Source: Halorussus halophilus (lineage in GTDB: Archaea; Halobacteriota; Halobacteria; Halobacteriales; Haladaptataceae). Taken from it: 64,000 nucleotides of DNA. Shown here piece after piece: positions 1-64,000 of the stretch (positions are counted from its first letter, which is position 1; the number at the start of each line of letters is the position of its first letter). Where the stretch lies: NCBI RefSeq assembly GCF_008831545.1, contig NZ_CP044523.1, positions 2,480,001-2,544,000 on the forward strand. Reading direction: 5' to 3'. Made by a program: the position numbers and the translations under genes. The notes beneath the pieces were generated by a model. That model was not told the origin of the DNA. It was given only the letters and a program-made list of their open reading frames with translations, and did not search any database.

Positions 1-118
1 GATACGACGCGCCTACCGCGAGAAGGTCAAGGAAGTGCATCCGGACCACGGCGGCGACCGCGAGGACTTCCAGCAAGTTCGAGAAGCGTACACGGCGGCG
101 AAGAAGCGCGCCAGTTAA
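1..118 (+). CDS. J-domain (DnaJ-like) protein, 3' end only
   Basis: The last 38 codons of a gene that enters from the left edge and stops at TAA 116-118. The translated tail contains an HPD tripeptide (nt 38-46) within KEVHPDHGGD, the invariant Hsp70-stimulating loop of J-domains, followed by the helix IV-like stretch REAYTAAKKR. In haloarchaeal J-domain membrane proteins the J-domain is often C-terminal, which would fit the stop shortly after HPD. The N-terminal part is outside the window, so the full architecture is unknown. Confidence 0.8.
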   Translation, partial: IRRAYREKVKEVHPDHGGDREDFQQVREAYTAAKKRAS

Positions 119-133
119 TCGGTTAGCTCGATT

Positions 134-916
134 TTAGCTCAAATCGGTCACTTCGTAGGTGACGTCACCTTCACGCAAGGCATCAGTAACCCGCCCGACG
201 CCATCCGCAGTAGCAACCACGACGACGCGCAAGCCGCGACTTGCGGCGGCCGCGGCGACTTCGCCCGCCGCGAACGTCGTCGCGGGGTCGTGGCCGACTT
301 GCCGAAGCGCGACGACAGCCTCGACGCCAGTCGCGCCGACGAAATCGGCGTCGTCGCAGGCGGACGCCAGTGCTTGCTCGTCTACGGCGCGACTCCCACC
401 TGAGCGAACCGGCGGCACCTGATAGACGGTGACGCTTCCGGGGTCAATGTCGATGATACCCTCGAAACCAGTGACCCCGACATCCTCGCCCGCGTCGGCG
501 TCGGTCGTGGTAACGCCCGTCGCCGGACCCTCCTCGCCGGGCGTGGCGTGAAGCAGTCCATCACGCAGCGAGAGCGTCACCGAGTCGCCTTCTGATACGT
601 CGTCGGTGGCGATAGCGGCGTCTTCTTGCTGGCTTCCGAGCACGTCTTCGGTGACGTGGTCGGCGTAGCGGCGTACGTCCGTCGCCTCCTGCAACAGCCA
701 ATCGACGCCTTCCTTGGTGACGCTGTACTGGGAGCGACCCGCCTTCTCGACCAGTCCGTCCTCGACGAGCGCGCGGATGTACTCGCTGACGGCTTGGCTG
801 GTGACCCCCACCGCCTCCGCGATTTCCCCTTGGCTCACCGCCGGTTGGCGCTCGGCGATCTCCGTGAGGATGCGAAAGCGCGTCGCGGCACGCTTGTTCT
901 CCAGAACGTCGGCCAT
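134..916 (-). CDS. Winged-helix transcriptional regulator, haloarchaeal
   Basis: Predicted cytoplasmic DNA-binding regulator of 260 aa. Residues about 8-60 form a wHTH: GEIAEAVGVTSQAVSEYI is the helix-turn-helix, followed by wing residues (LVEDGLVEKAGRSQY). The rest is an acidic linker and an alternating beta/alpha C-terminal half (GLRVVVVATADGV) that could be a ligand or NAD-like fold; no catalytic motif was seen. ATG 916 was chosen because MADVLENKRAAT directly precedes the first helix, whereas a longer reading to 973 adds a Cys/Pro-rich segment typical of out-of-frame translation. It is transcribed divergently from the PIN/phosphoesterase pair. Target genes cannot be inferred. Confidence 0.8.
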   Translation of the reverse strand: MADVLENKRAATRFRILTEIAERQPAVSQGEIAEAVGVTSQAVSEYIRALVEDGLVEKAGRSQYSVTKEGVDWLLQEATDVRRYADHVTEDVLGSQQEDAAIATDDVSEGDSVTLSLRDGLLHATPGEEGPATGVTTTDADAGEDVGVTGFEGIIDIDPGSVTVYQVPPVRSGGSRAVDEQALASACDDADFVGATGVEAVVALRQVGHDPATTFAAGEVAAAAASRGLRVVVVATADGVGRVTDALREGDVTYEVTDLS

Positions 917-1006
917 GAGCGGAACTGTCGGGGCCGAGCAACAAAACCTCCGCGGTGTGACCGAGCGAACCACGTTCGGCGCTGTCGCCTCGGTTCGATG
1001 CCCGAA

Positions 1007-1014
1007 TTTTATAC
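1007..1014 (+). promoter_or_regulatory. TATA box of the PIN/phosphoesterase unit
   Basis: TTTTATAC, the only AT-rich block between the divergent genes. Its centre lies 25 bp upstream of GTG 1035, the spacing expected for a leaderless haloarchaeal transcript. That GTG is not in the frame of the PIN domain (see the next entry). Confidence 0.6.
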
Positions 1015-1038
1015 CGAGCAGTCCGTACTCGGGCGTGA

Positions 1039-1515
1039 GCCATCACAAGTACGACCTCGACTACGACCGCGGATTCCGACCCGAAGACGGTCGTCTACGA
1101 CACGAACGTCCTCGTCGCGGAACTGGCGTTTCCGGAAGAGCGAGCGGTTTGCTTGGAACTCGTTGAGTCAGCGGTCGTAGAGTTGGTCGTCTCGGACGCG
1201 ACGCTCCGAGAGTTTGCCGCCGTGCTTCGGTACGACCACCTGCCGTTGCCGAGCGAACGACGAGCGACTGCCGTCGAGCGAGTGGTACGAGCGGCGCGCG
1301 TCGTCTCCCCTGCGATAGAACTCGCAGTCGCCGCCGACCCCGACGACGACGCGATTCTGGAGGCGGCACTGACGGCTGGGGGTAACTGTGTCGTGAGCGA
1401 CGACGCCCACCTCCGGGACGTGAGCGGCGTCTGTGGCATCGACGTGGTTCCACGCGAGGCGTTTCTGCTCGAATACCAAAACTCGGAAGACGACCGGAAC
1501 CATCTCGGCGGGTGA
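1039..1515 (+). CDS. PIN-domain ribonuclease-like protein, start unresolved (possible 1-nt frameshift)
   Basis: Open frame of 158 codons after TGA 1036-1038. It begins with the PIN core VVYDTNVLVAE (first acidic residue at nt 1099-1101), followed by a conserved Glu in SDATLREF and the C-terminal acidic cluster ADPDDDAILEAA with NCVVSDD. PIN proteins are Mg-dependent RNases, often toxins or RNA-processing factors. No ATG, GTG or TTG occurs in frame before the catalytic Asp; the first canonical start, TTG 1153, would remove it. The promoter predicts a leaderless GTG at 1035, one frame away. Removing A1038 would give GTG GCC ATC and restore the frame. The stop overlaps the next gene's ATG (TGATG), suggesting coupled translation. 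Confidence 0.65.
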   Translation, partial: AITSTTSTTTADSDPKTVVYDTNVLVAELAFPEERAVCLELVESAVVELVVSDATLREFAAVLRYDHLPLPSERRATAVERVVRAARVVSPAIELAVAADPDDDAILEAALTAGGNCVVSDDAHLRDVSGVCGIDVVPREAFLLEYQNSEDDRNHLGG

Positions 1516-2201
1516 TGTACGGACAGTTCCGCGACCGCGCGCTCTACCTGCCCCAGCGCGACGCGCTCGTCGTCGCCGACCTCCACGTCGGCCGCGACGC
1601 GACGTCGCCGGTAGAACTGTCGCTGGGCGAACGAGCGGACCTGACCGAGAGGCTCTCGGTGCTTCTGGAGGCGTTCGACCCCGAGACGGTCGTCTTCGCT
1701 GGCGACGTGCTGCACGCGTTCGACCGCGTTCCGGCGGGCGTCGAGGAGACGCTTCGAGGCCTTCGCGCGGTCGTGGAAGAGAGCGGTGCTGAACTGGTCG
1801 TCGTCGAAGGCAACCACGATTCGATGCTGGATGGCGTCGGTATCACTGCGCGCGAGTCGTGTTCCCTAGGCGGCGGGACTGTCGTCGTCCACGGCCACGA
1901 ACGAGTGGAGATGGAGGCAGACTGCTACGTCGTCGGCCACGACCACCCGACGATCGAAATCGAGGGGACGCGGCGACCCTGCCTACTGTACGGGCCGGGC
2001 GCGTACCGCGGGGCCGACGTGCTGATGCTCCCGGCCTTTAATCGACTTGCGCCCGGCGTGGTAGTGAACAGAATGAGCGGGCGTGACTTTCAGTCGCCGC
2101 TCGTGAATCGGGTGGGTGAGTTCTGTCCGGTGGTCTGGGATTCGGAGAGGTCGGAGATGCTGTCGTTTCCGCCGCTCGGAAAGTTTCGGAAGATGTTGTG
2201 A
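1515..2201 (+). CDS. Metallophosphoesterase (calcineurin-like), haloarchaeal
   Basis: 228-aa cytoplasmic phosphoesterase. All metal-binding blocks are present in order: DLHVG (D-x-H), GDVLHAF (GD), GNHD and GHDHP (GH-x-H). This is the size of the archaeal YfcE/MPE class that hydrolyses phosphodiesters or phosphomonoesters; the natural substrate is not predictable. ATG 1515 overlaps the PIN gene stop as TGATG; the GTG at 1512 would add only one residue. The pairing of a PIN nuclease with a phosphoesterase suggests a nucleic-acid or nucleotide role, by inference only. Confidence 0.88.
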   Translation: MYGQFRDRALYLPQRDALVVADLHVGRDATSPVELSLGERADLTERLSVLLEAFDPETVVFAGDVLHAFDRVPAGVEETLRGLRAVVEESGAELVVVEGNHDSMLDGVGITARESCSLGGGTVVVHGHERVEMEADCYVVGHDHPTIEIEGTRRPCLLYGPGAYRGADVLMLPAFNRLAPGVVVNRMSGRDFQSPLVNRVGEFCPVVWDSERSEMLSFPPLGKFRKML

Positions 2202-2278
2202 GGTGGTTTGAGAGTCAATAGAGTCGATTCGAGAGTAGTTGACTTCGTGAACTTCGAACTGAGTGACTCTGTGAGGTT

Positions 2279-2470
2279 GCTAGCTACTACTTGAGCAAAT
2301 GGAGACGGCACAGCACCGCCACCGCAACAGCCACACGCCTCCCCACCCGATTGCGCGATTCGGTTTCGGAAGACGCGACATGTCGCGTCTTCCGCGCTCC
2401 ATCGCTCATCCCTCGTGCGGACGTCGCGGCGATCACGCGCTTCGCGTGACCGCCATTGCCGCGCACGCCG
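2279..2470 (+). repeat. Intergenic repeat module A, copy 1
   Basis: Fills the convergent gap after the phosphoesterase. It starts with GCTAGCTACT, then GGAGACGGCACAGCACCGCC (2301-2320), CCACACGCCTCCCCACCCGA (2331-2350), a perfect 28-bp palindrome 2367-2394 (arms CGGAAGACGCGACA), then CTCATCCCTCGTGCGG and a second small hairpin GATCACGCGCTTCGCGTGACC. The same order of blocks recurs at 4.6, 8.9, 38.0, 45.6, 49.0 and 58.8 kb. No convincing ORF is present. Confidence 0.8.
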
Positions 2471-2489
2471 GTGGTGAATCCCCAATTTT

Positions 2490-3758
2490 CTACGGCAGTC
2501 CCAAGTCATCGACCACCGCTCGCGCCGCCTTTCGCCCGCTCTGCATCGCCGCGTTCACCGACGAGGCGTCCGTGTACTCGCCCGCGAGGTAGACCGGGCC
2601 GTCGGGGTCCCGAATCCACGGCAGTCGGTCGAAAATTCCGGGGGGCTGGGCGAACTGCGCGAACTCGATACGACTCGTGTGCAGGTGCCGGAGGTCCAGT
2701 TGCCGCTCGGGATACCACGACGCGAGGGTTCGGCGCGTCTGCTCGGTCAATGTCTCGTCTGGGTCGTCGGGCACCCCCAGATACGTCGCGCTCAGCAGGA
2801 CCTCGTCCTCGGGTGCGTACTCCGGCGCGACCGCAGAGAGTTGGGCCACCTGATTCGGTCCCTCGTCCCCCTCCGCGTTCAGCAGCAATCGCTCGCCAGC
2901 GTCCAACTCCTCGCCTTCGAAGGCGAGATACTGCGTGACACAACCCTTCGCGTCGGTGGGAATCGTCTCCACGCCGGTCAACTCGCGGGCCTCCTTGGGG
3001 TCGGTGGCGACCACGACGGCGTCGGCAGTCGTCGTCTCGCGACCGAGTTCGACGGTTGGCTCCTCGGCGTGGGGGTCTAGCTCGGTCACCGTCTCGTCGG
3101 TGTGAATAGTCGCCCCAGCCTCGCGGGCGCGCTCGGCGAGTTGTTCGCTGATTTTGCCCATCCCCTGCGCCGGGACAGCAATTTCCCCGGTCGAGAGCAT
3201 CTTGAACGTGAACTCGAAGACTTTCTTCGACGTGCCGAGACTTCGGTCGAGCGTGATGCCGCCGTAGAACGGCGCGGCGAACCGCTCGACGAAGTCCTCG
3301 GAGAAGCCACGCTCTTCCAGATACTCGCGAGTCGTCTGGTCCGGCCCAGAAAAGATGTCGCGGTCGGGTTTGTCGGACAGTTCTTGGCGCAGTTTCAGCA
3401 CGCGGAGTTTGTCCAACGTCGTCACGTCGCGGGTGAACAGCGATTCGAGCGCGCCCCCGAAGTCACGGAACGGGTCGGAGAGGACCGCGCGGTGGTTCGG
3501 CGCGGCGACGACTGCACCGGGGTCGAACGACCGCAAGTCGAGCGCGTCGAAGTCGAGTTCCCGACGTGCGGCGGGATAGGCGGTGAACAGCACCTGAAAC
3601 CCGCGGTCGAAGACGTAGCCATCGCGGCGCGTCGAGCGCACCCGACCACCGACTTCGGAGTGGCGTTCGTAGCAGTCCACTGTCGCGCCCGTCTCGGCAA
3701 GACGCCGAGCGGCGACCAGTCCGGCGACGCCACCGCCCGCGACGACGACTCTGCTCAT
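2490..3758 (-). CDS. FAD-dependent amine oxidase / phytoene-desaturase-like oxidoreductase
   Basis: 422-aa flavoprotein. The N-terminus carries the Rossmann dinucleotide-binding signature VVVAGGGVAGLVAARRL followed by an acidic ribose-binding residue (CYERH), then VGGRVRS, the motif after the FAD fold in amine oxidases and carotenoid desaturases. The C-terminus has the second FAD contact, GPVYLAGEYTDASSVNAAMQSG. It resembles the haloarchaeal NAD(P)/FAD protoporphyrinogen-oxidase/desaturase superfamily; the substrate is unknown. ATG 3758 was chosen because MSRVVVAGGG places the glycine motif at the very N-terminus; the longer frame to 3785 adds nine unrelated residues. Convergent with the phosphoesterase across module A. 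Confidence 0.88.
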   Translation of the reverse strand: MSRVVVAGGGVAGLVAARRLAETGATVDCYERHSEVGGRVRSTRRDGYVFDRGFQVLFTAYPAARRELDFDALDLRSFDPGAVVAAPNHRAVLSDPFRDFGGALESLFTRDVTTLDKLRVLKLRQELSDKPDRDIFSGPDQTTREYLEERGFSEDFVERFAAPFYGGITLDRSLGTSKKVFEFTFKMLSTGEIAVPAQGMGKISEQLAERAREAGATIHTDETVTELDPHAEEPTVELGRETTTADAVVVATDPKEARELTGVETIPTDAKGCVTQYLAFEGEELDAGERLLLNAEGDEGPNQVAQLSAVAPEYAPEDEVLLSATYLGVPDDPDETLTEQTRRTLASWYPERQLDLRHLHTSRIEFAQFAQPPGIFDRLPWIRDPDGPVYLAGEYTDASSVNAAMQSGRKAARAVVDDLGLP

Positions 3759-3845
3759 GTCTCCCCTTTCGGCGTGTCCGCACAAAGTCTCTCTGTTCGG
3801 AGAGGTCCCACGAGACGTAAGTCGGGTGCCGTCGTAGCGACTCGC

Positions 3846-4103
3846 ATGGGACGGGAGGTCAAACTCAGCCGCGTGGACGACGTGCTTTCGGAGCTTTCGT
3901 ACCCGACGACCCGCGACGACGCCGCAGGGGAGTTCGAAGACGTGACGCTGCTGCTCGCCGACGGCGAGCGAAATCTGGGCGAGGTCGTGAGCAACGTTCC
4001 GGAGACGCGCTTCGAAGCGATGGACGAACTGGCGGACGAAATCAACAACGCCCTGCCGCGGGAGGCGGTGGGCGAGCCGTACCAGTCGGAGGGTGAGGGA
4101 TAA
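3846..4103 (+). CDS. DUF5789-like small haloarchaeal protein
   Basis: 85-aa acidic protein starting MGREVKLSRVDDVL, with a DVTLLLADGERNL core and a helical C-terminal half. I recognise it from memory as the haloarchaeal DUF5789 type, function unknown. It has no membrane segment, signal or metal motif. It sits 43 nt upstream of tfs on the same strand, so it is probably co-transcribed or shares readthrough. ATG 3846 gives the conserved N-terminus. Confidence 0.75.
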   Translation: MGREVKLSRVDDVLSELSYPTTRDDAAGEFEDVTLLLADGERNLGEVVSNVPETRFEAMDELADEINNALPREAVGEPYQSEGEG

Positions 4104-4146
4104 AACAGGGCGCTTAACTGGTCGCGTCGGCTACGCCGTGCCAACG

Positions 4147-4461
4147 ATGGAATTCTGTGACGAGTGCGGCTCGATGATGAAAGCCGAAGAAGAGTTGTGG
4201 GTCTGCGGTAGCTGTGGCCACAAGACGCCGAAGGACCCCGACGCCGAGTACGTCCTCACCGAAGACCAAGAGGCGAGCGAGGTCATCGAAACCGACGAGA
4301 ACTCCGAGAGCGCGCTCCCGACCACCGAGGCACACTGCCCTGAGTGTGGCAACGACCGCGCGCGCTGGTACATGCAACAGATTCGGGCGGCCGACGAGAG
4401 CGAGACGCGATTCTTCATCTGCACCGAGTGCAGCCACAAGTGGCGCGAAGACGACAATTAA
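4147..4461 (+). CDS. tfs: Transcription factor S (TFS), archaeal TFIIS-like RNA polymerase cleavage factor
   Basis: 104-aa protein with two zinc ribbons. The N-terminal one (CDECG...CGSCG) resembles RPB9/RpoM; the C-terminal one (CPECG...CTECS) is TFIIS-like and carries the acidic hairpin dipeptide in IRAADESET, which reaches the polymerase active site and stimulates transcript cleavage in backtracked complexes. Length and architecture match archaeal TFS exactly. ATG 4147 was chosen because MEFCDECGS is the canonical N-terminus; the reading from 4093 is a longer in-frame extension. A large palindrome and modules B and A follow the gene. Confidence 0.95.
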   Translation: MEFCDECGSMMKAEEELWVCGSCGHKTPKDPDAEYVLTEDQEASEVIETDENSESALPTTEAHCPECGNDRARWYMQQIRAADESETRFFICTECSHKWREDDN

Positions 4462-4466
4462 CCGCG

Positions 4467-4545
4467 ACCTTTTTTCTCGTCGGGTGCCGACGCGCCGCGA
4501 AGCGGCGCTCGGCACCACTCCTCGAAAAAACGTCGATGAAAAAAG
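4467..4545 (+). repeat. Intergenic repeat module B, copy 1
   Basis: Begins ACCTTTTTTCTCGTCGGGTG 6 nt after the tfs stop, continues into a stem-loop (GTGCCGACGCGCCGC / GCGGCGCTCGGCAC) and ends CTCGAAAAAACGTCGATGAA. T-rich and A-rich ends flank the stem, so it could terminate transcription in both directions. Copies begin at 7018, 8622 and 16931. Confidence 0.7.
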
Positions 4546-4588
4546 CGATACGAGAACGCAGCGCGTCACGCGCTGCGTTCTCGTATCG
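4546..4588. repeat. 43-bp near-perfect palindrome behind tfs
   Basis: Arms of 21 nt (4546-4566 and 4568-4588) are exact reverse complements around a single central base, C4567. Such a sequence can extrude as a cruciform or fold into a very stable RNA hairpin. It lies between module B and module A in the convergent gap after tfs. Confidence 0.9.
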
Positions 4589-4590
4589 TT

Positions 4591-4826
4591 GGCGTACTGG
4601 TGCGACTTCGGCACCGCACCGCGACCGCTTCAGCCACACGCCTCCCCAACCGACCGCGATTCTCGGGTCCGGAAGGCGCGACCACCTCGGGTCGCGTCTT
4701 CCGCGCTGTGATTCTCATCCCTCGCGCGAGGCTCGGCGAAACACCCTTCGGGGTTTCGCCGTGGGAGCAAAGCTCCCACGAGCCTGCGTTCACTTCGTTC
4801 ACGCAGACGCCAGCGCGCGCCGATGG
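4591..4826 (+). repeat. Intergenic repeat module A, copy 2
   Basis: CTGGTGCGACTTCGGCACCGCACC leads into CCACACGCCTCCCCAACCGA, a GGAAGGCGCGACC/GGGTCGCGTCTTCC hairpin, CTCATCCCTCGCGCGAG, then small hairpins including GTGGGAGC-AAA-GCTCCCAC (4761-4779) and a bulged GGCGAAAC/GTTTCGCC stem (4735-4760). Same orientation as the module B copy just upstream. The rest of the gap to 4885 shows nothing recognisable. Confidence 0.75.
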
Positions 4827-4885
4827 TCAACACAGAATTCGAGAAATTTTGTGTATGCCCCACTTCTACCCCGAGTAAACACGGC

Positions 4886-5683
4886 CTACCCGACGACGTT
4901 CCGAACTCTTCCAACGCCTTCTTTTACGACGTACTTCACCACGTCACCGCCTTCCGGGATGTAGTAGAGGTCGCCGAGTTCGTCGGGCGACTGCGGTTCG
5001 AGGCCGCTCGCGACGTTCTCGACGCCCGTGGCGAGCATCCCCTCGGAGGTGGCGAACAGTCGCCGTCGAATCTCGCCCCACGTGTGCGCGTCGGCGATGT
5101 CTACCGGTTCGTAGGCGACGATTTCTCCGCCGTCGAGCGTCTCCGAGATTCGCTGGAGCGTGACGCCCGCCGTCGATTCGCCGTGGAGGAACTCCCAGAA
5201 TCCGCAGGGTTGGCCACGATACTCTCGCAGGTCTCCGTGGTGAAAACTCAGAACGCCGTGTTCTGGCGCGGTGAGCGCGTCACCTTTGACGAAACCGAAT
5301 CCGAACCGGACCCCGACATCAGTCTCCGCGAGTGCCTCAACCCCTTCTTCGGGAACGAGACTGCCGAATCCCTCGGCCGGTTCCGCCTCGCACTCGACTA
5401 GCTCCGGTTGGCCCAGCCCCTCGATGGACGACAACTGACGAGCGCGGAGGTACTCCGGTGGCCCCCGCAGCATGTGCGCGGCCCCGACCGGTGCCCACAG
5501 GGGTTTCTCGCGCAGTCGCTGGAAGTAGTGGCCGACGCCCTGCTCGTTCGACTCGTTGTTGAGAACGACGTGCGTCACCTCGGCGTCAGTCCGGGCGAGT
5601 AACTGTTCGACGGCACGTGCCTGCCACGCCGGTACGTCGTCGCCACGGACGAGCAGTCCGACCTGTAGCTGTGTAGATGTCAT
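4886..5683 (-). CDS. Formyltransferase-family protein (methionyl-tRNA formyltransferase-like fold)
   Basis: 265-aa protein related to formyltransferases. Residues about 130-170 contain APEHGVLSFHHGDLREYRG, matching the GARTF/FMT active-site region with the catalytic His, and STAGVTLQRISETLDGGEIVAYEPV, the family's region following the catalytic Asp. Archaea do not formylate initiator tRNA, so it probably acts on a sugar nucleotide, surface glycan or another amine; this is inference. The first 40 residues (MTSTQLQVGLLVRGDDVPAWQA) form the leading beta-alpha unit. ATG 5683 was preferred over TTG 5695. It is monocistronic, and no glycan genes flank it. Confidence 0.72.
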   Translation of the reverse strand: MTSTQLQVGLLVRGDDVPAWQARAVEQLLARTDAEVTHVVLNNESNEQGVGHYFQRLREKPLWAPVGAAHMLRGPPEYLRARQLSSIEGLGQPELVECEAEPAEGFGSLVPEEGVEALAETDVGVRFGFGFVKGDALTAPEHGVLSFHHGDLREYRGQPCGFWEFLHGESTAGVTLQRISETLDGGEIVAYEPVDIADAHTWGEIRRRLFATSEGMLATGVENVASGLEPQSPDELGDLYYIPEGGDVVKYVVKEGVGRVRNVVG

Positions 5684-5834
5684 AGACGTCCTCAATCGCT
5701 ACCTCCTCGTTGGATAGAATCGGGCTTTGTTATGCGGAGGCTTCTGGTCGAATTCCACTACCTACTCGGTAGTAGCCCCATGCAAAAGAGACTGGAGAAT
5801 CGTTGCAAAGCGTTGCGCCGAGTCTTCGCCGACG

Positions 5835-6578
5835 TTACGGCCGCCGGGCGAACGTGAGATAGCCGGTGTGACCGACGCCCGCCGTCGAGGGCCGAGAGCC
5901 ACGGTCGTCGAAGTCCATCTCGCGCTGAATCGTCTCCAACGTCTCGACGTTTGCGAGACCGACCTCGCGCGCGGTGTCCACTGCTTCGCGGGTCTGTTCC
6001 ACGAACGGTGAGTACACCGCGAGATAGCCGCCGCGAGAGAGCAGGTCCGGCGCACGAGCGACGACTTCGGCGGCGTCGCCGGTGTCGAGAGTCAGCACGT
6101 CGAAGCCGTCGTCGTCCTCGAATCCCGCGACGAGGTCGTCCAACTCCTCGGTCAAGTCGCCGACCCGCACGTCCACGCGGTCGGTTACGTCTGCCAGTTC
6201 CATGTTCCGCCGCGCGACCTCTGCGAAGTCGGGGTCGCGTTCGTACGTCGTCACGTCGGCGTCCATTCGACCGAGATACGCCGACAGCACTCCCGTCCCA
6301 GTTCCGGCGTCGAGGACGCGGTCGCCGCGTCCGATACCGGTGTGGCCGACGATGAGGCCCACGTCGCGGGGCATCATCGGCGCGCCGGTTCGCTCGAAGT
6401 GGTTGAACAGGTCGGGACCGCGAAGCCGTCGCACCTCGAACGGTTCACCCAGATGCGTCTCCAACGTCTGGCCGGGTTCGACGTCTTCGGGGACGTCCAG
6501 CACGCCGAGGTCGGTCTGCAACTCTTCGCCCGGTTTCCGCAGGTACTCTCGGTCGCCGTGAACCAACAGGACCGTCAC
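5835..6578 (-). CDS. trmI: tRNA (adenine-N1)-methyltransferase TrmI (m1A57/58)
   Basis: 247-aa SAM-dependent methyltransferase. The N-terminal beta domain ([19 protein letters not shown]) is typical of TrmI/Trm61; the Rossmann core has motif [17 protein letters not shown], the acidic ribose ligand in TYERD and motif IV-like [10 protein letters not shown]. Archaeal TrmI methylates A57 and A58 in the tRNA T-loop, which stabilises tRNA. The start overlaps the nac stop by 4 nt (ATGA), so the two genes are translationally coupled downstream of the leaderless nac promoter. Confidence 0.93.
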
Positions 6579-6976
6579 TCTAGACGCTCGACTGCCGCCG
6601 CGAGGTCGCCGTCGGCTTCTTCGAGGGCCTCACGCGCGTCGTCTTCGGTCGCACCGGTTCGCTGCGCGACGATTTCGACGTCCGAGTCGGGGATCTCCGA
6701 GTCACCGGAGCTACCAGCGTCGTCCGATTCGTCGGCGTCCTCGACTGCGCCTGCAGTCCCCTCGCGGGACTCGGGGTCGCCGACGACCTGGTACGTCTGC
6801 TGGCCGCGCGCGTCCATCACCGTGATGTCGGGGTTCTGGAAGACCAGTTCCTCGCCGTCGCTCTTCCGAATGATGACCTCCTCGGCATCGAGTTCGTCTA
6901 CGTCGATGCCCATCTGCTTCATCATCTGCTGCATCTTACGCGGATTGAGTCCTCCGCCGCCGCCTCCTCCAAACAT
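6575..6976 (-). CDS. nac: Nascent polypeptide-associated complex protein (archaeal NAC)
   Basis: 133-aa ribosome-associated chaperone. After a glycine-rich start ([14 protein letters not shown]) comes the ribosome-binding helix and the NAC beta-barrel ([36 protein letters not shown]). An acidic linker leads to a C-terminal UBA domain ([20 protein letters not shown]). Archaeal NAC is a homodimer that contacts nascent chains. ATG 6976 lies 26 bp from the TATA-like CAAAATAAGG centre, a leaderless start; reading to 7054 would run through the promoter. Repeat module B ends 17 bp upstream of that TATA. Confidence 0.95.
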
Positions 6977-6997
6977 ACTCGAACCGTCGGAGGCTGG

Positions 6998-7007
6998 CAA
7001 AATAAGG
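6998..7007 (-). promoter_or_regulatory. TATA box of the nac-trmI operon
   Basis: On the minus strand CCTTATTTTG, centred 26 bp from the nac ATG, implying a leaderless transcript. The A-rich end of module B (AAAAGGTT on the minus strand) begins 17 bp further upstream. Confidence 0.6.
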
Positions 7008-7017
7008 CTGACGAACA

Positions 7018-7079
7018 ACCTTTTGCTGCGGGGTGGGTCGCCGTTGGCGACCACCCGCTGGCAAAACGTTGATGAAAAT
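7018..7079 (+). repeat. Intergenic repeat module B, copy 2
   Basis: AACCTTTTGCTGCGGGGTGG, a short stem GGGTGGGTCGCC-GTT-GGCGACCACCC (7031-7056), then GCTGGCAAAACGTTGATGAA. Same layout as copy 1 with a shorter stem. It is followed to 7190 by small hairpins (GAGCGCGC-AGA-GCGCGCTC and GAGGCGCGC-TTC-GCGCGCCTC). No ORF is present. Confidence 0.7.
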
Positions 7080-7254
7080 CACGTCGTCACCGCCTACGGA
7101 GCGCGCAGAGCGCGCTCCTTCGACGGTTCCTCGGACGCGCTCGCTTAGTGAGGCGCGCTTCGCGCGCCTCGCATCGCTCGCGGTGGAGTCGCTAGTTCGA
7201 CCGCACAAAATCGGTCGGGCAAAACTGGCGGGAAGTCAATCGGCCGAAACTGCT

Positions 7255-7740
7255 CTATTCCGCATCACCAGCACCGTTCCGGACCATCACAGCCATCCCG
7301 GTGTCGAAGTCGGCCATCGCGTCGGCGGAGAGTTCTGCGCGGCCGACAGCGAGGAGCGCACCGTCTTCGTGGACGACAACGACCTCGTCGCCGGGCCGGA
7401 TTTCTGGGCCGACTTCCGCGACGAACTTGGCGAAGACGTTCTTGCCGTCGCGAACGAACGGTTCGCTCTCGTCGCCGACGACGACTCGGCCAGCGGGCGC
7501 GTCGAGAGCGTCCAGTACTCGGTGACCGCCTGCCAAGCCGAGTGTGAATCGCCCGTCGGTGCCATAAGTGACGAGTCGGCCGCCCTCGGCGTGGACCTGC
7601 TGTGGCCGCCCAGTCGAGGACCGTTCGACCTCCAGTGGTTCCTCCTCGGGGAACAGGGCGTCGCCGACGCCCGCCCCGAACTGGTAGTCGGCGGTCGTTC
7701 GGAGCGCGGGTAGGTCCTCGTGGGCGTCTTGGGTACTCAT
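7255..7740 (-). CDS. PUA-domain protein (predicted RNA-binding)
   Basis: 161-aa protein. The C-terminal 85 residues form a PUA domain: GRVVVGDESEPFVRDGKNVFAKFV, PGDEVVVVHEDGALLAVGRAELSADAM, the latter typical of the RNA-contacting strand in archaeosine and pseudouridine enzymes. The N-terminal half (TTADYQFGAGVGDALFPEE) resembles the small domain preceding PUA in archaeosine transglycosylase-like proteins, so an RNA-modification accessory role is likely (inference). ATG 7740 (MSTQDAHED) was chosen because residues before it read as untranslated. It lies upstream of nac-trmI on the same strand but is separated by module B and the nac promoter. Confidence 0.8.
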   Translation of the reverse strand: MSTQDAHEDLPALRTTADYQFGAGVGDALFPEEEPLEVERSSTGRPQQVHAEGGRLVTYGTDGRFTLGLAGGHRVLDALDAPAGRVVVGDESEPFVRDGKNVFAKFVAEVGPEIRPGDEVVVVHEDGALLAVGRAELSADAMADFDTGMAVMVRNGAGDAE

Positions 7741-7873
7741 TTCCCGGCGATTGGGTCCGGGCCTCGAAAAGACTTCGTCCTCGTCGCCGGGAGTGTTGGT
7801 TGGTACCACGAACCACGACAAACCAAGACAATATCATTATTAATCATAACTCTCGCTGGCGGTTTGAGTGCGA

Positions 7874-7879
7874 TTTATA
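7874..7879 (+). promoter_or_regulatory. TATA box of the 56-aa membrane protein
   Basis: TTTATA in an AT-rich pocket, about 31 bp before ATG 7907, implying a leader of about 5 nt. Confidence 0.55.
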
Positions 7880-7906
7880 ATCTTCGAGCAATTAGGCTTA
7901 GCTACT

Positions 7907-8077
7907 ATGAAAACACAACTTGGCGCAGTACTCCTACTGGCGGCGTCGGTCCTCATCTTCGCAGTCGCTGGCGAGTGGGGTCTCATGACCAACCTCGCAG
8001 CAGGCGCGGCGACGCTCGCCATGGCGGCAGGCGCGCTCCTCATCGGCACGGACGGCGAAGACGGCCGCCCGGTCTAA
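7907..8077 (+). CDS. Small two-helix membrane protein
   Basis: 56-aa hydrophobic protein: MKTQLGAVLLLAASVLIFAV forms the first membrane helix and TNLAAGAATLAMAAGALLIG the second, with a short acidic cytosolic tail (DGEDGRPV). It is of the kind often annotated as a haloarchaeal DUF of unknown function. ATG 7907 was chosen because the promoter lies inside the longer reading from 7868. It converges with the NYN gene at an 11-nt gap. Confidence 0.7.
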   Translation: MKTQLGAVLLLAASVLIFAVAGEWGLMTNLAAGAATLAMAAGALLIGTDGEDGRPV

Positions 8078-8087
8078 CTCGCTCGGT

Positions 8088-8585
8088 CTAAAGCAGGAAC
8101 GTCTCGGGTCGCTCGGACATGTCCACGAACGCGTCCGCGGCCTCCAGCAGTTCTTCGGACGTCGATTCTTTGAAGCTCGTCACCTCGGTACGGACGCCTG
8201 CGTGTCGAAGATGCGAGCAGAGCCGCGAGAAGTCCCCATCGCCGGTGCAAAGGATGACCGTATCGACGTGTTCGGCAAGCGTCACGGCGTCGAGGCTCAT
8301 CCCCACGTCCCAGTCGGCCTTCTTCGTGCCGTCGCCGAACGTCTTCAGTTCCTTGATTTTCGTCTCGAAGCCAATGTCTGCCAACGCCTCGAAGAACCGC
8401 TCCTCGTCGGGACTGTCGGCTTGGATGACGTACGCGATGGCGCGCGTCAACTCGCGGTCCTGCACGGACTTCTCCAAGAGAGCAGAGTAGTCGATGTTAC
8501 GGCTGTAGACGCTTTGTGCCGTATGGTAGAGGTTTTGCGCGTCGGCGAGAACCGCGACACGCTGGTTCGGGTGAATTTCTGTCAT
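8088..8585 (-). CDS. NYN-domain protein (LabA/DUF88-like putative ribonuclease)
   Basis: 165-aa protein of the NYN family, PIN-like in fold. Acidic metal-site residues are visible in VAVLADAQNLYH, DWDVGMSLDAV and ILCTGDGDFSRLCSHL, the family's three conserved blocks. NYN proteins are RNases or RNA-binding proteins in RNA processing; the substrate here is unknown. The ATG at 8585 lies 27 bp from a TATA-like TTATTTA on the minus strand (8610-8616), so the message is leaderless. Module B abuts that promoter. Confidence 0.88.
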   Translation of the reverse strand: MTEIHPNQRVAVLADAQNLYHTAQSVYSRNIDYSALLEKSVQDRELTRAIAYVIQADSPDEERFFEALADIGFETKIKELKTFGDGTKKADWDVGMSLDAVTLAEHVDTVILCTGDGDFSRLCSHLRHAGVRTEVTSFKESTSEELLEAADAFVDMSERPETFLL

Positions 8586-8609
8586 ACGCGAGAGTGGAAC
8601 CTACGGACC

Positions 8610-8616
8610 TAAATAA
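8610..8616 (-). promoter_or_regulatory. TATA box of the NYN gene
   Basis: Minus-strand TTATTTA centred 27 bp before the NYN ATG. Module B (AAAAAAGGTG on the minus strand) begins 10 bp upstream of its centre. Confidence 0.6.
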
Positions 8617-8621
8617 CAACC

Positions 8622-8815
8622 ACCTTTTTTCTCGTCGGGTCGCTGTGCGCGGCTTCGCCGCGCTTTGCGACCACTCTCTGCTCACGGCCGTAGGCCGTCT
8701 GCTCGCGGCTTCGCCGCTCGCACGGTCCGCGGAACGTCGTTCCGCGCTATTCGCATGGTTCGAGGGACGGAGTCCCTCGGCACTCGAAAAAATCTGGACT
8801 AAAAATCGACACTCG
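8622..8815 (+). repeat. Intergenic repeat module B, copy 3 (long, with hairpin array)
   Basis: ACCTTTTTTCTCGTCGGGTC matches copy 1, but the central stem is replaced by a string of small hairpins: CGCGGC-TTC-GCCGCG, ACGGCC-GTA-GGCCGT, GAGCGGC-GAAG-CCGC-type, GCGGAAC-GTC-GTTCCGC and GAGGGAC-GGA-GTCCCTC. It ends CACTCGAAAAAATCTGGACTA. Module A copy 3 follows in the same orientation, as at 4.5 kb. Confidence 0.7.
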
Positions 8816-8860
8816 AAATTAGCGCGCACAACGCGCGGATTTCTCGCGTCTGCTGTGCGC

Positions 8861-8990
8861 TGGTGCGACTACCGCACAGCACCGCCTCAACCACACGCCA
8901 CTACACTCGACTGCATTGCTCAGGTTCGGACGACGCGACCAAAGGTGGTTGCGTCGCCTGTGTTGCGTTACTCATCCCTCGCACGAGCAT
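8861..8990 (+). repeat. Intergenic repeat module A, copy 3
   Basis: CTGGTGCGACTACCGCACAG, CCACACGCCACTACACTCGA and a hairpin CGACGCGACC-AAA-GGTTGCGTCG whose stem differs from copy 1 by paired changes, then GTTACTCATCCCTCGCACGAG. It faces copy 4 (minus strand, to 9215), so the 355-bp block 8861-9215 is bounded by inverted copies of the module. Confidence 0.7.
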
Positions 8991-9129
8991 TGGCGCGGCA
9001 TGAAGTCGCTCCAGCACGCGCCGGGTAGTCTGACCAGTGTCACGTGTTTCCACAATCCGGGTGGCCCGTGGGGTCGCGGCCATGTGCCGCGACCGGTTCG
9101 CGCGAGGTCTTGGCGAACGGACGTGAGCC

Positions 9130-9215
9130 AAGGCTCGAAAGACGAGCGAAGCGAAGTCTTTCGACGGACGAGCGAAGCGAGTCGGTTGGGTGGGACGTGG
9201 TGCGGTATCATTTGC
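9130..9215 (-). repeat. Intergenic repeat module A, copy 4 (inverted)
   Basis: Reading the minus strand: ACCGCACCACGTCCCACCCA, ACCGACTCGC, then the hairpin CGAAAGAC/GTCTTTCG (9136-9163). Between copies 3 and 4 lies GGTCGCGG-CCATGTG-CCGCGACC. The remainder, 9216-9343, is gene-free and shows only a weak direct repeat CTGAA(G/A)TCGCGGT. Confidence 0.6.
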
Positions 9216-9343
9216 ACCGGAATTAGAAGCGGTCACAGTTGCGTGAGTCACTGAAGTCGCGGTGGCAGTTGCTGAACGAACTGAAATCGCGGTCGCTTTC
9301 GATGGAGAAACACCGACTCACGCCACTAAATGAAATCTCGAAA

Positions 9344-9985
9344 TCAAGCAGACGGCGTCTCGTGGCTCGTCAGTTCCAGCGTCTCCGGGTCGAGATGGTA
9401 GTACCGCTCCCACGCGGGCGCGATGCCGACGACTCGCGTGTCACCGAACGTCGATTCGGCGTGTTCGTGGTGGTGGCCGACCAGACAGAGGTCCGGTTCG
9501 ACCGCTTCCAGCAGTTCGTCGATGTACTGACAGCCAACGTCGTAGTCCTCCGAGACCGGCAGTCCGTGGGGAGCCTCGTGGGTCAGCATCACGTCGATGT
9601 CTTCCAGTTGCTTCGCTTTCTCTACGTCTTCCTTGACGAAGTGGCGACGCCGCTCGCCGTGGAGGTTCGTCCGCGGCCTGTCGAACTGCGTCGGTGCGTA
9701 GTTGCCAGAGAGGCCGCCGACGCGCAGACCACAGACTTCCGCGGCGGTGCTGGCGAGCAGATGGACGTTCTGGACGCTCGAACTTTCGAGGCGGCCGTGA
9801 CGGAGCGCGTCGATGACGTCGAAATCTTCGTTGTTGCCCGCGATGAAGTAGGTCGGAATCGGGAGGTCGTAGTAGATGAGGTCACCGAGTTGCAGCGCGA
9901 CGTCCTCGCCAGAATCCCGGTAGGCGGCGAAGAGCGCGCGCCTGTTGTCGGGGTCGCTGGCGTGGGCGTCTCCGAGGACGAGCAT
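9344..9985 (-). CDS. Metallophosphoesterase
   Basis: 213-aa calcineurin-like phosphoesterase. Blocks in order: MLVLGDAHAS (D-x-H), LQLGDLIYY (GD), AGNNED (variant of GNHE/D), LTHEAPHG (H) and VGHHHEH (GH-x-H). The GNNED variant replaces the usual His by Asn, seen in some archaeal phosphoesterases. ATG 9985 starts directly with the first beta strand; the longer frame to 10054 adds 23 residues without family character. The substrate is unknown. It precedes module A copies 3 and 4. Confidence 0.85.
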   Translation of the reverse strand: MLVLGDAHASDPDNRRALFAAYRDSGEDVALQLGDLIYYDLPIPTYFIAGNNEDFDVIDALRHGRLESSSVQNVHLLASTAAEVCGLRVGGLSGNYAPTQFDRPRTNLHGERRRHFVKEDVEKAKQLEDIDVMLTHEAPHGLPVSEDYDVGCQYIDELLEAVEPDLCLVGHHHEHAESTFGDTRVVGIAPAWERYYHLDPETLELTSHETPSA

Positions 9986-10022
9986 TGGATTTTCCTTCGC
10001 TCGGGAGAGTGATAAAACCACC

Positions 10023-10370
10023 TTAGGTAAGTCCGGCGACTGCCACGAGCGCACCGAATCCGAACACTACCAGTCCGACTCCGTAGAACAGCAGTTTGAT
10101 GTCGCCATCCATCGCCTTCGCTTGCAGGTCGTCCTCGACAGGGTCTACCACGGCCGTATTGTAGCCCGCCGCGTCGGCGTTCGCCATCGCCGTGCCCATT
10201 CGCACTTCTCCGGTCCCACCGGCGACGAACAACAGCAGCACGAGGCCGACGCAGACGAGTCCGAGTAGTAGCATCGGTGAGCCGAGTAGGGCAACGACTG
10301 CGGCAGTCAGACCACCGTAAACGACGGTGTAGCGCGTGCCACAGCGACCGATGAGTTGCCAATTGACCAT
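10023..10370 (-). CDS. Haloarchaeal membrane protein, three predicted helices
   Basis: 115-aa protein. Two hydrophobic stretches early (VVYGGLTAAVVALLGSPMLLL, and GLVCVGLVLLLFVAGG) and one at the C-terminus (LLFYGVGLVVFGFGALVAVAG) enclose a short acidic loop (NTAVVDPVEDDLQAKAMDGD). I do not recognise the function. It lies 37 nt upstream of the phosphoesterase on the same strand and may be co-transcribed. The divergent gap to dapA carries promoters for both sides. Confidence 0.65.
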   Translation of the reverse strand: MVNWQLIGRCGTRYTVVYGGLTAAVVALLGSPMLLLGLVCVGLVLLLFVAGGTGEVRMGTAMANADAAGYNTAVVDPVEDDLQAKAMDGDIKLLFYGVGLVVFGFGALVAVAGLT

Positions 10371-10658
10371 GCGAAGTGTGGTATCTGTTACCTAATAATA
10401 ATTCGCCGACACCAGACGGCAGGTTTCGCACTCGGCACAAGAGCTAAGTTGGCGCAGCAGAATCTCTGTCACATGACGTTCGGCGCTACCGCGACTGGCC
10501 AGCAGGCTCGGCCAGCTGGTGGCGTCCCGACCGCTTTCGGTTTTAAACCCACAAAACGCGCGTACTGATAGGTTCACGGCGGAACTGGCGATTCCGTCGC
10601 GGGCCCTCTTCGACTTCTGCACCGCGCGACGATTTCACCACACATCCGAAAGCGACAG
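10371..10658. other. Divergent gap before the lysine operon
   Basis: 288 bp. A TTTTAAAC block at 10540-10547 is the best TATA candidate for dapA; with a start site near 10570 it predicts a leader of about 90 nt, long for this organism. A near-repeat TGGCCAGCAGGC / CGGCCAGCTGG lies at 10497-10522. A 31-codon ATG frame at 10473 ends before dapA and overlaps the promoter, so I do not call it. No module A, B or C. Confidence 0.4.
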
Positions 10659-11576
10659 ATGACACACACTACATCCACAGACGAACCGTTCCGCGGGGTC
10701 TACCCCGCGATGACTACACCGTTCGACGCGAACGGAGCGATAGACTACGACCAACTCCGAGCGGACGCCCAGCGACTCGAATCGGCGGGCGTAGACGGCC
10801 TCGTCGCCGTCGGTTCGACCGGCGAGAGCGCGACGCTGACCCACGACGAACACGTCGAAGTCGTTCGCGCAGTGGTCGAGACCGTTGACGTACCGGTTAT
10901 CGCTGGCGCGGGAAGCAACTCGACCCGCGAGATGCTGGAACTCTCCCATCGCTCGGCAGACGCCGGGGCCGACGGCCTCCTGCTCATCTCACCGTACTAC
11001 AACAAGCCCGAACCGGCGGGAATGGAACAGCACTATCGAACCGTCGCCGACGAAATAGACTTGCCCCAGATTCTCTACAACGTTCCGTCTCGCACCGGTC
11101 GCAACATCGAAGTCGAGACGGCCGCCTCGCTCGCCGAACACGAGAACATCGTCGGCTACAAGGCCGCGAGCGGGGACCTCAGCCGAATCGGTGAAGTCAT
11201 CGAGCGCACCCGTGACGAAGCGTTCTCCGTCCTCTCGGGCGACGACGCGCTGACGCTTCCGATGCAGTCGCTCGGTGCGACTGGCGTCATCAGCGTCACG
11301 GCGAACGTCGAACCCGAGCGGTTCGGCGCACTGGTCGGGGCCGCCAACTCTGGCGACTTCGCCTCCGCCCGCGAGGTTCACGAGGAACTCGCGCCGCTGT
11401 TCCGCGCACTGTTCGTGGAGACGAACCCGATTCCGGTGAAGGAAGCCATGCAGATTCGGGGCTACGGTCCGGCGCACCTGCGCTCGCCGCTGACGCGCCT
11501 CTCCGAGGAGTACCGGGCAGAACTTGCGGGTATCCTCGCCGAGTTATCCGAGGAACCGAGTGGGGTACACGTATGA
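10659..11576 (+). CDS. dapA: 4-hydroxy-tetrahydrodipicolinate synthase
   Basis: 305-aa TIM-barrel aldolase catalysing condensation of pyruvate with aspartate semialdehyde, the first step unique to lysine/DAP synthesis. Signatures: GVYPAMTTPFD at the N-terminus, VAVGSTGESATLTHDEH, YNVPSRTG with the catalytic Tyr, and VGYKAASGDL with the Schiff-base Lys; SGDDALTL and the C-terminal helices complete the family length. ATG 10659 is the only sensible start. First gene of a six-gene operon; its stop overlaps dapB by ATGA. Close paralogues include KDG aldolases, but the neighbours make the lysine role nearly certain. Confidence 0.96.
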   Translation: MTHTTSTDEPFRGVYPAMTTPFDANGAIDYDQLRADAQRLESAGVDGLVAVGSTGESATLTHDEHVEVVRAVVETVDVPVIAGAGSNSTREMLELSHRSADAGADGLLLISPYYNKPEPAGMEQHYRTVADEIDLPQILYNVPSRTGRNIEVETAASLAEHENIVGYKAASGDLSRIGEVIERTRDEAFSVLSGDDALTLPMQSLGATGVISVTANVEPERFGALVGAANSGDFASAREVHEELAPLFRALFVETNPIPVKEAMQIRGYGPAHLRSPLTRLSEEYRAELAGILAELSEEPSGVHV

Positions 11577-12355
11577 GTGTGAGTGTCGCAGTCACGGGCG
11601 CAACTGGACGGATGGGGCGAGCCGTCATCGACGCCGCGAGCGCCCGAGCGGACGTGGAAGTCGCCGCCGCGGTCAACCGCGACCCGGAGGGCGGGGACGA
11701 TGCTGTCGCGGGCGTCCCCGTCGCCCCCACCCAGGAGTTCGACGCGCTACTCCGCGAGCGCGACCCGGACGCGCTGGTCGATTTCACCGGGCCTGAAAGC
11801 TCCCAGAACTACGTCGCCGTCGCCGCCGAGGCGGGCGTCGCAAGCGTCGTCGGCACGACCGGATTCGACGACCGGGGCGAAGCGGCACTCCGCGAATTGG
11901 CAGAGTACGCGCCCGTGCTGAAGGCCTCAAACTTCGCGCGCGGCGTGCAGGCACTGCTGGGCGCAGTCGAGTCGGCCGTCGCCGACCTGCCGGGCTACGA
12001 CGTAGAGGTCACCGAGACCCACCACAACGGCAAGCGAGACGCCCCGAGCGGGACTGCAAACACGATTCTGGACGAGATAGAGAGCGCGAGGGAGGAAACG
12101 ACCGAGCGCGTTCACGGCCGCGAAGGCGACCAACCCCGCGAACCCGGAGAAATCGGCGTCCACGCACGCCGAGCGGGCAACGTCACTGGCGAACACGAAG
12201 TCCTGCTCGCTGGCAAGCACGAAGAGGTCCGACTCACCCACCGAGCAGAGAATCGCGGCGTCTTCGCGGAAGGCGCGCTCGACGCGGCAGTCTGGCTCGC
12301 TGGCCGACAGCCCGGGTGGTACGACTTCGCGGACGTTCTCGGAGGTGAACAATGA
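11573..12355 (+). CDS. dapB: 4-hydroxy-tetrahydrodipicolinate reductase
   Basis: 260-aa NAD(P)H-dependent reductase. It has an N-terminal Rossmann motif (VAVTGATGRMGRAVID), VDFTGPESSQNYV and GTTGFDD, the substrate-binding ETHHNGKRDAPSGTA with the conserved His and Lys, and a C-terminal dimer segment. It reduces the DapA product to tetrahydrodipicolinate. Start and stop overlap dapA and dapD by 4 nt each. Confidence 0.96.
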   Translation: MSVSVAVTGATGRMGRAVIDAASARADVEVAAAVNRDPEGGDDAVAGVPVAPTQEFDALLRERDPDALVDFTGPESSQNYVAVAAEAGVASVVGTTGFDDRGEAALRELAEYAPVLKASNFARGVQALLGAVESAVADLPGYDVEVTETHHNGKRDAPSGTANTILDEIESAREETTERVHGREGDQPREPGEIGVHARRAGNVTGEHEVLLAGKHEEVRLTHRAENRGVFAEGALDAAVWLAGRQPGWYDFADVLGGEQ

Positions 12356-13185
12356 GCCTCGAATCCGAGATTTCGGACCTCTGGCAACGGTACGACGCTG
12401 GAGACATCTCCGCAGAATCAGCAAGTACGGACGCGCTCGACAGTCTCGACGCGTTCCTCGACGCGCTCGAATCGGGCGAGGTTCGGGCCGCGGAACCTCG
12501 CGACGGCGACTGGGAAGCCAACGAGTGGGTCAAGCAGGGCATCCTGCTCAACTTCGGCCTGCGCGAAATCGAGGCGAGAGAGTACGGTGACGTTGCCTAC
12601 CACGACGTGCTTCCTCTGCGCGAGACGGGCGACTTGCCAGAAAGAGGCTCCCGAAACACGCCGGACGGCACCGTCCTCCGGCGCGGTGCGTACCTCGGTG
12701 CCGATTGCATCATGATGAGTCCAAGTTTCGTGAATATTGGAGCCTACGTCGGCGACAGCACGCTCGTGGACTCCTGCGACACGGTCGGCTCCTGCGCCCA
12801 AATCGGCGCGGACGTGAAGTTGGGCGCGAACACCCTGATTGGCGGTGTCCTCGAACCGGTCGAGGATGCGCCGGTCGTCGTAGAAGACGGCGTCTCGCTC
12901 GGCGCTGGCTGTCGGGTAACCTCGGGCTTCGTCGTCGGCGAAAATTCGATTGTCGCGGAAAACACCCTTCTCACGCCCCGAATTCCAGTGTACGACCTCG
13001 TCGAAGAGGAGATTCTGTACGGAGAACTGCCGCCGGAACGCCGCGCGTTCACTCGATTCGTGGAATCCTCGGTCGGCGACCACGACCTCTTCGACGGCGG
13101 AGCGTACAAGCCCGCGGTCGTCGCCATGGACGTTGAAGCAACGACGCTCGAAGGCACCGAACGCGAGGAGGCGTTACGAGAATGA
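12352..13185 (+). CDS. dapD: 2,3,4,5-tetrahydropyridine-2,6-dicarboxylate N-succinyltransferase
   Basis: 277-aa acyltransferase. An N-terminal helical domain is followed by hexapeptide repeats of the left-handed beta-helix type (GAYLGADCIMMSPSFVNIGAYVG, GSCAQIGADVKLGANTLIGG, GCRVTSGFVVGENSIVAENT). It transfers succinyl from succinyl-CoA to tetrahydrodipicolinate, which commits this organism to the succinylase branch. Overlaps dapB and lysA by ATGA. No separate dapC aminotransferase lies in the operon, so a general aminotransferase elsewhere must act next. Confidence 0.95.
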   Translation: MSLESEISDLWQRYDAGDISAESASTDALDSLDAFLDALESGEVRAAEPRDGDWEANEWVKQGILLNFGLREIEAREYGDVAYHDVLPLRETGDLPERGSRNTPDGTVLRRGAYLGADCIMMSPSFVNIGAYVGDSTLVDSCDTVGSCAQIGADVKLGANTLIGGVLEPVEDAPVVVEDGVSLGAGCRVTSGFVVGENSIVAENTLLTPRIPVYDLVEEEILYGELPPERRAFTRFVESSVGDHDLFDGGAYKPAVVAMDVEATTLEGTEREEALRE

Positions 13186-14420
13186 CCGTCGAGGCCGCCC
13201 CGAATCCCCCGGTTCGACGACTCGCCGACTGGTCCGCCGAGCGACTCGGCGACCTCGCAGACGAGTACGACACGCCGCTGTACGTCCTCGACCTCGACAG
13301 AGTGCGCCAGAACTACCGCCGGATGGCCGTCGAGTTTCCCGACGCGGACGTCTACTACGCGGCGAAGGCCAACACCTGTCGGCCGGTTCTGGAGACGCTC
13401 GCAGACGAAGGCGCGGGCATCGAGTGTGCCTCCGCGGGTGAACTCCAGCGGGCAATCGACGCCGGAGTACCGGGCGAGCGGGTACAGTACACCGCCGTCA
13501 ACCCGCCCGCACGGGACTTGGACCGAGCCGTCGAGATTGCTGATGAGCATTCTATCACGATTACTGCGGGTGCGGAGGATACGGTCGAAAGACTGGCCGA
13601 GCGCGACTACTCCGGCCGACTCTGCGTCCGCGTGAACCCCGGTGTCGGCGCGGGCCACCACGAGAAGGTGGCGACCGGCGCGGACGCGAAGTTCGGCGTG
13701 CCGATAGAGCGCGTCCCCGAACTGGTCGCAGATGCGCGCGAGAACTTCGACGTCGTCGGTCTCCACGCCCACGCCGGGAGCGGCATCTCCGGCGAGGACC
13801 TCTCGGCCCACCGCGAACTCGTGGCCCGGATGGGCGACCTCGCACGTGAAGTCGGCGACCTCGAATTCCTCGACATCGGCGGAGGCTTCGGCGTGCCGTA
13901 CCGACCCGGCGAGGACCCGCTGGACCTCGTGTCGGTCGCCGAAGCTACCAGAGAGGCAGTCGGCGACCTGTCGTCGGCGACGCTCACGGTCGAACCCGGC
14001 CGGTACCTCGTCGCCGACGCTGGCGTCTTGCTCACGGCAGTGAACACGGTAAAGGACGCCCGAGACGCGACAGTCGTCGGCGTCGGTGCGGGAATGACGA
14101 CCTTGGCGCGTCCAGCGATTTACGGCGCCCACCACGAGATTCGGAACCTCAGTCGGTCGGGTGGACAGCAGACGGTCACGGTCGCCGGACCGGTCTGTGA
14201 GAGTGCGGACACCTTCGGCGACCACGAACTCGCCGCGCCGGAGCGTGGCGACCTGCTGGCCATCGGCAATGCCGGAGCGTACGGCTACGAGATGGCCAGC
14301 CAGTACAACTCGCGTCCGCGCCCGGCCTCGGTCGTACTGGCACGCGGCGAGGCCAGACTAGCGCGCCGACGCGAGACGAATGCGGACGTAACGAGACTCG
14401 AACAGGAGGACCAACGATGA
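13182..14420 (+). CDS. lysA: Diaminopimelate decarboxylase
   Basis: 412-aa PLP enzyme of the alanine-racemase-like barrel family. It carries the PLP lysine in YYAAKANT, glycines of the phosphate loop in LDIGGGFGVPY, the substrate segment EPGRYLV, and the catalytic Cys in GPVCESADTF. It decarboxylates meso-DAP to lysine, the last step, yet is encoded fourth in the operon, before dapF and dapE. ATGA overlaps at both ends. Confidence 0.96.
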   Translation: MTVEAAPNPPVRRLADWSAERLGDLADEYDTPLYVLDLDRVRQNYRRMAVEFPDADVYYAAKANTCRPVLETLADEGAGIECASAGELQRAIDAGVPGERVQYTAVNPPARDLDRAVEIADEHSITITAGAEDTVERLAERDYSGRLCVRVNPGVGAGHHEKVATGADAKFGVPIERVPELVADARENFDVVGLHAHAGSGISGEDLSAHRELVARMGDLAREVGDLEFLDIGGGFGVPYRPGEDPLDLVSVAEATREAVGDLSSATLTVEPGRYLVADAGVLLTAVNTVKDARDATVVGVGAGMTTLARPAIYGAHHEIRNLSRSGGQQTVTVAGPVCESADTFGDHELAAPERGDLLAIGNAGAYGYEMASQYNSRPRPASVVLARGEARLARRRETNADVTRLEQEDQR

Positions 14421-15313
14421 GTATTTCCTACGAAAAGTACCACGGAACCAGCAACGACTTCGTAATTGTAGACGCAGACGAGTACGTCCCGGACCGGGGC
14501 GCGTTCGCCCGGGAGGTGTGTGACAGACGCGATGGGGTAGGGGTCTCCGGGAGTGGAGCGACCGGAGGCTCGACGGACGAGTCCGTCGGTGCAGACGGCG
14601 TCCTCTTCCTCGCGCTCGAACCGCGCTTCTCGCCGCCGCGTGCGGTGATGACGCTCGTCCAGCCAGACGGCTCGACTGCCAAGATGTGCGGCAACGGCGC
14701 GCGCTGTGCGGCCAAGTGGGCCGCCGAGCGAACCGGCGCAGACACCGTCATGCTCGACACGCAGGCGGGCACCCGCCGGGCCGAAATCGACGGCGAGCGC
14801 GTGACCATCGAGATGGGCCACGTTTCGTTCGACGCTCGGGGCGTGCCGCTCGGTGCCGAAAGGGAGTACCCCATCGTCGCGGAGGAAGTCGAAGGTCTCG
14901 AAGTGACGGCCGTGAATACGGGCGTCCCGCACGCCGTCGCGTTCGTAGACGACGTAGCCGACGTAGACCTCGAATCGGTCGCGCCCGCAGTTCGAAACGC
15001 CGACGTGTTCCCGGACGGTGCGAACGTCACCCTCGCATCTCGACGCGAGGACGGAAGCTTCGACCAGCGAACCTACGAGCGCGGCGTCGAAGGCGAGACC
15101 CAATCGTGTGGCACCGGTGCAGTCGCCATCGTCGCCGCGGCCCGGCGACTCGGTCGAATCGAGCGACCGACGGCCGCCGTCTTCCCGCCAGGCGGTCGCC
15201 TCGACGTGACTGTCACCGACGAGAACGAAGCGGTCCTCGCAGGCCCCGCCGAGCGCGAGTTCGAGGGGGAAGTGAGTTCGACGCCGAAGCCACGGCGCGT
15301 CACGCGAGCATGA
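14417..15313 (+). CDS. dapF: Diaminopimelate epimerase
   Basis: 298-aa PLP-independent epimerase. Two catalytic cysteines are visible in MCGNGARC and QSCGTGAV. The duplicated hot-dog-like fold is indicated by KYHGTSNDFVIVD at the N-terminus and the DVFPDGANVT strand. It converts LL-DAP to meso-DAP. An insertion around SGSGATGGSTDESVGADGV is somewhat longer than in bacterial enzymes. ATGA overlaps with lysA and dapE. Confidence 0.95.
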   Translation: MSISYEKYHGTSNDFVIVDADEYVPDRGAFAREVCDRRDGVGVSGSGATGGSTDESVGADGVLFLALEPRFSPPRAVMTLVQPDGSTAKMCGNGARCAAKWAAERTGADTVMLDTQAGTRRAEIDGERVTIEMGHVSFDARGVPLGAEREYPIVAEEVEGLEVTAVNTGVPHAVAFVDDVADVDLESVAPAVRNADVFPDGANVTLASRREDGSFDQRTYERGVEGETQSCGTGAVAIVAAARRLGRIERPTAAVFPPGGRLDVTVTDENEAVLAGPAEREFEGEVSSTPKPRRVTRA

Positions 15314-16428
15314 GCTTTGGCACCGAGACGACCTTCGACCCGATTTCGTTCCTCGAAGACGCCGTGCAGATACAGTCCCACGAGGACGTGACAGCGATGC
15401 GCGGGTTGCTCGTTCAGACGCTCGAAGCCGAGGGCGTCCCCGTCGAGGTAGACGGCGCCGGAAATACGATAGCAGTCCGTGATTCAGGGAATGCAGGCCC
15501 CCACGTCGTGCTAAACACGCACATCGACACCGTGCCGCCGCACGTCGAATTTTCGCGCGACGGCGACGTAATCCGTGGGCGAGGGTCCTGCGACGCGAAG
15601 GGACCGCTCGCCGCGCTGCTCGCTGCTTTCCTCACAGTAGAGCCAGAGCGGGGAAAAGTAACGCTCGCCGTCACGCCCGACGAGGAGACTGACTCGACGG
15701 GTGCGGCGGCGCTCGACTTCGACCCCGAACCGGACGCCGTCGTCGTCGGCGAACCAACGAATCTCGACGTGTGCAACGCCGCGAAGGGGCGATTTCAGGC
15801 CACAGTGCGCGTTCGCGGCGCGAACGCACACGCCGCCGAACCGCACGAGGGAATTAACGCGTTGCGGGCCGCTGGCGACTGTTTGGCGGCGCTCGACTCG
15901 TTTTCCGAACGCGAGGACGCGCCCGCGCCGAGCGAGTCGCTCGGCGCAGCGACGCTCACCCCGACGACGATAGAAGGCGGGACGGCGACGAATCAAGTCC
16001 CGGCAGACTGCTCGTTCGTCGTAGACCGCAGGAGCGTACCCCCCGAAACTGCCGAGGGCTTTCGCGAGTCCTTAGAGGCACATCTTCGAGCACATCTCGC
16101 CGACGCGTCGTCCGTCGGCGGCGACGCCAGCGTCGAAGTCGCGCTCGCAGAGCGCGACACGCCGTTCTTGGCGGCGTTCGAGACGCCAACGGATTCGGCA
16201 GTCGTTCGTGCCCTCGCCGACGCGAGCGGCGGCGAGGTTCGACCGTTCGAAGCGGCGACGGAAGCCTCCTACTTCGCTCAGTCTGCGCCGACAGTCGTGT
16301 TCGGACCGGGCGTGCTGGCCGACGACGAGGGCGCAGTCGCCCACGCACCCCGCGAGTACGTGCGCGTCTCGGAAGTCGAAGCGGCCGCCGATGCGGTCGA
16401 AGGGACGCTACAAACTCTTCTTCGTTGA
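15310..16428 (+). CDS. dapE: Succinyl-diaminopimelate desuccinylase (M20 family)
   Basis: 372-aa zinc hydrolase. Metal and catalytic blocks: NTHIDTVPPH (H, D), GRGSCDAKGP (bridging Asp), TPDEETDS (catalytic Glu pair), VGEPTN and a C-terminal His in AVAHAPREY. The dimerisation domain lies in the middle (RVRGANAHAAEPHEGINAL). It releases succinate from N-succinyl-LL-DAP. The start is ATG 15310, overlapping dapF; the open frame continues upstream but has no family similarity there. Related M20 enzymes such as LysK/ArgE are alternatives, but the context favours DapE. Confidence 0.9.
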   Translation: MSFGTETTFDPISFLEDAVQIQSHEDVTAMRGLLVQTLEAEGVPVEVDGAGNTIAVRDSGNAGPHVVLNTHIDTVPPHVEFSRDGDVIRGRGSCDAKGPLAALLAAFLTVEPERGKVTLAVTPDEETDSTGAAALDFDPEPDAVVVGEPTNLDVCNAAKGRFQATVRVRGANAHAAEPHEGINALRAAGDCLAALDSFSEREDAPAPSESLGAATLTPTTIEGGTATNQVPADCSFVVDRRSVPPETAEGFRESLEAHLRAHLADASSVGGDASVEVALAERDTPFLAAFETPTDSAVVRALADASGGEVRPFEAATEASYFAQSAPTVVFGPGVLADDEGAVAHAPREYVRVSEVEAAADAVEGTLQTLLR

Positions 16429-16444
16429 GAATTCTGTGGGACTG

Positions 16445-16888
16445 TTATCGCGCCAATCTCGCGGGCAGTAGTCGTCGATTCGGGAAGTGGTGTCGCCGAA
16501 TCGACTCGAACGTCGCACCGAGACCAGCGAGTGCCATCGCAATCGACGCCATGCCGAACGACGTGCGCCAGTTGAAGAAGACGCGCCGCGTGATGAGGTA
16601 CGTCTCGCCGTCCCGCTCGACGGCTATCTTCCCTTTCGCCTTGCGGGACCCTGGCAGTTCACCGGGGTCGCGGTAGACGAGTCGCTCGCCCTCGATGACG
16701 CGGGCGACTCGCCGCTGGTCCCGGTCGGAGAGATACTCGAACGCGACGAGTTCCTTCGTGTCGTCCGGAACCGTCTCGACCGTTCCGAGCGACTTCACCT
16801 CGTACTCGAACGCGCCGACTCCCGAGATGACTGCCCCCGTCAGGAGAAAGACACCCGCAAAGAACAGAAGCATGTGCCACGATTTCAT
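16445..16888 (-). CDS. Membrane-anchored haloarchaeal protein, member of a local paralogous set
   Basis: 147 aa. The N-terminal helix (MLLFFAGVFLLTGAVISGVGA) and a second hydrophobic segment (FGMASIAMALAGLG) enclose an extracytoplasmic domain: YLSDRDQRRVARVIEGERLVY, then IAVERDGETYLITRRVFF. The pattern L..(D/E)Q..V...I.G...V followed by V..DG..Y is shared with proteins at 17290, 23544 and 27493. Function unknown. Leaderless start: a CATATC block is centred 27 bp upstream of ATG 16888, and a truncated module B lies just beyond. Converges with dapE at 16 nt. Confidence 0.7.
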   Translation of the reverse strand: MKSWHMLLFFAGVFLLTGAVISGVGAFEYEVKSLGTVETVPDDTKELVAFEYLSDRDQRRVARVIEGERLVYRDPGELPGSRKAKGKIAVERDGETYLITRRVFFNWRTSFGMASIAMALAGLGATFESIRRHHFPNRRLLPARLAR

Positions 16889-16930
16889 AGCGGAGACGTG
16901 TATCGCTTGTCACATATCAGTTCCGTTGCC

Positions 16931-16950
16931 ACCTTTTTTTCTCGTTGAGT
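16931..16950 (+). repeat. Module B, truncated copy 4
   Basis: ACCTTTTTTTCTCGTTGAGT matches the start of module B, but no stem or GATGAAAA end follows. It lies 15 bp upstream of the predicted TATA of the 16445 gene. Confidence 0.5.
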
Positions 16951-17006
16951 GGTATCGTGCTCGAAGACAAATCACATCTTCCGAGCAGTTCAGACCACTG
17001 CCAAAA

Positions 17007-17228
17007 TCAGCCGAAGAACACGTCTACCACGTCACTCCCGCGGTTTCCGACGTCGCGGTACAGTTCCGAGTAGCCGCAGTTGTCGCAGGAGACGACCGTG
17101 AACTTCTTCGTCTGGATGTCGAACATCTTGCTGAGACCACTGCCGGTCGTCGAGATTTCGTCGGTGCTGGCGCTCTGGTGGCCGCACTTCTCGCAACCGA
17201 AGCTGTCGTCGGGGTGGTCAGAACTCAT
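17007..17228 (-). CDS. Zn-ribbon nucleic-acid-binding protein (zinc_ribbon_13 type)
   Basis: 73-aa protein with CEKCGH and CDNCGY as the two zinc knuckles, separated by TTGSGLSKMFDIQTKKFTVVS and ending YRDVGNRGSDVVDVFFG. This order, including the GGLSKIFDVQ-like middle and the F-L-F-G ending, is that of the small COG3478-type predicted nucleic-acid-binding proteins found in bacteria and archaea. ATG 17228 was chosen because it places the first Cys pair at residue 12. Function unproven. Confidence 0.82.
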   Translation of the reverse strand: MSSDHPDDSFGCEKCGHQSASTDEISTTGSGLSKMFDIQTKKFTVVSCDNCGYSELYRDVGNRGSDVVDVFFG

Positions 17229-17289
17229 ACATGAGTCGTGTCGTTCAGATAGTAAGTACTTTGTCGCTGTCGGAGCGATGGTTGACGGG

Positions 17290-17715
17290 TCAGCAGTGTT
17301 CCCACTGCACCGCTTTCCCGACGAAACACAGTCCGAGGAGGGCGAACCCACCAGACGCCGCGGCGAACTTCGTCTCGTAGTTGAAGAAGAGGTTCTCTTC
17401 GACCAGATAGCGATTTCCGTCTCGCCTGACGACGAAGTCGCCTTGATGGACGCCGGTCGGCTTGTTCCCCGGCGCTCTGAAGACGAGTCTGTCGCCTGCG
17501 ATTGCGCTATCGACGATTCGCTGGTCGCGCGGGTCCAGTTTGTCGTACTGAAAGGACCGAACCTCGGAGGTCCCGAACCCGTTCAACTCGTGGGGAGTGT
17601 AGTCGATGGGTCCCGACGCGACGACTTCGTATTCTAACGCTCCGATGCCAGTGGCGAACGTCGCGAAGAACAGCATGACGCCGACGTAGAAGGTGAGGAA
17701 GCTACTCCAGTTCAC
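17290..17715 (-). CDS. Membrane-anchored haloarchaeal protein, paralogue of the 16445 gene
   Basis: 141 aa. N-terminal helix FYVGVMLFFATFATGIGALEY, then YDKLDPRDQRIVDSAIAGDRLVFRAPG and FVVRRDGNRYLVEENLFFNYETKF, then a final hydrophobic segment (GGFALLGLCFVG). It aligns along its whole length with the protein at 16445 despite low identity, suggesting an old tandem duplication with the zinc-ribbon gene between. Function unknown; the domain probably faces the outside. Confidence 0.7.
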   Translation of the reverse strand: MNWSSFLTFYVGVMLFFATFATGIGALEYEVVASGPIDYTPHELNGFGTSEVRSFQYDKLDPRDQRIVDSAIAGDRLVFRAPGNKPTGVHQGDFVVRRDGNRYLVEENLFFNYETKFAAASGGFALLGLCFVGKAVQWEHC

Positions 17716-17855
17716 ACGCCGAGCGTGGTCCCGTTCTGGTATTTGAATGTACGTGACGTTCTGAACTGCGTACGGCTCCGTTCAGGTGGCAGAGCGAGTC
17801 GAATCCCTGAAATAGCAGATAGTTTATGTAGTGGTGGCAGACAACATGTCGTTCG

Positions 17856-19001
17856 ATGAATGTGGTAGCAACGGTTCGTCCAATCGTCCTGTTCTACGGA
17901 CTCGTGTTGTTCGGCGGCTACGCTTGCGCTCGGCTGGCTGCCAGAAGTGCAGTACGTCATGAACCAGTAGCGGCGGCCACGAAACTCCGGCAACGAAATT
18001 TCTTTCTCGGTGCTCTCTTCGCGGTCGTGATGGTACTCGTCGGCGTCCCGACAGGGGTCTTGGCCATCTTAGCGCAGTTGACCGAGCAGATTCCAGTACT
18101 GGGTTCGACGGCAGTGCAGGACGTATTGTTCTACGCGAGCGTCGTGTTTGGCCCCGCCCTATTGGGGTATCTCACCGTCTCGCTGGCGATGCTCCCCGCG
18201 TGGCGTGAACTGAAAGACATCGAAGTTTCTGCGTGGTCGGGAGTACGAAATACGACGCGCGGATACGTCGCAACCGTGGCCCCGAAATTCGGTCTCTTCG
18301 TGTTGGGGATGACGCTGTCACCGGGTATCGCCGTCGTCGTTGGTACTGCTGTCGCATATACCATCTACGCGGTGAGTTCCCCGTGGGTGTTCGAACGCCT
18401 GAACGATAGTCGTCCGCTCGATGCCGACGAACGCGAACGACTCGGGGAGACTGCCGACCGCGACGTTCCAATCCGCGTCGTGAACGCGAGTGACGTGAAA
18501 GAGAGTCAAGGGTTTGCCGTCGGCGTCGTTCCGGGCTTCAGACGCGTCTATCTCACCGATTTTCTCCTCGACGAACTCACCGCCACAGAAGTTAGAGCAG
18601 TCACCGAACACGAGTTCGCTCACTTTCATCGTGGACATCTCCTCGTCCGGATGGTCGTCTCTGGACTCCTCGTGGTCGGAATCGCCGCAACGATTGCGGA
18701 AGCATCCGCTTGGAGTCTCTTCCTAGCGGTCGTGGTCGGTATCCCCTATTGGTTGGCTCTCGCCGCGGCCTCGCGGTGGACAGAGTACGACGCAGACCGG
18801 CAAGCCGCAACGGCCGAGAGTGCGACTGCGATGGCCGGGGCACTCGACGCGCTGGGCGAACACAACCTGCTCCGACGAGAACACAACGTCCTCGATGCAC
18901 TGCTGGAGACTCACCCGTCCATCGAACGGCGGACGGCGAGACTAGGGGCAGATGAGAACAACTCGACTTCCCAGACAGAGACGACCGACTCGCCTGTCTA
19001 A
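17856..19001 (+). CDS. M48-family membrane metalloprotease (HtpX/Ste24-like)
   Basis: 381 aa, with at least five hydrophobic helices (such as VLFYGLVLFGGYACARLA and LVGVPTGVLAILAQL). The zinc motif is HEFAH in TEHEFAHFHRGH, and the third ligand Glu lies in WTEYDADRQA. M48 enzymes degrade misfolded membrane proteins or process CAAX-like substrates. A paralogue of 516 aa is encoded at 41572. ATG 17856 starts just before the first helix. It converges with purB at 45 nt. Confidence 0.88.
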   Translation: MNVVATVRPIVLFYGLVLFGGYACARLAARSAVRHEPVAAATKLRQRNFFLGALFAVVMVLVGVPTGVLAILAQLTEQIPVLGSTAVQDVLFYASVVFGPALLGYLTVSLAMLPAWRELKDIEVSAWSGVRNTTRGYVATVAPKFGLFVLGMTLSPGIAVVVGTAVAYTIYAVSSPWVFERLNDSRPLDADERERLGETADRDVPIRVVNASDVKESQGFAVGVVPGFRRVYLTDFLLDELTATEVRAVTEHEFAHFHRGHLLVRMVVSGLLVVGIAATIAEASAWSLFLAVVVGIPYWLALAAASRWTEYDADRQAATAESATAMAGALDALGEHNLLRREHNVLDALLETHPSIERRTARLGADENNSTSQTETTDSPV

Positions 19002-19046
19002 CCACGGTTTCTACGGCTTCCAGACGGGAGAATCACGGTCGAAGAT

Positions 19047-20429
19047 TCAGTCGAAGTCTTCAGCCATCTCCCCAGCAACCCCCGTATACCCCGCTGGCGT
19101 CAGCGCCAGCAACTCCTCGCGGGTCTCGTCGTCTACGTCGAGTTGCTCGAACAACGCCCGGAAATCCTCCAACGTCACCCGCCGTCCGCGGGTCAACTCC
19201 TTCACTTGCTCGTAGGCATCGTCGTGGCCTTCACGTCGGAGAATCGTCTGGACGGCTTCTCCGATAATCTCCGGCGTGGCTTCCAACTCGTCGCGCATGA
19301 CTTGCTCGTTCGGGACGACCTTCGAGAGACCCGCCTGTAGCTTGACGTAGCCCAGCAGGCAGTAGGCGAACGCTGCACCAATGTTACGCTTGACAGTCGA
19401 GTCCGAGAGGTCCCGCTGGAGTCGCGAGGAGGTGACGTAGTCGCCCAAGAACACGAGGTCCGAGTTCGCCTTCGAGAGGTTGCCTTCGCTGTTCTCGAAG
19501 TCGATAGGGTTGACTTTGTGGGGCATCGTGGAGGAACCGGTCTCGCCCTCGGTGGCCTCCTGTCCGAGGTACTTGTCGCTAACGTAGCGCCACGCGTCCC
19601 TGTCGAGGTCGAGGAGGACGTTGTTCGCCCCGCGAAGCGCGTCGAACAGTTCTGCGAGGTCGTCACAGGGGTTGACCTGCGTCGTCGCCGGTGCCTGCTC
19701 CAAGCCGAGTTGGCCTTCCACGAACTCGCGGGCGAAGGCGGGCCACTCGACTTCCGGGTAGGCGACGTGGTGGGCGGCGTAGGTTCCGGAAGCACCAGCC
19801 AATTTACCCTGCAAGCCGTCACGAGCGTCTTTCACTCGCCCAATAGCCCGACCGAGTCGGGCGGCGAAGACAGCCATCTCCTTGCCGAACGTGGTGGGGG
19901 TCGCGGGTTGGCCGTGGGTACGCGCCAACATCGGCACGTCGGCGTACTCGCTGGCGAGGTCGGTAAGGGAGTCTCGAACTTCTCGGAGTTCTGGCAGGAG
20001 AACGTCCTCTGTCGCGCCCTTCACGAGCAGGCGATACGAGAGGTTGTTCACGTCCTCACTGGTCAGTGCGAAGTGAATCCACGCGGAGGCCGCTTCGAGG
20101 CCTTCTGGAAGAGCATCGCGGATGAAGTACTCGACTGCCTTCACGTCGTGGTTGGTCGCGGAGTACTCTTTGTAGCCTTCCGTCTCGATTTGCTTGACGA
20201 CTTGTGCGTCCTCCTCGTCGAACTCCTCGTAGAGAGTTCGCAGGAACTGCTCGTCGTCTGCGTCCAGTTGGAGGGGTGTCGCGTCCAACTCTGCGAGTGC
20301 AATCAGGTACTCGACTTCGACCTGCACGCGAGCGCGCATGAGTGCGGCCTCGCTCGCGTAGTCGCGGAGCGGTTCGGTGCGACCGGCGTACCGGCCGTCC
20401 AGCGGCGAGACGGCGTACAGCGAATTCAT
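19047..20429 (-). CDS. purB: Adenylosuccinate lyase
   Basis: 460-aa member of the fumarase/aspartase superfamily. The signature loop GSSTMPHKVNPIDFENSEGN carries the catalytic Ser; ARTHGQPATPTTFGKE and TSEDVNNLSY are the other two conserved regions. It acts twice in purine synthesis: SAICAR to AICAR, and adenylosuccinate to AMP. The start MNSLYAVSPLDGRYAG is canonical; upstream codons to 20480 read as untranslated. It is divergent from the PurN-PurH fusion, so the two purine genes may share regulation across the 167-bp gap. Confidence 0.96.
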   Translation of the reverse strand: MNSLYAVSPLDGRYAGRTEPLRDYASEAALMRARVQVEVEYLIALAELDATPLQLDADDEQFLRTLYEEFDEEDAQVVKQIETEGYKEYSATNHDVKAVEYFIRDALPEGLEAASAWIHFALTSEDVNNLSYRLLVKGATEDVLLPELREVRDSLTDLASEYADVPMLARTHGQPATPTTFGKEMAVFAARLGRAIGRVKDARDGLQGKLAGASGTYAAHHVAYPEVEWPAFAREFVEGQLGLEQAPATTQVNPCDDLAELFDALRGANNVLLDLDRDAWRYVSDKYLGQEATEGETGSSTMPHKVNPIDFENSEGNLSKANSDLVFLGDYVTSSRLQRDLSDSTVKRNIGAAFAYCLLGYVKLQAGLSKVVPNEQVMRDELEATPEIIGEAVQTILRREGHDDAYEQVKELTRGRRVTLEDFRALFEQLDVDDETREELLALTPAGYTGVAGEMAEDFD

Positions 20430-20596
20430 GCCCGACACTGCCGGGGCGCGAGGCAAAAGCGTGTCGGTCGAAGGTGGCACAGTCGTGCATACTCAGGCTC
20501 CCAAGACAAGAATAGAGCTCAATTTTAAGCATGTTTTTGCACACTTCTTCGTCTGCAACCGCAACGCCTTTCCTTCGCGCCGACGCGCTTTCGATC

Positions 20597-22183
20597 ATGA
20601 CCCGAATCGCTGGACTGGCGAGCAATCGCGGTCGGAACCTGCTGAACGTCGCCGACCGCGCTCCGGGCGGCGCAGAACTCGGAGTCGTGCTGAGCAACGA
20701 CGCAGACGCGCCCGTTCTGGACGACGCCGAGGAGCGCGGAATCCCGACGGAAGTTGTCGAGCGCAAGGACGGCGAAGACCGAGCGAGTCACGAGCGTCGT
20801 ATTTTGGACGCGCTCGAAGAGTACGACTTCGACCTCGTCTGCCTCGACGGCTACATGCGCGTGCTGACCGACGAATTCTTAGACGGCGCACCGCTGACGC
20901 TGAACGTCCATCCCTCCTTACTCCCCGCATTCCCCGGCATGGACGCCCACGAGCAGGTCGTCGATGCGGGCGTGAAGACCACCGGTTGCACTGTCCACGT
21001 CGTCACCGAAGAGGTCGATGCCGGACCAATCGTAACCCAAGAGCCGATTCCAGTGTACGAGGGCGACGACGAGAGCGACCTGAAAGAGCGCGTCCTCTAC
21101 GAGGGCGAGTTCAAGGCGTATCCGCGCGCCGTGAAGTGGTTCGCGGAGGGCAAGTTGGAGGTAGACGGAGAGACAGTCCGAGTCGAAGGTGACGAGGACG
21201 GCCAGTTCCCCGCACGACAGGTGCAGACCAGTGACCGCGCCTCGGACCTGCGATACGGTGAGAACCCGCATCAGGACGCCGCGCTGTACGCCGACGCGAC
21301 CTGCGAGGAGGCCAGCGTCGTCGGCGCGCCACAACTCAACGAGGGCGCGAAGGGGATGGGCTACAACAACTACAACGACGCCGACGCCGCGCTGAATCTG
21401 GTCAAGGAGTTCGACCGCCCGGCCGCAGCGGTCATCAAGCACACCAACCCCGCTGGCTGTGCGACCGCAGAGTCTCTCTCACAGGCCTACGCAGACGCGC
21501 TCTCGACGGACGCCAAGAGCGCCTTCGGCGGCATCGTCGCCCTGAATCGGGAGTGCGACGAGGCAACCGCCGAGCAGATAATCGACTCGTTCAAAGAGGT
21601 CGTCGTCGCGCCGGGCTACACTGACGACGCGCTGGCGACGCTCCGGGAGAAGAAGAACCTGCGCGTGCTGGACGTGGGAAGCGAGGAGGACTTCGGCGAG
21701 GTTTCGGAGCAGACCACCGAGAAGGACCTCGTCGGTGGCCACCTCGTCCAAGAGCGCGACCTGCAAGCACCGACCCGCGAGGACCTCGAAGTCGCCACCG
21801 AGAAGGAGCCAACCGACGCCCAAATCGAATCGCTCCTCTTCGCGTGGCAGACCATCAAACACGTCAAGTCGAACGCGATTCTGTTCGCCGACGGAACCGA
21901 GACGGTCGGCGTCGGCGCGGGACAGGTCAGTCGCGTGGACGCCGTCGAAATCGCGAAGATGAAAGCCGAGAAGGACGCCGACGGCAAGTCCGCAGAGGGC
22001 GCAGTCATGGCGAGCGACGCTTTCTTCCCGTTCCCGGACGGCATCGAGGCCGCGGCAGAAGCCGGTATCGAGGCCGTAATTCAGCCCGGCGGGTCGGTCA
22101 ACGACGACGACGTAATCGAGGCCGCCGAGGAACACGACATGGCGATGGTGTTCACTGGTCAGCGTTGCTTTAGACACGACTGA
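20597..22183 (+). CDS. purH: PurN-PurH fusion: GAR formyltransferase plus AICAR formyltransferase
   Basis: 528 aa with two domains. Residues 1 to about 190 are a PurN-like GAR transformylase (LNVHPSLLPAFPG with the catalytic His, TVHVVTEEVDAGPIV with the Asp). Residues about 215-528 are the AICAR transformylase half of PurH (RYGENPHQDAALY, KHTNPAGCA with the Lys-His pair, FPFPDGIEAAAEAG, VIQPGGSVND). The IMP cyclohydrolase (MGS-like) domain that precedes AICARFT in bacterial PurH is absent, so cyclisation must be done by a separate PurO-type enzyme. ATG 20597 (MTRIAGLASNRG) is the PurN-type start. The fusion is known in haloarchaea; the symbol is provisional. Confidence 0.92.
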   Translation: MTRIAGLASNRGRNLLNVADRAPGGAELGVVLSNDADAPVLDDAEERGIPTEVVERKDGEDRASHERRILDALEEYDFDLVCLDGYMRVLTDEFLDGAPLTLNVHPSLLPAFPGMDAHEQVVDAGVKTTGCTVHVVTEEVDAGPIVTQEPIPVYEGDDESDLKERVLYEGEFKAYPRAVKWFAEGKLEVDGETVRVEGDEDGQFPARQVQTSDRASDLRYGENPHQDAALYADATCEEASVVGAPQLNEGAKGMGYNNYNDADAALNLVKEFDRPAAAVIKHTNPAGCATAESLSQAYADALSTDAKSAFGGIVALNRECDEATAEQIIDSFKEVVVAPGYTDDALATLREKKNLRVLDVGSEEDFGEVSEQTTEKDLVGGHLVQERDLQAPTREDLEVATEKEPTDAQIESLLFAWQTIKHVKSNAILFADGTETVGVGAGQVSRVDAVEIAKMKAEKDADGKSAEGAVMASDAFFPFPDGIEAAAEAGIEAVIQPGGSVNDDDVIEAAEEHDMAMVFTGQRCFRHD

Positions 22184-22267
22184 GCGTGGGGCAGTAACGC
22201 TACTGCGAATTTTCCACCCTGCCGCAGGCCCGAAGTATATGAGCATCAACCACGAACTGCCGAGTAG

Positions 22268-22924
22268 ATGTTCGAGTGGTTGACGCAGGCGGCGCTCGAC
22301 TTCGTCCACCAGTACGGCTACGCCGCGCTGTTCGTCTTCATCATCCTCGAAACCGCGTGGATAATCCACTTCGTGCCGAGCGAGATTATCATTCCTGCCA
22401 CTGCGGTCTTTCTCGTGGACGACCCCGCGTCGTTCGCCTTCTTCGTCGGCGTCATGACAGTCGGCGCGATACTCGGCAGTCTGGTCGCCTACTACCTGTT
22501 TGGGGTCAGCGGCGAAGAGTTCCTGCGCGAGTACGGCCACATCGTCAAACTGCCCGAATCCGAAATCGAGCGCAGTCAGGCGTGGTTCCAACGGTGGGGC
22601 GAGGGCCTGATGTTCTGGGGTCGCGTCGTTCCCGTGGTTCGGACGCCGATTTCGATTCCCGCCGGGTTCGCGCGGATGCACCTCGGAAAGTTCACCCTCT
22701 ACTCCGCGGGCGGTTGGCTCGTCTACAACGCCGCGCTCGTCTGGTTGGTGTACGGCAACGCTGACGAGAAAGCACCCATCGACATGGTCGTCGCATGGCT
22801 AGCCGACGCGACAGCGGCCTACGGAACTGGCGTAGTTGCGGGGGTCGGAGTGGTCGCGCTGGCCGCGTTCGGGGTCGGCTGGTGGAAGCTGACCCGCGGA
22901 GAGGTCTCGAATCCGGTGTCGTAG
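22268..22924 (+). CDS. DedA-family membrane protein
   Basis: 218 aa. Typical DedA features: a re-entrant segment with an acidic and proline signature (FVPSEIIIPATAVF), AILGSLVAYYLFG, and the motif GRVVPVVRTPISIPAGFARM with the conserved arginines, followed by helices to the C-terminus. DedA proteins handle lipid-carrier or phospholipid flipping and proton-dependent homeostasis. Promoter: AAGTATATGAG about 33 bp before ATG 22268. Separate unit from purH (84-bp gap). Confidence 0.9.
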   Translation: MFEWLTQAALDFVHQYGYAALFVFIILETAWIIHFVPSEIIIPATAVFLVDDPASFAFFVGVMTVGAILGSLVAYYLFGVSGEEFLREYGHIVKLPESEIERSQAWFQRWGEGLMFWGRVVPVVRTPISIPAGFARMHLGKFTLYSAGGWLVYNAALVWLVYGNADEKAPIDMVVAWLADATAAYGTGVVAGVGVVALAAFGVGWWKLTRGEVSNPVS

Positions 22925-23026
22925 GCGACGATTCGGTACTATTCAATTTGACCAATCAAAAACTGCGTATCCGAACACAACCCCGTGGAGACGGATTGAA
23001 GTATTCGCCCCAACTACTCCCAGGCA

Positions 23027-23539
23027 ATGGGACTGCTAGGCGACTCGAAGGTCAAGGCGATGCTCGTGGGACTGCTCCTCACGATATTCGCACTCGTCGG
23101 CGTCAGTCTGCTCGGTATGCTGGCTGCGCTCTCCGCGCTCGGGTCGGCGACGGGCGGGACGCCGCTCGCCTTCGTCCTGCTCAGTGCCGCCGCACCGTAC
23201 ATCGTCATCGACGTGTTGCTCGGACTCGTCGTGGCGGGACTCCTAGTCGGCCTCTCCGTCGCCATCGCACAGCAGGCGTCGATGCCCCGCAACGACCGAC
23301 TGGCGCGGATGGCCCGCAAGGTCGAGAACTACTACCCTGAAGCTAAATCCGTCGGCCTCTCCGAGCGCGTCGAACCGACCACTGAGGACCGCATCGACCA
23401 ACTGAAACAGCGCTACGTCGAGGGCGAAATCGGCGAAGCGGAGTACGAACGGCGGTTGCAGGAGTTGATGGACGACGAGGGCGTGAGCGACGAGCGCGTC
23501 CGCCGCGAGCAACGGCAGTTCGACAAGCAGTTCGAGTGA
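23027..23539 (+). CDS. Membrane protein with C-terminal SHOCT domain
   Basis: 170 aa. Two hydrophobic helices (LVGLLLTIFALVGVSLLGML and IVIDVLLGLVVAGLLVGLSV), then a cytosolic linker and a SHOCT motif (DRIDQLKQRYVEGEIGEAEY, ERRLQELMDDE). The motif is a short oligomerisation/binding helix pair common in archaeal and bacterial membrane proteins. A very acidic/basic coiled tail follows. Function unknown. It ends 4 nt from the convergent lipoprotein gene. Confidence 0.8.
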   Translation: MGLLGDSKVKAMLVGLLLTIFALVGVSLLGMLAALSALGSATGGTPLAFVLLSAAAPYIVIDVLLGLVVAGLLVGLSVAIAQQASMPRNDRLARMARKVENYYPEAKSVGLSERVEPTTEDRIDQLKQRYVEGEIGEAEYERRLQELMDDEGVSDERVRREQRQFDKQFE

Positions 23540-23543
23540 GATT

Positions 23544-23969
23544 CTAACAGCAGGGGTTCGCGTCCCCCTCTGGCGGGTCTGCCGACCCCGCAAAGACCAT
23601 GTCTTCGATTCGTACGTAGAGCAGGTAGTACTCACCCTCGTAGCGGAGAGACGACGATTCTGGAGTCACGCGGTCCGCGAACGAGCTAAGTGCCTCGGTC
23701 GATTCGGTGTCGTCACGCATGCACGCTCGGGCGACACCTTCCTCGACGGCCGTCCGAACCAGTGACTGCTCCTGTGCTGGCAGCTGCGAGAACTCGATAC
23801 TCGTCGCTTCCTCGGGAACTGAGTTCGCAGTTTCAGTGGCGAGTACCCCGTCGTGCGGCATGTTCGCTCCGACGAACGGGATACCGCCACAGCCACCGGT
23901 ACAGCCAGCGAGCGACACTGCACCAGTCGTCGCCCCCGAAGTCAGGAGTTGACGGCGAGTGAGTTTCAT
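23544..23969 (-). CDS. Tat-exported lipoprotein, divergent member of the local paralogous set
   Basis: 141 aa. Tat signal LTRRQLLTSGATTG and lipobox SLAGC give a membrane-anchored exported protein. The mature part has FSQLPAQEQSLVRTAVEEG, then LRYEGEYYLLYVRIEDMVF, matching the (D/E)Q..V...I.G / DG.YY.V pattern of the proteins at 16445, 17290 and 27493. Four Cys (CGG, AC, and a terminal CC) could form disulfides. Its ATG overlaps the upstream lipoprotein stop by 4 nt. Confidence 0.72.
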   Translation of the reverse strand: MKLTRRQLLTSGATTGAVSLAGCTGGCGGIPFVGANMPHDGVLATETANSVPEEATSIEFSQLPAQEQSLVRTAVEEGVARACMRDDTESTEALSSFADRVTPESSSLRYEGEYYLLYVRIEDMVFAGSADPPEGDANPCC

Positions 23970-24832
23970 GTGGATTGGGTCACATCGACGGTCTGTTCCA
24001 GCGACGACGACCCCCAGTTCAGTTGCACAGTGAAGTCGTCCGCCCGCTCGGGATAGTACGGACTGAGCGTTCGCGTCGCCGTGACAGTCTCGTCTTTCGG
24101 CACATCGACGGTGACCTCAGGCGTGTCCGAAATGACCGTCGCACCGAGTTCCGCGAGGAAGGTCCCGTCTGCGTGACCGACGTTTTCCACTGTAAATTCC
24201 ACGTCGAAGACTGCCCCTCGTTCCACCTCGTCAGGGACCTCGAAGTTCCGGACCTCGAACGCTGGCGGGTTGGCGAGCGCGTCGAGGTGCGTCGAGTCGA
24301 ACGACCACCTTCGTTCGTCTCCCCCTCCGACTTCCCCGGTCCAGACGAGCGAGACGCCGTCGGCGTCGAGCGGGGCGGGGACGGCGAACGCAATCTGGAT
24401 ACCCGCCGGTTCGCTGTGTAGCGGTTCTAGCGGAGACCACACCTCCGTATCGACGGCTTCACCGTCGGCCACGACTGCAAACGCCTTCTCGACGGCGAAC
24501 CCTAAGAGATGGTCTCGTTCTCCGATAGACGCGTCGGCCACGACGAACTGAACGTCTGGCTCGTAGTAGGGGTCTTTGTGGGTACCGCGATGGACAATCG
24601 TTCGCCGAACGTCGAGCGAATGGACCGTGACGGACTCACTGGTAGGTGTGATGTTGCTCGTAGACTCCTCGTCGTCCTCGTTCGGGGACGTATCGTCGTC
24701 ACTCGTCGGTGTATCGTCACTGGTGGTTGGGTCGTTCGCTGTCGTCGGAGTGCCAACGGCCTCGGAGCCAAGACATCCCGAGAGCGAGAGGGCACTGCCA
24801 GCGAGGGAGGCGAGCAGGTGGCGGCGGTGCAT
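23966..24832 (-). CDS. Tat-exported lipoprotein with CARDB-like domain
   Basis: 288 aa. Signal MHRRHLLASLAGSALSLSGCLG: Tat-like with lipobox SLSGC. A Thr/Asp-rich linker (about residues 25-65) leads to a beta-rich extracellular part. The C-terminal 100 residues (EVRNFEVPDEVERGAVFDVEF, TVENVGHADGTF, VTVDVPKDETVTATR) look like a CARDB/Ig-like adhesion module. Operon with the following lipoprotein (4-nt overlap). Probably surface-exposed; the ligand is unknown. Confidence 0.75.
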   Translation of the reverse strand: MHRRHLLASLAGSALSLSGCLGSEAVGTPTTANDPTTSDDTPTSDDDTSPNEDDEESTSNITPTSESVTVHSLDVRRTIVHRGTHKDPYYEPDVQFVVADASIGERDHLLGFAVEKAFAVVADGEAVDTEVWSPLEPLHSEPAGIQIAFAVPAPLDADGVSLVWTGEVGGGDERRWSFDSTHLDALANPPAFEVRNFEVPDEVERGAVFDVEFTVENVGHADGTFLAELGATVISDTPEVTVDVPKDETVTATRTLSPYYPERADDFTVQLNWGSSSLEQTVDVTQST

Positions 24833-24892
24833 ACCCTAGCTGGAAGCCCGCCGAGTAAATGTTTTCAGGAGACTGAAATAGCCGTTTCACCG

Positions 24893-27439
24893 ATGACCGA
24901 CTCCGACACGCTAAAGCAATTCCCGTTAGTCTTCGCCAATATGGACTATCACGAGGCGGCGAACTTCGTCTTCGACCTCCGTCGATTCCGGCCGAAACCG
25001 GGGACGGAATCGACTGCGGACCTGCTCGCCCACCTCGGGGACCCCCACGAGGGCGTCGAATACGTGCAGGTCGCGGGGTCGAACGGGAAGGGTTCGACCG
25101 CCCGGATGACAGAACGCGTCCTGCGGGAAGCGGGACTCTCTGTCGGCATCTACACCTCGCCGCACTTCGACGACGTACGGGAGCGAGTGCAGGTGGACGG
25201 CCGGAAGATATCGAAGCAGGCGCTCTCGGAGTACGTCGAAGCGGTTCGACCGTACGTCAACGACCGCGCCGCGGACGGCGAGGCACCGACGTTCTTCGAG
25301 GTAATGACCGGACTCGCGCTGTGGTACTTCGGCCGCGAAGACGTGGACGTGGCAGTACTCGAAGTCGGCATCGGCGGGCGACTCGACGCGACCAGCGTCG
25401 TGGACCCGGTCGCCAGCGCAGTCACGAGCGTCACGCTCGAACACACGGGCATCATCGGCGAGACCATCGAGGAAATCGCCCACGATAAGGCTCACGTCGC
25501 GCCCGAGGACAACCCCATCGTCACCGCGACGACCGGCGAGGCGTTCGACACGATTCGGGCCTACGCCCGCGACACGGTTCGCGTCGGCGAGGACAGCGAC
25601 GCCGACGTTCGAGTGAGCTACGACGGCCGGACGAACCACACCGAGGCCGCCGTCTCGCTAGCGGCCGACGACTGGCGCGTCGAGACATCCATTCCCCTCC
25701 TCGGAGAGTATCAGGCCCGCAACGCTGGTGTAGCCGCCGCGCTGGCCCGACAGGTTGCCGAGGAGAGGGAAGACGCCGAAGTCGATGAATCGACGCTCGC
25801 TCGCGGCCTCCGCAAAGCCGACTGGCCGGGGCGCTTCGAAGTCATGGGCACCGGGCCGCTCGTCGCACTCGACGGCGCGCACAACCCCGGTGCCTGCGAA
25901 GCCCTCGCCGAAACGGTCGCGGAGTTCGAGGGCGACTACGACGACCTGCATCTCGTCTTCGGCGCGATGCACGACAAGGACCTCCGCGGGATGGCCGACG
26001 CACTCCCGACACCCGACCGCGTGGTGGCATGCCAACCGAATCTGGACCGGGCAGAAGACGAAGCGGTCGTCGGACAGGTGTTCGAGGAGTCGGGCGCTGG
26101 CGAAGTCGTGACGCGAAACGCAGTCGAGGGCGCGCTGGAGAACGCTCTCGAATCTGCCTCCGAGGGCGACTTCGTGCTGGTCGCCGGGTCGTTGTTCGCG
26201 GTCGCAGAGGCACGCTCGCGGTGGACCCGCGCCGAGATACCGAAGCGAATCAGCAACTTGTCGGAGGCCAGAGAAGCCCTCGAAGGCTCGCACGTCACCG
26301 ACCCCGGCGTCTGGCGGATGCGCGGCAAGGCCGTCCACCGCGTGCTGAAGAGTCGCGTCCAGACGCGGCAAGCCCGCTATCTCAAAGAGGAGATGCTGAG
26401 TTTGGGCGGCGAGTGTGCCCTCTCGGGCCTGAACGAACAGGACGAGGAGAACATCGACGTCGTGCTGATGGGCACGCTAGCGCAGTTCAAACGCCTCGCG
26501 GAGAAACTGGACGGCCAACCGTACGGCCTGTCAGTGTTCGCCGACGAGGTTCGCGAATCGCTGGACATCCAACAGGACCCCGACCTGCGGGGATATCCGT
26601 GGGAAGACGGCACGGCCGTCATGGGCGTCCTGAACGTCACGCCAGACAGTTTCCACGACGGCGGCGAGTTCGAAGCCGAGGAGGCCGCAGTCACACACGC
26701 CGAGGAGATGGTCGAAGCTGGCGTCGATATCATCGACGTAGGCGGCGAGAGTACGCGGCCCGGCGCAGACGAGATTTCCATCGAGGAGGAGATTTCGCGG
26801 GTGGTGCCAGTAATCGAGGCGATTTCGGACCTCGACGCGTCGGACGAATCCGACGCGCCCAACGCGCCCGACATCCTCGTCTCCATCGACACCCGGAAGG
26901 CCGAAGTCGCCGAGGCCGCACTGGAGGCTGGAGCAGATATCCTGAACGACGTGTCCGGACTCGAAGACCCCGAGATGCGCTTCGTCGCGGCCGATTACGA
27001 CGTGCCAATCGTCGTGATGCACAGCATCGACGCGCCCGTGGTACCGGACCGAGACGTGCACTACGACGACGTAGTGGAGGACGTGATAGACGAACTGGAA
27101 GAGCGCGTCTTGCTGGCCGAGAAGGCCGGACTCGACCGCGAGCAGATTATCGTGGACCCCGGACTCGGCTTCGGGAAGCAGGCCAGCGAGAGCTTCGAAC
27201 TGCTCGGGCGCACCGACGAGTTCCACGCGCTCGGTTGTCCGGTCCTCATCGGCCACTCCCACAAGTCGATGTTCGGCCTAATTGGCGAAGACGACGACAG
27301 AACGGCCGCGACGGTAGCGGGGACGACGCTCGCCGCCGAGCGCGGTGCCGACATCGTCCGCGTCCACGACGTGCCGGAGAACGTCGCGGCGGTGCGAGCG
27401 GTGGAAGCCGCAGACGACGCGGAGCAGTTCGAAGAGTGA
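24893..27439 (+). CDS. folCP: Bifunctional folylpolyglutamate synthase / dihydropteroate synthase
   Basis: 848 aa. Residues about 55-440 are FolC: the P-loop VAGSNGKGSTAR, IYTSPHFDDVRERV, VLEVGIGGRLDATSV and LDGAHNPGACEAL. Residues about 470-570 form a linker domain (ARYLKEEMLSLGGECAL, VVLMGTLAQFKRLAEKL) seen before some DHPS. Residues about 575-848 are FolP: MGVLNVTPDSFHDGGEF, DVGGESTRPGAD, SIDTRKAEVAEAAL, IVDPGLGFGK and GHSHKSMFG. Dihydropteroate formation and polyglutamylation are thus fused, as in other haloarchaea. ATG 24893 is chosen; ATG 24941 (MDYHEAANF) is an equally plausible start and gives 832 aa. Confidence 0.93.
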   Translation: MTDSDTLKQFPLVFANMDYHEAANFVFDLRRFRPKPGTESTADLLAHLGDPHEGVEYVQVAGSNGKGSTARMTERVLREAGLSVGIYTSPHFDDVRERVQVDGRKISKQALSEYVEAVRPYVNDRAADGEAPTFFEVMTGLALWYFGREDVDVAVLEVGIGGRLDATSVVDPVASAVTSVTLEHTGIIGETIEEIAHDKAHVAPEDNPIVTATTGEAFDTIRAYARDTVRVGEDSDADVRVSYDGRTNHTEAAVSLAADDWRVETSIPLLGEYQARNAGVAAALARQVAEEREDAEVDESTLARGLRKADWPGRFEVMGTGPLVALDGAHNPGACEALAETVAEFEGDYDDLHLVFGAMHDKDLRGMADALPTPDRVVACQPNLDRAEDEAVVGQVFEESGAGEVVTRNAVEGALENALESASEGDFVLVAGSLFAVAEARSRWTRAEIPKRISNLSEAREALEGSHVTDPGVWRMRGKAVHRVLKSRVQTRQARYLKEEMLSLGGECALSGLNEQDEENIDVVLMGTLAQFKRLAEKLDGQPYGLSVFADEVRESLDIQQDPDLRGYPWEDGTAVMGVLNVTPDSFHDGGEFEAEEAAVTHAEEMVEAGVDIIDVGGESTRPGADEISIEEEISRVVPVIEAISDLDASDESDAPNAPDILVSIDTRKAEVAEAALEAGADILNDVSGLEDPEMRFVAADYDVPIVVMHSIDAPVVPDRDVHYDDVVEDVIDELEERVLLAEKAGLDREQIIVDPGLGFGKQASESFELLGRTDEFHALGCPVLIGHSHKSMFGLIGEDDDRTAATVAGTTLAAERGADIVRVHDVPENVAAVRAVEAADDAEQFEE

Positions 27440-27492
27440 CGACGAGTTAGATTTCGTTCAGTTTTATCCCGGACGCGTGCGGGACCTCAATC

Positions 27493-28227
27493 GTGTCCCG
27501 CTTCGAGATTCACCCCAGCACGAAGCTCTTCTTCGTCCTCCTCGCCGGTCTCGCCCTCCTGTTCAATCCCTTCGTGCCGGGCATCCACATCGGCGACGGT
27601 GACGTGTACCGCTACGAGGCCGCACAGGTCGAGTATCAGGACGACGGGAGTTTGCAGGCGACGAGCGTGCGGAGTGGCGAGGTGCGCGAGAATCTGCCGA
27701 TAGACGACGAAATCATTTGCACTCGTCTCGGTGTCAGTCGCAGGTGCCAGTTCGAGTACCACGTCCTGAACGGCGGTAACGTCTCGACTATCGGAATCGG
27801 CGGCGCTCGCTACGAGTACGCGTATCTCGGCGGGCGACTGTATCGGCCCGACTCTGTCGGCGAGCGCGGCGACGAGCGGATGACGCTCGAACCGGTGAAC
27901 GACTCGGACCCGCTCGCATCCGTCGCCACGCAAGACACCTCCTCGACAGAGCGTCGCCTCGTGAACGAGGGACGAATCAAGACCTACCGCGAACTGCCGC
28001 ACGAAGAGCAACTCGTCGAAGTAGACGGCGAGTACTACACCATCTACGCGACCGCACACCGGTCGTTCTACGGACTCGGCGGCGCCAGTCGGTGTGTCAG
28101 CAGCGGAGACGGCTTCTGCGAATCCGCCAACCAGAAACGACTGGTCGATACCGGCCTCACGCTCGCGTCGTGGCTCGCTGGCTTGTGGCTCCTCCTACGA
28201 GTGCGACGTCGAATGCGGCGGTCGTAG
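27493..28227 (+). CDS. Membrane-bound haloarchaeal protein, large member of the local paralogous set
   Basis: 244 aa, GTG start at 27493. N-terminal helix LFFVLLAGLALLFNPFVPG; C-terminal helix GLTLASWLAGLWLLL followed by a basic tail (RVRRRMRRS), so the middle is exported. That part ends TYRELPHEEQLVEVDGEYYTIYATAHRSFY, the same (D/E)Q..V / DG.YY pattern as in the proteins at 16445, 17290 and 23544. Four Cys lie in the exported part (CTRLGVSRRC, CVSSGDGFC). It follows folCP by 53 nt. Function unknown. Confidence 0.68.
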   Translation: MSRFEIHPSTKLFFVLLAGLALLFNPFVPGIHIGDGDVYRYEAAQVEYQDDGSLQATSVRSGEVRENLPIDDEIICTRLGVSRRCQFEYHVLNGGNVSTIGIGGARYEYAYLGGRLYRPDSVGERGDERMTLEPVNDSDPLASVATQDTSSTERRLVNEGRIKTYRELPHEEQLVEVDGEYYTIYATAHRSFYGLGGASRCVSSGDGFCESANQKRLVDTGLTLASWLAGLWLLLRVRRRMRRS

Positions 28228-28250
28228 TACCCGGTTCGACCATCTCTCGC

Positions 28251-28258
28251 CTATATTA
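28251..28258 (+). promoter_or_regulatory. TATA box of a broken secreted-protein gene
   Basis: CTATATTA about 33 bp before ATG 28288, in a distinctly AT-rich stretch (28245-28330) unlike the surrounding GC-rich DNA. Confidence 0.5.
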
Positions 28259-28287
28259 TTTTCGACACCACATCCGAAGATTATATC

Positions 28288-28663
28288 ATGCGAAAGGCAG
28301 TAGCATTGGAGAAATGAAAGGTTTTCGATAGACTCGCTCGAACACGCGCGAACCGACCGCATCGGAGAGTTGTTCCTCCGCGAGACGCTCCGAAGCAAGG
28401 GCGTTAGTTCCGAGCGTGCGGTCGCCGCGGCCGACGGGTGGACGAACGACCGGATGGACTACTTCCAGACGAACGAGTCAACGGTCGTCACGTGGAGAGT
28501 CACTTGGCAGAACGCGGACGAACGAGCCGAGTTCGTCGAGACGTACGACTCTGTGTACGACTACGAACGAGTGAACTCCCTCGATGCAGTGAGTTGTCGA
28601 GAACCGGGACGGTACCTCACGACCAGCAAAAAAACGGTAACCGTCGTGCAGTGCGGCGATTAA
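28288..28663 (+). pseudogene. Internally deleted exported-protein gene (C-terminal remnant)
   Basis: A start survives (ATG 28288, MRKAVALEK then TGA), but the coding body lies in another frame: from the stop at 28301 the frame reads FSIDSLEHARTDRIGELFLR, ETLRSKGVSSERAVAAADGW, VVTWRVTWQNADERAEF, ending CREPGRYLTTSKKTVTVVQC and TAA 28661-28663. No in-frame start precedes it except a late TTG at 28370. The composition reads as genuine haloarchaeal protein, reminiscent of the C-terminus of Hvo_1808-type surface proteins (from memory, weak). I infer a gene that lost its middle and its frame. Its stop overlaps the stop of the minus-strand remnant. Confidence 0.6.
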
Positions 28664-28911
28664 CAGCAGGTAATCGGGTCACAGCACTGATCGACGGGTT
28701 GTTCGTAGCAACTGGTCGAACCGTCGGGGTACAGACAACAGATGCGCTCGTGGAGCGTCTGCATCGACTACAGAACGTACAGCAGGCACTCGGCGGACAC
28801 GTGTAGCCGTCCTGACCGCACGTCTTCTGCGTCGTCACGTCGTCGCTTGAGGGTCGCGGCGGTCGCCCCGATTGCCTTCAGGAAGTTACGTCGGTTATGT
28901 TCTTTCGTCAT
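28660..28911 (-). pseudogene. Cys-rich Tat-exported small peptide gene with two compensating frameshifts
   Basis: ATG 28911 opens MTKEHNRRNFLKAIGATAATL, a clear Tat signal. The frame then degrades (KRRRDDAED) and stops at TAG 28768-28770. A neighbouring frame carries the sensible continuation SSDDVTTQKTCGQDGYTCPP then SACCTFCSRC, and the first frame resumes after the TAG with ERICCLYPDGSTSC and YEQPVDQCCDPITCC before TAA. Read together this is a peptide of about 80 residues with 14 Cys, the architecture of halocin-like or other Cys-rich secreted peptides (inference). Two offsetting indels, near 28850 and 28770, would explain it; sequencing error is the alternative. It is not a simple ORF in any single frame. 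Confidence 0.6.
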
Positions 28912-29076
28912 GGGTGCTTCGACTCGGACGAGGGATCAGCGCAATTTGATATTTTACAGAAATAGATGAAATTATATTTCTAGTCGCGTACACCATCCTA
29001 CGGACAACTACGTATCGTCGGGGCTAGTTGGAACTGCAACAAGTTCTCGAAGCCACGACGCAAAATCATCGGGGCG

Positions 29077-30213
29077 TCAGAACATGACAACCAGCAACGC
29101 GACCAACGCGACGACGAGCACGACGCCACCGACGACTGCGGCGGGCACCAGCAAATTCTGCTGCTCGCGGGCGTCGTCGTAGGCGTCGAGATACTGCTGT
29201 AACACCTCGCGCTCGTCGTACTCCGCGAAGTTCTCGTTGAAGTCCATCTGCTCCATGTCACCCGCTTCCCGGAGTGCGTCGGTCAGTTCCTGCTCGCTAG
29301 TCGTGCGGAACGCACGCTCTTCTTGCTCGACCAGTTCGTGGGCGCTCGACTCGACGTGATACTCCACCACGCCCGCACAGCCACAAGCCAGCGCGCGGAG
29401 CAAATCGGTCGGGAACGCCTCGCGGCGTGCGGTCTGGGCGTAGACGTGCGCTCCTTTGAACGCCGCCAACCGGTTTTCGAGCGATTGGTCGCCTGCGAAC
29501 TTGACCCTGTCCTCGATTCGCAGGTCTCGGACCTGTCGTTCGTAGTTGTCGCGCTCCGGACCGTCGCCGATAACGACCGCCGACCAGTCGCGGTCACGGA
29601 GTTCCGCCAAGGCGAGCAACAGACTCTCCAGATTGGCGTCCTCGTCCAGTCGGCGCGAGTAGACGATTTGGGCGGCGTGGCGCGGTTCGGTCGATTTGAT
29701 GGTGTCGATGTCGATGCCGTTGGGAACCACGCGAACCGCGTCTTCCTCCGCACCGAGTTCTCTGATGCGGGTCTTGACGGTGTTCGACGGCGAGAGAACG
29801 AGGTCCGGGACGCTCGCGGCGAGTTTCCACATCGGGTCGTTCTGGTCGCCGGTTTCGGGTGCTTCGTACCAATCGACCACCAACGGGGCGCGAAGGGCGG
29901 TGCTGGCGGTTTTGGCCGCCAACACGTGCGACGGAACTGGGACGGCTTGAATCACGTCCGGGTCGATTTCGCGGAGAATCAGCGGGAGCGACGCGGCGAA
30001 CTTCCTCGATTCGCTCGGTGGGTCGGTCGTGACCGCTCGATAGGTCACGTCGTTCTGTTCGAACTGCTCGTGGTCGCCCTCCCACCACTGGGCACAGCAG
30101 ACGAAGACCTCGTGCCCTCGTCCGGCGAGCGCCTCGGCGACCCAGCGGGTGCGACGAGTCGTCCCCGTCGCACGGTGTTGGGCTACCGTCTCCGAGACGA
30201 GCGCGACGCGCAT
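29077..30213 (-). CDS. GT4-type glycosyltransferase with C-terminal membrane anchor
   Basis: 378 aa. GT-B fold: N-terminal Rossmann (MRVALVSETVAQHRATGTTR, AEALAGRGHEVFV), linker VVPNGIDIDTI and donor domain IVYSRRLDEDANLESLLLAL, VVIGDGPERDNYE. In the E-x7-E region (REAFPTDLLRALACGC) the second Glu is replaced by Arg, so nucleotide-ribose binding may differ. Uniquely, the C-terminus is a single hydrophobic helix (VVGGVVLVVALVALLVV), making it tail-anchored with the catalytic part in the cytosol. It is isolated, not in a glycan cluster. ATG 30213 is preferred over 30225. Confidence 0.85.
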   Translation of the reverse strand: MRVALVSETVAQHRATGTTRRTRWVAEALAGRGHEVFVCCAQWWEGDHEQFEQNDVTYRAVTTDPPSESRKFAASLPLILREIDPDVIQAVPVPSHVLAAKTASTALRAPLVVDWYEAPETGDQNDPMWKLAASVPDLVLSPSNTVKTRIRELGAEEDAVRVVPNGIDIDTIKSTEPRHAAQIVYSRRLDEDANLESLLLALAELRDRDWSAVVIGDGPERDNYERQVRDLRIEDRVKFAGDQSLENRLAAFKGAHVYAQTARREAFPTDLLRALACGCAGVVEYHVESSAHELVEQEERAFRTTSEQELTDALREAGDMEQMDFNENFAEYDEREVLQQYLDAYDDAREQQNLLVPAAVVGGVVLVVALVALLVVMF

Positions 30214-30279
30214 ACGAAGCGCCACGAAGCGGCCCCCTAAAAACCCAACTCTTTTGCTCGGATAGAACGCCAGAGCCAG

Positions 30280-30843
30280 TCAGTCGTTCAGTTCAAGAAT
30301 GAAGTCCGGGGCGGCGTTGTTGGCACGCCGCCGCCACCGCCGCAGGTCGTAGGTGTGGCCCATCGCGGTGAGGCCGAAGACGGTGATGATGAGCAGTGCG
30401 TACTGTACGCCAGAGAGTAGCGTGAAAGGGTAGACTCCCTGCCAGACCGAAGCGAGGAGTCCGAGACTCACCGCGGCGAGAATGAGATACACTTGGTGCC
30501 ACGGCAGCGTGGTCTGTGGGTCGCTCGCCAACTGGAGGTCCATCCGGGCGGCGTCGTCCGTGCTGGTTATCAGACTCCGGTCGGGGTCGTACTGTAACAC
30601 TCCCGCGGACTGGAGTTTCGGAAGATGCGTCTGGTGGAGCGCGCTGTAGACCGACTTGCGCTCGCTCGGCGATACGTTCCGCACTGTCGTGTCGTTCTCC
30701 CACGCGGCGACTTGTTCTGCCAGTTCACCGAGTTCGACTGGTCCAGTGTGTCGCTGGAGATAGTAGAGGACGTAGCGACGCCGGAGATTCTTCACGGCGT
30801 CGAAGACCTCGTCGCGGGAAGGTGGCGTGTTCTCGGAGGCCAT
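30280..30843 (-). CDS. wHTH membrane protein, DUF7344-type regulator
   Basis: 187 aa. An N-terminal winged helix (RDEVFDAVKNLRRRYVLYYL, ELGELAEQVAAWEND, VYSALHQTHLPKLQSAGVLQYD) is followed by two membrane helices (VYLILAAVSLGLLASV, ALLIITVFGLTAMG). This is the DUF7344 arrangement common in haloarchaea, a predicted membrane-tethered transcription regulator. ATG 30843 is 30 bp from TTTAT on the minus strand. A close paralogue lies at 33128; the two flank the S9 peptidase. Confidence 0.82.
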   Translation of the reverse strand: MASENTPPSRDEVFDAVKNLRRRYVLYYLQRHTGPVELGELAEQVAAWENDTTVRNVSPSERKSVYSALHQTHLPKLQSAGVLQYDPDRSLITSTDDAARMDLQLASDPQTTLPWHQVYLILAAVSLGLLASVWQGVYPFTLLSGVQYALLIITVFGLTAMGHTYDLRRWRRRANNAAPDFILELND

Positions 30844-31270
30844 TGCTCGCAGAGAACGGACAGTAGAAGCACTGATAAACCGATTCGACCGTTTACGATA
30901 CCACCGAATCGTTCGCCATTTCAACCGAGAGTTGTGTCCCCAGCGCACAGGGAAACGGGAAGTTCCGTCCCGAATTCCGCGAAATCAATCCGGAAGACGA
31001 CATCGAGCGAAACCGGGTGTACACCTCTGAGGAGCGGGTCTCCCGAGTCCCTCGCAAGCACTCTTTCAGTTTCGTTGTCACGACTGGTCGAGTCGGTCGG
31101 TCGGAGTTCTCGGAACGTATCGTTACCCGCTGTTCCATTGGAAGTTTCGCCCGAACGAATGGTATAGCCACCTCCTAACCGCGCGAACGACTCATGTGGC
31201 AGTATTATTCAGTACGAACGCTCGTGTCAGTTCGACCCCTCACGACGGCGCGTTCCGCGTTCCAAACCGA
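30844..31270. other. Divergent gap before the S9 peptidase
   Basis: About 430 bp without a called gene. It holds a promoter for the minus-strand regulator near 30873 and the peptidase TATA at its right end. One plus-strand frame stays open for about 100 codons and includes a protein-like piece (PEFREINPEDDIERNRVYT) but has no start and no recognised family. No repeat modules. Confidence 0.35.
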
Positions 31271-31276
31271 TTTATC
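31271..31276 (+). promoter_or_regulatory. TATA box of the S9 peptidase
   Basis: TTTATC centred 25 bp from ATG 31299, indicating a leaderless transcript and deciding the start. Confidence 0.65.
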
Positions 31277-31298
31277 GCTCGGTTTGGTAGCTTGGGGC

Positions 31299-33101
31299 AT
31301 GACGTACGAGTTCGAGCGATACCTCAACGTTCGGAACGCTACTGGTCCCTCCTTCGGTCCCGACGGGGAACGACTCTCGTTTCGATTAGACACCACGGGC
31401 ACCTCGCAGGTGTGGCGACTCGGCGAACCGAACGGGTGGCCCCAGCAGTTGACCTTCGAGGACGAACCGATAACGCTCGCCTCGTGGTCACCAGAACGCG
31501 ACGAACTCGTCTTCAGCATGGACGAGGGCGGCAACGAGCGCGCCCAGTTGTTCCGTCTCGACGGGGACGGCGAGACTATCACGCCGCTGACCGACACGCC
31601 AGAGGCAAAACACTACTGGGGCGGGTGGAACTCCGACGGGTCGCAGTTCGCGTTCGCGTCGAATCGCCGCGAACAGTCAGTGTTCGACGTGTACGTACAG
31701 GACCGCGACGCGACGGGCGACGACGCCGAACGCGTCTACGAGGGCGACAGTTGGCTCAGCCCGGTCGGCTGGAGTCCCGACGACGACCGCCTCGCCGTCA
31801 TCGAGATGCACTCCGGGTCGGACTACGACGTGTACGTACTGGACCTCGAAACTGGCGAACTCGACCACCTGACCCCTCACGAAGAAGACGTTCGCTACAA
31901 CGCCATCAACTGGGGACCGGAAGGCGACGCACTGTATCTCGTCACCGACCGCGGCGAAGACACCCGCTATCTTGCCCGACTGGACATCGACACGCTCGAA
32001 CTCGACGTCGTCGAGGAGGGCGGCGACTGGAACGTCGAAGGACTCACGCTCGACGAGGACACTGGCCGATTCGTCTACGAGCGCAACGTAGACGGCTACA
32101 GCGAACTCACCGTCGGCGAACTGACCGGCGAGACGACGTTCCGGGAGTTCCCGACGCCGAATCTCCCGCGCGGCGTCGCCGGTGGCGTCAGTTTCGACCC
32201 GGACGCCGAGCGGTTCGCTATCGCCGCCACTGGGAGCGCCGAGAACACGAACGTCTTCGTCGTGGACGTGGAGACGGGCGAAACCGAACGCTGGACCGAC
32301 GCCGCGACCGCTGGCATCCCCACGTCGTCGTTCGTCCGGCCGAAACTCGTCCACTACGAGTCGTTCGACGACAGGGAGATTCCCGCGTTCTTCTCGGTTC
32401 CGGACGACGCCACGCCGGGCGAGACGCCGGTCATCGTGGACATCCACGGCGGTCCCCAAGCCCAGCGCCGTCCCACGTTCCACGCGGTCAAACAGTACTT
32501 CCTGAACCGCGGGTACGCCTACTTCGAGCCAAACGTCCGCGGGTCGGCGGGCTACGGCACGGCCTACACGAAGTTAGACGACGTAGACAAGCGGATGGAC
32601 TCGGTAGCAGACATCGAAGCGGGCGTCGAGTGGCTCCACGACCAGAAGGCAATCGACCCTGACAGCGTGGTCGCCATGGGCGGCTCGTACGGCGGCTTCA
32701 TGGTGCTGGCCTGCCTCACGGAGTACCCCGACCTGTGGGCCGCTGGTGTCGATATCGTCGGCATCGCGAATTTCGTCACCTTTCTCGAAAACACCGGCGA
32801 GTGGCGGCGCGAACACCGCGAGGCGGAGTACGGGTCGCTCGAAGACGACCGAGAACTGCTCGAATCTATCAGCCCGATTCACAAAGCCGACCGCATCGAC
32901 GCGCCCCTGCTCGTCCTCCACGGTGCGAACGACCCGCGCGTGCCCGTCGGGGAAGCCGAACAGATCGTCGAGACGGTTGCCGAGAGAGGCGTTCCCGTCG
33001 AGAAACTCATCTTCGAAGACGAGGGCCACGGCTTCTCGAAACTGGAGAATCGCATCGAGGCGTACACCACCGTTGCGGAATTCCTCGACGAACACGTCTG
33101 A
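31299..33101 (+). CDS. S9-family peptidase (prolyl oligopeptidase / acylaminoacyl-peptidase type)
   Basis: 600-aa serine peptidase. Residues about 10-340 are a beta-propeller with repeated WSPERDEL/WNSDGSQ/WSPDDDRL units. Residues about 360-600 are the alpha/beta hydrolase: oxyanion VDIHGGPQAQ, nucleophile GGSYGGF, acid HGANDPRVPV, His in EDEGHGF. The propeller restricts access to short peptides, so the likely role is turnover of oligopeptides in the cytosol (no signal peptide). ATG 31299 is fixed by the leaderless promoter; upstream codons to 31194 are not translated. It stands alone between two DUF7344-type regulators. Confidence 0.92.
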   Translation: MTYEFERYLNVRNATGPSFGPDGERLSFRLDTTGTSQVWRLGEPNGWPQQLTFEDEPITLASWSPERDELVFSMDEGGNERAQLFRLDGDGETITPLTDTPEAKHYWGGWNSDGSQFAFASNRREQSVFDVYVQDRDATGDDAERVYEGDSWLSPVGWSPDDDRLAVIEMHSGSDYDVYVLDLETGELDHLTPHEEDVRYNAINWGPEGDALYLVTDRGEDTRYLARLDIDTLELDVVEEGGDWNVEGLTLDEDTGRFVYERNVDGYSELTVGELTGETTFREFPTPNLPRGVAGGVSFDPDAERFAIAATGSAENTNVFVVDVETGETERWTDAATAGIPTSSFVRPKLVHYESFDDREIPAFFSVPDDATPGETPVIVDIHGGPQAQRRPTFHAVKQYFLNRGYAYFEPNVRGSAGYGTAYTKLDDVDKRMDSVADIEAGVEWLHDQKAIDPDSVVAMGGSYGGFMVLACLTEYPDLWAAGVDIVGIANFVTFLENTGEWRREHREAEYGSLEDDRELLESISPIHKADRIDAPLLVLHGANDPRVPVGEAEQIVETVAERGVPVEKLIFEDEGHGFSKLENRIEAYTTVAEFLDEHV

Positions 33102-33127
33102 GCGGGGAGAAAACGGACCATTCGCGA

Positions 33128-33802
33128 CTACAACGTGTTCGGCGGACGACTCGCCGCGCCGAGGCGCATCTTTCGGTTCACGTAGACGTGGGCCGCGGCC
33201 GAGACGAGGAACAGCGCCGCGACGATGCCTGCGACTGGGACGCCCGAAACCGAAGCGAACGGCGGCACTCCGGCCCCAGCGGCCAGCGTCAACGAACCGC
33301 AGAACACCCCCAGCAGGAGATAGTAGTGGCTCCACGGAATCTCCTTGCCGGGGACGACTTCGAGATATATCTGTAGTTCGTCGAGGTCCTCGGCGGCCGC
33401 GACGGTGCTTCGAGCGGCGTCGTACTGGACGACGCCAGCGTCGGCCATTTTTGGTAGATGTGACTGCTGAAGGGCGTTGTACACTCGCCTGCGCTCTTCG
33501 GACGTGACCCTCTCGACCTGTTTGTCGTTCTCCCACGCCGCGACGTTGCGCGAGAGCGTTCGAAGCTCTACGGTTCCCGATTCGCGGAGCAGATAGTGGA
33601 CGACGTGTCTGCGACGGCGATTGCTCAGCATCTCGAACACGGTTTCGCGCGCGACGTTACGCGAATCGGCAGTTCCGTCCTCGACCCGACTCTCGCGGCC
33701 CAACTTCTCGGCCACCGACCCGTTTCCCGACTGCTGGCGTTTCTGTTCCCGTGTCGATTCCTCACGCTCTCCCTCGTCCCGGTGTAGCTTCTCAATTGAC
33801 AT
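33128..33802 (-). CDS. wHTH membrane protein, DUF7344-type regulator (paralogue)
   Basis: 224 aa. An N-terminal charged extension of about 55 residues (REESTREQKRQQSGNGSVAE) precedes the winged helix (RETVFEMLSNRRRRHVVHYL, ELRTLSRNVAAWENDKQVER, VYNALQQSHLPKMADAGVVQYD) and two membrane helices (LLLGVFCGSLTLAAGAG, AGIVAALFLVSAAAHVYV). Clear paralogue of the 30280 protein, with the same WEND and SHLPK blocks. ATG 33802 was chosen (MSIEKLHRDEG). It converges with the peptidase gene at 26 nt. Confidence 0.8.
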   Translation of the reverse strand: MSIEKLHRDEGEREESTREQKRQQSGNGSVAEKLGRESRVEDGTADSRNVARETVFEMLSNRRRRHVVHYLLRESGTVELRTLSRNVAAWENDKQVERVTSEERRRVYNALQQSHLPKMADAGVVQYDAARSTVAAAEDLDELQIYLEVVPGKEIPWSHYYLLLGVFCGSLTLAAGAGVPPFASVSGVPVAGIVAALFLVSAAAHVYVNRKMRLGAASRPPNTL

Positions 33803-34127
33803 TTTCGGGTACGCCCGGCTTAACATCCCTTCGATGGGATGAAGCATCAGCTACGAGATGTGATTGAGAACTTAAATAATCGGCCGACGTTTCACCAGAT
33901 TGTCGTGAACCCGTGGTCCCGTCGATCGGTTTCAGGGAGGCTCTAAACTCCCGTAACCAGTGCTTACCGGTCTTCAGGGATGGGCTACCGAATCCTCTCG
34001 GCACGCCAGAAATTCTTGTCGGAGTTTATGAATAAGGACGGTCCGACCATCGACCTGAACGAGTACCCACGACCGACCGGCGCGGGAGACGGGAGCGGGA
34101 CGGCGGTGGGTACGAAACCACATAACC
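33803..34127. other. Divergent gap before the exported-protein cassette
   Basis: 325 bp. It contains a short hairpin ATCCC-TTCG-ATGGGAT near 33827, an AT-rich ACTTAAATAATCGG near 33872 and TTTATGAATAAGG near 34024, any of which could be promoter elements. No ORF with family character and no repeat modules. Confidence 0.35.
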
Positions 34128-35282
34128 ATGAAAGACAGCGTAAATCTCGACCGACGGAAAGTATTGGGCACAGTAGGCGGCCTCGCGGCCGCAGGGAGCG
34201 GACTCGCGGCATTTTCGGGAAGCGCGGCAGCGACGGTGAACACGAGTTTTACTGCGAACAACACTGACACTCTGACGACGGCCGACGGGAGTGTTCGGAA
34301 GGTCGTCGTGGAAACGGACGGGACGTACTCGTGGAAGGGACTGGACTCGCCGGCGAAGACGGCGACCGTGACCCTCGAAGCGAAGAAGGAGGGCGGGAGC
34401 TACATGCAGGTGACTTCGAAGTCCTACCGTTGCAACGGGCTATCCGGCAAGAAGGACTTCGAACTCGACACGGTGGACCTCACCGAGAAGTTCAGCGACG
34501 ACCACTTCGAGTCCGACTCGGACGGGAAACTGAAGGAGACGGACATCGATCTCAAAATCTCGGTGACCATCACCTCCGCTGACGGGAGTACCAACGGTGC
34601 GAATGCGTCCGATTCGATGACAGTCTCCGCGGAGAACCGCGCAGCCGACGCGAACATCGACGGCGAGTCCAACGCGAGCGCGTCGAGTTACGATCAAGTG
34701 TACTCCTTCGATGCAGGAGGCCACCCGAACTTAGACAGCGACGGCAACGATCACGATGGTGACAGCGAAGACGCAGACACGTACCTCGCAAGCAACGTCC
34801 TCGGCAAACCGCTTCGCGTCGAAGTTTGGCACGACGACCCTATCGTCTATCAGTTCCGACTTCCGGCGGCGTTCACCACCGGATCGCAGGACAACCTCGG
34901 CGTTTTCCTCGACGTGAACGACTCCGGAACCGGGAACTATCAAGCCATCTACCACGCGTCGAACGGTGTCTCCTACCAGAAGAACGAGAGTGGCTGGACC
35001 GACGTCAGTTCGGTCCCCGGACTGGACATCTCCATCGACAGCGCCATGGAAACGGTTACACTCGCCATCGATCCGAGTCTGGTCGATTCGACCTATCGTA
35101 TCGGCTTCCGTCTCGGCTACGCTGGTGGTAGCGCAAGCGGGTACGATACACTCGCAAACTGGTACCCATCCGGGACGAACTTCGCGCTCTACAACGTCCC
35201 GAGGTCCGACTTCCGTGACGACAGCGACGGCTACTTCGGTGCAGACTGGACGTCGAGCGAACACTACATGACCCAATCGTAG
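34128..35282 (+). CDS. Tat-exported protein, two-domain, first of a three-gene cassette
   Basis: 384 aa. Tat signal LDRRKVLGTVGGLAAAGSG with cleavage after SAAA. Residues about 35-175 share a pattern with the next protein: SFTANNTDTLTTADGSVRKV, SWKGLDSPAKTATVTLEAK and DSMTVSAENRAADANIDGES. Residues about 180-384 form an extra acidic beta-rich domain (LRVEVWHDDPIVYQFRLPA, LGVFLDVNDSGTGNYQ, VTLAIDPSLVDSTYRIGFRL) that resembles CBM9/DOMON-like sandwiches; this is a weak structural guess. No lipobox, so it is probably released or assembled on the surface. Function unknown. Confidence 0.7.
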   Translation: MKDSVNLDRRKVLGTVGGLAAAGSGLAAFSGSAAATVNTSFTANNTDTLTTADGSVRKVVVETDGTYSWKGLDSPAKTATVTLEAKKEGGSYMQVTSKSYRCNGLSGKKDFELDTVDLTEKFSDDHFESDSDGKLKETDIDLKISVTITSADGSTNGANASDSMTVSAENRAADANIDGESNASASSYDQVYSFDAGGHPNLDSDGNDHDGDSEDADTYLASNVLGKPLRVEVWHDDPIVYQFRLPAAFTTGSQDNLGVFLDVNDSGTGNYQAIYHASNGVSYQKNESGWTDVSSVPGLDISIDSAMETVTLAIDPSLVDSTYRIGFRLGYAGGSASGYDTLANWYPSGTNFALYNVPRSDFRDDSDGYFGADWTSSEHYMTQS

Positions 35283-35370
35283 AAGTGCATCACGCGAACG
35301 GCCGGTTCGCGCTTCGACTCCCCGACCTATTTCGGCAGTGCGGAGGTTCGACTCCTTCGGTAGGTCCTCC

Positions 35371-36051
35371 ATGAACACAAACCGACGGAAGGTTCTCGGT
35401 GCCCTCGCAGGCGTAGCGGTTGGCGGGGCCAGTGCAACCCTCTTCACCCGTTCGGCCGGTGCGACCGTCGAGACGGAGTTCACCGCCGACGACTTGGCGG
35501 TTGAGACCGCAGACGGGACCGTCCGGGGGCTGACGGTAGCACCAGCAGGAAGCATCGCTTGGGACGGACTCGAAGAGCCAGCAAGGAGCGTCTCGCTCAC
35601 GCTACACGCGAAACTCGACGCCGACTTCAAGTTCCACCGACTCGCCACCCGGACGCTCACCGCGCGTGGCCTTCACGGCGAGACGGCGTACGACTTCGGG
35701 ACCCAGCACCTCCTCCGAACCGACGGCTTCGAGGCCCCAGATTTCGAGGCGCCGGACGGCGAGACCCGAACCCGTCACGTCCGTCTCAGGCTCTCCTACG
35801 AGGTGTTCGCCGGCGACGACCGGACGTCGCTCGCAAGCGGGTACGCCGACACCGCATTCTCCGTGACCGTCGAGAACATCGCCCAGAACGGGGATGTTTC
35901 CGGTGAGGCGAACTCCGGCGTCACGGCCGAAACCGAGTCGTCCGCCGGCGAAACCCAGACGACTTCTACGGCGGCCACCGCAGATGGGCCGACGACCACC
36001 ACCGAGACGACGGAAACGACGACTACGGGGACGACCGATGACGGTCAGTGA
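35371..36051 (+). CDS. Tat-exported protein, shorter paralogue, second of the cassette
   Basis: 226 aa. Tat signal NRRKVLGALAGVAVGGASATL. The mature part repeats the domain of the preceding protein: EFTADDLAVETADGTVRGLT, AWDGLEEPARSVSLTLHAKL, ending AFSVTVENIAQNGDVSGEAN. The extra domain is absent and replaced by a Thr-rich low-complexity tail (TTTTETTETTTTGTTDDG), typical of O-glycosylated haloarchaeal wall spacers. ATG 35371 is fixed by the Tat motif. Stops 6 nt before the next gene. Confidence 0.72.
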   Translation: MNTNRRKVLGALAGVAVGGASATLFTRSAGATVETEFTADDLAVETADGTVRGLTVAPAGSIAWDGLEEPARSVSLTLHAKLDADFKFHRLATRTLTARGLHGETAYDFGTQHLLRTDGFEAPDFEAPDGETRTRHVRLRLSYEVFAGDDRTSLASGYADTAFSVTVENIAQNGDVSGEANSGVTAETESSAGETQTTSTAATADGPTTTTETTETTTTGTTDDGQ

Positions 36052-36057
36052 TAGCGC

Positions 36058-36612
36058 GTGAGCAGGACCGTCTTCGGCGTCCTCGTCACCAAGCGCGCCG
36101 TCATCCTCGGTCTCGTGGCCGTCGCCGCCGTCCTCGGTGCAGGCGTGGGGTTCGTCTTCCCCCTGCTGTCGGATTCGCCCGCCGCGACGGACGCTTCGGG
36201 TGCGACGACGCAGACGACCGCACCCGCGACCACTGCTGACGCGAGCGGCGGCACCGGAGAAACCGACACGAGCGGGCCGGACTCATCGACCATCGCCGAA
36301 TCGGGAGACTCGACCACAACCGACGCGACGGACTCCACGACTGCGAACCCGAATTCGAACGGGCCGCCTTGGGACGACGGGAAGAAGTCGAGCGACGAGA
36401 ACTCGAACGGAGAGAAAGAAAGCGGCGGGCAGAGCGACGATAACGACCAAAACGCACCGAGAGACGACCCCGACGACGAAGACGGACGGTCTGGAGACCC
36501 ACCCGACAAGTCGCCGAGTAGCGGCCCACCGACTGTCGGCGTTCACGCCGAGTCGAACGCGAGCGTTTCGTCGCTTTCGTCGGTTCCGCCGGTTCTCTCA
36601 GCCGAGGAGTAG
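36058..36612 (+). CDS. Single-pass membrane protein with long acidic low-complexity tail, third of the cassette
   Basis: 184 aa, GTG start at 36058. The N-terminal helix AVILGLVAVAAVLGAGVGFVF anchors it; everything after is Thr/Ser/Asp/Gly-rich (GATTQTTAPATTADASGGTG, KKSSDENSNGEKESGGQSDD) and disordered. Such a tail suggests a cell-wall-spanning or glycosylated stalk working with the two upstream exported proteins. The spacing of 6 nt implies one transcript. It overlaps the convergent gene at 36598 by 15 nt. Function unknown. Confidence 0.68.
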   Translation: MSRTVFGVLVTKRAVILGLVAVAAVLGAGVGFVFPLLSDSPAATDASGATTQTTAPATTADASGGTGETDTSGPDSSTIAESGDSTTTDATDSTTANPNSNGPPWDDGKKSSDENSNGEKESGGQSDDNDQNAPRDDPDDEDGRSGDPPDKSPSSGPPTVGVHAESNASVSSLSSVPPVLSAEE

Positions 36613-36960
36613 CCGAATATTGAATGCAGTCGTGAACGCACCCACGACGGCGAGCAGTGCAGGCGGGCCGTACGCGACGTACGGGTCGTCTTCGCCCATC
36701 GCGTAGGCCTGCACGGTGATGCAGAGGACCAGGACGCCAATTTTTAGACCGACCAGTCCAGTGAGGCCGAACGTCTCGACGGCACCCCGAACGAGGACGT
36801 TTGCCTCGCTGACCGCGGCGTCGAAGTAGATGAGCGCGACGGTGGTGACCACGTCGCCGACGCCGTACGTAGTTGTCGCAAGTATCCAGAGCCAGTAGAA
36901 CTCGTCTCCTCGACTCTCGAACGTCGTCCCGTCGAGCGAGAGCCACGCTGGCACGTCCAT
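36598..36960 (-). CDS. Small haloarchaeal membrane protein
   Basis: 120 aa with three hydrophobic stretches (FYWLWILATTTYGVGDVV, TGLVGLKIGVLVLCITVQA, YGPPALLAVVGAFTTAF). ATG 36960 (MDVPAWLSLDG) was chosen; the longer reading to 37062 crosses a promoter used by the divergent gene. Function not recognised. The 3' end overlaps the convergent cassette gene by 15 nt. Confidence 0.65.
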   Translation of the reverse strand: MDVPAWLSLDGTTFESRGDEFYWLWILATTTYGVGDVVTTVALIYFDAAVSEANVLVRGAVETFGLTGLVGLKIGVLVLCITVQAYAMGEDDPYVAYGPPALLAVVGAFTTAFNIRLLLG

Positions 36961-37018
36961 CGACCGAATTGTGTCTGCTATCCGATAAATACGTGTCGGT
37001 GGTGCTGATGAAAGATTA

Positions 37019-37024
37019 TTTATA
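37019..37024 (+). promoter_or_regulatory. TATA box of the sensor-domain gene
   Basis: TTTATA inside TTATTTATAC. It lies downstream of ATG 37008, which therefore cannot be the real start; the predicted start site near 37047 favours GTG 37056. Confidence 0.6.
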
Positions 37025-37055
37025 CGACGTAGGAGTGGGTCAGGTCGAGACATCC

Positions 37056-37808
37056 GTGTCAACGAGAGTCGCTACCGGTGCGCCACCCCTGCTCGCTCGC
37101 TTTCTCGCGGTCGTCGCGCGGGGACAGACGTATCGGAACCTGCTGTATCTGCTGATAGCGTTCCCGCTCGGGACGTTCTACTTCGTCCTCCTGACCAGCG
37201 GGTTCTCGGTGGGTCTCGGACTCCTGATAACCGTCGTCGGGGCACCGCTGTTGGTGACACTGCTCGTCGTCACCGTCCCGCTGGCGAAGGTCGAACGCTG
37301 GTTAGCAGTGCATCTACTCGGCGTCGAAATTCCGGTTCCCGACGACCCCGAGCGACCGTCCGGTCTCTGGAACCGTCTCGTCGCGCTCCTGACGAGCGTC
37401 CGCCACTGGAAGGGCATGCTGTATCTCGCCAGCAAGTTCTTCCTCGGCCTGTTCTCGTTCCTCCTCGTCGTGATTCTGGGCGCGATTTCGGCGTCACTCG
37501 TCACTGCACCGTTCTACTACGCCGACCCGAACACCCAAATCGTCGCGCTCGCCCCCATCTTCGACGTGGTGACGCCCGTCGCGGAATCGACCGGCGTGTC
37601 GCTCTATCAGACGCCGCGTCTGCTCGTCACTGCCGACCTCGTCGTCGTCGATACACTCCCGGAGGCGCTCGCCATGTCACTCGCTGGTATCGCGCTCGGC
37701 CTCGTCTCGCTCCACGTGTGTAACTTCGTCGCGCGTCTGTACGGCGCGTTCACGCGGTTCATGCTCCGCGGGCGACGCGAGAGCGGGACGTTCGGAACTG
37801 CGAAGTGA
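37056..37808 (+). CDS. Sensor-domain membrane protein (putative-sensor family)
   Basis: About 250 aa. RFLAVVARGQTYRNLLYLLI and FPLGTFYFVLLTSGFSVGLG match the four-helix putative-sensor domain usually attached to histidine kinases or anti-sigma-like proteins; helices continue at LITVVGAPLLVTLLVVTVP, FFLGLFSFLLVVILGAISAS and AMSLAGIALGLVSLHV. No kinase domain follows, so it is a stand-alone sensor or membrane scaffold. GTG 37056 was chosen from promoter position; GTG 37035 is possible. Confidence 0.72.
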   Translation: MSTRVATGAPPLLARFLAVVARGQTYRNLLYLLIAFPLGTFYFVLLTSGFSVGLGLLITVVGAPLLVTLLVVTVPLAKVERWLAVHLLGVEIPVPDDPERPSGLWNRLVALLTSVRHWKGMLYLASKFFLGLFSFLLVVILGAISASLVTAPFYYADPNTQIVALAPIFDVVTPVAESTGVSLYQTPRLLVTADLVVVDTLPEALAMSLAGIALGLVSLHVCNFVARLYGAFTRFMLRGRRESGTFGTAK

Positions 37809-37892
37809 ACGGCGAGGGGAGCGCGAGGACTTTTCGACTGTTGTGACTTCTTCGAACATCGCCAACTGCTGGTCTTGGACAGTAGGCGCGCG

Positions 37893-38030
37893 CTGGCGCA
37901 ATCCGAAGTGATTGCGCCGAAACGTGCGAGGGACGAGTGAGTGCCAACGAACGAGTCGGTTGGGGAGGACGTGGTTCCTGCGGTGCGAAGCGGTGCTGTG
38001 CGGTCTCTCCTTGGTTTCGGGAGTAGCTAG
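37893..38030 (-). repeat. Intergenic repeat module A, copy 5
   Basis: Minus strand: CTAGCTACTCCCGAAACCAA (38011-38030), GGAGAGACCGCACAGCACCG, CCACGTCCTCCCCAACCGAC (core), then CTCGTCCCTCGCACG and hairpin GGCGCAAT/ATTGCGCC (37895-37918). It sits in the convergent gap after the sensor gene. The outer boundary CTAGCTACTCCCGAAACC is the same as in copies 1, 7 and 9. Confidence 0.8.
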
Positions 38031-38060
38031 ATTCTCTGCGTTCGTCGGTGCATCGAGGGA

Positions 38061-38110
38061 GTCAGCACAACCGACGTTTCCTTGTAGAAAGCCCCCGCCC
38101 GGTCGCGGTC
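38061..38110 (-). repeat. Intergenic repeat module C, right half only
   Basis: Minus strand GACCGCGACCGGGCGGGGGC then TTTC and AAGGAAACGTCGGTTGTGCT. It matches the right end of the complete copy at 58729-58777 with few differences, but the GAAAGGGG left arm is missing in the following 100 bp. It precedes module A copy 5 in the same orientation, as at 58.7 kb. Confidence 0.65.
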
Positions 38111-38206
38111 GTCGGTTGATCCACTGGGCGATTTCGGTAGAAATTGACACCGACCGAGTCATATTCTCTAGGTCGAAGTCCTGTTCAGCACGACCCAAAA
38201 CCTGCC

Positions 38207-38542
38207 TCACGCGTACTTGATGGCGTACAGAATCGAGAGCAGGCCGAGCAGTTCGCTCGTCAGTCCGAGCAGGTAGCGCAGGTCGGCGTTCTGAACGCCC
38301 AAATTGACGAGTAGGGTCGTGATGACCGAGGGGACGCCAGTGATGAGAATGATGCCGACGGCGAGAAACAGCATCGGACGGCTCTGGTTGCGCCGGTAGC
38401 CGCGATACGCTTGATAGCTGATGTACGCGCCGAGGAGCGTGACCAACAGCGCGCCGACGAAGATGTACGCCTCCGCGGGTTGGTCGAGGACGCGCAGTCC
38501 GTCTTGGGCGAGCGCGACTCCAGAGAAGACGATTCCGACCAT
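38207..38542 (-). CDS. Three-helix membrane protein, DUF7521-type
   Basis: 111 aa. Helices at AYIFVGALLVTLLGAYISY, PMLFLAVGIILITGVPSVI and YLLGLTSELLGLLSILYAI. I recognise it as the small membrane protein usually encoded beside an ArsR-type regulator in haloarchaea (DUF7521-type). It starts 1 nt after that regulator on the same strand, so the pair is an operon. Role unknown. Confidence 0.75.
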   Translation of the reverse strand: MVGIVFSGVALAQDGLRVLDQPAEAYIFVGALLVTLLGAYISYQAYRGYRRNQSRPMLFLAVGIILITGVPSVITTLLVNLGVQNADLRYLLGLTSELLGLLSILYAIKYA

Positions 38543-38543
38543 C

Positions 38544-38891
38544 TCAGCGCAACCCCTCGAACAAGTCCGTGAAGCGGTCGGCGGGGTCGTCTTCGGTCAG
38601 CGACACGTCGAGGTCGAAGGTGCCGTCGTCCAAGTCGATGGTGAGTCTGTCGAGGCGCCCGGCGTAGACGCTGTAGTGGTCGCCGCCGCCGTCCAGTTCC
38701 GTGCGCTCGGTCAGCAGGTCGGCGTCGGTGAGCGCGTTGACTCGTCGGTAGATAGTGGGGAGAGAAGCGTCGCACCGTTCGCTTAGCGTGCTTGCGGACA
38801 TAGGTTCGATACTCGTTTCGCGGAGGATTGCGCGGGCGTACTCGTCGTCCAACAGCGAGACGACGTCGGTCAACTCCCAATCCTCGCTCAC
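38544..38891 (-). CDS. ArsR-like winged-helix regulator
   Basis: 115 aa, GTG start at 38891. TDVVSLLDDEYARAILRETS, SASTLSERCDASLPTIYRRV and NALTDADLLTERTELD form the wHTH with its wing; the C-terminal 40 residues are acidic and beta-rich (TIDLDDGTFDLDVSL). A TTATTTAA block on the minus strand near 38918 is about 27 bp upstream, so it is leaderless. Probably controls its own operon with the membrane protein. Divergent from the ABC transporter, which it may also affect. Confidence 0.85.
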   Translation of the reverse strand: MSEDWELTDVVSLLDDEYARAILRETSIEPMSASTLSERCDASLPTIYRRVNALTDADLLTERTELDGGGDHYSVYAGRLDRLTIDLDDGTFDLDVSLTEDDPADRFTDLFEGLR

Positions 38892-39090
38892 GATGCGTGT
38901 TCTCTCTCGGACACGTTAAATAAGCCGTGCGATTTCTGACCCAGAAAACGCGAGGGGGTATTTACCGTGTCTGGACGAGACGTTGCAGTCGTGACATCGA
39001 CGACCCCGCCCAGACGCTCCGAGAACCCGCCAGAGTCTTCCAGACGATTCGACGCGAGACCCGACCGCGACCTGTTGCCAGTTCGAAAAG

Positions 39091-39096
39091 ATATAA
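39091..39096 (+). promoter_or_regulatory. TATA box of the ABC-2 transporter operon
   Basis: ATATAA within AAGATATAACCG, centred 28 bp before ATG 39122; leader at most about 4 nt. Confidence 0.6.
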
Positions 39097-39121
39097 CCGA
39101 CCGACGTTCGACAATACAAAT

Positions 39122-40066
39122 ATGTCAGCGATAGAAACATCCGGGCTTACGAAGCGGTTCGGCGAGGACGTCCTCGCCGTCGATTCGCTCGACCTTCAGG
39201 TCGAGGAAGGCGAGATATTCGGCTTCCTTGGCCCGAACGGTGCCGGAAAGTCCACGACCATCAACATGCTACTGGACTTCCTGCGGCCGACAGAAGGAAC
39301 CGCGACGGTGCTGGGCTACGACGCCCAACGAGAAACCGACGAGATTCGCCAGCGCATCGGCGTGCTGCCGGAAGGCGCGGCGCTCTACGACCGCCTGACC
39401 GGCCGCGAACACGTCGAGTGGGTCATCGAGACGAAAGACACGAACGACGACGCCGACGCCATCTTGAACCACGTCGGACTCGAACCCGACGCCCGCGACC
39501 GGCGCGCTGGCGGCTACTCGAAAGGGATGGGCCAGCGACTCGGACTCGGGATGGCGCTGGTCGGCGACCCCGACCTACTGATTCTGGACGAACCGTCCTC
39601 GGGACTGGACCCGAACGGGATTCAGGAGATGCGAGAACTGCTCAGAAACGAAGCAGAGAACGGCACGACCGTCTTCTTCTCCAGCCACATCCTCAGCGAA
39701 GTCGAAGCAGTCTGTGACCGCGTCGGCATCATGAACCGTGGCAACCTCGTCGCGAAAGACTCTATCGAGGCGCTCCGCGACTCCGCGGAGAGTGGGGCGT
39801 CCATCACGCTCACCGTCGAGAGTGTCCCCCAGAGCCTCGACGTTGCCGGACTCGACGGTGTGACGGACGTGTCCATCGACGGGACGACTATCACGGCGAC
39901 CTGTGCCGACCCGGCGATGAAGGTAGACGTGGTGCGACACGTCGCCCGCGTGGCGACGGTGCTCGACATCCACTCCGAAGAGGAGTCGCTCGAAAACCTG
40001 TTCAACGCCTACACTGGTGGCGACCCCGACGGCTCCACGGTCGAGAAACAGGAGGTGACGGCATGA
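39122..40066 (+). CDS. ABC-2 transporter ATP-binding protein
   Basis: 314 aa. Walker A LGPNGAGKSTTINMLL, Q-loop region RIGVLPEGAALYDRLT, ABC signature YSKGMGQRLGLGMAL (a SKGM variant), Walker B LLILDEPSSGLDP, H-loop SSHILSEVEAV. The C-terminal 90 residues are the regulatory domain of ABC-2/NatA/CcmA-type ATPases. ATG 39122 follows the promoter directly. Overlaps the permease by ATGA. The substrate is unknown; these systems export drugs or Na+, or assemble membrane complexes. Confidence 0.93.
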   Translation: MSAIETSGLTKRFGEDVLAVDSLDLQVEEGEIFGFLGPNGAGKSTTINMLLDFLRPTEGTATVLGYDAQRETDEIRQRIGVLPEGAALYDRLTGREHVEWVIETKDTNDDADAILNHVGLEPDARDRRAGGYSKGMGQRLGLGMALVGDPDLLILDEPSSGLDPNGIQEMRELLRNEAENGTTVFFSSHILSEVEAVCDRVGIMNRGNLVAKDSIEALRDSAESGASITLTVESVPQSLDVAGLDGVTDVSIDGTTITATCADPAMKVDVVRHVARVATVLDIHSEEESLENLFNAYTGGDPDGSTVEKQEVTA

Positions 40067-40893
40067 GTCTCGTCGCCGTCGCGCGCAAGGACTTCAAGGA
40101 CGTTCGCCGCGCGAAACTGCTGTGGTTCGTCGGCGGTATCTACACGCTGTTCGCCGCGCTGTTCTTCTACACAGGGTCCGGCGCGGACGCAGACGTGCGC
40201 GTCCAGCTCTGGAACATGTCCGGCCTCGCGATTCTCATCATCCCGCTCGTCGCGCTGGTCGCGGCCTACCTCTCGGTCGCTGGCGAGCGAGAGTCCGGGA
40301 GCATCCGGTTCCTGCTCTCGATACCGAACGACCGCAAGGACGTCGTGTTCGGGAAGTTCCTCTCGCGGGCACTGCTCGTGAGCGGCGCGATTCTGTTCGC
40401 CTTCGCAGTCGGCGGCGTGCTGTCGGCCGTGCTGTACCCCTCGCTCGAACTCGCGACGTTCGTCCGCGTGGTCGCGTTCGTCCTCTACTTCACGATGGCC
40501 TACGTCGCCATCGCGGTCGGCATCTCGTCGCTGACCGCCACGCGCTCGAAGGCGATGGCCGCCTCCATCGGCTACTTCTTCGTCTTCAACGTCCTCTGGA
40601 TTCAGGGCTCTGCGTTCTCGGCGGTCGGCGCGCTTCGCTTCGTCTTCGAAGACACGCTCGGCGTCCAACTCTCGCAGAACACCGAACAGTTCGTCCAGAG
40701 TCTGAGTCCCGCGGTGTCGTACCTCCAGTCGCTCCGACTGGCGTTCCCGGACGGCTTCCAAGGTCTGCCGCCGGTAGACCCGAGTACGCCGTTCTACCTC
40801 GAACCGTGGTTCGGCTTGGTCATCCTCGCGGCGTGGATAGTTCTGCCGCTCGGACTCGGCTACTGGCGCTTCGAGCGTGCCGACCTCGGATAA
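40063..40893 (+). CDS. ABC-2 transporter permease
   Basis: 276 aa with six helices. Starts LVAVARKDFKDVRRAKLLWF, the cytosolic amphipathic segment typical of NosY-like permeases, then helices LFAALFFYTGSG, LIIPLVALVAAYLS, LLVSGAILFAFAVGGVL, VVAFVLYFTMAYVAIAVG and a C-terminal WFGLVILAAWIVLPLGLGYW. The motif ERESGSIRFLLSIPNDRKDV is conserved in this family. Partner of the preceding ATPase. Confidence 0.9.
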   Translation: MSLVAVARKDFKDVRRAKLLWFVGGIYTLFAALFFYTGSGADADVRVQLWNMSGLAILIIPLVALVAAYLSVAGERESGSIRFLLSIPNDRKDVVFGKFLSRALLVSGAILFAFAVGGVLSAVLYPSLELATFVRVVAFVLYFTMAYVAIAVGISSLTATRSKAMAASIGYFFVFNVLWIQGSAFSAVGALRFVFEDTLGVQLSQNTEQFVQSLSPAVSYLQSLRLAFPDGFQGLPPVDPSTPFYLEPWFGLVILAAWIVLPLGLGYWRFERADLG

Positions 40894-41005
40894 CCCCGCT
40901 TGACGCTTCGTTTCTACCTCCATTCACGCGATTTTCGAACCCCGAGAAGCGGCAAGTCCGCGCGGAGAATCCAAAGCTAAGTCCGAGACTGCCCTTCCTT
41001 CGAGT

Positions 41006-41401
41006 ATGTCTGACGGCGACGCAGCACGACAAGCGACTGCTTCGACGACGTTCCGCCTCGCACGAGCGCTGTTCGGCGGCCTGCTGGCGTTCATGGCGCT
41101 CGACAACCTCCGGAACTTGGAGGGTCGAATCCAGTACGCCGACGCGAAGGGCGTGCCCGAGGCCGAACGCGCCGTTCCGGCAGCCACCGGGTCGCTGCTG
41201 TTCGGCGGCATCGGCATCGCGCTGTGGAAACTCCCGACGCTCGCGGCGGGTGCGGTGGCGACCTTCCTCGCTGGCGTGACTCCGACGATGCACGACTTCT
41301 GGAACGAGGAGGAACCACAGCAAGAACAGATTCAGTTCCTGAAGAACGCCGCCCTGCTCGGTTCGGCGCTCGCCTTCCTGAAAATCGGCCGCGAAGAGTA
41401 G
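41006..41401 (+). CDS. DoxX-like membrane protein
   Basis: 131 aa. LARALFGGLLAFMALDNLRN is the first helix; then a loop, ATGSLLFGGIGIALWKLPTL, AGAVATFLAGVTPTMHDFW and KNAALLGSALAFLKIG. Order and the HDFW element match haloarchaeal DoxX proteins, often linked to redox or quinone functions. It is 112 nt downstream of the permease, with its own probable promoter. Specific role unknown. Confidence 0.82.
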   Translation: MSDGDAARQATASTTFRLARALFGGLLAFMALDNLRNLEGRIQYADAKGVPEAERAVPAATGSLLFGGIGIALWKLPTLAAGAVATFLAGVTPTMHDFWNEEEPQQEQIQFLKNAALLGSALAFLKIGREE

Positions 41402-41540
41402 ACGACCGACCCGGCGCAGTTCAGTTTTCTTCCCGACTACGGGACCGTCACGTTGAAAGGTTGACTTCTCATCAGTTCGACGCATGACGAAGCGAGCGCA
41501 GGGCGTCGGGCGAGAGACGGCGAAGACGCGAGCGACGAAG

Positions 41541-41574
41541 GAGGAGAGACGCTGATGGAGGAGAGACGCTGATG
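41541..41574 (+). repeat. Tandem 17-bp duplication of a start region
   Basis: GAGGAGAGACGCTGATG occurs twice in direct succession (41541-41557 and 41558-41574). Each unit ends in TGATG. A 23-codon frame (ATG 41484) stops on the first TGATG, a 5-codon frame (MEERR) runs to the second, and the M48 gene begins there, giving three overlapping stop/start pairs. The GAGGAGAG run may act as ribosome-binding site. Confidence 0.85.
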
Positions 41575-43122
41575 GCCGGTAGTTCGGTGACGACTGGCGT
41601 CCTCTTCGTCGGGGCCTTCGCGGTGCTGCCCGCACCACTCTTCTACGCTGTCGGCGCGCTACTGCGGCGCAACCGCAGGACGGCGACGACGCAGGCGACC
41701 GGAATCCGGAAAGCTCGGCGGTTCGGCTACGGTCTGGTCCTCGTGTCGGCGCTGACACTGAGCGTCATCTTCTCGCCCTTCGAACCGCTCTCGACGGCAC
41801 TTCGCCCGTTTCTCGGCGACTACGCCGCCGGGGCGGAGACCGTAGCCGTCCTGTTGGGACCCGTTCTCCTCGGCACCCTCGGCGTCTACCTCGGCGTCTT
41901 TCCACACTGGCAGTCGGTCCGCGATATCGACCAGTCGATGCGCGACGCGGCGAAGAGTTTCCTGAAAGCTGCACTCCTGTTTCTGCTCACGGTGGCCCTC
42001 ACGCTCACGCTCGTCGTGGCCGTTCCGTGGCCGATGCAACTCGTCGTCGCCACGGCCGCACTGCTCGCCGTCCCCGCACTGATGCCAGCAGTCGTGATGC
42101 TCCTCGCCGACACGCGGCCGCTCGCGGAGACCCATCCGGGACTGCTCGCCGACTTCGAGACCGGCGACATCTCGGTTCACGTCCTCGAAGCGAAGAGCGC
42201 GAAAGTCGCCAACGCGCTGGCGACGGGACTGCCGCCGTGGCGGCACGTCTTCGTCAGCGACTACCTCTTGGCGGAACTCGACGCCGAACAGTCGCGGGCG
42301 ATTCTGGCCCACGAGTTCGCACACCACCAGCGATACCACATCCCGGTTCGGATAGGCGGACTCTTCCTCTACGGGACTCTGTGGGCGGGTGCGGTCTTCC
42401 TTGACGTTCCCTACGCGCTGTGGGGCGGAGTGCTGTTCCTCGTTCCCCTCCTGTTCGGCCTGTTCTGGGTCGCCCGACGCACGGAGCGCGACGCCGACCG
42501 CATCGCCGCCGCGCGAACCAGTCCGGAAGCGATGGCGTCGGCACTGTGGCGACTCACGGAGTTGAACCTCATTTCGGGGAACCGTGGCGGGTTTGCCAGC
42601 AAGCGCAAGAACCACCCCTCGACGCTGCGCCGAGTGGAAGCCTTGGGCGTGCCGCCCGGTCCCGAGAAAGTCGCCGAATCGGAGACGGTGGTTCGCCCGG
42701 CGAAGCGGCCGTGGGTTACGGGCCAGCAGTCGCCCGATTCGAGTTGGTGGCTCGGCGTCGCAGTGTTACCATTACAGGCCGCGTTGGTCGCGTTTCTGGC
42801 CGCGTACAACTGGACGCGGGAACCGGCACTCTCGGGACTGCTGGTCCTCTTGTTGGGCCTACTGTCTGGGACGCTCATCGTCGCGCCGATTCTCACCGCA
42901 AGCCTGTTCTTCGACGCCCGCGCAGTCCGAGACAGCGACGACGAGTGGGACCCCAGTTCGTATCGCTACGGTGCGGTCGGCGTGTTGCAGTTTTTCGCCT
43001 TCGCTGGGGGTCTCGTGTATCTCGTGACTGTACCAGTCTCGCTCTACTACCTCTGGAAGCGCGGGAAACTGGATTGGCTGGCGACAGCCCATCTCAGACG
43101 AGTCGGCGAGAAAATCAGATGA
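41572..43122 (+). CDS. M48-family membrane metalloprotease, long paralogue
   Basis: 516 aa. HEFAH motif in ILAHEFAHHQRYH; third ligand in RRTERDADRIAA. At least eight hydrophobic helices, with a C-terminal membrane block (PLQAALVAFLAAYNW, LLVLLLGLLSGTLIV, LQFFAFAGGLVYLVTVP) that the 381-aa paralogue at 17856 lacks. Predicted quality-control protease of the membrane. The start is the second of the duplicated TGATG sites; GCTGATGGCCGGT gives MAGSSVTTG. The 3' end overlaps egsA by 8 nt (convergent). Confidence 0.88.
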   Translation: MAGSSVTTGVLFVGAFAVLPAPLFYAVGALLRRNRRTATTQATGIRKARRFGYGLVLVSALTLSVIFSPFEPLSTALRPFLGDYAAGAETVAVLLGPVLLGTLGVYLGVFPHWQSVRDIDQSMRDAAKSFLKAALLFLLTVALTLTLVVAVPWPMQLVVATAALLAVPALMPAVVMLLADTRPLAETHPGLLADFETGDISVHVLEAKSAKVANALATGLPPWRHVFVSDYLLAELDAEQSRAILAHEFAHHQRYHIPVRIGGLFLYGTLWAGAVFLDVPYALWGGVLFLVPLLFGLFWVARRTERDADRIAAARTSPEAMASALWRLTELNLISGNRGGFASKRKNHPSTLRRVEALGVPPGPEKVAESETVVRPAKRPWVTGQQSPDSSWWLGVAVLPLQAALVAFLAAYNWTREPALSGLLVLLLGLLSGTLIVAPILTASLFFDARAVRDSDDEWDPSSYRYGAVGVLQFFAFAGGLVYLVTVPVSLYYLWKRGKLDWLATAHLRRVGEKIR

Positions 43123-44164
43123 CGCCCGTCGTCTCCACCGCTTCGACGGCCGCCGCTTCGCTCATTCCATTGCCGAGAATCGTGTAGCGGTCCCGAATCT
43201 CGTGGGCCGAAGTGAGTGCTTCGACCACAGTCCGGTCGTCGATTCCCAACTCGTCAGCAGTCGTCGGCGCACCGATAGTGGCGAGCGCGTCTCTGACCCC
43301 CTCCCAGTTACCGCCGTGGAGGTACTCCGCGACGATGGTGCCGACGCCGACCTGATGGCCGTGGAGCGCCGCGCCGGGGACCATGCGGTCGAGTTGGTGG
43401 GAGAACAGATGCTCCGCGCCGCTGGCGGGCCGCGAGGAGTCTGCGATGGACATCGCCACGCCGGAGGAGACGAGCGCCTTGACGACTATCCACGCCGACT
43501 CTTCGAGACCCTCCTTCACCGAATCGGCGTTCTCGACCAACATCTCGGCGGTCATCTCAGCGAGTGCGGCCGAGTAGTGCGAATACTCGACGTTCTGGAG
43601 TCGATTCGCTAACCGCCAGTCCTTGACGGCTGTGTAGTTCGAGATGATGTCGGCACAGCCAGCAGTCGTCAGTCGCCACGGCGCGTCGGCCAGAATTTCG
43701 GTGTCGGCGACGACAGCGAGTGGCGGTTCGGCCGCGACGCTATGGCGGGTGTCGCCCTCCGGAACTGACCCACGACCAGAGACGATGCCATCGTGGCTCG
43801 CGGCGGTCGGCACCGAGACGAACCCCCGTCCGAGGTCGTCGCTGGCCATCTTCGCGATGTCGATGGCTTTCCCGCCGCCGACGCCGACGAGGTAGCCGGG
43901 GTCGGTCTCCTCGGCGATTTCGAGAACGCGTTCGACTGCACCGAACGTCGCTTCCTCGATTTCCACGACGACGGGGTCTTCGCCCGTCTCCTCGAAGTCC
44001 GCGACGACGCGCTCGGCGGCCACCTTCCGCGGCGTCGGACTGGTGACGACCAGCGGTCGGCCGTGCAGGTGGAGTTCCGAGACGGCCTCGACGGTGTCGT
44101 CGAGGACGCCGTGGCCCACCAACACGTTCCGCGGCAGGCGTATCCACGTAGTTTTCTCGAACAT
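43115..44164 (-). CDS. egsA: sn-glycerol-1-phosphate dehydrogenase
   Basis: 349 aa. It catalyses reduction of dihydroxyacetone phosphate to G1P, the stereochemical hallmark of archaeal lipids. NAD-binding VGVGGGKAIDIAK, then FVSVPTAASHDGIVSGRGS with the conserved Asp, metal ligands in AGCADIISN, SGAEHLFSHQLD and LHGHQVGVG (His, His). Length and motif order fit archaeal G1PDH rather than bacterial AraM. ATG 44164. It is a single gene; no other lipid genes flank it. Confidence 0.95.
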   Translation of the reverse strand: MFEKTTWIRLPRNVLVGHGVLDDTVEAVSELHLHGRPLVVTSPTPRKVAAERVVADFEETGEDPVVVEIEEATFGAVERVLEIAEETDPGYLVGVGGGKAIDIAKMASDDLGRGFVSVPTAASHDGIVSGRGSVPEGDTRHSVAAEPPLAVVADTEILADAPWRLTTAGCADIISNYTAVKDWRLANRLQNVEYSHYSAALAEMTAEMLVENADSVKEGLEESAWIVVKALVSSGVAMSIADSSRPASGAEHLFSHQLDRMVPGAALHGHQVGVGTIVAEYLHGGNWEGVRDALATIGAPTTADELGIDDRTVVEALTSAHEIRDRYTILGNGMSEAAAVEAVETTGVI

Positions 44165-44230
44165 ACCCGATACTTCTCTCGGGGCGGGTGAAACGCTTTA
44201 CCCTCTCAATCTGGCCGTCGCTCTCCGCCG

Positions 44231-44923
44231 CTACTCACGTACAGTCCCCTGCGAAGAGCGCCAGCCGACGGCGACGCGTCGGCGAGCAGTCCGCATCGCC
44301 AACCGAACTGCGAGCAGTCGCTGGGCGAACAGCGCGGCGCCTAGCAGTGCCGCCCCGACGACTGCCCGCGGTTCGAATCCAGCGACCGGCACGGAGAAGA
44401 ACCAGTCCGGAACCGCGACGAGACCCGAGACGACGAGGAGCCACGCCGTCGCGCCGACTGTCTCGACGACAGCGAGCGCGCCGTGGTTCCGACCGACGAG
44501 CGTGGCGAGTGGCTCTCGTCCGCGGAGGACGCTGTCGGTGACGGTAGCCAGTACGAGCAGTCCACCGGCGAGGACGACGCCCGCGAGGACGACGCCGAGA
44601 ACGCCGCCGAGCCACTCTGCGACCGCGAGCCAGCCGACCCAGACGGCAGTTTCAGCGACTACGAGCGCGCCGACGGCCGCGGCCGGAACCGGGTACCGGC
44701 GGCCGTTGACCACGAGATGGGTGAGTAGTCCAGCGAGCAAGAGTCCGGCCGCGAGTGCCGCGACGCCGACGAGGTCGGCCAGCGAGAGTCCGATGCCGTC
44801 CGCCAGCGTGAGTTCGGCGTCGTCGGAGAGTCCGAGCCACACGGACAATGCGAGCAGTTCGACGCCTGTCGCGCACCCGACGCCCAACCCTCTGACGGCC
44901 GTTCGAACGACGCGACGAATCAT
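44231..44923 (-). CDS. Polytopic haloarchaeal membrane protein
   Basis: 230 aa, about six helices (LVGVAALAAGLLLAGLLTHL, PAAAVGALVVAETAVWVGWL, GVVLAGVVLAGGLLVLATV, AVVGAALLGAALFAQRLLAV). Short basic loops (RRVVRTAVR, RTARRRVAVGWR) put both ends in the cytosol. No family recognised. ATG 44923 (MIRRVVRTAV) was chosen; the frame to 45022 adds non-hydrophobic sequence. It lies 66 nt upstream of egsA on the same strand and could be co-transcribed. Confidence 0.65.
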   Translation of the reverse strand: MIRRVVRTAVRGLGVGCATGVELLALSVWLGLSDDAELTLADGIGLSLADLVGVAALAAGLLLAGLLTHLVVNGRRYPVPAAAVGALVVAETAVWVGWLAVAEWLGGVLGVVLAGVVLAGGLLVLATVTDSVLRGREPLATLVGRNHGALAVVETVGATAWLLVVSGLVAVPDWFFSVPVAGFEPRAVVGAALLGAALFAQRLLAVRLAMRTARRRVAVGWRSSQGTVRE

Positions 44924-45022
44924 CGGTAGTCCCGTACAGCAGGTAGTTGACTCCGCGTGCTGAGCGACCGACCTCGTTGCGCGGACGTCCGTCGGCGACG
45001 CTGGAGTGACATAGGCTAACAT

Positions 45023-45295
45023 GCTCGTAGAGAGGTTTTGTTATCACCTGCCTGATGGTGCTAGTGTGAGTCTACAATCGGTGTATATCGAGTCGAACAG
45101 GGACTAGAACGGTTCTGAGAATTTGGGACTGAGTTAAGTTGTGTTTTTCTGACTGTATTGCTGTCGTGAGGTTGTCCTCTGTAAGGTCTCTCTACTTACT
45201 GAGGAGCGGTGTGGTCTCCGGGACGTCACAGGCGTTTCGGGAATCTCAAGACCGAGTTCGAACCGAATCAACTGACTCAGAGCCACTACTATCAC
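45023..45295. other. Gene-free stretch upstream of the repeat block
   Basis: About 270 bp, slightly AT-richer than the surroundings. It includes CTGTATTGCTGTCG and a short-spaced GGTCTCTCTACTTACTGAGG. I see no ORF with family character, no stable long hairpin and no module A, B or C. Confidence 0.35.
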
Positions 45296-45345
45296 GAACT
45301 CATGGAACCGCGCGGCACCCACAGCCGTGCCCCAACCCGACTGCA
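45296..45345 (+). repeat. Module A, degenerate copy 6
   Basis: GGAACCGCGCGGCACCCACA then GCCGTGCCCCAACCCGACTG: the block order of module A is kept but several bases differ. It faces copy 7 (minus strand), enclosing an array of hairpins: GGCCGAATCC/GGATTCGGCC (45427-45451), CGAAAGGGC-GAA-GCCCTTTCG (45484-45504) and CGAGAGAGC-GAC-GCTCTCTCG (45511-45531). Confidence 0.5.
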
Positions 45346-45548
45346 CGACTCGATTTCTGGAAGACACTACAGAGGCGCGTTTTTCAAACCACAGAGTGGT
45401 ACTTTCCAACGTAATCCGGCGTGCGCGGCCGAATCCTACGGGGATTCGGCCATTCGCACGAGGTCTTCAGGAGCGTAGTCGTTCGAAAGGGCGAAGCCCT
45501 TTCGTGATCACGAGAGAGCGACGCTCTCTCGGACGACGACTGAAGGCT

Positions 45549-45684
45549 CGGAAGACAAGCGAAGCGCAGTCTTCCGGTGGATGAGCGAACTGACGTGAGT
45601 GAATCGGCTGGGGAGGTGTGTGGCTTTGCGGTCGCAGGGCTGTGCGGAGCGGTGCGGTCTCTCATTGGTTTCGGGAGTAGCTAG
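45549..45684 (-). repeat. Intergenic repeat module A, copy 7
   Basis: Minus strand: GCTAGCTACTCCCGAAACCA, ATGAGAGACCGCACCGC, CCACACACCTCCCCAGCCGA, then hairpin CGGAAGAC/GTCTTCCG (45549-45576). With the degenerate copy 6 it bounds a 389-bp inverted-repeat block. After it, 45685-45850 contains GGTAGCTAGCTA near 45750 but nothing else recognisable. Confidence 0.75.
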
Positions 45685-45850
45685 CTTCCTCTCTTCAATT
45701 ACCCAAACGACCCCGACACGGCACCCGAATCCTCAGTGGGTTCAAAACCGGTAGCTAGCTATTGCGCTTCAAACTCCGGAACCAAGCTCCGAGACACCAA
45801 AACACGTGACCCACGGAACCCAAACCCGCCCACAGAAAACCCAACTACCT

Positions 45851-47773
45851 CTATTTGAACCGGAACGTCTCCAAGTTCTTCGGCGCGAAGGTGCGCATGT
45901 TGAACTCGTGGTAGAGCGACGACGACAAGTCCTGCACGCTCGACTCGTCGCCGTGGACGCACAGCACTTTCTCCGGGCGCGGGTTCATCGTCTTCACGAA
46001 GTTCATCAGCCCCTGTCGGTCGGCGTGGCCGGAGAAGCCATCGACCGTCTCCACGTCAAGTTCGAGTTTCAGGGTGTTGTTTCGGCCGCCGCCTTGGCCG
46101 CCCATCGGAATCTCGTCCCAGCCGTTCTGGATGCGTCGGCCGAGCGTCCCTTGGGCCTGATAGCCGACGAAGACCATCGTGCTGTCCGGGTCCGGGCCGA
46201 TGTGTTCCAGCCACGACATTATGGGGCCGCCAGTAACCATACCGGAGGTCGAGAGGATGATGGCTTGGTCGCCGTCCGCCACGTCTTGGCGTTCTTCCTC
46301 GCCGCCGTCGATGTGGTTGAACTCTTCGGCGAGGAACGGGTTCTCGTCGTCGTGGAAGATGCGGTCGCGCAGGTCGTCGCGCAGGTACTCGGGATACGTC
46401 GTGTGAATCGCCGTCGCCTCCCAAATCATCCCGTCGAGGTGGACTGGCATCGACGGAATGTCGCCCTTGCGCATCGCCTCTTCGAGGACGAGCATAAGTT
46501 CCTGAGAGCGACCGACCGCGAACGCCGGGATGACGACTTTGCCACCCTTCTCGTAGGTCTCGTTGATGACCTTCTTCAGGTTGCGCTCGGAATCTGCTTG
46601 GTCGGTCTGGTAGTCGTTGCGACCACCGTAGGTCGATTCCAGAATCAGCGTCTCGACGCGCGGGAAGTCGTTGACCGCGCCGTTGAACAGGCGGGTGTCC
46701 TCGTAGTGGATGTCACCCGAGAACGCGACGTTGTAGAGGCCGTCGCCGATGTGGAAGTGCGTGACCGCAGAGCCGAGGATGTGGCCCGCGTTGTGGAACG
46801 TGAGTTTCACGTCCGGCGCGATGTCCGTCACGTCGCCGTATTCGAGCGGGATGGTGTGTTTGATAGCTTCCCGAACCATCTCGGACTCGTATGGCGGCGC
46901 GCGGCCTTCCTTGGCGGCCACGTCGAGATAGTCCAGTTGGAGCAGGCCCATCAAGTCCCGTGACGGTTCCGTCGTGTAAATCGGGCCGTCGTAGCCGTAC
47001 TTGAAGAGTAGAGGAAGGAGCGCGGAGTGGTCGAGGTGGGCGTGTGTCAGCACCACCGCGTCGATGGTGTTGGCACCCGCACCGAGCGCCTCCTCGACTT
47101 GGAGGTACGGCACTTCGCCCTCCGCGCCGGGCTTGTCGCCACAGTCGATGAGGATGCGCGTCTCGGGCGTCGAGAGGATGAACGAGGCGCGACCGACCTC
47201 CCGGCAGCAACCGAGCGTCGTCACGCGGACGTACTCCTCGTTGGACATCTCTTCGCGGTGAATCTGGCGACCCACCTTCTCCAAGATGTTCCGCCGGTCG
47301 TCGCGTTCCTGTTTCAGGAAGTTCCGAACGTTCGAGACCGTGGAGGACTCGATGGGCGGCGTGCGGACGACTTCGGGCGTCCAGCCGACCTGTTGGGTTA
47401 TCTCGCGGAGCGTCGAACCGTGCTTGCCGATGACCATCCCTGGTTTCTCGGCTTCGATGACGACTTCACCGGTATCGACGTGGAAGTCGAGGTCGGTGAC
47501 GCCCGCCTCTTCGGGGATGACCTCCAAGACATCCTCACGAGCATCGTCGGGCCGCGAGAGAACGTCCGGGTCCGGTCGAACCGTGATTCGTTTGCGAAGT
47601 TGGCTCGCCAACTTGCGGATGAGGTCGCCGTTGCGCGCGAACTTCTTGGGGTCGCGCGTGTAGACGACCAGTTCCGGGCCTTCGTACTTTACGTCCGACA
47701 CCGAGATGTCGCTCGGTAACTCGCTCTTGATCTCTGTTCGCAGGTCCTCGAGTTGCTGGTCTACTTTACTCAT
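45851..47773 (-). CDS. fttA: Transcription termination ribonuclease aCPSF1 / FttA (KH-beta-CASP)
   Basis: 640 aa. Residues about 1-150 hold two KH domains (VVIEAEKPGMVIGKHGSTLR). Residues about 180-640 are a metallo-beta-lactamase/beta-CASP nuclease: HAHLDH, SGDIHYED, LILESTYGGRND, CASP motifs VIPAFAVGRSQELM and VDGFSGHADRQGL, plus a C-terminal VLCVHGD. This is the archaeal homologue of CPSF73 that cleaves nascent RNA at U-rich sites and terminates transcription; length and domain order match. ATG 47773. A divergent 317-bp gap separates it from the next gene. Confidence 0.96.
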   Translation of the reverse strand: MSKVDQQLEDLRTEIKSELPSDISVSDVKYEGPELVVYTRDPKKFARNGDLIRKLASQLRKRITVRPDPDVLSRPDDAREDVLEVIPEEAGVTDLDFHVDTGEVVIEAEKPGMVIGKHGSTLREITQQVGWTPEVVRTPPIESSTVSNVRNFLKQERDDRRNILEKVGRQIHREEMSNEEYVRVTTLGCCREVGRASFILSTPETRILIDCGDKPGAEGEVPYLQVEEALGAGANTIDAVVLTHAHLDHSALLPLLFKYGYDGPIYTTEPSRDLMGLLQLDYLDVAAKEGRAPPYESEMVREAIKHTIPLEYGDVTDIAPDVKLTFHNAGHILGSAVTHFHIGDGLYNVAFSGDIHYEDTRLFNGAVNDFPRVETLILESTYGGRNDYQTDQADSERNLKKVINETYEKGGKVVIPAFAVGRSQELMLVLEEAMRKGDIPSMPVHLDGMIWEATAIHTTYPEYLRDDLRDRIFHDDENPFLAEEFNHIDGGEEERQDVADGDQAIILSTSGMVTGGPIMSWLEHIGPDPDSTMVFVGYQAQGTLGRRIQNGWDEIPMGGQGGGRNNTLKLELDVETVDGFSGHADRQGLMNFVKTMNPRPEKVLCVHGDESSVQDLSSSLYHEFNMRTFAPKNLETFRFK

Positions 47774-48090
47774 AGTGAAAAAGTCGGCTTCCGTCTGTCA
47801 CGTGCTGCCCTCGGTCTATGCCTCGATGGCGATAGCTGACGGGCACGTATCGGCCCGGTGTCAGCACCATCAGGACTATGACTCAGAGTACAGCACAGCA
47901 TAGATTGTCGCTTTTCTGCGGGGTTCTCGAAAACTCACGCGTTAGCGCGAGTCGTCCGCGCCCCCGGCGGAGACGCCGCAGACCGGACGGTCAATTGGGG
48001 ACGCAGGAAAACCCGCTTGGTCGCCACTAGTCGCTGGTGTTATAAAAGCTTTCTCAAAATCGGTAAGTCCGGCGGGTTCGTCGTTTGGGT
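47774..48090. other. Divergent gap upstream of fttA
   Basis: 317 bp. TATAAAA at 48041-48047 serves the plus-strand gene (leader about 22 nt). No strong TATA lies within 40 bp of the fttA start, so fttA may have a leader of 100 nt or more. Small palindrome ACGCGTTAGCGCGAGT near 47940. No repeat modules and no ORF. Confidence 0.4.
48041..48047 (+). promoter_or_regulatory. TATA box of the 164-aa protein gene
   Basis: TATAAAA, centred 47 bp before ATG 48091; the best consensus promoter in the window. Confidence 0.6.
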
Positions 48091-48585
48091 ATGCAGTTGA
48101 CACCCCACACAGTCGGCGAAGAGCGCGATTGGGTCCGGGACAGAGCAGACGTAGTCGTGCCGCTTATAAACGCCGTACGGACGGACCTCGGCGAGTTGTT
48201 CGGCACGGACGTGAACGAAGTGACGCTCGACCAGTACGAAACCGCCGTCGAGGAAGTCTTCGCGGACGGTGACCTCGCTGTCAACGTCGCGGCACTCGTT
48301 CAAATCCTCCGCGAGGTAGACGTAACGGACGACTACCCGGGCTTCGTCGTAGACGAACTTTTGGGTCGGGAGTTAGCTGGGATGCTTGCTGGAAACCAAC
48401 CGCTGAGACTGCTCGGAGAGGCCACCTTCCACTACGCGGACGTGATAACTCACGGCGACCCCGACGAAGACGCCGCGGGCGCGGACGACTTGGACGCCGC
48501 ACTCGCTGCAGGGTTCCAGACGCGACTTCCGGGGTGGCAGTGGAAAGCGGGCGAGAGTCCGTTTTCCATAGAAAGAACAGACTAG
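48091..48585 (+). CDS. Haloarchaeal protein of unknown function
   Basis: 164 aa, acidic, soluble: MQLTPHTVGEERDWVRDRAD, then DLGELFGTDVNEVTLDQYET, LRLLGEATFHYADVITHGDP. Helical by appearance, without metal or nucleotide motifs or signal peptide. I do not recognise a family. ATG 48091 fits the promoter; ATG 48085 would add two residues. It is followed by a 591-bp repeat-bearing gap. Confidence 0.6.
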   Translation: MQLTPHTVGEERDWVRDRADVVVPLINAVRTDLGELFGTDVNEVTLDQYETAVEEVFADGDLAVNVAALVQILREVDVTDDYPGFVVDELLGRELAGMLAGNQPLRLLGEATFHYADVITHGDPDEDAAGADDLDAALAAGFQTRLPGWQWKAGESPFSIERTD

Positions 48586-48646
48586 GGAAACGCTCGGTGC
48601 GACAAACCACCTGCAACAGGTCGATCATGCAAGCCATCGTCTGGGC

Positions 48647-48930
48647 GGACTGAAAGGGGTCAGTCACGCGAATAGCGAGGGACGGAGTCCTTCGGGCCGT
48701 TCGCGCGGCAGTACCGCGAGAAGACGGAGTGAGAGTAGCCTCGGAAATCGCCCGCCCGCGAACGAAGTGAGCAGGAACGTCTTCCGGTGTCCGGTCGCGT
48801 TTATGTAGTCGTCTCGGCGGCCCCTATCGACGCGAGTGTTGTCTTCACGGGCAGAACGAGTGAAGGCTCGTCGGAACTTGCTCCGTCGGCGCGACGCGCC
48901 GTGAACGGGCGGGAGCTTTCGAGGACGTGT
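48647..48930 (+). repeat. Module C, degenerate copy
   Basis: Left end GGACTGAAAGGGGTCAGTC (48652-48670) and right end GGGCGGGAGCTTTCGAGG (48907-48924) correspond to the two ends of the complete copy at 58.6 kb, but the outer stem is degraded and the interval is longer. Module A copy 8 follows in the same orientation. Confidence 0.45.
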
Positions 48931-48992
48931 TACCGGTTTCCTCGGCTACAGCTACGAAGTTGCAGAAGCAGTGAAGCGTCCTGCTCGCACGT

Positions 48993-49110
48993 CACGAAGG
49001 AGAAACCGCACTGCGACCGCTCCGCACCGGCCACACACCTCCCCAACCGACTGCGGTCCTCGGGACCCCAGTCCCTCGCGCGAGTCGCTCCTGCCGTCGC
49101 TCCCGCGCGC
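48993..49110 (+). repeat. Intergenic repeat module A, copy 8
   Basis: ACGAAGGAGAAACCGCACTG, GCACCGGCCACACACCTCCC, CAACCGACTG, then a shortened hairpin region GTCCTCGGGACC and CAGTCCCTCGCGCGAG. In the convergent gap before the flavin reductase. Confidence 0.7.
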
Positions 49111-49176
49111 CAAGAGTTACTTGAAAATTCCAAATATCCCGGCGAGTGACCGCAAGTTCTCGATACCCGTTTGACA

Positions 49177-49890
49177 TCACTCTTCGCCGGACACCTCGTC
49201 GCCTTCCCAGCCTTCGCTGAAAATCCGGTCCTCCCCAGCTCCCTCGTCTTTCAGCACGTCTTCGGTCTCGACCACCATCTGGGGTACTCCGCAGACGTAG
49301 AAGTCTCGACTCCCGAAGTCGTCCAGATAGTCGCTCAGGTGTTCTTGGACGTGCCCTTCGTCTCCGGCCCACGACTGCTCGGAGAGGACGTACGTCACGT
49401 CGAAGTCGTCGTTTTCGGTGGCCATCTGGTCCAGCGTCTCGCGGTAGATAATGTGCTCTTCGTCCTTCTCGCCGAAGAAGAAGTGGGCGTGACCCGACCC
49501 TTCGTTCACGTACTGCTTGGCCATCGCCATCATCGGCGTGATGCCGGTGCCAGTCGAGACGAAGGCCACGTCCGAGTCGAGATTTCGAATGTGCAAGTTT
49601 CCACCCAGTTCCTCGATTTCGACGGTGTCGCCGGGGTCGCGGTCGTGCATCCACGTCGAAGCGGTGCCGTCGGGGTACCGCTTGATTGCGAGCGTGATTT
49701 TTTCGTGGCCGGGCAGGGCAGTCGAGGTGTACGGTCTGACGACTTCCTCCCCATCCTGCTCGAAGTGGATGTGCGTGTGCTGGCCGGGGGAGAAGTCGAA
49801 GGTGTAGTCATCGGATTCGAGGACGAACTGTTTGACGTTCGGCGTCATCTGGTAGACGGACATAACGGTGACTTCGTGAGTGTCGGTCAT
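49177..49890 (-). CDS. Ferredoxin--NADP reductase-like flavin oxidoreductase
   Basis: 237 aa. FAD-binding beta-barrel with RPYTSTALPG (the R-x-Y-S/T motif), then the NAD(P) domain FVSTGTGITPMMAMAKQY and the C-terminal substrate/nicotinamide motif FYVCGVPQMV. No iron-sulfur cluster motif, so it is a simple FNR/oxidoreductase moving electrons between NAD(P)H and a carrier. ATG 49890 (MTDTHEVTV) chosen. It is 49 nt downstream of the Nudix gene on the same strand, so possibly one operon. Confidence 0.88.
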   Translation of the reverse strand: MTDTHEVTVMSVYQMTPNVKQFVLESDDYTFDFSPGQHTHIHFEQDGEEVVRPYTSTALPGHEKITLAIKRYPDGTASTWMHDRDPGDTVEIEELGGNLHIRNLDSDVAFVSTGTGITPMMAMAKQYVNEGSGHAHFFFGEKDEEHIIYRETLDQMATENDDFDVTYVLSEQSWAGDEGHVQEHLSDYLDDFGSRDFYVCGVPQMVVETEDVLKDEGAGEDRIFSEGWEGDEVSGEE

Positions 49891-49939
49891 GGGCAAACCG
49901 CTACGAGACGGACGCCGTTAATTCGGTCGGCCGAAAGTA

Positions 49940-50500
49940 TCAGTCGATGACGCCCCCATCCCGGAGTCGAAGACGGCCCAGTTTCCGAACGTCTACGTCC
50001 CCCTTCCGTACGGCCCCGACCGAGATGAACCGCGCGTCTGCGGCGTCCGACCCCGCTCGCACTTCGCCTTCGGTCGCCGAGTAGTCGATGTGATAGTTGA
50101 TGGACCGATAGTTGGCGCGCGGCCCCTCGGACAGGACCGTACCAACGAGCGTCAACGCCGTAGGTGCGACGATCAGTCCGGTCTCTTCGTGGAGTTCTCT
50201 CGCCGCCGCCTCGCGGGCGGGTTCGTCGTACTCGGGGTGACCAGCGGGGAGGTCCCATCGACCGGCGCCGCGGCCGCTGGCGCGCTGAATCAACAGGACG
50301 CGGTCGTCGTCCCGGACGGTGACGCTCGTCGTCGGGACGGACTGTCGCCACCACGTCCGGTCACACGACGAACAGTGCGCCCGGTCTCGACCTTCGACTT
50401 CGACGCTTCCGAGTTCGCTCCCGCAGTCTGGGCAGTAGTTCGCGTCGCAAGCGAGCATCGCATCGCAATCGTCGTCAACACCGAATAAGTTACTCGACAT
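49940..50500 (-). CDS. Nudix hydrolase with N-terminal zinc ribbon
   Basis: 186 aa. Zinc ribbon CPDCG...CSSCD at residues about 23-48, then a Nudix domain with box GHPEYDEPAREAAARELHEE and TGL, matching G-x5-E-x7-REUxEExGU. This Zn-ribbon/Nudix order is typical of haloarchaeal NADH-pyrophosphatase-like or ADP-ribose hydrolases. Upstream of the flavin reductase, same strand. Divergent from a second Nudix gene, 38 bp away, so the two start regions share a very short promoter gap. Confidence 0.88.
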   Translation of the reverse strand: MSSNLFGVDDDCDAMLACDANYCPDCGSELGSVEVEGRDRAHCSSCDRTWWRQSVPTTSVTVRDDDRVLLIQRASGRGAGRWDLPAGHPEYDEPAREAAARELHEETGLIVAPTALTLVGTVLSEGPRANYRSINYHIDYSATEGEVRAGSDAADARFISVGAVRKGDVDVRKLGRLRLRDGGVID

Positions 50501-50538
50501 TCGACAGGACTATTTTCTCTACGTTCGACCGAGACGCT

Positions 50539-51006
50539 ATGCAAAATGCCACGCTCTGTTACCTCCTCGAACCCGACGCCGAGGAGGTCCTCCTCATCGA
50601 GAAGAAGCGCGGCCTCGGCGAAGGGAAGTTCGTCGGTCCCGGTGGGAAAGTCGAGGACGGCGAGACACCCCACGAATGCGTCGTGCGCGAAGTCGAGGAG
50701 GAAATCGGCGTCGAGGTTCCGAATCCCGAGAAAGTCGGCGAGTTCGAGTTCGTCTTCGGTCAGGAGTCGGATATGTTCGTCCACGTCTTCCGCGCCGAGG
50801 AATTTGTGGGAACTCCTGAGGAAACCGAAGAGGCAGACCCCGAGTGGTTCGACTTCGAGTCGGTGCCCTACGACCAGATGTGGGAGGATGATAGGTACTG
50901 GATGCCACACCTGTTCGAGGGCGAGACGTTCTCCGGGGAGTTCGTTTTCGATTCGGACGGCGAGGAGTTGCTGGAGTGGGACGTGGAAACCGATTTCGAG
51001 CAGTGA
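50539..51006 (+). CDS. Nudix hydrolase, MutT/MTH1-like (8-oxo-dGTP diphosphatase type)
   Basis: 155 aa. Nudix box GGKVEDGETPHECVVREVEE followed by EIGV; VLLIEKKRGLGEGKFVGPG and the late DPEWFDFESVPYDQMWEDD resemble MTH1 (8-oxo-dGTP/2-OH-dATP hydrolysis), which also has the W-x-x-x-D-D tail. Likely cleans the oxidised nucleotide pool. ATG 50539. Confidence 0.87.
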   Translation: MQNATLCYLLEPDAEEVLLIEKKRGLGEGKFVGPGGKVEDGETPHECVVREVEEEIGVEVPNPEKVGEFEFVFGQESDMFVHVFRAEEFVGTPEETEEADPEWFDFESVPYDQMWEDDRYWMPHLFEGETFSGEFVFDSDGEELLEWDVETDFEQ

Positions 51007-51111
51007 CCCCCGCATACGGGTCGCTCCGGCCGGACCTTGAGTTGTAGGTGGTCGAATTAACCATGTCGAACCCCTTGGTATAGAGGACGACGAACGGTCT
51101 GTTCTCAACTC

Positions 51112-51444
51112 ATGACACATATAGACAAGCAAAACGGAGCGGGAGAAATGCAGTACGACCCCGGTGAAGAGGCGTACGTTACCGTTCATAGCGACCGAGA
51201 CCTCGAAGCAGTCGATTCGACTATCGTAGAAGCCGTGGCGGCCGTCACAGACTCGGAACCGACCGAGATTCCGCCACTCCACAACGTGATAGACCCCGAG
51301 GCGCTCGGCGAACTGTTCGCTCAACCCCGCCGGGCCGAGTATCGAAATCGAACGGAGGGAGCGGTCACCTTTCGGTTGGCTGGCTGTGAGGTCCGCTTCC
51401 ACGCGGACGGACGAATCGTCGTGACACCCCCCGAAAACGAGTAA
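51112..51444 (+). CDS. HalOD1 output-domain protein
   Basis: 110 aa. The C-terminal two-thirds (VDSTIVEAVAAVTDSEPTEI, PPLHNVIDPEALGELF and VTFRLAGCEVRFHADGRIVV) match the halobacterial output domain 1, found alone or behind receiver domains in haloarchaeal signalling. Here it is alone, with no receiver. It lies next to the HTH_10 regulator (convergent, 53 nt). Confidence 0.85.
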   Translation: MTHIDKQNGAGEMQYDPGEEAYVTVHSDRDLEAVDSTIVEAVAAVTDSEPTEIPPLHNVIDPEALGELFAQPRRAEYRNRTEGAVTFRLAGCEVRFHADGRIVVTPPENE

Positions 51445-51497
51445 TCGGACGTCTGGTCTACCCGCCGGACCTGAATCGGCGACCGGTCCTTCGGTCC

Positions 51498-52202
51498 TCA
51501 GCCTCGCGAAGTTTGCCCGTCGAATAACACGGTTAGCAGTTTCCGCTCGGCGTTGTGGAGGTGTTGTGACAGCGTCGCGGAGCTAATGTCGAGTTCGTTC
51601 GCCAGTTCCTTGCCGGAACACTCCCGTGGCCAGTCGTAGTAGCCCGCGTCATAGGCGGTGCGCAGCACTTCACGCTGGCGCTCCGTCAGCCGGTTCTGGA
51701 CGACGTACTGGAACTTCCCGTTACCGAACGGCGGTCTGAACGGTGTACCGTTCCGCTTGGCGACGAACTCCGCGTCCGGGTACTCCTCAAGGAACGCTTC
51801 GACGACCGGCTTGGCGTCGTAGCGAGCGGGTAGCACGGCGGTGATTCGGCCGTCACCGGTCACGCTGTGGACGTCGTGGGGAAGCGCCCCGAGTTCGGCC
51901 AGCGAGACGGCCGGACAGTTCTCGGCGACCGAAAATTCGAGTAACCCACCGTTCTCGTACGTCGAGAGTATTCGCGGCTCGACCGACTCATGGGCCGCCG
52001 CGTGGTCCAAGATGGTCGCCGGGTCAGCGTCCGAGATGTGGAAGAACTCGGCATACCGACCGCCAGTTCGGGGAATCATCTCTTGGAGGTCGAAACGACA
52101 GTTCTCGGCCGCCGACGCCCCGACGAACGGATGCGACACGTCGGTGAGCGAGAACTCCAGTTCGGTCGCGGTTTCGCGCGCCGAATCCTCTCCCTCTTTC
52201 AT
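51498..52202 (-). CDS. Bacterio-opsin-activator-type HTH_10 regulator
   Basis: 234 aa. The C-terminal 60 residues are the bat-type HTH_10: LTERQREVLRTAYDAGYYDW, KELANELDISSATLSQHLHN and AERKLLTVLF. The N-terminal 150 residues are a beta-rich sensor-like region (FSLTDVSHPFVGASAAENCR, FEFFHIS-like GGRYAEFFHISD) of the kind that binds small ligands. ATG 52202 chosen. A related regulator lies at 59123. Targets are unknown. Confidence 0.88.
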   Translation of the reverse strand: MKEGEDSARETATELEFSLTDVSHPFVGASAAENCRFDLQEMIPRTGGRYAEFFHISDADPATILDHAAAHESVEPRILSTYENGGLLEFSVAENCPAVSLAELGALPHDVHSVTGDGRITAVLPARYDAKPVVEAFLEEYPDAEFVAKRNGTPFRPPFGNGKFQYVVQNRLTERQREVLRTAYDAGYYDWPRECSGKELANELDISSATLSQHLHNAERKLLTVLFDGQTSRG

Positions 52203-52342
52203 CGTGACTCCCACTAACCGGGGGCAGGTAATCACACTTCTGGCGTCGTAAGTAAACCCGTTAAATCGGCTCGACGGCTGGCGTTCGAAACGGTACCACA
52301 GCTTCATCGCATTTAAGAGCGTATCGGCGAAATCTGTATCTA

Positions 52343-53797
52343 ATGAGCAACGACCAGGACCTCGGCATCACCGAGTCCAAAGAACACAGTCCCGGCGACT
52401 GGTACGCGGAAGTCGTCGTCAAGGCAAAGCTCGCAGACTACGCGCCCATGGGTGGGTTCATCGTCACCCGACCCCGCGGCTACGCGCTCTGGGAAGGGAT
52501 TCAGGACCACCTCGACGGCTGGTTCAAGGACACCGGCGCGCAGAACTCCTACTTCCCCGCGCTCATCCCCGAGGGCTACCTCGAACAGGAGAAGGACATC
52601 GTCGAAGGCTTCGACCCCGAAGTCGCGTGGGTCACCCACGGCGGCCACGACGAACTCGAAGAGCGACTCGCCTTCCGGCCCACCAGCGAGTCCATCATCA
52701 CGCCGTTCATGAGCCAGTGGGTCCGGAGCCACCGCGACCTGCCCCTGCGCCTGAACCAGTGGTGTAGCGTCATCCGTTGGGAGGCCACGGAAACGAAGCC
52801 GTTCTTCCGCACCAAGGAGTTCCTCTGGCAGGAGGGCCACACCGCCCACGAGACCGAAGACGAAGCGTGGGACGAGACGATGACCCGCCTCGGTCAGTAC
52901 GAGAAACTGTACGAGGACGTGCTGGCGATTCCGGTCATGCGCGGCCGCAAGCCCGCCCACGACAAGTTCCCCGGCGCACACACCACGACGACCGTCGAGG
53001 CGCTGATGCCCGACGGCAAGTCCGTGCAGGGCGGTACCTCTCACTACCTCGGCCAGAGCTTCGCGGAGGCCTACGACCTCACCTACACCGACGAGGACGA
53101 GGAGGAGAACGTCGCACACACCACCTCGTGGGGTCTCTCGTGGCGCGCACTCGGCGCGCTCATCATGACCCACAGCGACGACCAAGGGTTCGTCTGCCCG
53201 CCCAAAATCGCGCCCGAGCAGGTCGTCATCGTGCCCATCTGGAACGAGGACAACGAAGAAGAGGTGCTCGACTACGCCGAAGGCGTGGCCGACGACCTCG
53301 AAGACGCCGACGTGCGCGTCGAACTGGACGACCGCGACGAACGCAACCCCGGCTTCAAGTTCAACGAGTGGGAGCTGAAGGGTGTCCCCGTCCGCATCGA
53401 AATCGGCCCCAACGAAGTCGAAGACGAGGAATTGACGGTCGTGCATCGCCCCGACGGCGAGGACACCGTGGAAGACCGCGACGACATCGAAGAGTCCATC
53501 GAGGACCACTTCGAGGAAGTCCACGACAAACTCTTCGAGACTGCCGAAGAGAACCTCCAAGAGAACGTCCGCGAGGCGAGCGGCCGCGGCCAGATTCTCG
53601 GCACCCTCGGCCAGCACGGCGGCTACGTCAAGACGCCGTGGTGTGGCGACGAGGATTGTGAGGAAGTCATCAAAGACGAAATCGCGGCAGAAATCGTGAT
53701 GGTCCCGATGGACCGCGACGAGGAACCCATCGGCGACGACTGTGGCGTCTGTGGCGAGGATGCCGAAGAGACGGCCTACTTCGCCCGGTCGTACTGA
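52343..53797 (+). CDS. proS: Prolyl-tRNA synthetase (archaeal/eukaryote type)
   Basis: 484 aa. Class II synthetase: motif 1 region around GGFIVTRPRGYALWEGIQDH, motif 2 RTKEFLWQEGHTAHET, motif 3 LGALIMTHSDDQGFVCPPKI. The anticodon-binding domain follows (APEQVVIVPIWNEDNEEEVL), then a C-terminal zinc-like domain with CGDEDCEE and CGVCGED. The bacterial editing insertion is absent. ATG 52343; leaderless or nearly so. Essential housekeeping gene. Confidence 0.96.
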   Translation: MSNDQDLGITESKEHSPGDWYAEVVVKAKLADYAPMGGFIVTRPRGYALWEGIQDHLDGWFKDTGAQNSYFPALIPEGYLEQEKDIVEGFDPEVAWVTHGGHDELEERLAFRPTSESIITPFMSQWVRSHRDLPLRLNQWCSVIRWEATETKPFFRTKEFLWQEGHTAHETEDEAWDETMTRLGQYEKLYEDVLAIPVMRGRKPAHDKFPGAHTTTTVEALMPDGKSVQGGTSHYLGQSFAEAYDLTYTDEDEEENVAHTTSWGLSWRALGALIMTHSDDQGFVCPPKIAPEQVVIVPIWNEDNEEEVLDYAEGVADDLEDADVRVELDDRDERNPGFKFNEWELKGVPVRIEIGPNEVEDEELTVVHRPDGEDTVEDRDDIEESIEDHFEEVHDKLFETAEENLQENVREASGRGQILGTLGQHGGYVKTPWCGDEDCEEVIKDEIAAEIVMVPMDRDEEPIGDDCGVCGEDAEETAYFARSY

Positions 53798-53816
53798 GTT
53801 CGCTACTCTTCTCTCT

Positions 53817-55610
53817 TCAGTTTCGGCGACGTGCGAGCAACGCGCTTGCGAGCAGTGCGACGATTGCCGTGAAGACGCCGAAGCCGGGAATCGGCACGCT
53901 CGGCGGTTCCTCGGGTGGTTCTTTCGTCGGGTCTACGACTGTTTCGATGGTCGTCGTCTTGGTAGTCGCCGCAGTGGTCGTCTGTTCGCTCACGTACTTC
54001 ACCCAATCCGAGACGACGCTTCCGTTGTCCGTGTACGGTTGACCGAGCGACTCGTCTGAATCGGCGTGGTGTGCGACTGCGACCAGCGTCGCGTTGCCGT
54101 CGAGTTCCGAATCGAGTTCCACGAACTGGTCGAACTCCTCGCCGGGTACGACGTACTCTGACCGACCCAGAACCTCACCGTCGGCGAACTCGCGGTGGAT
54201 GACGACGTAGCCACCGTGAGACAGCGTAGCGTTCTCGACGAGGACCCCATTCTCGGTGAGTTCTCGTTCGACCACCTGCACGGAGGCGTGCGGCGGGCCG
54301 ATGACCCCGGTCGCTCCTTCTTGGCCGGTTCTCGACCCGTAGAGCATCGAGTCGTCGGGACCGCGGACTGTCACCGTGAACTTCTCTCCAACCTGAAACT
54401 CACTGAAGTCGAACTGCGCTGAGAACCGACTCTTGCCCTCGGTTCCATTGTTCACCTCGACTGTCTCAGTCGCCACTTCGTTGCCACCTTTGTCGTACAC
54501 CCGGACGGTGAGGTGGTTTCCGGGAACCAGCGTCGTTCGACCTTCGATGGTCTGATTCTCGGCCGAAGCGACGACAAAGTGATTGCCCCCGCGGGTCCGT
54601 TCGAAAGAGGCATCGAGATACTCGATGGTAAACTTGGTCGTAGCTCGTTCGGTAGCCGTCCCGGCACCGGACTCCGTCGGCAGCGTGACGTTCGCTTGGT
54701 ACTCCCCGCCCCTGAGTTTCGCATAGTACAATTCTTCGCCGTCGGGGCGAGTCATCCACCCGTTGGACAGATTCGTCACGATAAAGTACGAGTCGTTGAC
54801 CGAGTCGGAGACCACCGTCGTCGCGGAGTGATTCCGCACGTCGAGAACTGCTTCTGACTGTTCGGTTCCCGGATGCAATTGACGAACGGCTATACTGCCC
54901 GGCGCGCCGTCGAACGCCGCGAAGAATCGAGCCGTGGTGTTCGAGCCGTTCTGGGCGAGAAGCGCGCCTTCGAGACCCGACGCGCGGAGTTCCAGTACGA
55001 GCGTGTCTCTCTCGGAGACGAACGGACTCGCAGTCAGATTGCCCGACGCCTTCGCCGCACGAATGGCACTCCGATTCGACAGTTCGACGGACTCTGGAGC
55101 GACCAAGGTGCGAACCGAGTCCGTGCTTCGCTGGTTGAGTGCGAGCGTGGCGACGTCCCACCGCTCGCCGTCGGCACCCGCTCCTTCCCAAAGGTCGAGG
55201 TCGTACGAATCGGCGGAGAGGGGCGTCGAGACGTTCGAGCGTTCTCGGACGATGAGACTGTCACCGCCGCTCGCGCTGAGATTCCCGTCGTAGGTGTTCA
55301 GTCGGACTGTCACGTCTCCATCGTCGTTCTCGTCCCGGACGACGACTGTCGTGACGTGGTTCGACCCGTTTCCGATTCGAACCGTGGCAGTGTCCGTCTC
55401 ATGCAATTCGACGGAGAGTTCGGCGACGTCGCCTCGCTGTTCGGAGTAGACGTTTTCAGTGAAGGCGACCGGTAGCTCCGGGTCCGACTGACTGGCGACC
55501 GAAGATGTTGGTTCAGACTGGCCGACGACCGCAGACGGCACCGCGGCGGTCACGAGCAAGACGGCGAGCGAGCAAATCAGTAGTCGTCTCGGATGGAGGG
55601 CCGGAGACAT
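53817..55610 (-). CDS. PGF-CTERM surface protein with Ig-like beta domains
   Basis: 597 aa. Sec-type signal (LLICSLAVLLVTAAVPSAVV), mature beta-rich region with repeated strand patterns such as GDVAELSVELHETDTATVRI, NQTIEGRTTLVPGNHLTVRV and VVEREL. The C-terminus is PIPGFGVFTAIVALLASALLARRRN in pieces: PGFG, a helix, then RRRN, which is the PGF-CTERM tripartite signal cleaved by archaeosortase A and lipid-anchored. It is preceded by a Thr-rich spacer (TTTAATTKTTTIETVVD). Likely a structural or adhesin-type cell-wall protein. Confidence 0.85.
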   Translation of the reverse strand: MSPALHPRRLLICSLAVLLVTAAVPSAVVGQSEPTSSVASQSDPELPVAFTENVYSEQRGDVAELSVELHETDTATVRIGNGSNHVTTVVVRDENDDGDVTVRLNTYDGNLSASGGDSLIVRERSNVSTPLSADSYDLDLWEGAGADGERWDVATLALNQRSTDSVRTLVAPESVELSNRSAIRAAKASGNLTASPFVSERDTLVLELRASGLEGALLAQNGSNTTARFFAAFDGAPGSIAVRQLHPGTEQSEAVLDVRNHSATTVVSDSVNDSYFIVTNLSNGWMTRPDGEELYYAKLRGGEYQANVTLPTESGAGTATERATTKFTIEYLDASFERTRGGNHFVVASAENQTIEGRTTLVPGNHLTVRVYDKGGNEVATETVEVNNGTEGKSRFSAQFDFSEFQVGEKFTVTVRGPDDSMLYGSRTGQEGATGVIGPPHASVQVVERELTENGVLVENATLSHGGYVVIHREFADGEVLGRSEYVVPGEEFDQFVELDSELDGNATLVAVAHHADSDESLGQPYTDNGSVVSDWVKYVSEQTTTAATTKTTTIETVVDPTKEPPEEPPSVPIPGFGVFTAIVALLASALLARRRN

Positions 55611-55662
55611 ACGTTACTCGCCAGACTGGTCAGAAAAGTATCTTCTGGTCGGTTGCAATCGG

Positions 55663-56058
55663 TTACGACTCGTGGGGCACCGACATGACGACCGCTTCGC
55701 CCGACAGTACCTGCTCGCCGTCTGCCTCTGCGACCGTCTCGACGCGCAACTTGTCGTCGCCTAACTCCTCAACCACAATCGCACTCGCCGTGACGGTCTG
55801 ACCGGGGCGAACCGGATTCTCGAAGGTCAAGTCCTGCGAAAGATAGACGATGTCGCCCGGCAAGTCTGCGAGCGCGGCACTGACCGCGCCCGCGGTGAAC
55901 ATGCCGTGCGCGACGCGGCCGCCGAAGAACGTCTCGCCCGCGTAGTCGTCGTCCAAATGAATGGGGTTGTCGTCGCCCGTCAACTCGGCGTAGGCGTCGA
56001 TGGACTCCTCGGTGACGGTCAGAGCAGACTCGGCAGTGTCGTCTACAGCTGCGACTGG
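55663..56058 (-). CDS. MaoC-family dehydratase ((R)-specific enoyl-CoA hydratase-like)
   Basis: 131 aa. Hot-dog fold with the catalytic Asp and His in YAELTGDDNPIHLDDDYA and the overhang GGRVAHGMF; strands TVTASAIVVEEL and LRVETVAE complete it. It hydrates (R)-enoyl-CoA, linking beta-oxidation with polyhydroxyalkanoate precursors. ATG 56058 (MPVAAVDDTAE) was chosen; the open frame reaches ATG 56151, which would overlap the start of the divergent hydrolase by 2 nt and leave no room for promoters. The GGTTAACATGT motif lies between the two starts. Confidence 0.85.
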   Translation of the reverse strand, partial: PVAAVDDTAESALTVTEESIDAYAELTGDDNPIHLDDDYAGETFFGGRVAHGMFTAGAVSAALADLPGDIVYLSQDLTFENPVRPGQTVTASAIVVEELGDDKLRVETVAEADGEQVLSGEAVVMSVPHES

Positions 56059-56097
56059 CATGGCCGAAAGTGGCCGCGCGCGACGAATCAATCCCGA

Positions 56098-56112
56098 GGT
56101 TAACATGTGAAA
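56098..56112 (+). promoter_or_regulatory. Candidate operator, motif GGTTAACATGTGAAA
   Basis: It lies between MaoC and the alpha/beta hydrolase, 7 bp upstream of the hydrolase TATA-like TTTCAATAC (56119-56127). Almost the same sequence occurs at 62149-62163 (GGTTAACGTATGAAG) and, inverted, at 62176-62189. Confidence 0.55.
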
Positions 56113-56149
56113 CCCGGCTTTCAATACAGCTTCGTCCGTCGGTTGGGCC

Positions 56150-56956
56150 ATGGCCTACGCGGACAACGACGGAATCTCTCTCTACTACGAGGTAGACGGC
56201 CCCGAAAACGAGGACACTGTGGTCCTCGTCGAAGGACTCGGCTACGGCCGATGGATGTGGAACTGGCAACGCGAGCGACTGACTAACGACGGGTATCAGG
56301 TCGTCGTCTGGGACAACCGTGGCACGGGCGACTCGGACGTTCCCGACGGCCCGTACACGATTTCCCAGATGGCGGGCGACTTGGAAGCGGTTCTCGAATC
56401 TGCGGACATCGACTCGGCGCACGTCGTCGGCGCGAGCATGGGCGGGATGATAGCCCAGCGGTACGCGCTCGACTACGACCGCGCGGAGTCGCTGGCACTA
56501 CTCTGTACGAGCCCCGGCGGCGACGACGCAGTGCCGACGCCGCCCGAGACGCAGGCCCGGATGTTCGACGTGCCCGAGGACGCAGACGAGCGCGAGGCGA
56601 TTCGCTACAAGATGAAGCCCGCGATGAGCGACGACTTCTGGACCCACAACGACGACCTCGTCTCGGACATCGTGGACTGGCGCGTGGAGAGCGACGCCCC
56701 AGAGTCGGCGCGGGAAGCGCAGGCCGCCGCAGTCGCAGGTTTCGACGCCAGCGACGAACTGGCGAATGTCCACCTGCCGACGCTCGTCGCGCACGGCGAT
56801 TCGGACAGCGTTCTGCCGGTCGAGAACGCGGACCTGCTGTACGAAGGACTACTGAACGCTCGACTCGCTATCTTCGAGGACGGCCCGCACCTGTTCTTCA
56901 TCGAGCAAGCCGAGTCGGTCAACGACGCACTCGTGGAGTTCGTGGACGATGCATAG
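56150..56956 (+). CDS. Alpha/beta hydrolase, enol-lactonase/esterase-like
   Basis: 268 aa. Nucleophile elbow GASMGGMIAQ, acid HGDSDSVLPV, His in EDGPHLFFIEQ; oxyanion region around VVLVEGLGYGRWMW. It resembles 3-oxoadipate enol-lactonase-type hydrolases, which also serve as thioesterases or esterases. Leaderless ATG 56150. Overlaps the acyl-CoA ligase by 8 nt, so both are translated from one message: hydrolysis releasing an acid, then activation with CoA is the natural reading. Confidence 0.85.
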   Translation: MAYADNDGISLYYEVDGPENEDTVVLVEGLGYGRWMWNWQRERLTNDGYQVVVWDNRGTGDSDVPDGPYTISQMAGDLEAVLESADIDSAHVVGASMGGMIAQRYALDYDRAESLALLCTSPGGDDAVPTPPETQARMFDVPEDADEREAIRYKMKPAMSDDFWTHNDDLVSDIVDWRVESDAPESAREAQAAAVAGFDASDELANVHLPTLVAHGDSDSVLPVENADLLYEGLLNARLAIFEDGPHLFFIEQAESVNDALVEFVDDA

Positions 56957-58541
56957 CCACAGCCAGCGACCGTACGAGTGGGTCGGCGCGTGGAGCGAGA
57001 AGCGCGCGCAGTTGTCTCCCGGGAAAGTCGGCCTCGTAGACGCCACGACGGGGGTGCGCTACACCTACACCGAACTGGACCAGCGGGCGAACCGGACTGC
57101 ACGGTTGCTTCGAGACGAAGGCGTAGTGAAGAACGAGAACGACGAGGACGGCGAGCGAGTCGCCGTCCTCTCGCGGAACCGACCCGAACTCGTAGACTTG
57201 TTCTTCGCCACCGCGAAGACTGGGGGCGTCTTGGCACCGCTCTCGCACCGTCTCGCGGCAGGCGAGTTGGTCGAGATGCTGAACGACGTGTCGCCGTCGC
57301 TGCTCGTCGTCGAGGAACCGTTCGCGGACCTTGCGAGGAGCGTCCTCGACCACGAAAGTCGAGCGTTCGACTGTTCGGTGCTGTCGTTGGAGACTCGGGC
57401 GTCGGGAGACGACACTCGTTCGGGCGATACCGTCGGGTGGCCCGCGTGGAGTAACGCAGTTCCCTCCGACGGTTCGCCGGTCGATACGGCGGACGTGTCC
57501 ATGGACGACCCGCACCTGTTCCTGCACACCGGGGGTTCGACGGGCGTGCCGAAAGAGACCGTTCTGACCCACGGGTCGATTCTGTGGAACTCGTTCAACA
57601 CTATCACCGCGTGGGGGCTTCGGCCGAAAGACACGACGCCGATGGTGTTCCCGATGTTCCACACGGGTGGGTGGAACGTACTGACGGTGCCGATGTTTCA
57701 CCTCGGCGCGACGGTCGTGCTCGCCCGCGAGTTCGAACCGGGCGAGGTGCTTCATCTGGTGGAAGACGAGCGCGCGTCGGTTCTCGTCGCGGTCCCTGCC
57801 GTCCTGCGAATGATGACCGACCACGACGACTGGGACGACACCGACCTCTCCAGTCTGCGGTTCGCAAAGTCGGGTGGTGGCCCGTGCCGCGAGTCCGTGA
57901 TGGAGGAGTGGTGGATGCGCGGCGTGAACCTCTCGCAGGGGTACGGCCTCACCGAGTGCGGCCCGAACAACTTCACGATGCCTTCCGAGTGGCCGTCCGG
58001 GAAGGCCGACAGCGTGGGCGTTCCGGCGATGCACGTAGACGCGCGAATCGTCGCAGACGACGGTGAAGTACTCCCAGACGACGAAATCGGCGAACTCGAA
58101 CTGTCGAGTCCCCACGCCGGGGACCGCTACTGGAACGCGCCCGAGGAGACCGAGGAGACGTTTGGTGAGTGGGTCGCCACTGGCGACCTCGCGCGCAGAG
58201 ACGAAGACGGCTACTACTACATCGAGGGTCGCAAGAAGAACATGTACGTCAGCGGCGGCGAGAACGTCTATCCCGCGGCAGTCGAGGACCGAATCGCCGA
58301 CCACCAGAAAGTGGAGGAAGTCGTCGTCGTCCCCGTGCCGGACGACCAGTGGGGGCAGGTCGGCAAGGCCGTCGTGCAGGCCGACGAGTCGCTGACCTTG
58401 GACGAGTTGACGGAGTTCCTGGACGGGCGACTCGCCCGGTTCAAGCACCCGCGACACCTCGCCTTTATCGAGAAGATGCCGACCTCGGGACCGTCGAAGA
58501 TAGACCGTGAGGCCGTGAAAGGGGAGTTTGGTGGGAAGTGA
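56949..58541 (+). CDS. AMP-forming acyl-CoA synthetase
   Basis: 530 aa, class I adenylate-forming family. P-loop-like motif LHTGGSTGVPKETVLTHGS, A5 region LSQGYGLTECGPNNF, A7 TGDLARRDEDGYYYIEGRKK, A8 hinge with the conserved Asp and the late Lys in SGPSKIDREAVKG. It ligates CoA to fatty or aromatic acids with ATP. ATG 56949 overlaps the hydrolase gene by 8 nt. Substrate chain length is not predictable from sequence. Confidence 0.92.
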   Translation: MHSHSQRPYEWVGAWSEKRAQLSPGKVGLVDATTGVRYTYTELDQRANRTARLLRDEGVVKNENDEDGERVAVLSRNRPELVDLFFATAKTGGVLAPLSHRLAAGELVEMLNDVSPSLLVVEEPFADLARSVLDHESRAFDCSVLSLETRASGDDTRSGDTVGWPAWSNAVPSDGSPVDTADVSMDDPHLFLHTGGSTGVPKETVLTHGSILWNSFNTITAWGLRPKDTTPMVFPMFHTGGWNVLTVPMFHLGATVVLAREFEPGEVLHLVEDERASVLVAVPAVLRMMTDHDDWDDTDLSSLRFAKSGGGPCRESVMEEWWMRGVNLSQGYGLTECGPNNFTMPSEWPSGKADSVGVPAMHVDARIVADDGEVLPDDEIGELELSSPHAGDRYWNAPEETEETFGEWVATGDLARRDEDGYYYIEGRKKNMYVSGGENVYPAAVEDRIADHQKVEEVVVVPVPDDQWGQVGKAVVQADESLTLDELTEFLDGRLARFKHPRHLAFIEKMPTSGPSKIDREAVKGEFGGK

Positions 58542-58630
58542 GGGGAACGACGGCGACACTCGGCCGACCAAGCGACCGCAAGTAAGAGGACACAAACCAC
58601 CGGAATCGCCCGGCCGACCAATCAGTAGGG

Positions 58631-58777
58631 TGGGACTGAAAGGGGCCGCGCGCTCGCGTTCATCGTGGTCGGTGCACGGGCACTACTCGCGCCGGGCGTT
58701 GTGAGAGGCGCGAGTATCCCGCGCCAGCGACCGCGAGCGCGCGGGGGCTTTCGAAGAAGAAACGTCGGTCGTGCTGG
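58631..58777 (+). repeat. Intergenic repeat module C, complete copy
   Basis: A long stem: left arm GAAAG-GGG-CCGCGCGCTCGCG (58638-58658) pairs with right arm CGCGAGCGCGCGG-GGG-CTTTC (58732-58752), that is 5 bp, a symmetric GGG/GGG internal loop, then 13 bp. The enclosed loop holds a 9-bp hairpin ACTCGCGCC/GGCGCGAGT (58685-58715). The tail is AAGAAGAAACGTCGGTCGTG. Related pieces occur at 38061-38110, 48647-48930 and 61071-61175. The layout looks like a structured RNA. Confidence 0.75.
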
Positions 58778-58804
58778 TTGGGTTGGAGAAGTAGTAGTGA
58801 GGCG

Positions 58805-58957
58805 AGTTACTCCCGAAACCAAGGAGAGACCGCACAGCACCGCACCGCGAGCGCCACATCCTCCCCAACCGACTGTGTTACTCAGGTTCGGAAGACGCGC
58901 CACTGCGCGTCTTCCGCGTTGCGTTACTCGTCCCTCGCGCGTTTCTCGCGCGCCGAG
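58805..58957 (+). repeat. Intergenic repeat module A, copy 9
   Basis: GTTACTCCCGAAACCAAGGA, GAGACCGCACAGCACCGCAC, CCACATCCTCCCCAACCGAC, CAGGTTC, hairpin CGGAAGACGCGC-CACT-GCGCGTCTTCCG (58889-58916), GTTACTCGTCCCTCGCGCG. The most complete plus-strand copy. The remainder to 59122 carries only the promoter region of the HTH gene. Confidence 0.85.
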
Positions 58958-59122
58958 TATCCATGAAGAACCCCGAATTAGCTTGGTCGGCGACAGCGAG
59001 CGTACAGGGGCGTTCGAGGCGGCCACAGTTCAACCGAAATCCAGAGAAATTCGTCACCTTCGTCTCAGCACGAAATGCTTTTGTGGCTCCTGACGTATGG
59101 TGGGCAGTAGCAAGGGGAACCG

Positions 59123-59827
59123 ATGATAGACATCACGATGGACATGGAGCAGTACGACTGCCCGTTCATCGACACCACCGACGACCACGAGGTGGCGTTC
59201 TCGGCCATCCAGTGGGACTTCGACCGGGTCGAAGAGCAACTGGAGACCCGGATGGTCGTGGAAGGCGACGACCGGTCTGCGCTCGACGCCGGACTCGGTG
59301 CGTTAGACGACCACGACAACATGCGCGACTACAAACTCCTCACTCGCCGAGACAACGTCGCCCGCATCCGAACCGTCATCTCCGAGACCGACGCGATGGG
59401 GACCATCCGGGAGAACGGTGGCTACGTCACCGGTCCGTTCTACATCGAGAGCGGGAGCGAGGTCTGGCACGTCGGCTTCGACGGCGTCGAGGAGGCCGAC
59501 ACCACGCTGTCGGAACTCGAACGGGGCAACGAGTACGACGTGCTCGAACGCAAGAACACCGAACTCCCCGAGATGCAGGGGTTCGTCCAGAACGCGGGCG
59601 CGGCGATGACGCTCATAGAGGGCTGTCGTGACCTCTCGGACGTGGAGCGCGAGACGCTCGAAACCGCCGTCACCGACGGCTACTTCCAGAGTCCGCGCGG
59701 TGCGACTCTCGGGAATTTGGCCGACGAGTTTGGCGTCTCGAAGCCCGCGGTGTCGAAGAACCTGCGGCGGGGCCAACAGAAGATGATTCAGCGCGTCGTG
59801 GACGCACTCGACGAGTTAGAGGAGTAA
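59123..59827 (+). CDS. Bacterio-opsin-activator-type HTH_10 regulator
   Basis: 234 aa. The C-terminus is HTH_10 (LSDVERETLETAVTDGYFQS, LGNLADEFGVSKPAVSKNLR, RGQQKMIQRVVDAL). The N-terminal 160 residues are a bat-like sensor with DCPFIDTTDDHEVAFSAIQW. It is followed 1 nt later by the MFS gene, so they form an operon, and it is the nearest candidate regulator for the catabolic genes around it. ATG 59123. Confidence 0.88.
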   Translation: MIDITMDMEQYDCPFIDTTDDHEVAFSAIQWDFDRVEEQLETRMVVEGDDRSALDAGLGALDDHDNMRDYKLLTRRDNVARIRTVISETDAMGTIRENGGYVTGPFYIESGSEVWHVGFDGVEEADTTLSELERGNEYDVLERKNTELPEMQGFVQNAGAAMTLIEGCRDLSDVERETLETAVTDGYFQSPRGATLGNLADEFGVSKPAVSKNLRRGQQKMIQRVVDALDELEE

Positions 59828-59828
59828 G

Positions 59829-61034
59829 GTGGACGTTCGCGCGCTGCTCCGTTCCGACGACGACAACTCCGAGCGCTGGCGGTCGGTGTTCGCCATCGCT
59901 GGCTGGCAGACTGCGGCGAGTCTCTGCTACTACAGCATCTTCGCGGCCACCGCGTTCGTCCGCGAGGGGTTCGAAATTTCGCGCACCCTGGTCGGCGTCT
60001 TCCTGACTGCCGCGATGGTCGGCTACACGCTCAACCTCTTTCCGAGCGGCGCGGCCGTCGATGGGTTCGGCGAGTCCAAAGTGATGATTGCAGGACTGCT
60101 CGCACTCGGTGGCGGCGTCGTCGCCGTCTCGCTGGCACCGACCTACGCCATCCTACTCGCAGCGAGCGTCCTCCTCGGGGCGGCCTACGCGACGGCGATG
60201 CCAGCCTCGAACAAGGGCATCGTGGCCGCCGCACCGAGAGGTCGAGAAAATCTTGCCATGGGCATCAAGCAGGTCGGCGTCACCGCCGGAAGCGGTGCGG
60301 CCTCGCTCGTCGTCACGGGCGTCGCGGCCGTCGCCGCGTGGCAACTCGGCTTCTGGACAATCGCCGTCGTTGCAGTTGGCTACGCCGCCATCTTCGCGCT
60401 GACGTACAGTGGCACCGACGGGTCGGGGTCGCTTTCGCGTCCGGACTTCTCGGGACTCGGCCAGAACAGGGCCTATCTGCTCTTGGTCGCCGCAGGACTG
60501 TTCGTCGGCGCGACCATCTTCTCGATGCTCGGCTACGTTATCCTCTACGTGCAGGACGTGGTGGCCGCGAGCGCGGCCGCTGGGGGCGTCGTCCTCGCAC
60601 TGGCGCAGGTGACCGGGAGTGTCGGCCGGGTCGGAAGCGGGTCGCTCGCGGACCGCCTCGGCGACGCCCACGGGGCGGCGACCGTCTCGCTCGCGCAACT
60701 CGCGGGTGCCGTGGTGCTGTTCGCCCTGCTCGCGTTTGGAGACCTTTCGCTCACCGTCGCCGCAGTTGTCTTCGGCGCGCTCGGTCTCACCGTCCTCGGG
60801 ATGACCGGCGTCTACTACTCCTGCCTGAGCGACATCGTGGCCAGTGAGGACGTTGGGACTGCGACTGCTGGTGGGCAGACTGCAATCAACGTGGGTGGAC
60901 TGCTGACTCCGCCTGCGTTTGGGTTTTTGGCCGATACTTTCGGATACGATGCAGGATGGGCGATGCTCGCGGTGTTGACTGTTTGTGGAACGCTGTTGCT
61001 GTGGGGCGTTCGGCGGGAGACAGCGAGGGAGTGA
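59829..61034 (+). CDS. Major facilitator superfamily transporter
   Basis: 401 aa, GTG start at 59829. Twelve helices in two halves, with GLAALGGGVVAVSLAP-type MFS spacing and the cytosolic motif GYAAIFALTYSGTDGSGS in the central loop; NLFPSGAAVDGFGESKVMIA near the start matches motif A. It probably imports or exports an organic acid or aromatic, in line with the adjacent acyl-CoA genes. Translated with the upstream regulator. Confidence 0.87.
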   Translation: MDVRALLRSDDDNSERWRSVFAIAGWQTAASLCYYSIFAATAFVREGFEISRTLVGVFLTAAMVGYTLNLFPSGAAVDGFGESKVMIAGLLALGGGVVAVSLAPTYAILLAASVLLGAAYATAMPASNKGIVAAAPRGRENLAMGIKQVGVTAGSGAASLVVTGVAAVAAWQLGFWTIAVVAVGYAAIFALTYSGTDGSGSLSRPDFSGLGQNRAYLLLVAAGLFVGATIFSMLGYVILYVQDVVAASAAAGGVVLALAQVTGSVGRVGSGSLADRLGDAHGAATVSLAQLAGAVVLFALLAFGDLSLTVAAVVFGALGLTVLGMTGVYYSCLSDIVASEDVGTATAGGQTAINVGGLLTPPAFGFLADTFGYDAGWAMLAVLTVCGTLLLWGVRRETARE

Positions 61035-61070
61035 GAAAAGAAAGTGCAGATGCCAACGTGACTACTACTT

Positions 61071-61175
61071 CGAAAGCCTCGCTCGCTGCGAGTTTCAGAA
61101 GAAGTCGAAGCCGCTGCGAACACGCCGAAAGCCCCCGCTCGCTACGAGTTTCAGAAGAAATCACTGCGAACACAC
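61071..61175. repeat. Tandem 50-55-bp repeat related to module C
   Basis: Two units (61071-61125 and 61126-61175). Each begins CGAAAGCC(C/T)C, includes CTCGCT(G/A)CGAGTTTCAGAAG and ends CTGCGAACAC; a third start CTGAAAGTCCCACC follows. On the minus strand each unit ends AGCGAGCGGGGGCTTTC, the right end of module C. It fills the convergent gap after the MFS gene. Confidence 0.7.
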
Positions 61176-61245
61176 TGAAAGTCCCACCCTGTCGTTTGCG
61201 TCCTCTTACTCGCAGTGGGAGCGATTCAGTCGCCCGGCCAGACCC

Positions 61246-62124
61246 CTACTCGTACGTCAACGTCATCCCGTCGTCGAATTTCAAATCGCCGCCATTGAGA
61301 TGACTGGCGTGCTTCGAGAAGCCGAAGACGAACAGGTTGGCGACCTCCGCAGGCGTCATCATTTCGGTCGTTCGAGACTGCCCCAGCATCACGTCCTCCA
61401 CGACTTCTTGCACCGAAATTCCTCGCTGGTCGGCCGTATCCGGAATCTGATCGGTGACGAGCGGCGTCTTCACGTAGCCCGTCGAAATCGAAAAGGAGCG
61501 CACGCCGTCTCCCTCCGCCGCAATCGACTGGGTGAGTCCCCGGAGGCCGAACTTCGCCACGTTGTAGGCCACCTTGTCGCTGGTGACGTAGTGGCCATGG
61601 ACCGACGCCATGTTGCCGACGCAACCGAAGCCGTTCGAAGAGTCGCGCATGTCGTCGCCCGACTCACGCATGTGGGGCAGGCAATGCTTCGCCAGTTCGA
61701 CCGGCGCGCGGACCATCACGTCCTGCATCGCGTCGTAGGTGTCCATCGGGAACTCCTCGATGGGGTCGATGTGCTGCATCCCGGCGACGTTGGCGAGGTA
61801 GGTGATGTTTCCGTGGTTGGCGGCCCTCCCTACGATTTCCGGCACGTCTTCGCGCAGGTCTCCGACGACAGTCTCCACAGTTCCTTCTACACCGAGATCG
61901 GCGGCCTTCTGGTCTGTCCCGGCGAGACCATCCTCGTCCATGTCGGTGCCGACGACGGTCAGACCGTTCTCTGCGAGGGCGAGTGCTGTCGCGCGTCCGA
62001 TACCGGAGGCCGCGCCAGTCACGAGCGCGACGTTTTCGGCGACGAATCGGTCGTCGTCGATTCGCAACACGTCGTCCGCTGTCAATTCGGGCGAGGAGAC
62101 TTCGTCTGTCACGTGCTGTGTCAC
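61246..62124 (-). CDS. SDR dehydrogenase, 3-hydroxybutyrate-dehydrogenase-like
   Basis: 292 aa. NAD-binding TGAASGIGRATALAL, acidic D in GTDMDEDG (NAD preference), the NNAG-equivalent LANVAGMQH, active-site S...Y-x-x-x-K in SVHGHYVTSDKVAYNVAK, and GYVKTPLVTDQI. Order and HID/GMQH match bacterial 3-hydroxybutyrate dehydrogenases, which interconvert 3-hydroxybutyrate and acetoacetate and work with PHA or acyl-CoA pools. Its minus-strand promoter overlaps the GGTTAACGTATGAAG motif. Convergent with the MFS gene. Confidence 0.87.
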   Translation of the reverse strand: MTQHVTDEVSSPELTADDVLRIDDDRFVAENVALVTGAASGIGRATALALAENGLTVVGTDMDEDGLAGTDQKAADLGVEGTVETVVGDLREDVPEIVGRAANHGNITYLANVAGMQHIDPIEEFPMDTYDAMQDVMVRAPVELAKHCLPHMRESGDDMRDSSNGFGCVGNMASVHGHYVTSDKVAYNVAKFGLRGLTQSIAAEGDGVRSFSISTGYVKTPLVTDQIPDTADQRGISVQEVVEDVMLGQSRTTEMMTPAEVANLFVFGFSKHASHLNGGDLKFDDGMTLTYE

Positions 62125-62148
62125 TCGTCGGGCGAGTGAAAAACCGGA

Positions 62149-62163
62149 GGTTAACGTATGAAG
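62149..62163 (+). promoter_or_regulatory. Candidate operator, GGTTAACGTATGAAG
   Basis: It overlaps the expected TATA position (about 25 bp upstream) of the minus-strand SDR gene, so binding here should repress it. Same motif as 56098-56112. Confidence 0.5.
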
Positions 62164-62175
62164 CCCACCCAGCCG

Positions 62176-62189
62176 TTTACATGTTAACC
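62176..62189 (-). promoter_or_regulatory. Candidate operator, inverted copy (GGTTAACATGTAAA on minus)
   Basis: TTTACATGTTAACC on the plus strand, 5 bp upstream of the TATA-like AGTATTTG (62194-62200) of the ABC-transporter binding-protein gene. It lies 12 bp from the neighbouring site, so the two form an inverted pair. Confidence 0.55.
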
Positions 62190-62230
62190 CCCCAGTATTT
62201 GCCGGATACGAGGGATGTATCTAACCTGTT

Positions 62231-63649
62231 ATGGTGGACGAGAACCTTTCACGACGACAGTGGCTCACCGCACTCGGCGCGACCGGAACGGCCGGTCTCG
62301 CTGGCTGTATGGGCGGCGACGAAGGTGGACAGAACACGACGACTGACGGCGGCACGACGAACTCCGGCATGAACGACACCACGGCGAAGACGACGACGGC
62401 GGCGAACGTCTCCGGAAAGGTGAAAATCGGCGTCCTTCAGCCGACCTCCGGCGACCTCAAGTACTACGGTCAGCAGGGTCTCTGGGGCTTCTACTCCGGG
62501 CTCGCCTACAAGGGCAACACCGACCCCATCACCGGGTCGAGTACGGGCAAGCAGACGGTGACGGTCGGCGACGTAGACTACGAACTCATCGTGCGCGACA
62601 CGAAGTTCAGCGCCGACACGGCTCAGTCGCTAGCGACCGACCTCGTGAAGAACGAAGAGGTAGACATGCTCTTTGGCTGTGCCTCTTCAGGGTCGGCCAA
62701 CCGCGTCATCAAGACGGTCGTCAATCAGGCGCAGGTTCCGTACATGGCCGGTCCCGCCGCGTCTGCCGACATTACGGCGAGTTCCGAGACTTGTGGTAAC
62801 CTCGTCTTCCGAGCGAGCGAGAACACCGCGATGGACGCCCGCTCGGGCGGGAAGTACGTCGCCAACCAGACCGACGTGAGCAAGGTCTACCTCTTCGGAG
62901 CGGACTACTCGTTCGGCAAAGCGGTCGTGAACAACTACGAGCAGGTGCTGAAAGACGAGGGCATCGAAATCGTCGGCAAGAAGTTCGTTCCGCGCGGCTA
63001 CAAAGAGTGGAAAGGACTGCTCGACAACGCCCAGAAGGCGGGCGCAGAGGGCATCGTCGGTGGGTTCACCGTCGCCACACTGCCCGCGCTGTTCACTCAG
63101 GTCCTCAACGGCGACTACGACTTCCGCGTGTTCGGCGGCTTCGCGACCCAGATTACCAACAGCATCGTCGGCGGCACGCTCAAGAAGGCGCTGGGCGACC
63201 TGACGAAGGAGAAGTTGGCTAACACGAAACTCGGGCCGTTCACGACGCGCTACCACTGGAACCAGTACGACAACGACATCAACAACAAGTTCGTGGACAT
63301 GTACACCAACGCCTACGGCGTCGTGCCTGACCTGTTCACCTCCGGGACGTTCACCGCCGCGTCGGCCATCGTGCAGGCGGTCAACGCGAGCGGTTCGACC
63401 GAAGGCAAAGACATCGCCAACGCGCTCAGTGGGATGACGGTCAAGGACACGCCGAAGGGCGAAGGCGGCTACGTCTTCCAGAAATACAACAATCAGGCCC
63501 GGTCCTCGATGACCGTCGCGGACCCGGTGCCGACCACCGACGAGTGGGCGGAAAACTGGGACGCGCCGATAATGCCGGGCAAACCGCTCACCACGATTTC
63601 GGGCAAGAAATCGACCATCCCGAAAAGCGGCGTCGATTGCTCGCTGTGA
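62231..63649 (+). CDS. Branched-chain-amino-acid-type ABC transporter substrate-binding lipoprotein
   Basis: 472 aa. Tat signal SRRQWLTALGATGTAGLAGC with lipobox LAGC, then a Thr-rich tether and a periplasmic-binding-protein type 1 fold: KVKIGVLQPTSGDLKYYGQQ, ELIVRDTKFSADTAQSLATD, VDMLFGCASSGSANRVI, VYLFGADYSFGKAVVNNYEQ, GFTVATLPALFTQVLNG. This family binds amino acids, amides, urea or aromatic acids. ATG 62231. It is followed 1 nt later by the ATPase. Confidence 0.9.
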   Translation: MVDENLSRRQWLTALGATGTAGLAGCMGGDEGGQNTTTDGGTTNSGMNDTTAKTTTAANVSGKVKIGVLQPTSGDLKYYGQQGLWGFYSGLAYKGNTDPITGSSTGKQTVTVGDVDYELIVRDTKFSADTAQSLATDLVKNEEVDMLFGCASSGSANRVIKTVVNQAQVPYMAGPAASADITASSETCGNLVFRASENTAMDARSGGKYVANQTDVSKVYLFGADYSFGKAVVNNYEQVLKDEGIEIVGKKFVPRGYKEWKGLLDNAQKAGAEGIVGGFTVATLPALFTQVLNGDYDFRVFGGFATQITNSIVGGTLKKALGDLTKEKLANTKLGPFTTRYHWNQYDNDINNKFVDMYTNAYGVVPDLFTSGTFTAASAIVQAVNASGSTEGKDIANALSGMTVKDTPKGEGGYVFQKYNNQARSSMTVADPVPTTDEWAENWDAPIMPGKPLTTISGKKSTIPKSGVDCSL

Positions 63650-63650
63650 C

Positions 63651-64000
63651 ATGTTGCGAACCACGGGCTTGACGAAAGAGTTCGGCGGTCTCACGGCCGT
63701 CGATGACGTAGACTTCGCGTTGGAGGACGAGGAACTCTGCTCACTCATCGGACCGAACGGCGCGGGCAAGACGACGTTCTTCAACCTCCTGACGGGGACG
63801 CTCACCCCGACGCGGGGTACTGTCGAGTTGCAGAAGGAGAGCGGTTGGCGCGAGATTACCGAAGAGGAGCCACACGAAACGGCCAGCCTCGGTCTGCACC
63901 GCTCGTACCAGATTACGAACGTCTTCCCGACCAGCACGGTGTTGGAGAACGTCCGCGTGGCCGCACAGTCACATAGCGACGACTCCGCGAAGTTCTGGCG
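63651..64000 (+). CDS. ABC transporter ATP-binding protein, LivG-like (5' end only)
   Basis: First 116 codons, running off the right edge. LTKEFGGLTAVDDVDFALED, Walker A IGPNGAGKTTFFNLLTG, then the LivG-type LGLHRSYQITNVFPTSTVLE before the Q-loop region. It pairs with the preceding binding protein, so the permease genes should follow outside the window. Confidence 0.88.
   Translation, partial: MLRTTGLTKEFGGLTAVDDVDFALEDEELCSLIGPNGAGKTTFFNLLTGTLTPTRGTVELQKESGWREITEEEPHETASLGLHRSYQITNVFPTSTVLENVRVAAQSHSDDSAKFW

Follow-up and report, generated by a model that had tools for sequence, protein, structure and literature searches.

A probable relic gene in Halorussus halophilus and the widespread haloarchaeal family of putative Tat-exported, cysteine-rich precursors to which it belongs

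What kind of gene left the remnants found at positions 28660-28911, on the minus strand, of a 64,000-nucleotide stretch of Halorussus halophilus DNA (contig NZ_CP044523.1; the whole stretch analysed is called the window below)? The first-pass annotation had read this region as a hidden gene for a secreted, halocin-like peptide with 14 cysteines, broken by two offsetting indels. Our analysis indicates that the feature is almost certainly a pseudogene, the relic of a putative Tat-exported two-part precursor. The pseudogene belongs to a widespread family that none of the libraries searched names.

All three pieces of the proposed reading, namely a Tat signal frame, the neighbouring frame and the first frame again, were located on the minus strand. 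The frame opening at the ATG at 28911-28909 encodes a Tat signal remnant (28849-28911), which reached the cut-off of the Pfam model TAT_signal (E 8.7e-05) and exceeded that of the NCBIfam model TIGR01409. According to the frame map, this remnant is almost directly fused to a Cys-rich tail. The first half of the tail (28770-28850, minus strand; 5 Cys) lies in the second frame and contains KTCGQDGYTCPPSACCTFC, and the second half (28660-28764, minus strand; 7 Cys) runs to a stop codon at 28662-28660; both halves were identified by tblastn with intact orthologues and by codon comparison. The frame map also confirmed two breaks separated by about 80 nt, one near 28849 and the other within 28769-28765. 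Joined, the pieces contain 12 Cys instead of the 14 first counted.

When the joined reading was searched against 18 Halorussus genomes, as the first-pass annotation had suggested, the composite proved to have intact homologues in three congeners, H. ruber (G011), H. aquaticus (G002) and H. amylolyticus (G001), which were the strong matches in long open frames besides the window. The weak matches of the joined query at L022, L023, L006 and L007 looked unrelated and were set aside. The intact proteins have 263-264 aa with pairwise identities of 55-58%, and in each the Tat signal precedes a Cys-free middle region of some 150 residues, while the tail, 53 aa long, carries 12 Cys, every one of which is retained in the relic. 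Used unjoined as tblastn queries, these proteins matched both relic pieces, each in its own frame (56-78% identity over 27-34 aa for one and 57-74% over 35 aa for the other; E-values from 1.5e-17 down to 4.8e-21 in the syntenic set). The three orthologues are also extended at the N-terminus, where a second RR-like motif stands ahead of the Tat signal (L003:1498-2292, minus strand, residues 1-30), and similar extensions occur in some other family members (G023, L086, L089).

DNA alignment with the three intact orthologues showed that the window lacks roughly 450 nt, corresponding to the middle region, and that its signal region lies almost against the start of the tail. This deletion, with its junction at 28845-28851 (minus strand), caused the frame change near 28849. 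The other lesion (28765-28769, minus strand) is a single missing base, with 5 nt against 6 in the intact orthologues, and returns the reading to the first frame. The picture of a Tat-signal, Cys-rich gene broken twice thus stands, but only the second break is a small indel; the first marks where a large segment was deleted. Since so large a part was lost from within the gene, the short peptide obtained by joining the pieces was never itself a product; the ancestral protein had about 264 aa.

The three intact genes occupy the same slot as the relic, beside the same GT4-type glycosyltransferase gene (29077-30225, minus strand, in the window), which every one of the 18 Halorussus genomes searched contains and which served as a syntenic anchor. 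In G016, the anchor is split into two overlapping pieces (L049, L050), likely by a frameshift. On the far side, the slot is anchored by a plus-strand ORF at 24509-27439, which has counterparts in L051, L054 and L057 and a fragment in L003; we take it, by eye, to be folate-synthesis-like. A 244 aa ORF in the slot (27493-28227, plus strand) has homologues in the slots of G014, G017 and G008 and a weak one in G006, and it had no match in Pfam or NCBIfam. We compared the slot in the 17 congeners. An intact pair, consisting of the peptide gene and a convergent gene for an Hvo_1808-like protein, was found in three, the Hvo_1808-like gene alone in two (G007 and G005), and neither gene in 12, one of which (G015) ends at a contig edge; the window retains parts of both. 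The stop-codon ends of the two genes share 4 nt in H. ruber, as they do in the window. In a glycosyltransferase tree of 17 of the 18 genomes (G016 was omitted for its split gene), the pair was scattered, with support too weak to separate one ancient gain followed by losses from repeated exchange.

To follow the family beyond Halorussus, a first profile of the three intact proteins was run over 391 Halobacteria genomes, and 73 of them matched at E<=0.01, many of the matches spanning the Tat signal alone. We then translated 16 matches from among the best and aligned 14 of them with the three proteins (alignment A2, 17 rows; L082 and L083 were omitted here and included in the cysteine count of 37 ORFs described below). 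At E<=1e-8, the A2 profile gave one or more matches in no fewer than 39 of the 391 genomes, a sample that includes those supplying A2 rows, and in at least 20 of 86 genera; these are lower bounds because at most seven candidates were scored per genome. One profile match, L091, was rejected as false since it does not have the Cys-rich tail. The H. halophilus genome itself carries three intact, divergent paralogues elsewhere.

The RR and L residues are invariant in all 17 members of A2, five of which matched Pfam TAT_signal at E<=0.1. The middle region is Cys-free in 16, and the single Cys of the seventeenth lies at the border of the tail; the tails have 44-72 aa and 8-14 Cys. A further member (L177:1498-2163, minus strand) has 22 Cys after the RR motif, with a tail of about 60 aa. 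Family genes stand in a row as local arrays with different tails in G185 (three genes) and G076 (two genes) (L087, L089), and G017 has a divergent pair. Two distant members with 6 Cys each, both annotated as 'hypothetical protein', are on Halorussus plasmids; a second plasmid query gave no match, and the viral contigs contained 12 stretches with the pattern and no relatives. Another match of the joined query, in G019, is a short ORF with a Tat signal and a Cys-rich C-terminus and without a middle region (L024:1501-1857, minus strand); it could represent a distinct class of small Tat peptides.

In Pfam and NCBIfam, only the Tat-signal models covered the family, and any other hit was weak and confined to one member. 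PADLOC and PHROGs gave no match at E<=0.01, and a profile search of the PDB gave weak hits only, the best (E 0.065) being on the signal region. An AlphaFold2 model of the intact precursor from a three-row alignment was uninformative (mean pLDDT 37.5). Full-text searches of openly accessible literature yielded no description that we recognised as this family.

The comparison with halocins deserved closer attention. ProC8, the 283 aa precursor of halocin C8, leaves the cell through Tat and is processed to HalI and HalC8 (PMC11509114). The family shares two traits with the halocin C8 precursors (TIGR04449, halocin_C8_dom): a Tat signal at the N-terminus, and a precursor, encoded by a single gene, in which a pre-region is followed by a Cys-rich domain at the very C-terminus. 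However, the H. ruber protein did not match TIGR04449 at E<=10, nor did any of the 17 members at E<=0.1. C8-type genes occur in eight of the 18 Halorussus genomes, and when A2 was compared by hhalign with an alignment of four C8-type Halorussus precursors (A4, which is shallow), only 25 columns of the Tat signal aligned; as far as the shallow A4 can tell, the pre-regions are not homologous. The family tails, judged by eye, are also more Cys-dense and differ in Cys spacing. The likeness to halocins therefore holds for the two-part architecture and does not extend to membership in the halocin C8 family: at most, its members would function in the manner of C8 precursors while being distinct from them.

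A second precedent concerns the release of the peptide. In PMC12893001, extracellular proteases free antagonistic peptides from secreted haloarchaeal precursors, as with HmHapP / HFX_0892 and the halolysin HlyR4, which offers a precedent for the putative cleavage step in the family. The activity there resides, by contrast, in a helical segment at the N-terminus, and the main text of that paper makes no mention of cysteine.

The number of cysteines was examined as a sign of disulfide pairing. By a fixed rule, 34 of 37 ORFs have an even number of Cys C-terminal to the RR motif; once two Cys excluded by the rule are counted, the number is even in 36, and the only ORF that stays odd is truncated, at 130 aa. 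A second set of ORFs was even in 14 of 14 cases (eight new relative to the first set and six repeated). These counts include related members and are hence non-independent, and in a crude control of non-family ORFs the number was also mostly even (16 of 20 with at least 4 Cys; 31 of 44 with at least 2 Cys), which weakens the support. We regard the parity as supporting, not decisive, evidence for disulfides.

We propose, with a probability of roughly 0.5 for the explanation as a whole, that the feature is what remains of a gene whose product was exported by Tat and gave rise to a secreted, disulfide-rich peptide acting on neighbouring haloarchaea. The precursor, judging from its signal, would most likely be exported by Tat; the Cys-rich tail would form disulfides, and an extracellular protease would release it as a small disulfide-rich peptide, probably microhalocin-like, which would act on neighbouring haloarchaea. 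The producer would be protected by the middle region or, in the Halorussus subtype, by the adjacent Hvo_1808-like surface protein. The sequence comparisons establish the relic, almost with certainty, as well as the synteny, the family and the architecture, whereas Tat export, disulfides, cleavage, antagonism and immunity are inferred. An antagonistic or antimicrobial role appears the most likely one for the family, at a little below even odds. In the lineage of the window, a deletion took most of the middle region, the tail lost one base, and the partner gene lost its first ~270 codons.

The strongest competitor accepts the relic and the family and denies the antagonism: the tails would be extracellular Cys-rich domains for metal binding, surface stabilisation or signalling, a reading to which we give appreciable weight. 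Cys-dense tails such as that of L177 with its 22 Cys resemble metal-binding proteins, so the tail could bind metal; an obvious partner gene is missing at most of the loci examined; and the toxin, defence and halocin families searched gave no match. Against it, the middle region is conserved (mean pairwise identity in A2 of 0.225) whereas the tail varies freely (0.108 outside the C-C columns), the genes occur in tandem and divergent copies, and their presence is patchy. Since a variable tail, tandem or divergent copies and patchiness would be expected of peptides in an arms race more than of a housekeeping role in metal binding, we prefer the antagonistic peptide.

The partner gene raises another possibility, which we consider unlikely: instead of serving as a weapon, the tail would inhibit, or otherwise pair with, the neighbouring Hvo_1808-like surface protein, which resembles a metalloprotease. 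In Haloferax volcanii, Hvo_1808 is a processed Sec substrate with a lipobox and is mostly cell-associated (PMC2945643). In the window, the partner is a convergent C-terminal remnant (28325-28663, plus strand; 72% identity, E 1.3e-47; weak NF038145 match) keeping about residues 274-383 of 385. The partner matched the C-terminal part of the Hvo_1808 family model NF038145 (E 1.8e-11), yet with 44 bits it did not reach the curated cut-off of 200, and the full HExxH found in Hvo_1808-like relatives is mostly missing. AlphaFold2 modelling of the partner from a three-row alignment gave a mean pLDDT of 34.6. The first-pass annotation had suggested looking for immunity or transporter genes beside intact copies; the neighbour is not a transporter but this surface protein, which may or may not confer immunity.

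In favour of the inhibitor, the partner adjoins the peptide gene convergently in Halorussus and lies immediately downstream on the same strand in G149, which belongs to another family, and a more distant form adjoins the gene in G346; in addition, relatives of the partner carry HExxH. On the other side, the partner was present at only three of 29 loci (L069-L097), namely G149, G346 and the window, so it belongs to a subtype. The motif is kept in G011 (HELNH) and G007 (HELSH), whereas G002, G001, G005 and G149 have lost the second His, so many partners would be inactive as proteases, and its region is missing from the window remnant. Besides, G007 and G005 have the partner without the peptide gene. 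At most of the family loci examined (nine stretches of 7-9 kb, with neighbours chosen by a crude composition rule), no obvious dedicated partner was seen, which suits single-gene halocins but equally many other roles.

The state of the locus leaves little room for a functional gene. An intact syntenic orthologue and inactivating lesions are both in evidence, and three separate lesions affect two genes: the ~450-nt deletion, the one-base loss and the truncation of the partner. That the breaks are sequencing or assembly errors in an intact gene is highly improbable; the sample includes a single genome of the species, but errors do not typically combine a large deletion, the loss of one base and a separately truncated neighbour, and the assembly comprises 4 contigs at 99.98% completeness. 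Nor do we give credence to a functional short peptide made through two programmed frameshifts, for which the still low dN relative to dS in the tail could be cited: it would require two shifts within 80 nt, the middle region of the full-length relatives is missing, Rfam gave no match over the region, and RNA folding there was unremarkable (z 0.39). We found no repeats or promoter or terminator patterns at the region that account for the lesions.

The loss is probably recent compared with the species split, as judged from the tail, which has drifted no further than its intact counterparts: 39-45 of 61 residues are identical between the relic and the intact tails, against 43-44 of 61 among the intact ones, with dN of 0.20-0.28 and dS of 0.94-2.03 in the codon comparison. 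For the Tat signal, DNA alignment found no close match to the signal of the orthologues, so it could derive from another gene.

A bolder picture, which we offer only tentatively and hold to be doubtful as it stands, is a haloarchaeal arsenal in which a conserved Tat-exported carrier would be fused to diversifying, fully disulfide-paired mini-proteins with 6 to 22 Cys, in a layout that may be likened to animal venom and defensin precursors. The carrier would act as a chaperone or confer immunity, one subtype would have a decayed metalloprotease-like surface protein as a second protector, and the window would record the recent loss of one such gene.

The relic alone is ordinary, and the interest lies in the family, which has no curated model and is annotated as hypothetical proteins in the two records examined. 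Few halocins are known at the sequence level. Disulfide-rich secreted precursors in at least 20 of 86 sampled haloarchaeal genera would offer many candidate archaeal antagonistic peptides, and also cases for the study of extracellular disulfide formation in saturated salt; the relic shows that genes of this family are lost recently and patchily within one genus.

What the first reader, a model, noticed from the sequence alone, without database searches (positions are those of the whole stretch)
58631..58777. Module C: long stem with a symmetric GGG/GGG internal loop, a candidate structured RNA
GAAAG-GGG-CCGCGCGCTCGCG pairs with CGCGAGCGCGCGG-GGG-CTTTC over 73 nt of loop that itself contains a 9-bp hairpin. 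The GAAAGGGG and GGGGCTTTC ends are retained, at least in part, at 38061-38110, 48647-48930 and 61071-61175, although the stems differ. The conserved unpaired G triplets are unlikely to persist by chance and could bind protein or form a G-rich motif.
Basis: seen in the sequence. Interest (0 to 1): 0.6.

Follow-up and report, generated by a model that had tools for sequence, protein, structure and literature searches.

The report
Haloarchaeal dispersed hairpin repeat family
The stem found at 58.63-58.75 kb is one copy of a seemingly undescribed, class-wide family of hairpin-forming repeats scattered between genes of salt-loving archaea; its fold and its unpaired G triplets are kept by compensating mutations, yet its positions come and go between sister species, so it behaves like a small passively spread element rather than one gene's switch.

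Summary
The stem at 58632-58752 is one copy of a dispersed repeat ("module C"): 56 near-exact 5' ends in this 4.45-Mb haloarchaeal genome against 0 for the reversed control, all intergenic. A covariance model made from one of its two inner forms hits 81 of 106 Halobacteria genomes. Pairing is real: 22 of 41 pairs (inner form A) and 22 of 30 (form B) show double-sided changes. The outer GAAAG/CTTTC helix is CAAAG/CTTTG in another genus. The GGG/GGG mismatch and a 5' GGGTGGG tail are retained far above background. G.T exceeds A.C mismatches 2.8-3.5 fold on one strand, so that strand folds as single-stranded DNA or RNA.

Copies examined sit upstream of intact core promoters, are absent from the serS and hisS loci of nearly all congeners, and appear or vanish as blocks of 300-550 nt between sister species. 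Rfam has no match. Copy number does not follow Y1 transposases, and copies do not cluster at Y1 or TnpB genes. Best reading: a non-autonomous mosaic hairpin repeat, REP/BIME/PATE-like in behaviour, with unknown mobiliser. A transcribed RNA is not excluded.

The parts
58632..58752 (+). module C, full copy (inner form A), 121 nt
   Evidence: matches the form-B covariance model at E 6e-8 although it is form A
58628..58634 (+). 5' tail G tracts GGGTGGG, first and second of four G tracts
   Evidence: G tract just 5' of GGGACTG in 43 of 56 genome copies against 5% of other GGGAC sites
58638..58642 (+). outer helix 5' arm GAAAG, pairs with 58748-58752 CTTTC
   Evidence: paired in 97.8% of cells; CAAAG/CTTTG in another genus
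58643..58645 (+). 5' GGG of the symmetric internal loop
   Evidence: sequence; alignments A1 and A2
58646..58658 (+). long stem 5' arm, pairs with 58732-58744
   Evidence: 7 of 13 pairs with changes on both sides
58668..58680 (+). middle helix 5' arm, pairs with 58718-58731
   Evidence: 7 of 13 pairs with changes on both sides
58684..58693 (+). inner hairpin 5' arm, pairs with 58707-58716
   Evidence: 8 of 10 pairs with changes on both sides
58707..58716 (+). inner hairpin 3' arm
58718..58731 (+). middle helix 3' arm
58732..58744 (+). long stem 3' arm
58745..58752 (+). 3' GGG of the loop and outer helix 3' arm CTTTC
   Evidence: at least 3 G directly before the CTTTC partner in 47 of 56 copies against 12% of CTTTC sites
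58592..58627 (+). module A: upstream small inverted-repeat unit (CCACCGGAATCGCCCGGCCGACCAAT type), tandem in many copies
   Evidence: upstream sequences of 56 copies
58753..58806 (+). tail between modules C and D
58807..58960 (+). module D (TACTCCCGAAACC..CACAGCACCGC..CCTCCCCAACCGACTG..GTCCCTCGCGCG), a separate repeat often next to C
48646..48920 (+). second copy of C in the window, enlarged by inserts, 3' end GGGAGCTTTC
38085..38097 (-). remnant of C: 3' arm only (GGGGGCTTTC), followed by module D (38026-37953)
61070..61189 (-). remnant of C: fused 5' tail GGGTGGGAC-TTTC (61177-61189) and two 3'-arm copies (61127-61137, 61070-61081)

Best explanation
The sequence is one copy of module C, the core of a dispersed, non-coding mosaic repeat of Halobacteria. 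SHOWN: (1) it is a high-copy intergenic family found across the class; (2) one strand is constrained to fold into a long stem with a fixed GGG/GGG mismatch, an outer 5-bp helix and a GGGTGGG tail; (3) the inner part is exchangeable (two main forms, nested mini-hairpins, deletion remnants); (4) copies are present in one species and absent at the orthologous site of a sister species, as blocks of C with module D and/or other pieces, without damage to core promoters. INFERRED: C spreads as a non-autonomous element. A trans-acting protein recognises the single-stranded hairpin, with the G tracts and G/G mismatch as the recognition mark, and moves or copies the block, most easily into long promoter-side gaps; copies then decay by deletion between the G tracts and by insertion of other hairpins. 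The mobiliser is unknown; the data give no support for an IS200/IS605-type (Y1) enzyme.
For: Copies. Only intergenic in 56 of 56. Fold and covariation. Strand asymmetry G.T:A.C 39:11 (form A) and 107:38 (form B), with the structure derived without G.U pairs. Retained G tracts and the switch of the terminal outer pair from G-C to C-G. Absence at serS in 16 of 17 congeners (one degenerate copy) and at hisS in 17 of 17, with conserved core promoters. Occupied against empty sites in species about 74-95% identical at the flanks: 458 nt against 22 nt, 310 against 58, 540 against 44, 565 against 47, 473 against 82; one locus with a decayed remnant. Nested insertions and deletion derivatives. Precedent in Haloquadratum of transposase-free palindromic repeats that move although their IS200 transposases are broken, and of small repeats inserting into palindromes: PMC3119063.
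Against: No exact insertion boundaries or target-site duplications could be read, because the empty sites hold unrelated short spacers. No transposase gene family recurs beside copies, copy number does not follow Y1 transposases (Spearman -0.08, p 0.52), and copies are not enriched at TnpB or Y1 genes (2 hits in 166 kb, about what copy density alone gives). Some positions seem older (EndA gene in several Natrialbaceae, tsr3-like gene in two congeners). The complex inner loops of form B look more like a folded RNA than a simple transposon end.
Confidence: 0.55

Rival explanations
1. Module C is a multi-copy structured non-coding RNA of about 120 nt (or a part of 3' UTRs) that binds a protein; the folded RNA is what selection sees.
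For: Strong covariation, strand-specific G.T excess and conserved internal-loop sequences in form B (GACGYAAGCACCGCA / GAGGAGCGCAGCGAG). Some lineages have a TTCARATA box about 40 nt upstream.
Against: Copies lie upstream of the next gene's core promoter; in divergent contexts no upstream gene would transcribe them; no common promoter motif; positions turn over between sister species; no Rfam match.
Confidence: 0.25
2. Module C is a DNA-level regulatory or architectural site: four conserved G tracts (GGGTGGG..GGGG..[stem]..GGGG) form a G-quadruplex with the stem as its long third loop, stabilised by the molar potassium of haloarchaeal cytoplasm, and act as an insulator or protein site near promoters.
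For: All four G tracts conserved. A minimal copy, GGGTGGGACTGAAAGGGGCGAGGG, is a canonical quadruplex and folds better so than as a hairpin (-8.4 against -4.0 kcal/mol). Mild bias towards pointing at the downstream gene, 43 of 56 here. G-quadruplexes have been reported in Haloferax volcanii cells (abstract of PMC12873603).
Against: GAAAG/CTTTC pairing is kept and covaries, which competes with or constrains a quadruplex. Only 2 of 16 short copies are predicted to prefer it (the program cannot model a long hairpin loop). Position turnover argues against an essential site.
Confidence: 0.15
3. The element is the end, or a relic, of an IS200/IS605 or IS1341 (TnpB) transposon, i.e. an ordinary PATE.
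For: Palindromic, transposase-free, high copy, nested insertions, as PATEs in Haloquadratum (PMC3119063).
Against: No association with Y1 or TnpB genes; several genomes with 36-70 copies lack Y1 altogether.
Confidence: 0.04
4. Quasi-palindrome artefact: intrastrand template switching makes and perfects hairpins with no selection.
For: Would generate compensatory-looking arms inside one genome.
Against: Would also erase the GGG/GGG mismatch, which is retained in most copies, and does not explain the class-wide unpaired motifs, the dispersal or the G.T over A.C excess.
Confidence: 0.01

Closest known systems
PATEs and SMRs of Haloquadratum walsbyi (PMC3119063)
   Same: Transposase-free palindromic intergenic repeats of haloarchaea, tens of copies, insertion of one repeat inside the palindrome of another, deletion derivatives, presence/absence between close strains.
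   Different: PATE palindromes match IS605/IS1341 transposon ends; C shows no such link. C has a fixed GGG/GGG mismatch, exchangeable inner domains and spans the class. Sequence identity with published PATE families could not be compared because supplements were not readable.
Bacterial REP/BIME elements with TnpA_REP (RAYT)
   Same: High-copy extragenic hairpins, mosaic arrangement with other motifs in either orientation, a conserved 5' tag next to an imperfect palindrome.
   Different: No GTAG/GTGG-type tag at the foot of a 20-40-nt hairpin; the core is about 110-120 nt; TnpA_REP subclasses were not seen in archaea (PMC6006769); copy number is independent of Y1 genes here.
Pneumococcal BOX elements
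   Same: Modular (conserved ends, variable inner modules), dispersed between genes (from my own knowledge).
   Different: Unrelated organism; no sequence comparison made.
Structured non-coding RNA families of Rfam 15
   Same: Pervasive covariation and conserved internal loops.
   Different: No family matches at gathering threshold in the window, and none at the element at E 1 in eight copy-bearing loci.

Membership tests
REP/BIME (REPtron) | GTAG/GTGG tetranucleotide next to a short (20-40 nt) hairpin | tested here: not met
   5' tag is GGGTGGGACT and the hairpin core is mostly 100-125 nt; REP definition from PMC6006769 and PMC3733652
REP/BIME (REPtron) | cognate single-copy TnpA_REP gene flanked by the repeat | tested here: not met
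   no C motif beside Y1 genes in 30 loci, and several high-copy genomes have no Y1 gene
REP/BIME (REPtron) | many extragenic copies combined with other motifs in mosaic | tested here: met
PATE (IS605-derived) | near-terminal palindromes shared with IS605/IS1341 transposons of the host | tested here: not met
   2 hits in 166 kb around 30 TnpB and 22 Y1 loci, not above copy density
PATE (IS605-derived) | strain- or species-specific presence without target duplication | tested here: inconclusive
   presence/absence shown; boundaries too diverged to judge target duplication
MITE | perfect terminal inverted repeats matching a resident transposon | tested here: not met
   ends are GGGTGGGACTGAAAGGGG / GGGGCTTTC with a retained GGG/GGG mismatch; match to resident DDE transposons not tested
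Rfam families | covariance-model score above the gathering threshold | tested here: not met
Structured RNA (generic) | covarying helices on one strand | tested here: met
Structured RNA (generic) | transcript | not testable with these tools
   no expression data
G-quadruplex | four G tracts of at least 3 within loop limits | tested here: inconclusive
   tracts conserved, but loop 3 is usually a long hairpin

The most novel reading that the evidence does not exclude
Module C is a class-wide single-stranded nucleic acid fold of a new kind: a G-quadruplex or G-rich knot clamped between two helices (GAAAG/CTTTC and the long stem), specific to potassium-rich haloarchaeal cytoplasm, recognised by an unknown haloarchaeal protein that mobilises or reads thousands of copies in Halobacteria.
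Probability: 0.15. Interest if true: 0.85.

Novelty: new variant of a known kind. Interest (0 to 1): 0.6.

Why it matters
It is a large structured repeat family, present in about three quarters of the sampled Halobacteria genomes and seemingly undescribed. Its mode of spread has no candidate enzyme, which echoes the open question left by the Haloquadratum PATEs and SMRs that move without an intact transposase. The covariance model, the occupied/empty site pairs and the retained G motif make that question testable. It also explains many odd stems that scans will keep finding between haloarchaeal genes.

Tried and rejected
Rfam at gathering and at E 1: nothing at the element. Y1 transposase (PF01797) as mobiliser: no correlation and no flanking copies. 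TnpB/IS1341 ends or omega-RNA: no enrichment. A recurrent gene beside copies: on chromosomes only a few small clusters, none a transposase. On plasmids 7 of 8 inspected copies lie about 450-1100 nt upstream of a divergent OB-fold DNA-binding protein gene; I read this as descent of one plasmid locus, not as the partner of the whole family. Phage records: no match. Literature search for the conserved 14-mer and for haloarchaeal REP/BIME papers: none found that describes it. A CRISPR-repeat likeness of GGGACTGAAAG and an origin-recognition-box likeness of the A repeat were considered from memory and not tested. The orientation bias towards the downstream gene is clear in this genome (43:13) but weaker elsewhere (84:48), so I do not lean on it.

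Full report
WHAT IS THERE. The element runs from 58632 to 58752 on the + strand: GGGACT, outer helix GAAAG/CTTTC, symmetric GGG/GGG internal loop, 13-bp stem, middle helix and a 10-bp inner hairpin. As a single sequence its folding is only modestly unusual (z -2.1, 7 of 200 shuffles as good), so the case rests on relatives.

A FAMILY. GGGACTGAAAGGGGC with at most one mismatch occurs 56 times in the 4.45-Mb genome; the same pattern read backwards occurs 0 times. I fetched and read all 56. None is inside a predicted gene. The usual layout is: module A (tandem inverted-repeat units), GGGTGGGACTGAAAGGGGC, a variable stem-loop, GGGGGCTTTCGA, a tail, often module D (..CCTCCCCAACCGACT..), then the core promoter and the gene. 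The 18-mer GGTGGGACTGAAAGGGGC (up to one mismatch) occurs in 39 of 59 related genomes. The form-A inner module and A repeats recur in named Halorussus loci (L085, L123, L138), so the window is probably from Halorussus (inference).

TWO INNER FORMS, ONE FRAME. Form A (the window's own) and form B (..GACGYAAGCACCGCA..GAGGAGCGCAGCGAG..) share the outer frame. For 18 form-A copies of this genome, 94.5% of cells pair, 22 of 41 pairs have changes on both sides, and the covariation score is 0.307 against 0.133 shuffled and at most 0.068 when slid. For 30 form-B copies from many genera: 93.0%, 22 of 30 pairs, 0.521 against 0.148 and at most 0.094. The base just inside the GGG loop is mostly C opposite G, or T opposite A. 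In another genus (G058) the outer helix is CAAAG/CTTTG in 10 of 10 copies, with the G tracts kept. A covariance model of form B matches 81 of 106 Halobacteria genomes (37 of 45 genera), many at the scoring ceiling of 36 candidates, and it also picks out the window copy at E 6e-8.

WHICH STRAND FOLDS. With helices derived without G.U pairs, the sense strand shows 39 G.T against 11 A.C cells in form A and 107 against 38 in form B. A fold under selection on one strand predicts this; a symmetric double-stranded site does not. Cells are not independent events, so I give no p-value. It does not separate RNA from single-stranded DNA.

THE G TRIPLETS. In 43 of 56 copies a further GGG lies 0-3 nt 5' of GGGACTG, against 5% of other GGGAC sites, and 47 of 56 have at least GGG directly before the CTTTC partner, against 12% of CTTTC sites. 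The 5' tract and the 3' tract were not part of the search pattern. Four G tracts are therefore kept. Two of 16 short copies are predicted to prefer a G-quadruplex; the tool cannot model one with a long hairpin as a loop. The quadruplex is a possibility, not a result.

POSITION AND TURNOVER. Gene contexts of the 56 copies: 22 divergent, 31 tandem, 3 convergent. Where I looked, the core promoter of the downstream gene lies between the element and the start codon. Upstream of serS the element is present here, as a degenerate copy in one congener, and absent in the other 16; upstream of hisS only this genome has it; the TATA-containing promoters are conserved throughout. In the G058 genus, blocks of reversed D, C and tail occupy 310-565 nt at sites where sister species have 22-82 nt between the same genes, and one sister keeps a decayed remnant. 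I conclude that copies are probably gained as well as decayed; for single loci gain and loss cannot be told apart.

WHO MOVES IT. Y1 transposase counts do not follow copy number (Spearman -0.08, p 0.52, 59 genomes), and G011 (56 copies), G035 (70), G052 (36) and G058 (58) have no Y1 gene detected. Around 30 TnpB and 22 Y1 genes the model finds 2 copies in 166 kb, close to background density. TnpA_REP proteins have not been seen in archaea (PMC6006769). On plasmids, 7 of 8 inspected copies lie beside a conserved locus with an OB-fold DNA-binding protein, best read as common descent of that locus. The mobiliser is unknown.

MECHANISM. Shown: family, fold, strand, G tracts, intergenic placement, turnover. 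Inferred: spread by a trans-acting activity that recognises the single-stranded hairpin. The closest behaviour known is that of PATEs and SMRs in Haloquadratum, which also move without an intact IS200 transposase and nest within palindromes (PMC3119063). Membership of the PATE, REP and MITE families was tested and defining features were not met, so I file it as a new variant of dispersed hairpin repeats, not as a member of those families.

LIMITS. No expression data, no strain-level pairs and no exact boundaries. The 5' 15-mer was an ascertainment filter, so its own conservation is overstated; the 3' end, the tail, the stems and the G058 genus are free of that filter. Literature was searched only in an open-access library.

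Noticed in passing
window 58807-58960, 49038-49053, 38026-37953 (-), 45680-45601 (-): Module D, a second class-wide intergenic repeat with its own hairpins, found on either side and in either orientation relative to C.
   Followed up: partly
L034 and upstream regions of most copies: Module A: tandem units of about 31 nt (CACCGGAAACGCCCGGTGACACAAAC), each a small inverted repeat, 5' of C in the window's genus. It resembles the core of archaeal origin recognition boxes from memory; not tested.
   Followed up: no
L227 2530-2960, L233 2450-2950, L234 2450-2950: Haloarchaeal plasmids of several families share a conserved non-coding stretch of about 450 nt with long hairpins next to an OB-fold DNA-binding protein gene and one copy of C; it could be a replication, partition or transfer region.
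   Followed up: partly
L013, L077, L086, L099, L111, L120: Short nested hairpins (TTCGAAAGGCGC..GCGCCTTTCGTGATGAC and CGAGAGAGC..GCTCTCTCG types) recur inside the loops of C in several genera, like the small mobile repeats that target palindromes in Haloquadratum.
   Followed up: partly
L083, L087, L096, L097, L099: Head-to-head pairs of C with 5' ends about 20-30 nt apart, with a dyad such as TTGGTCAACCAA between them in some.
   Followed up: no
L055, L067: A minimal copy of C lies upstream of a tsr3-like gene in both this genome and a congener that otherwise has no near-exact copy, so some positions are old.
   Followed up: no
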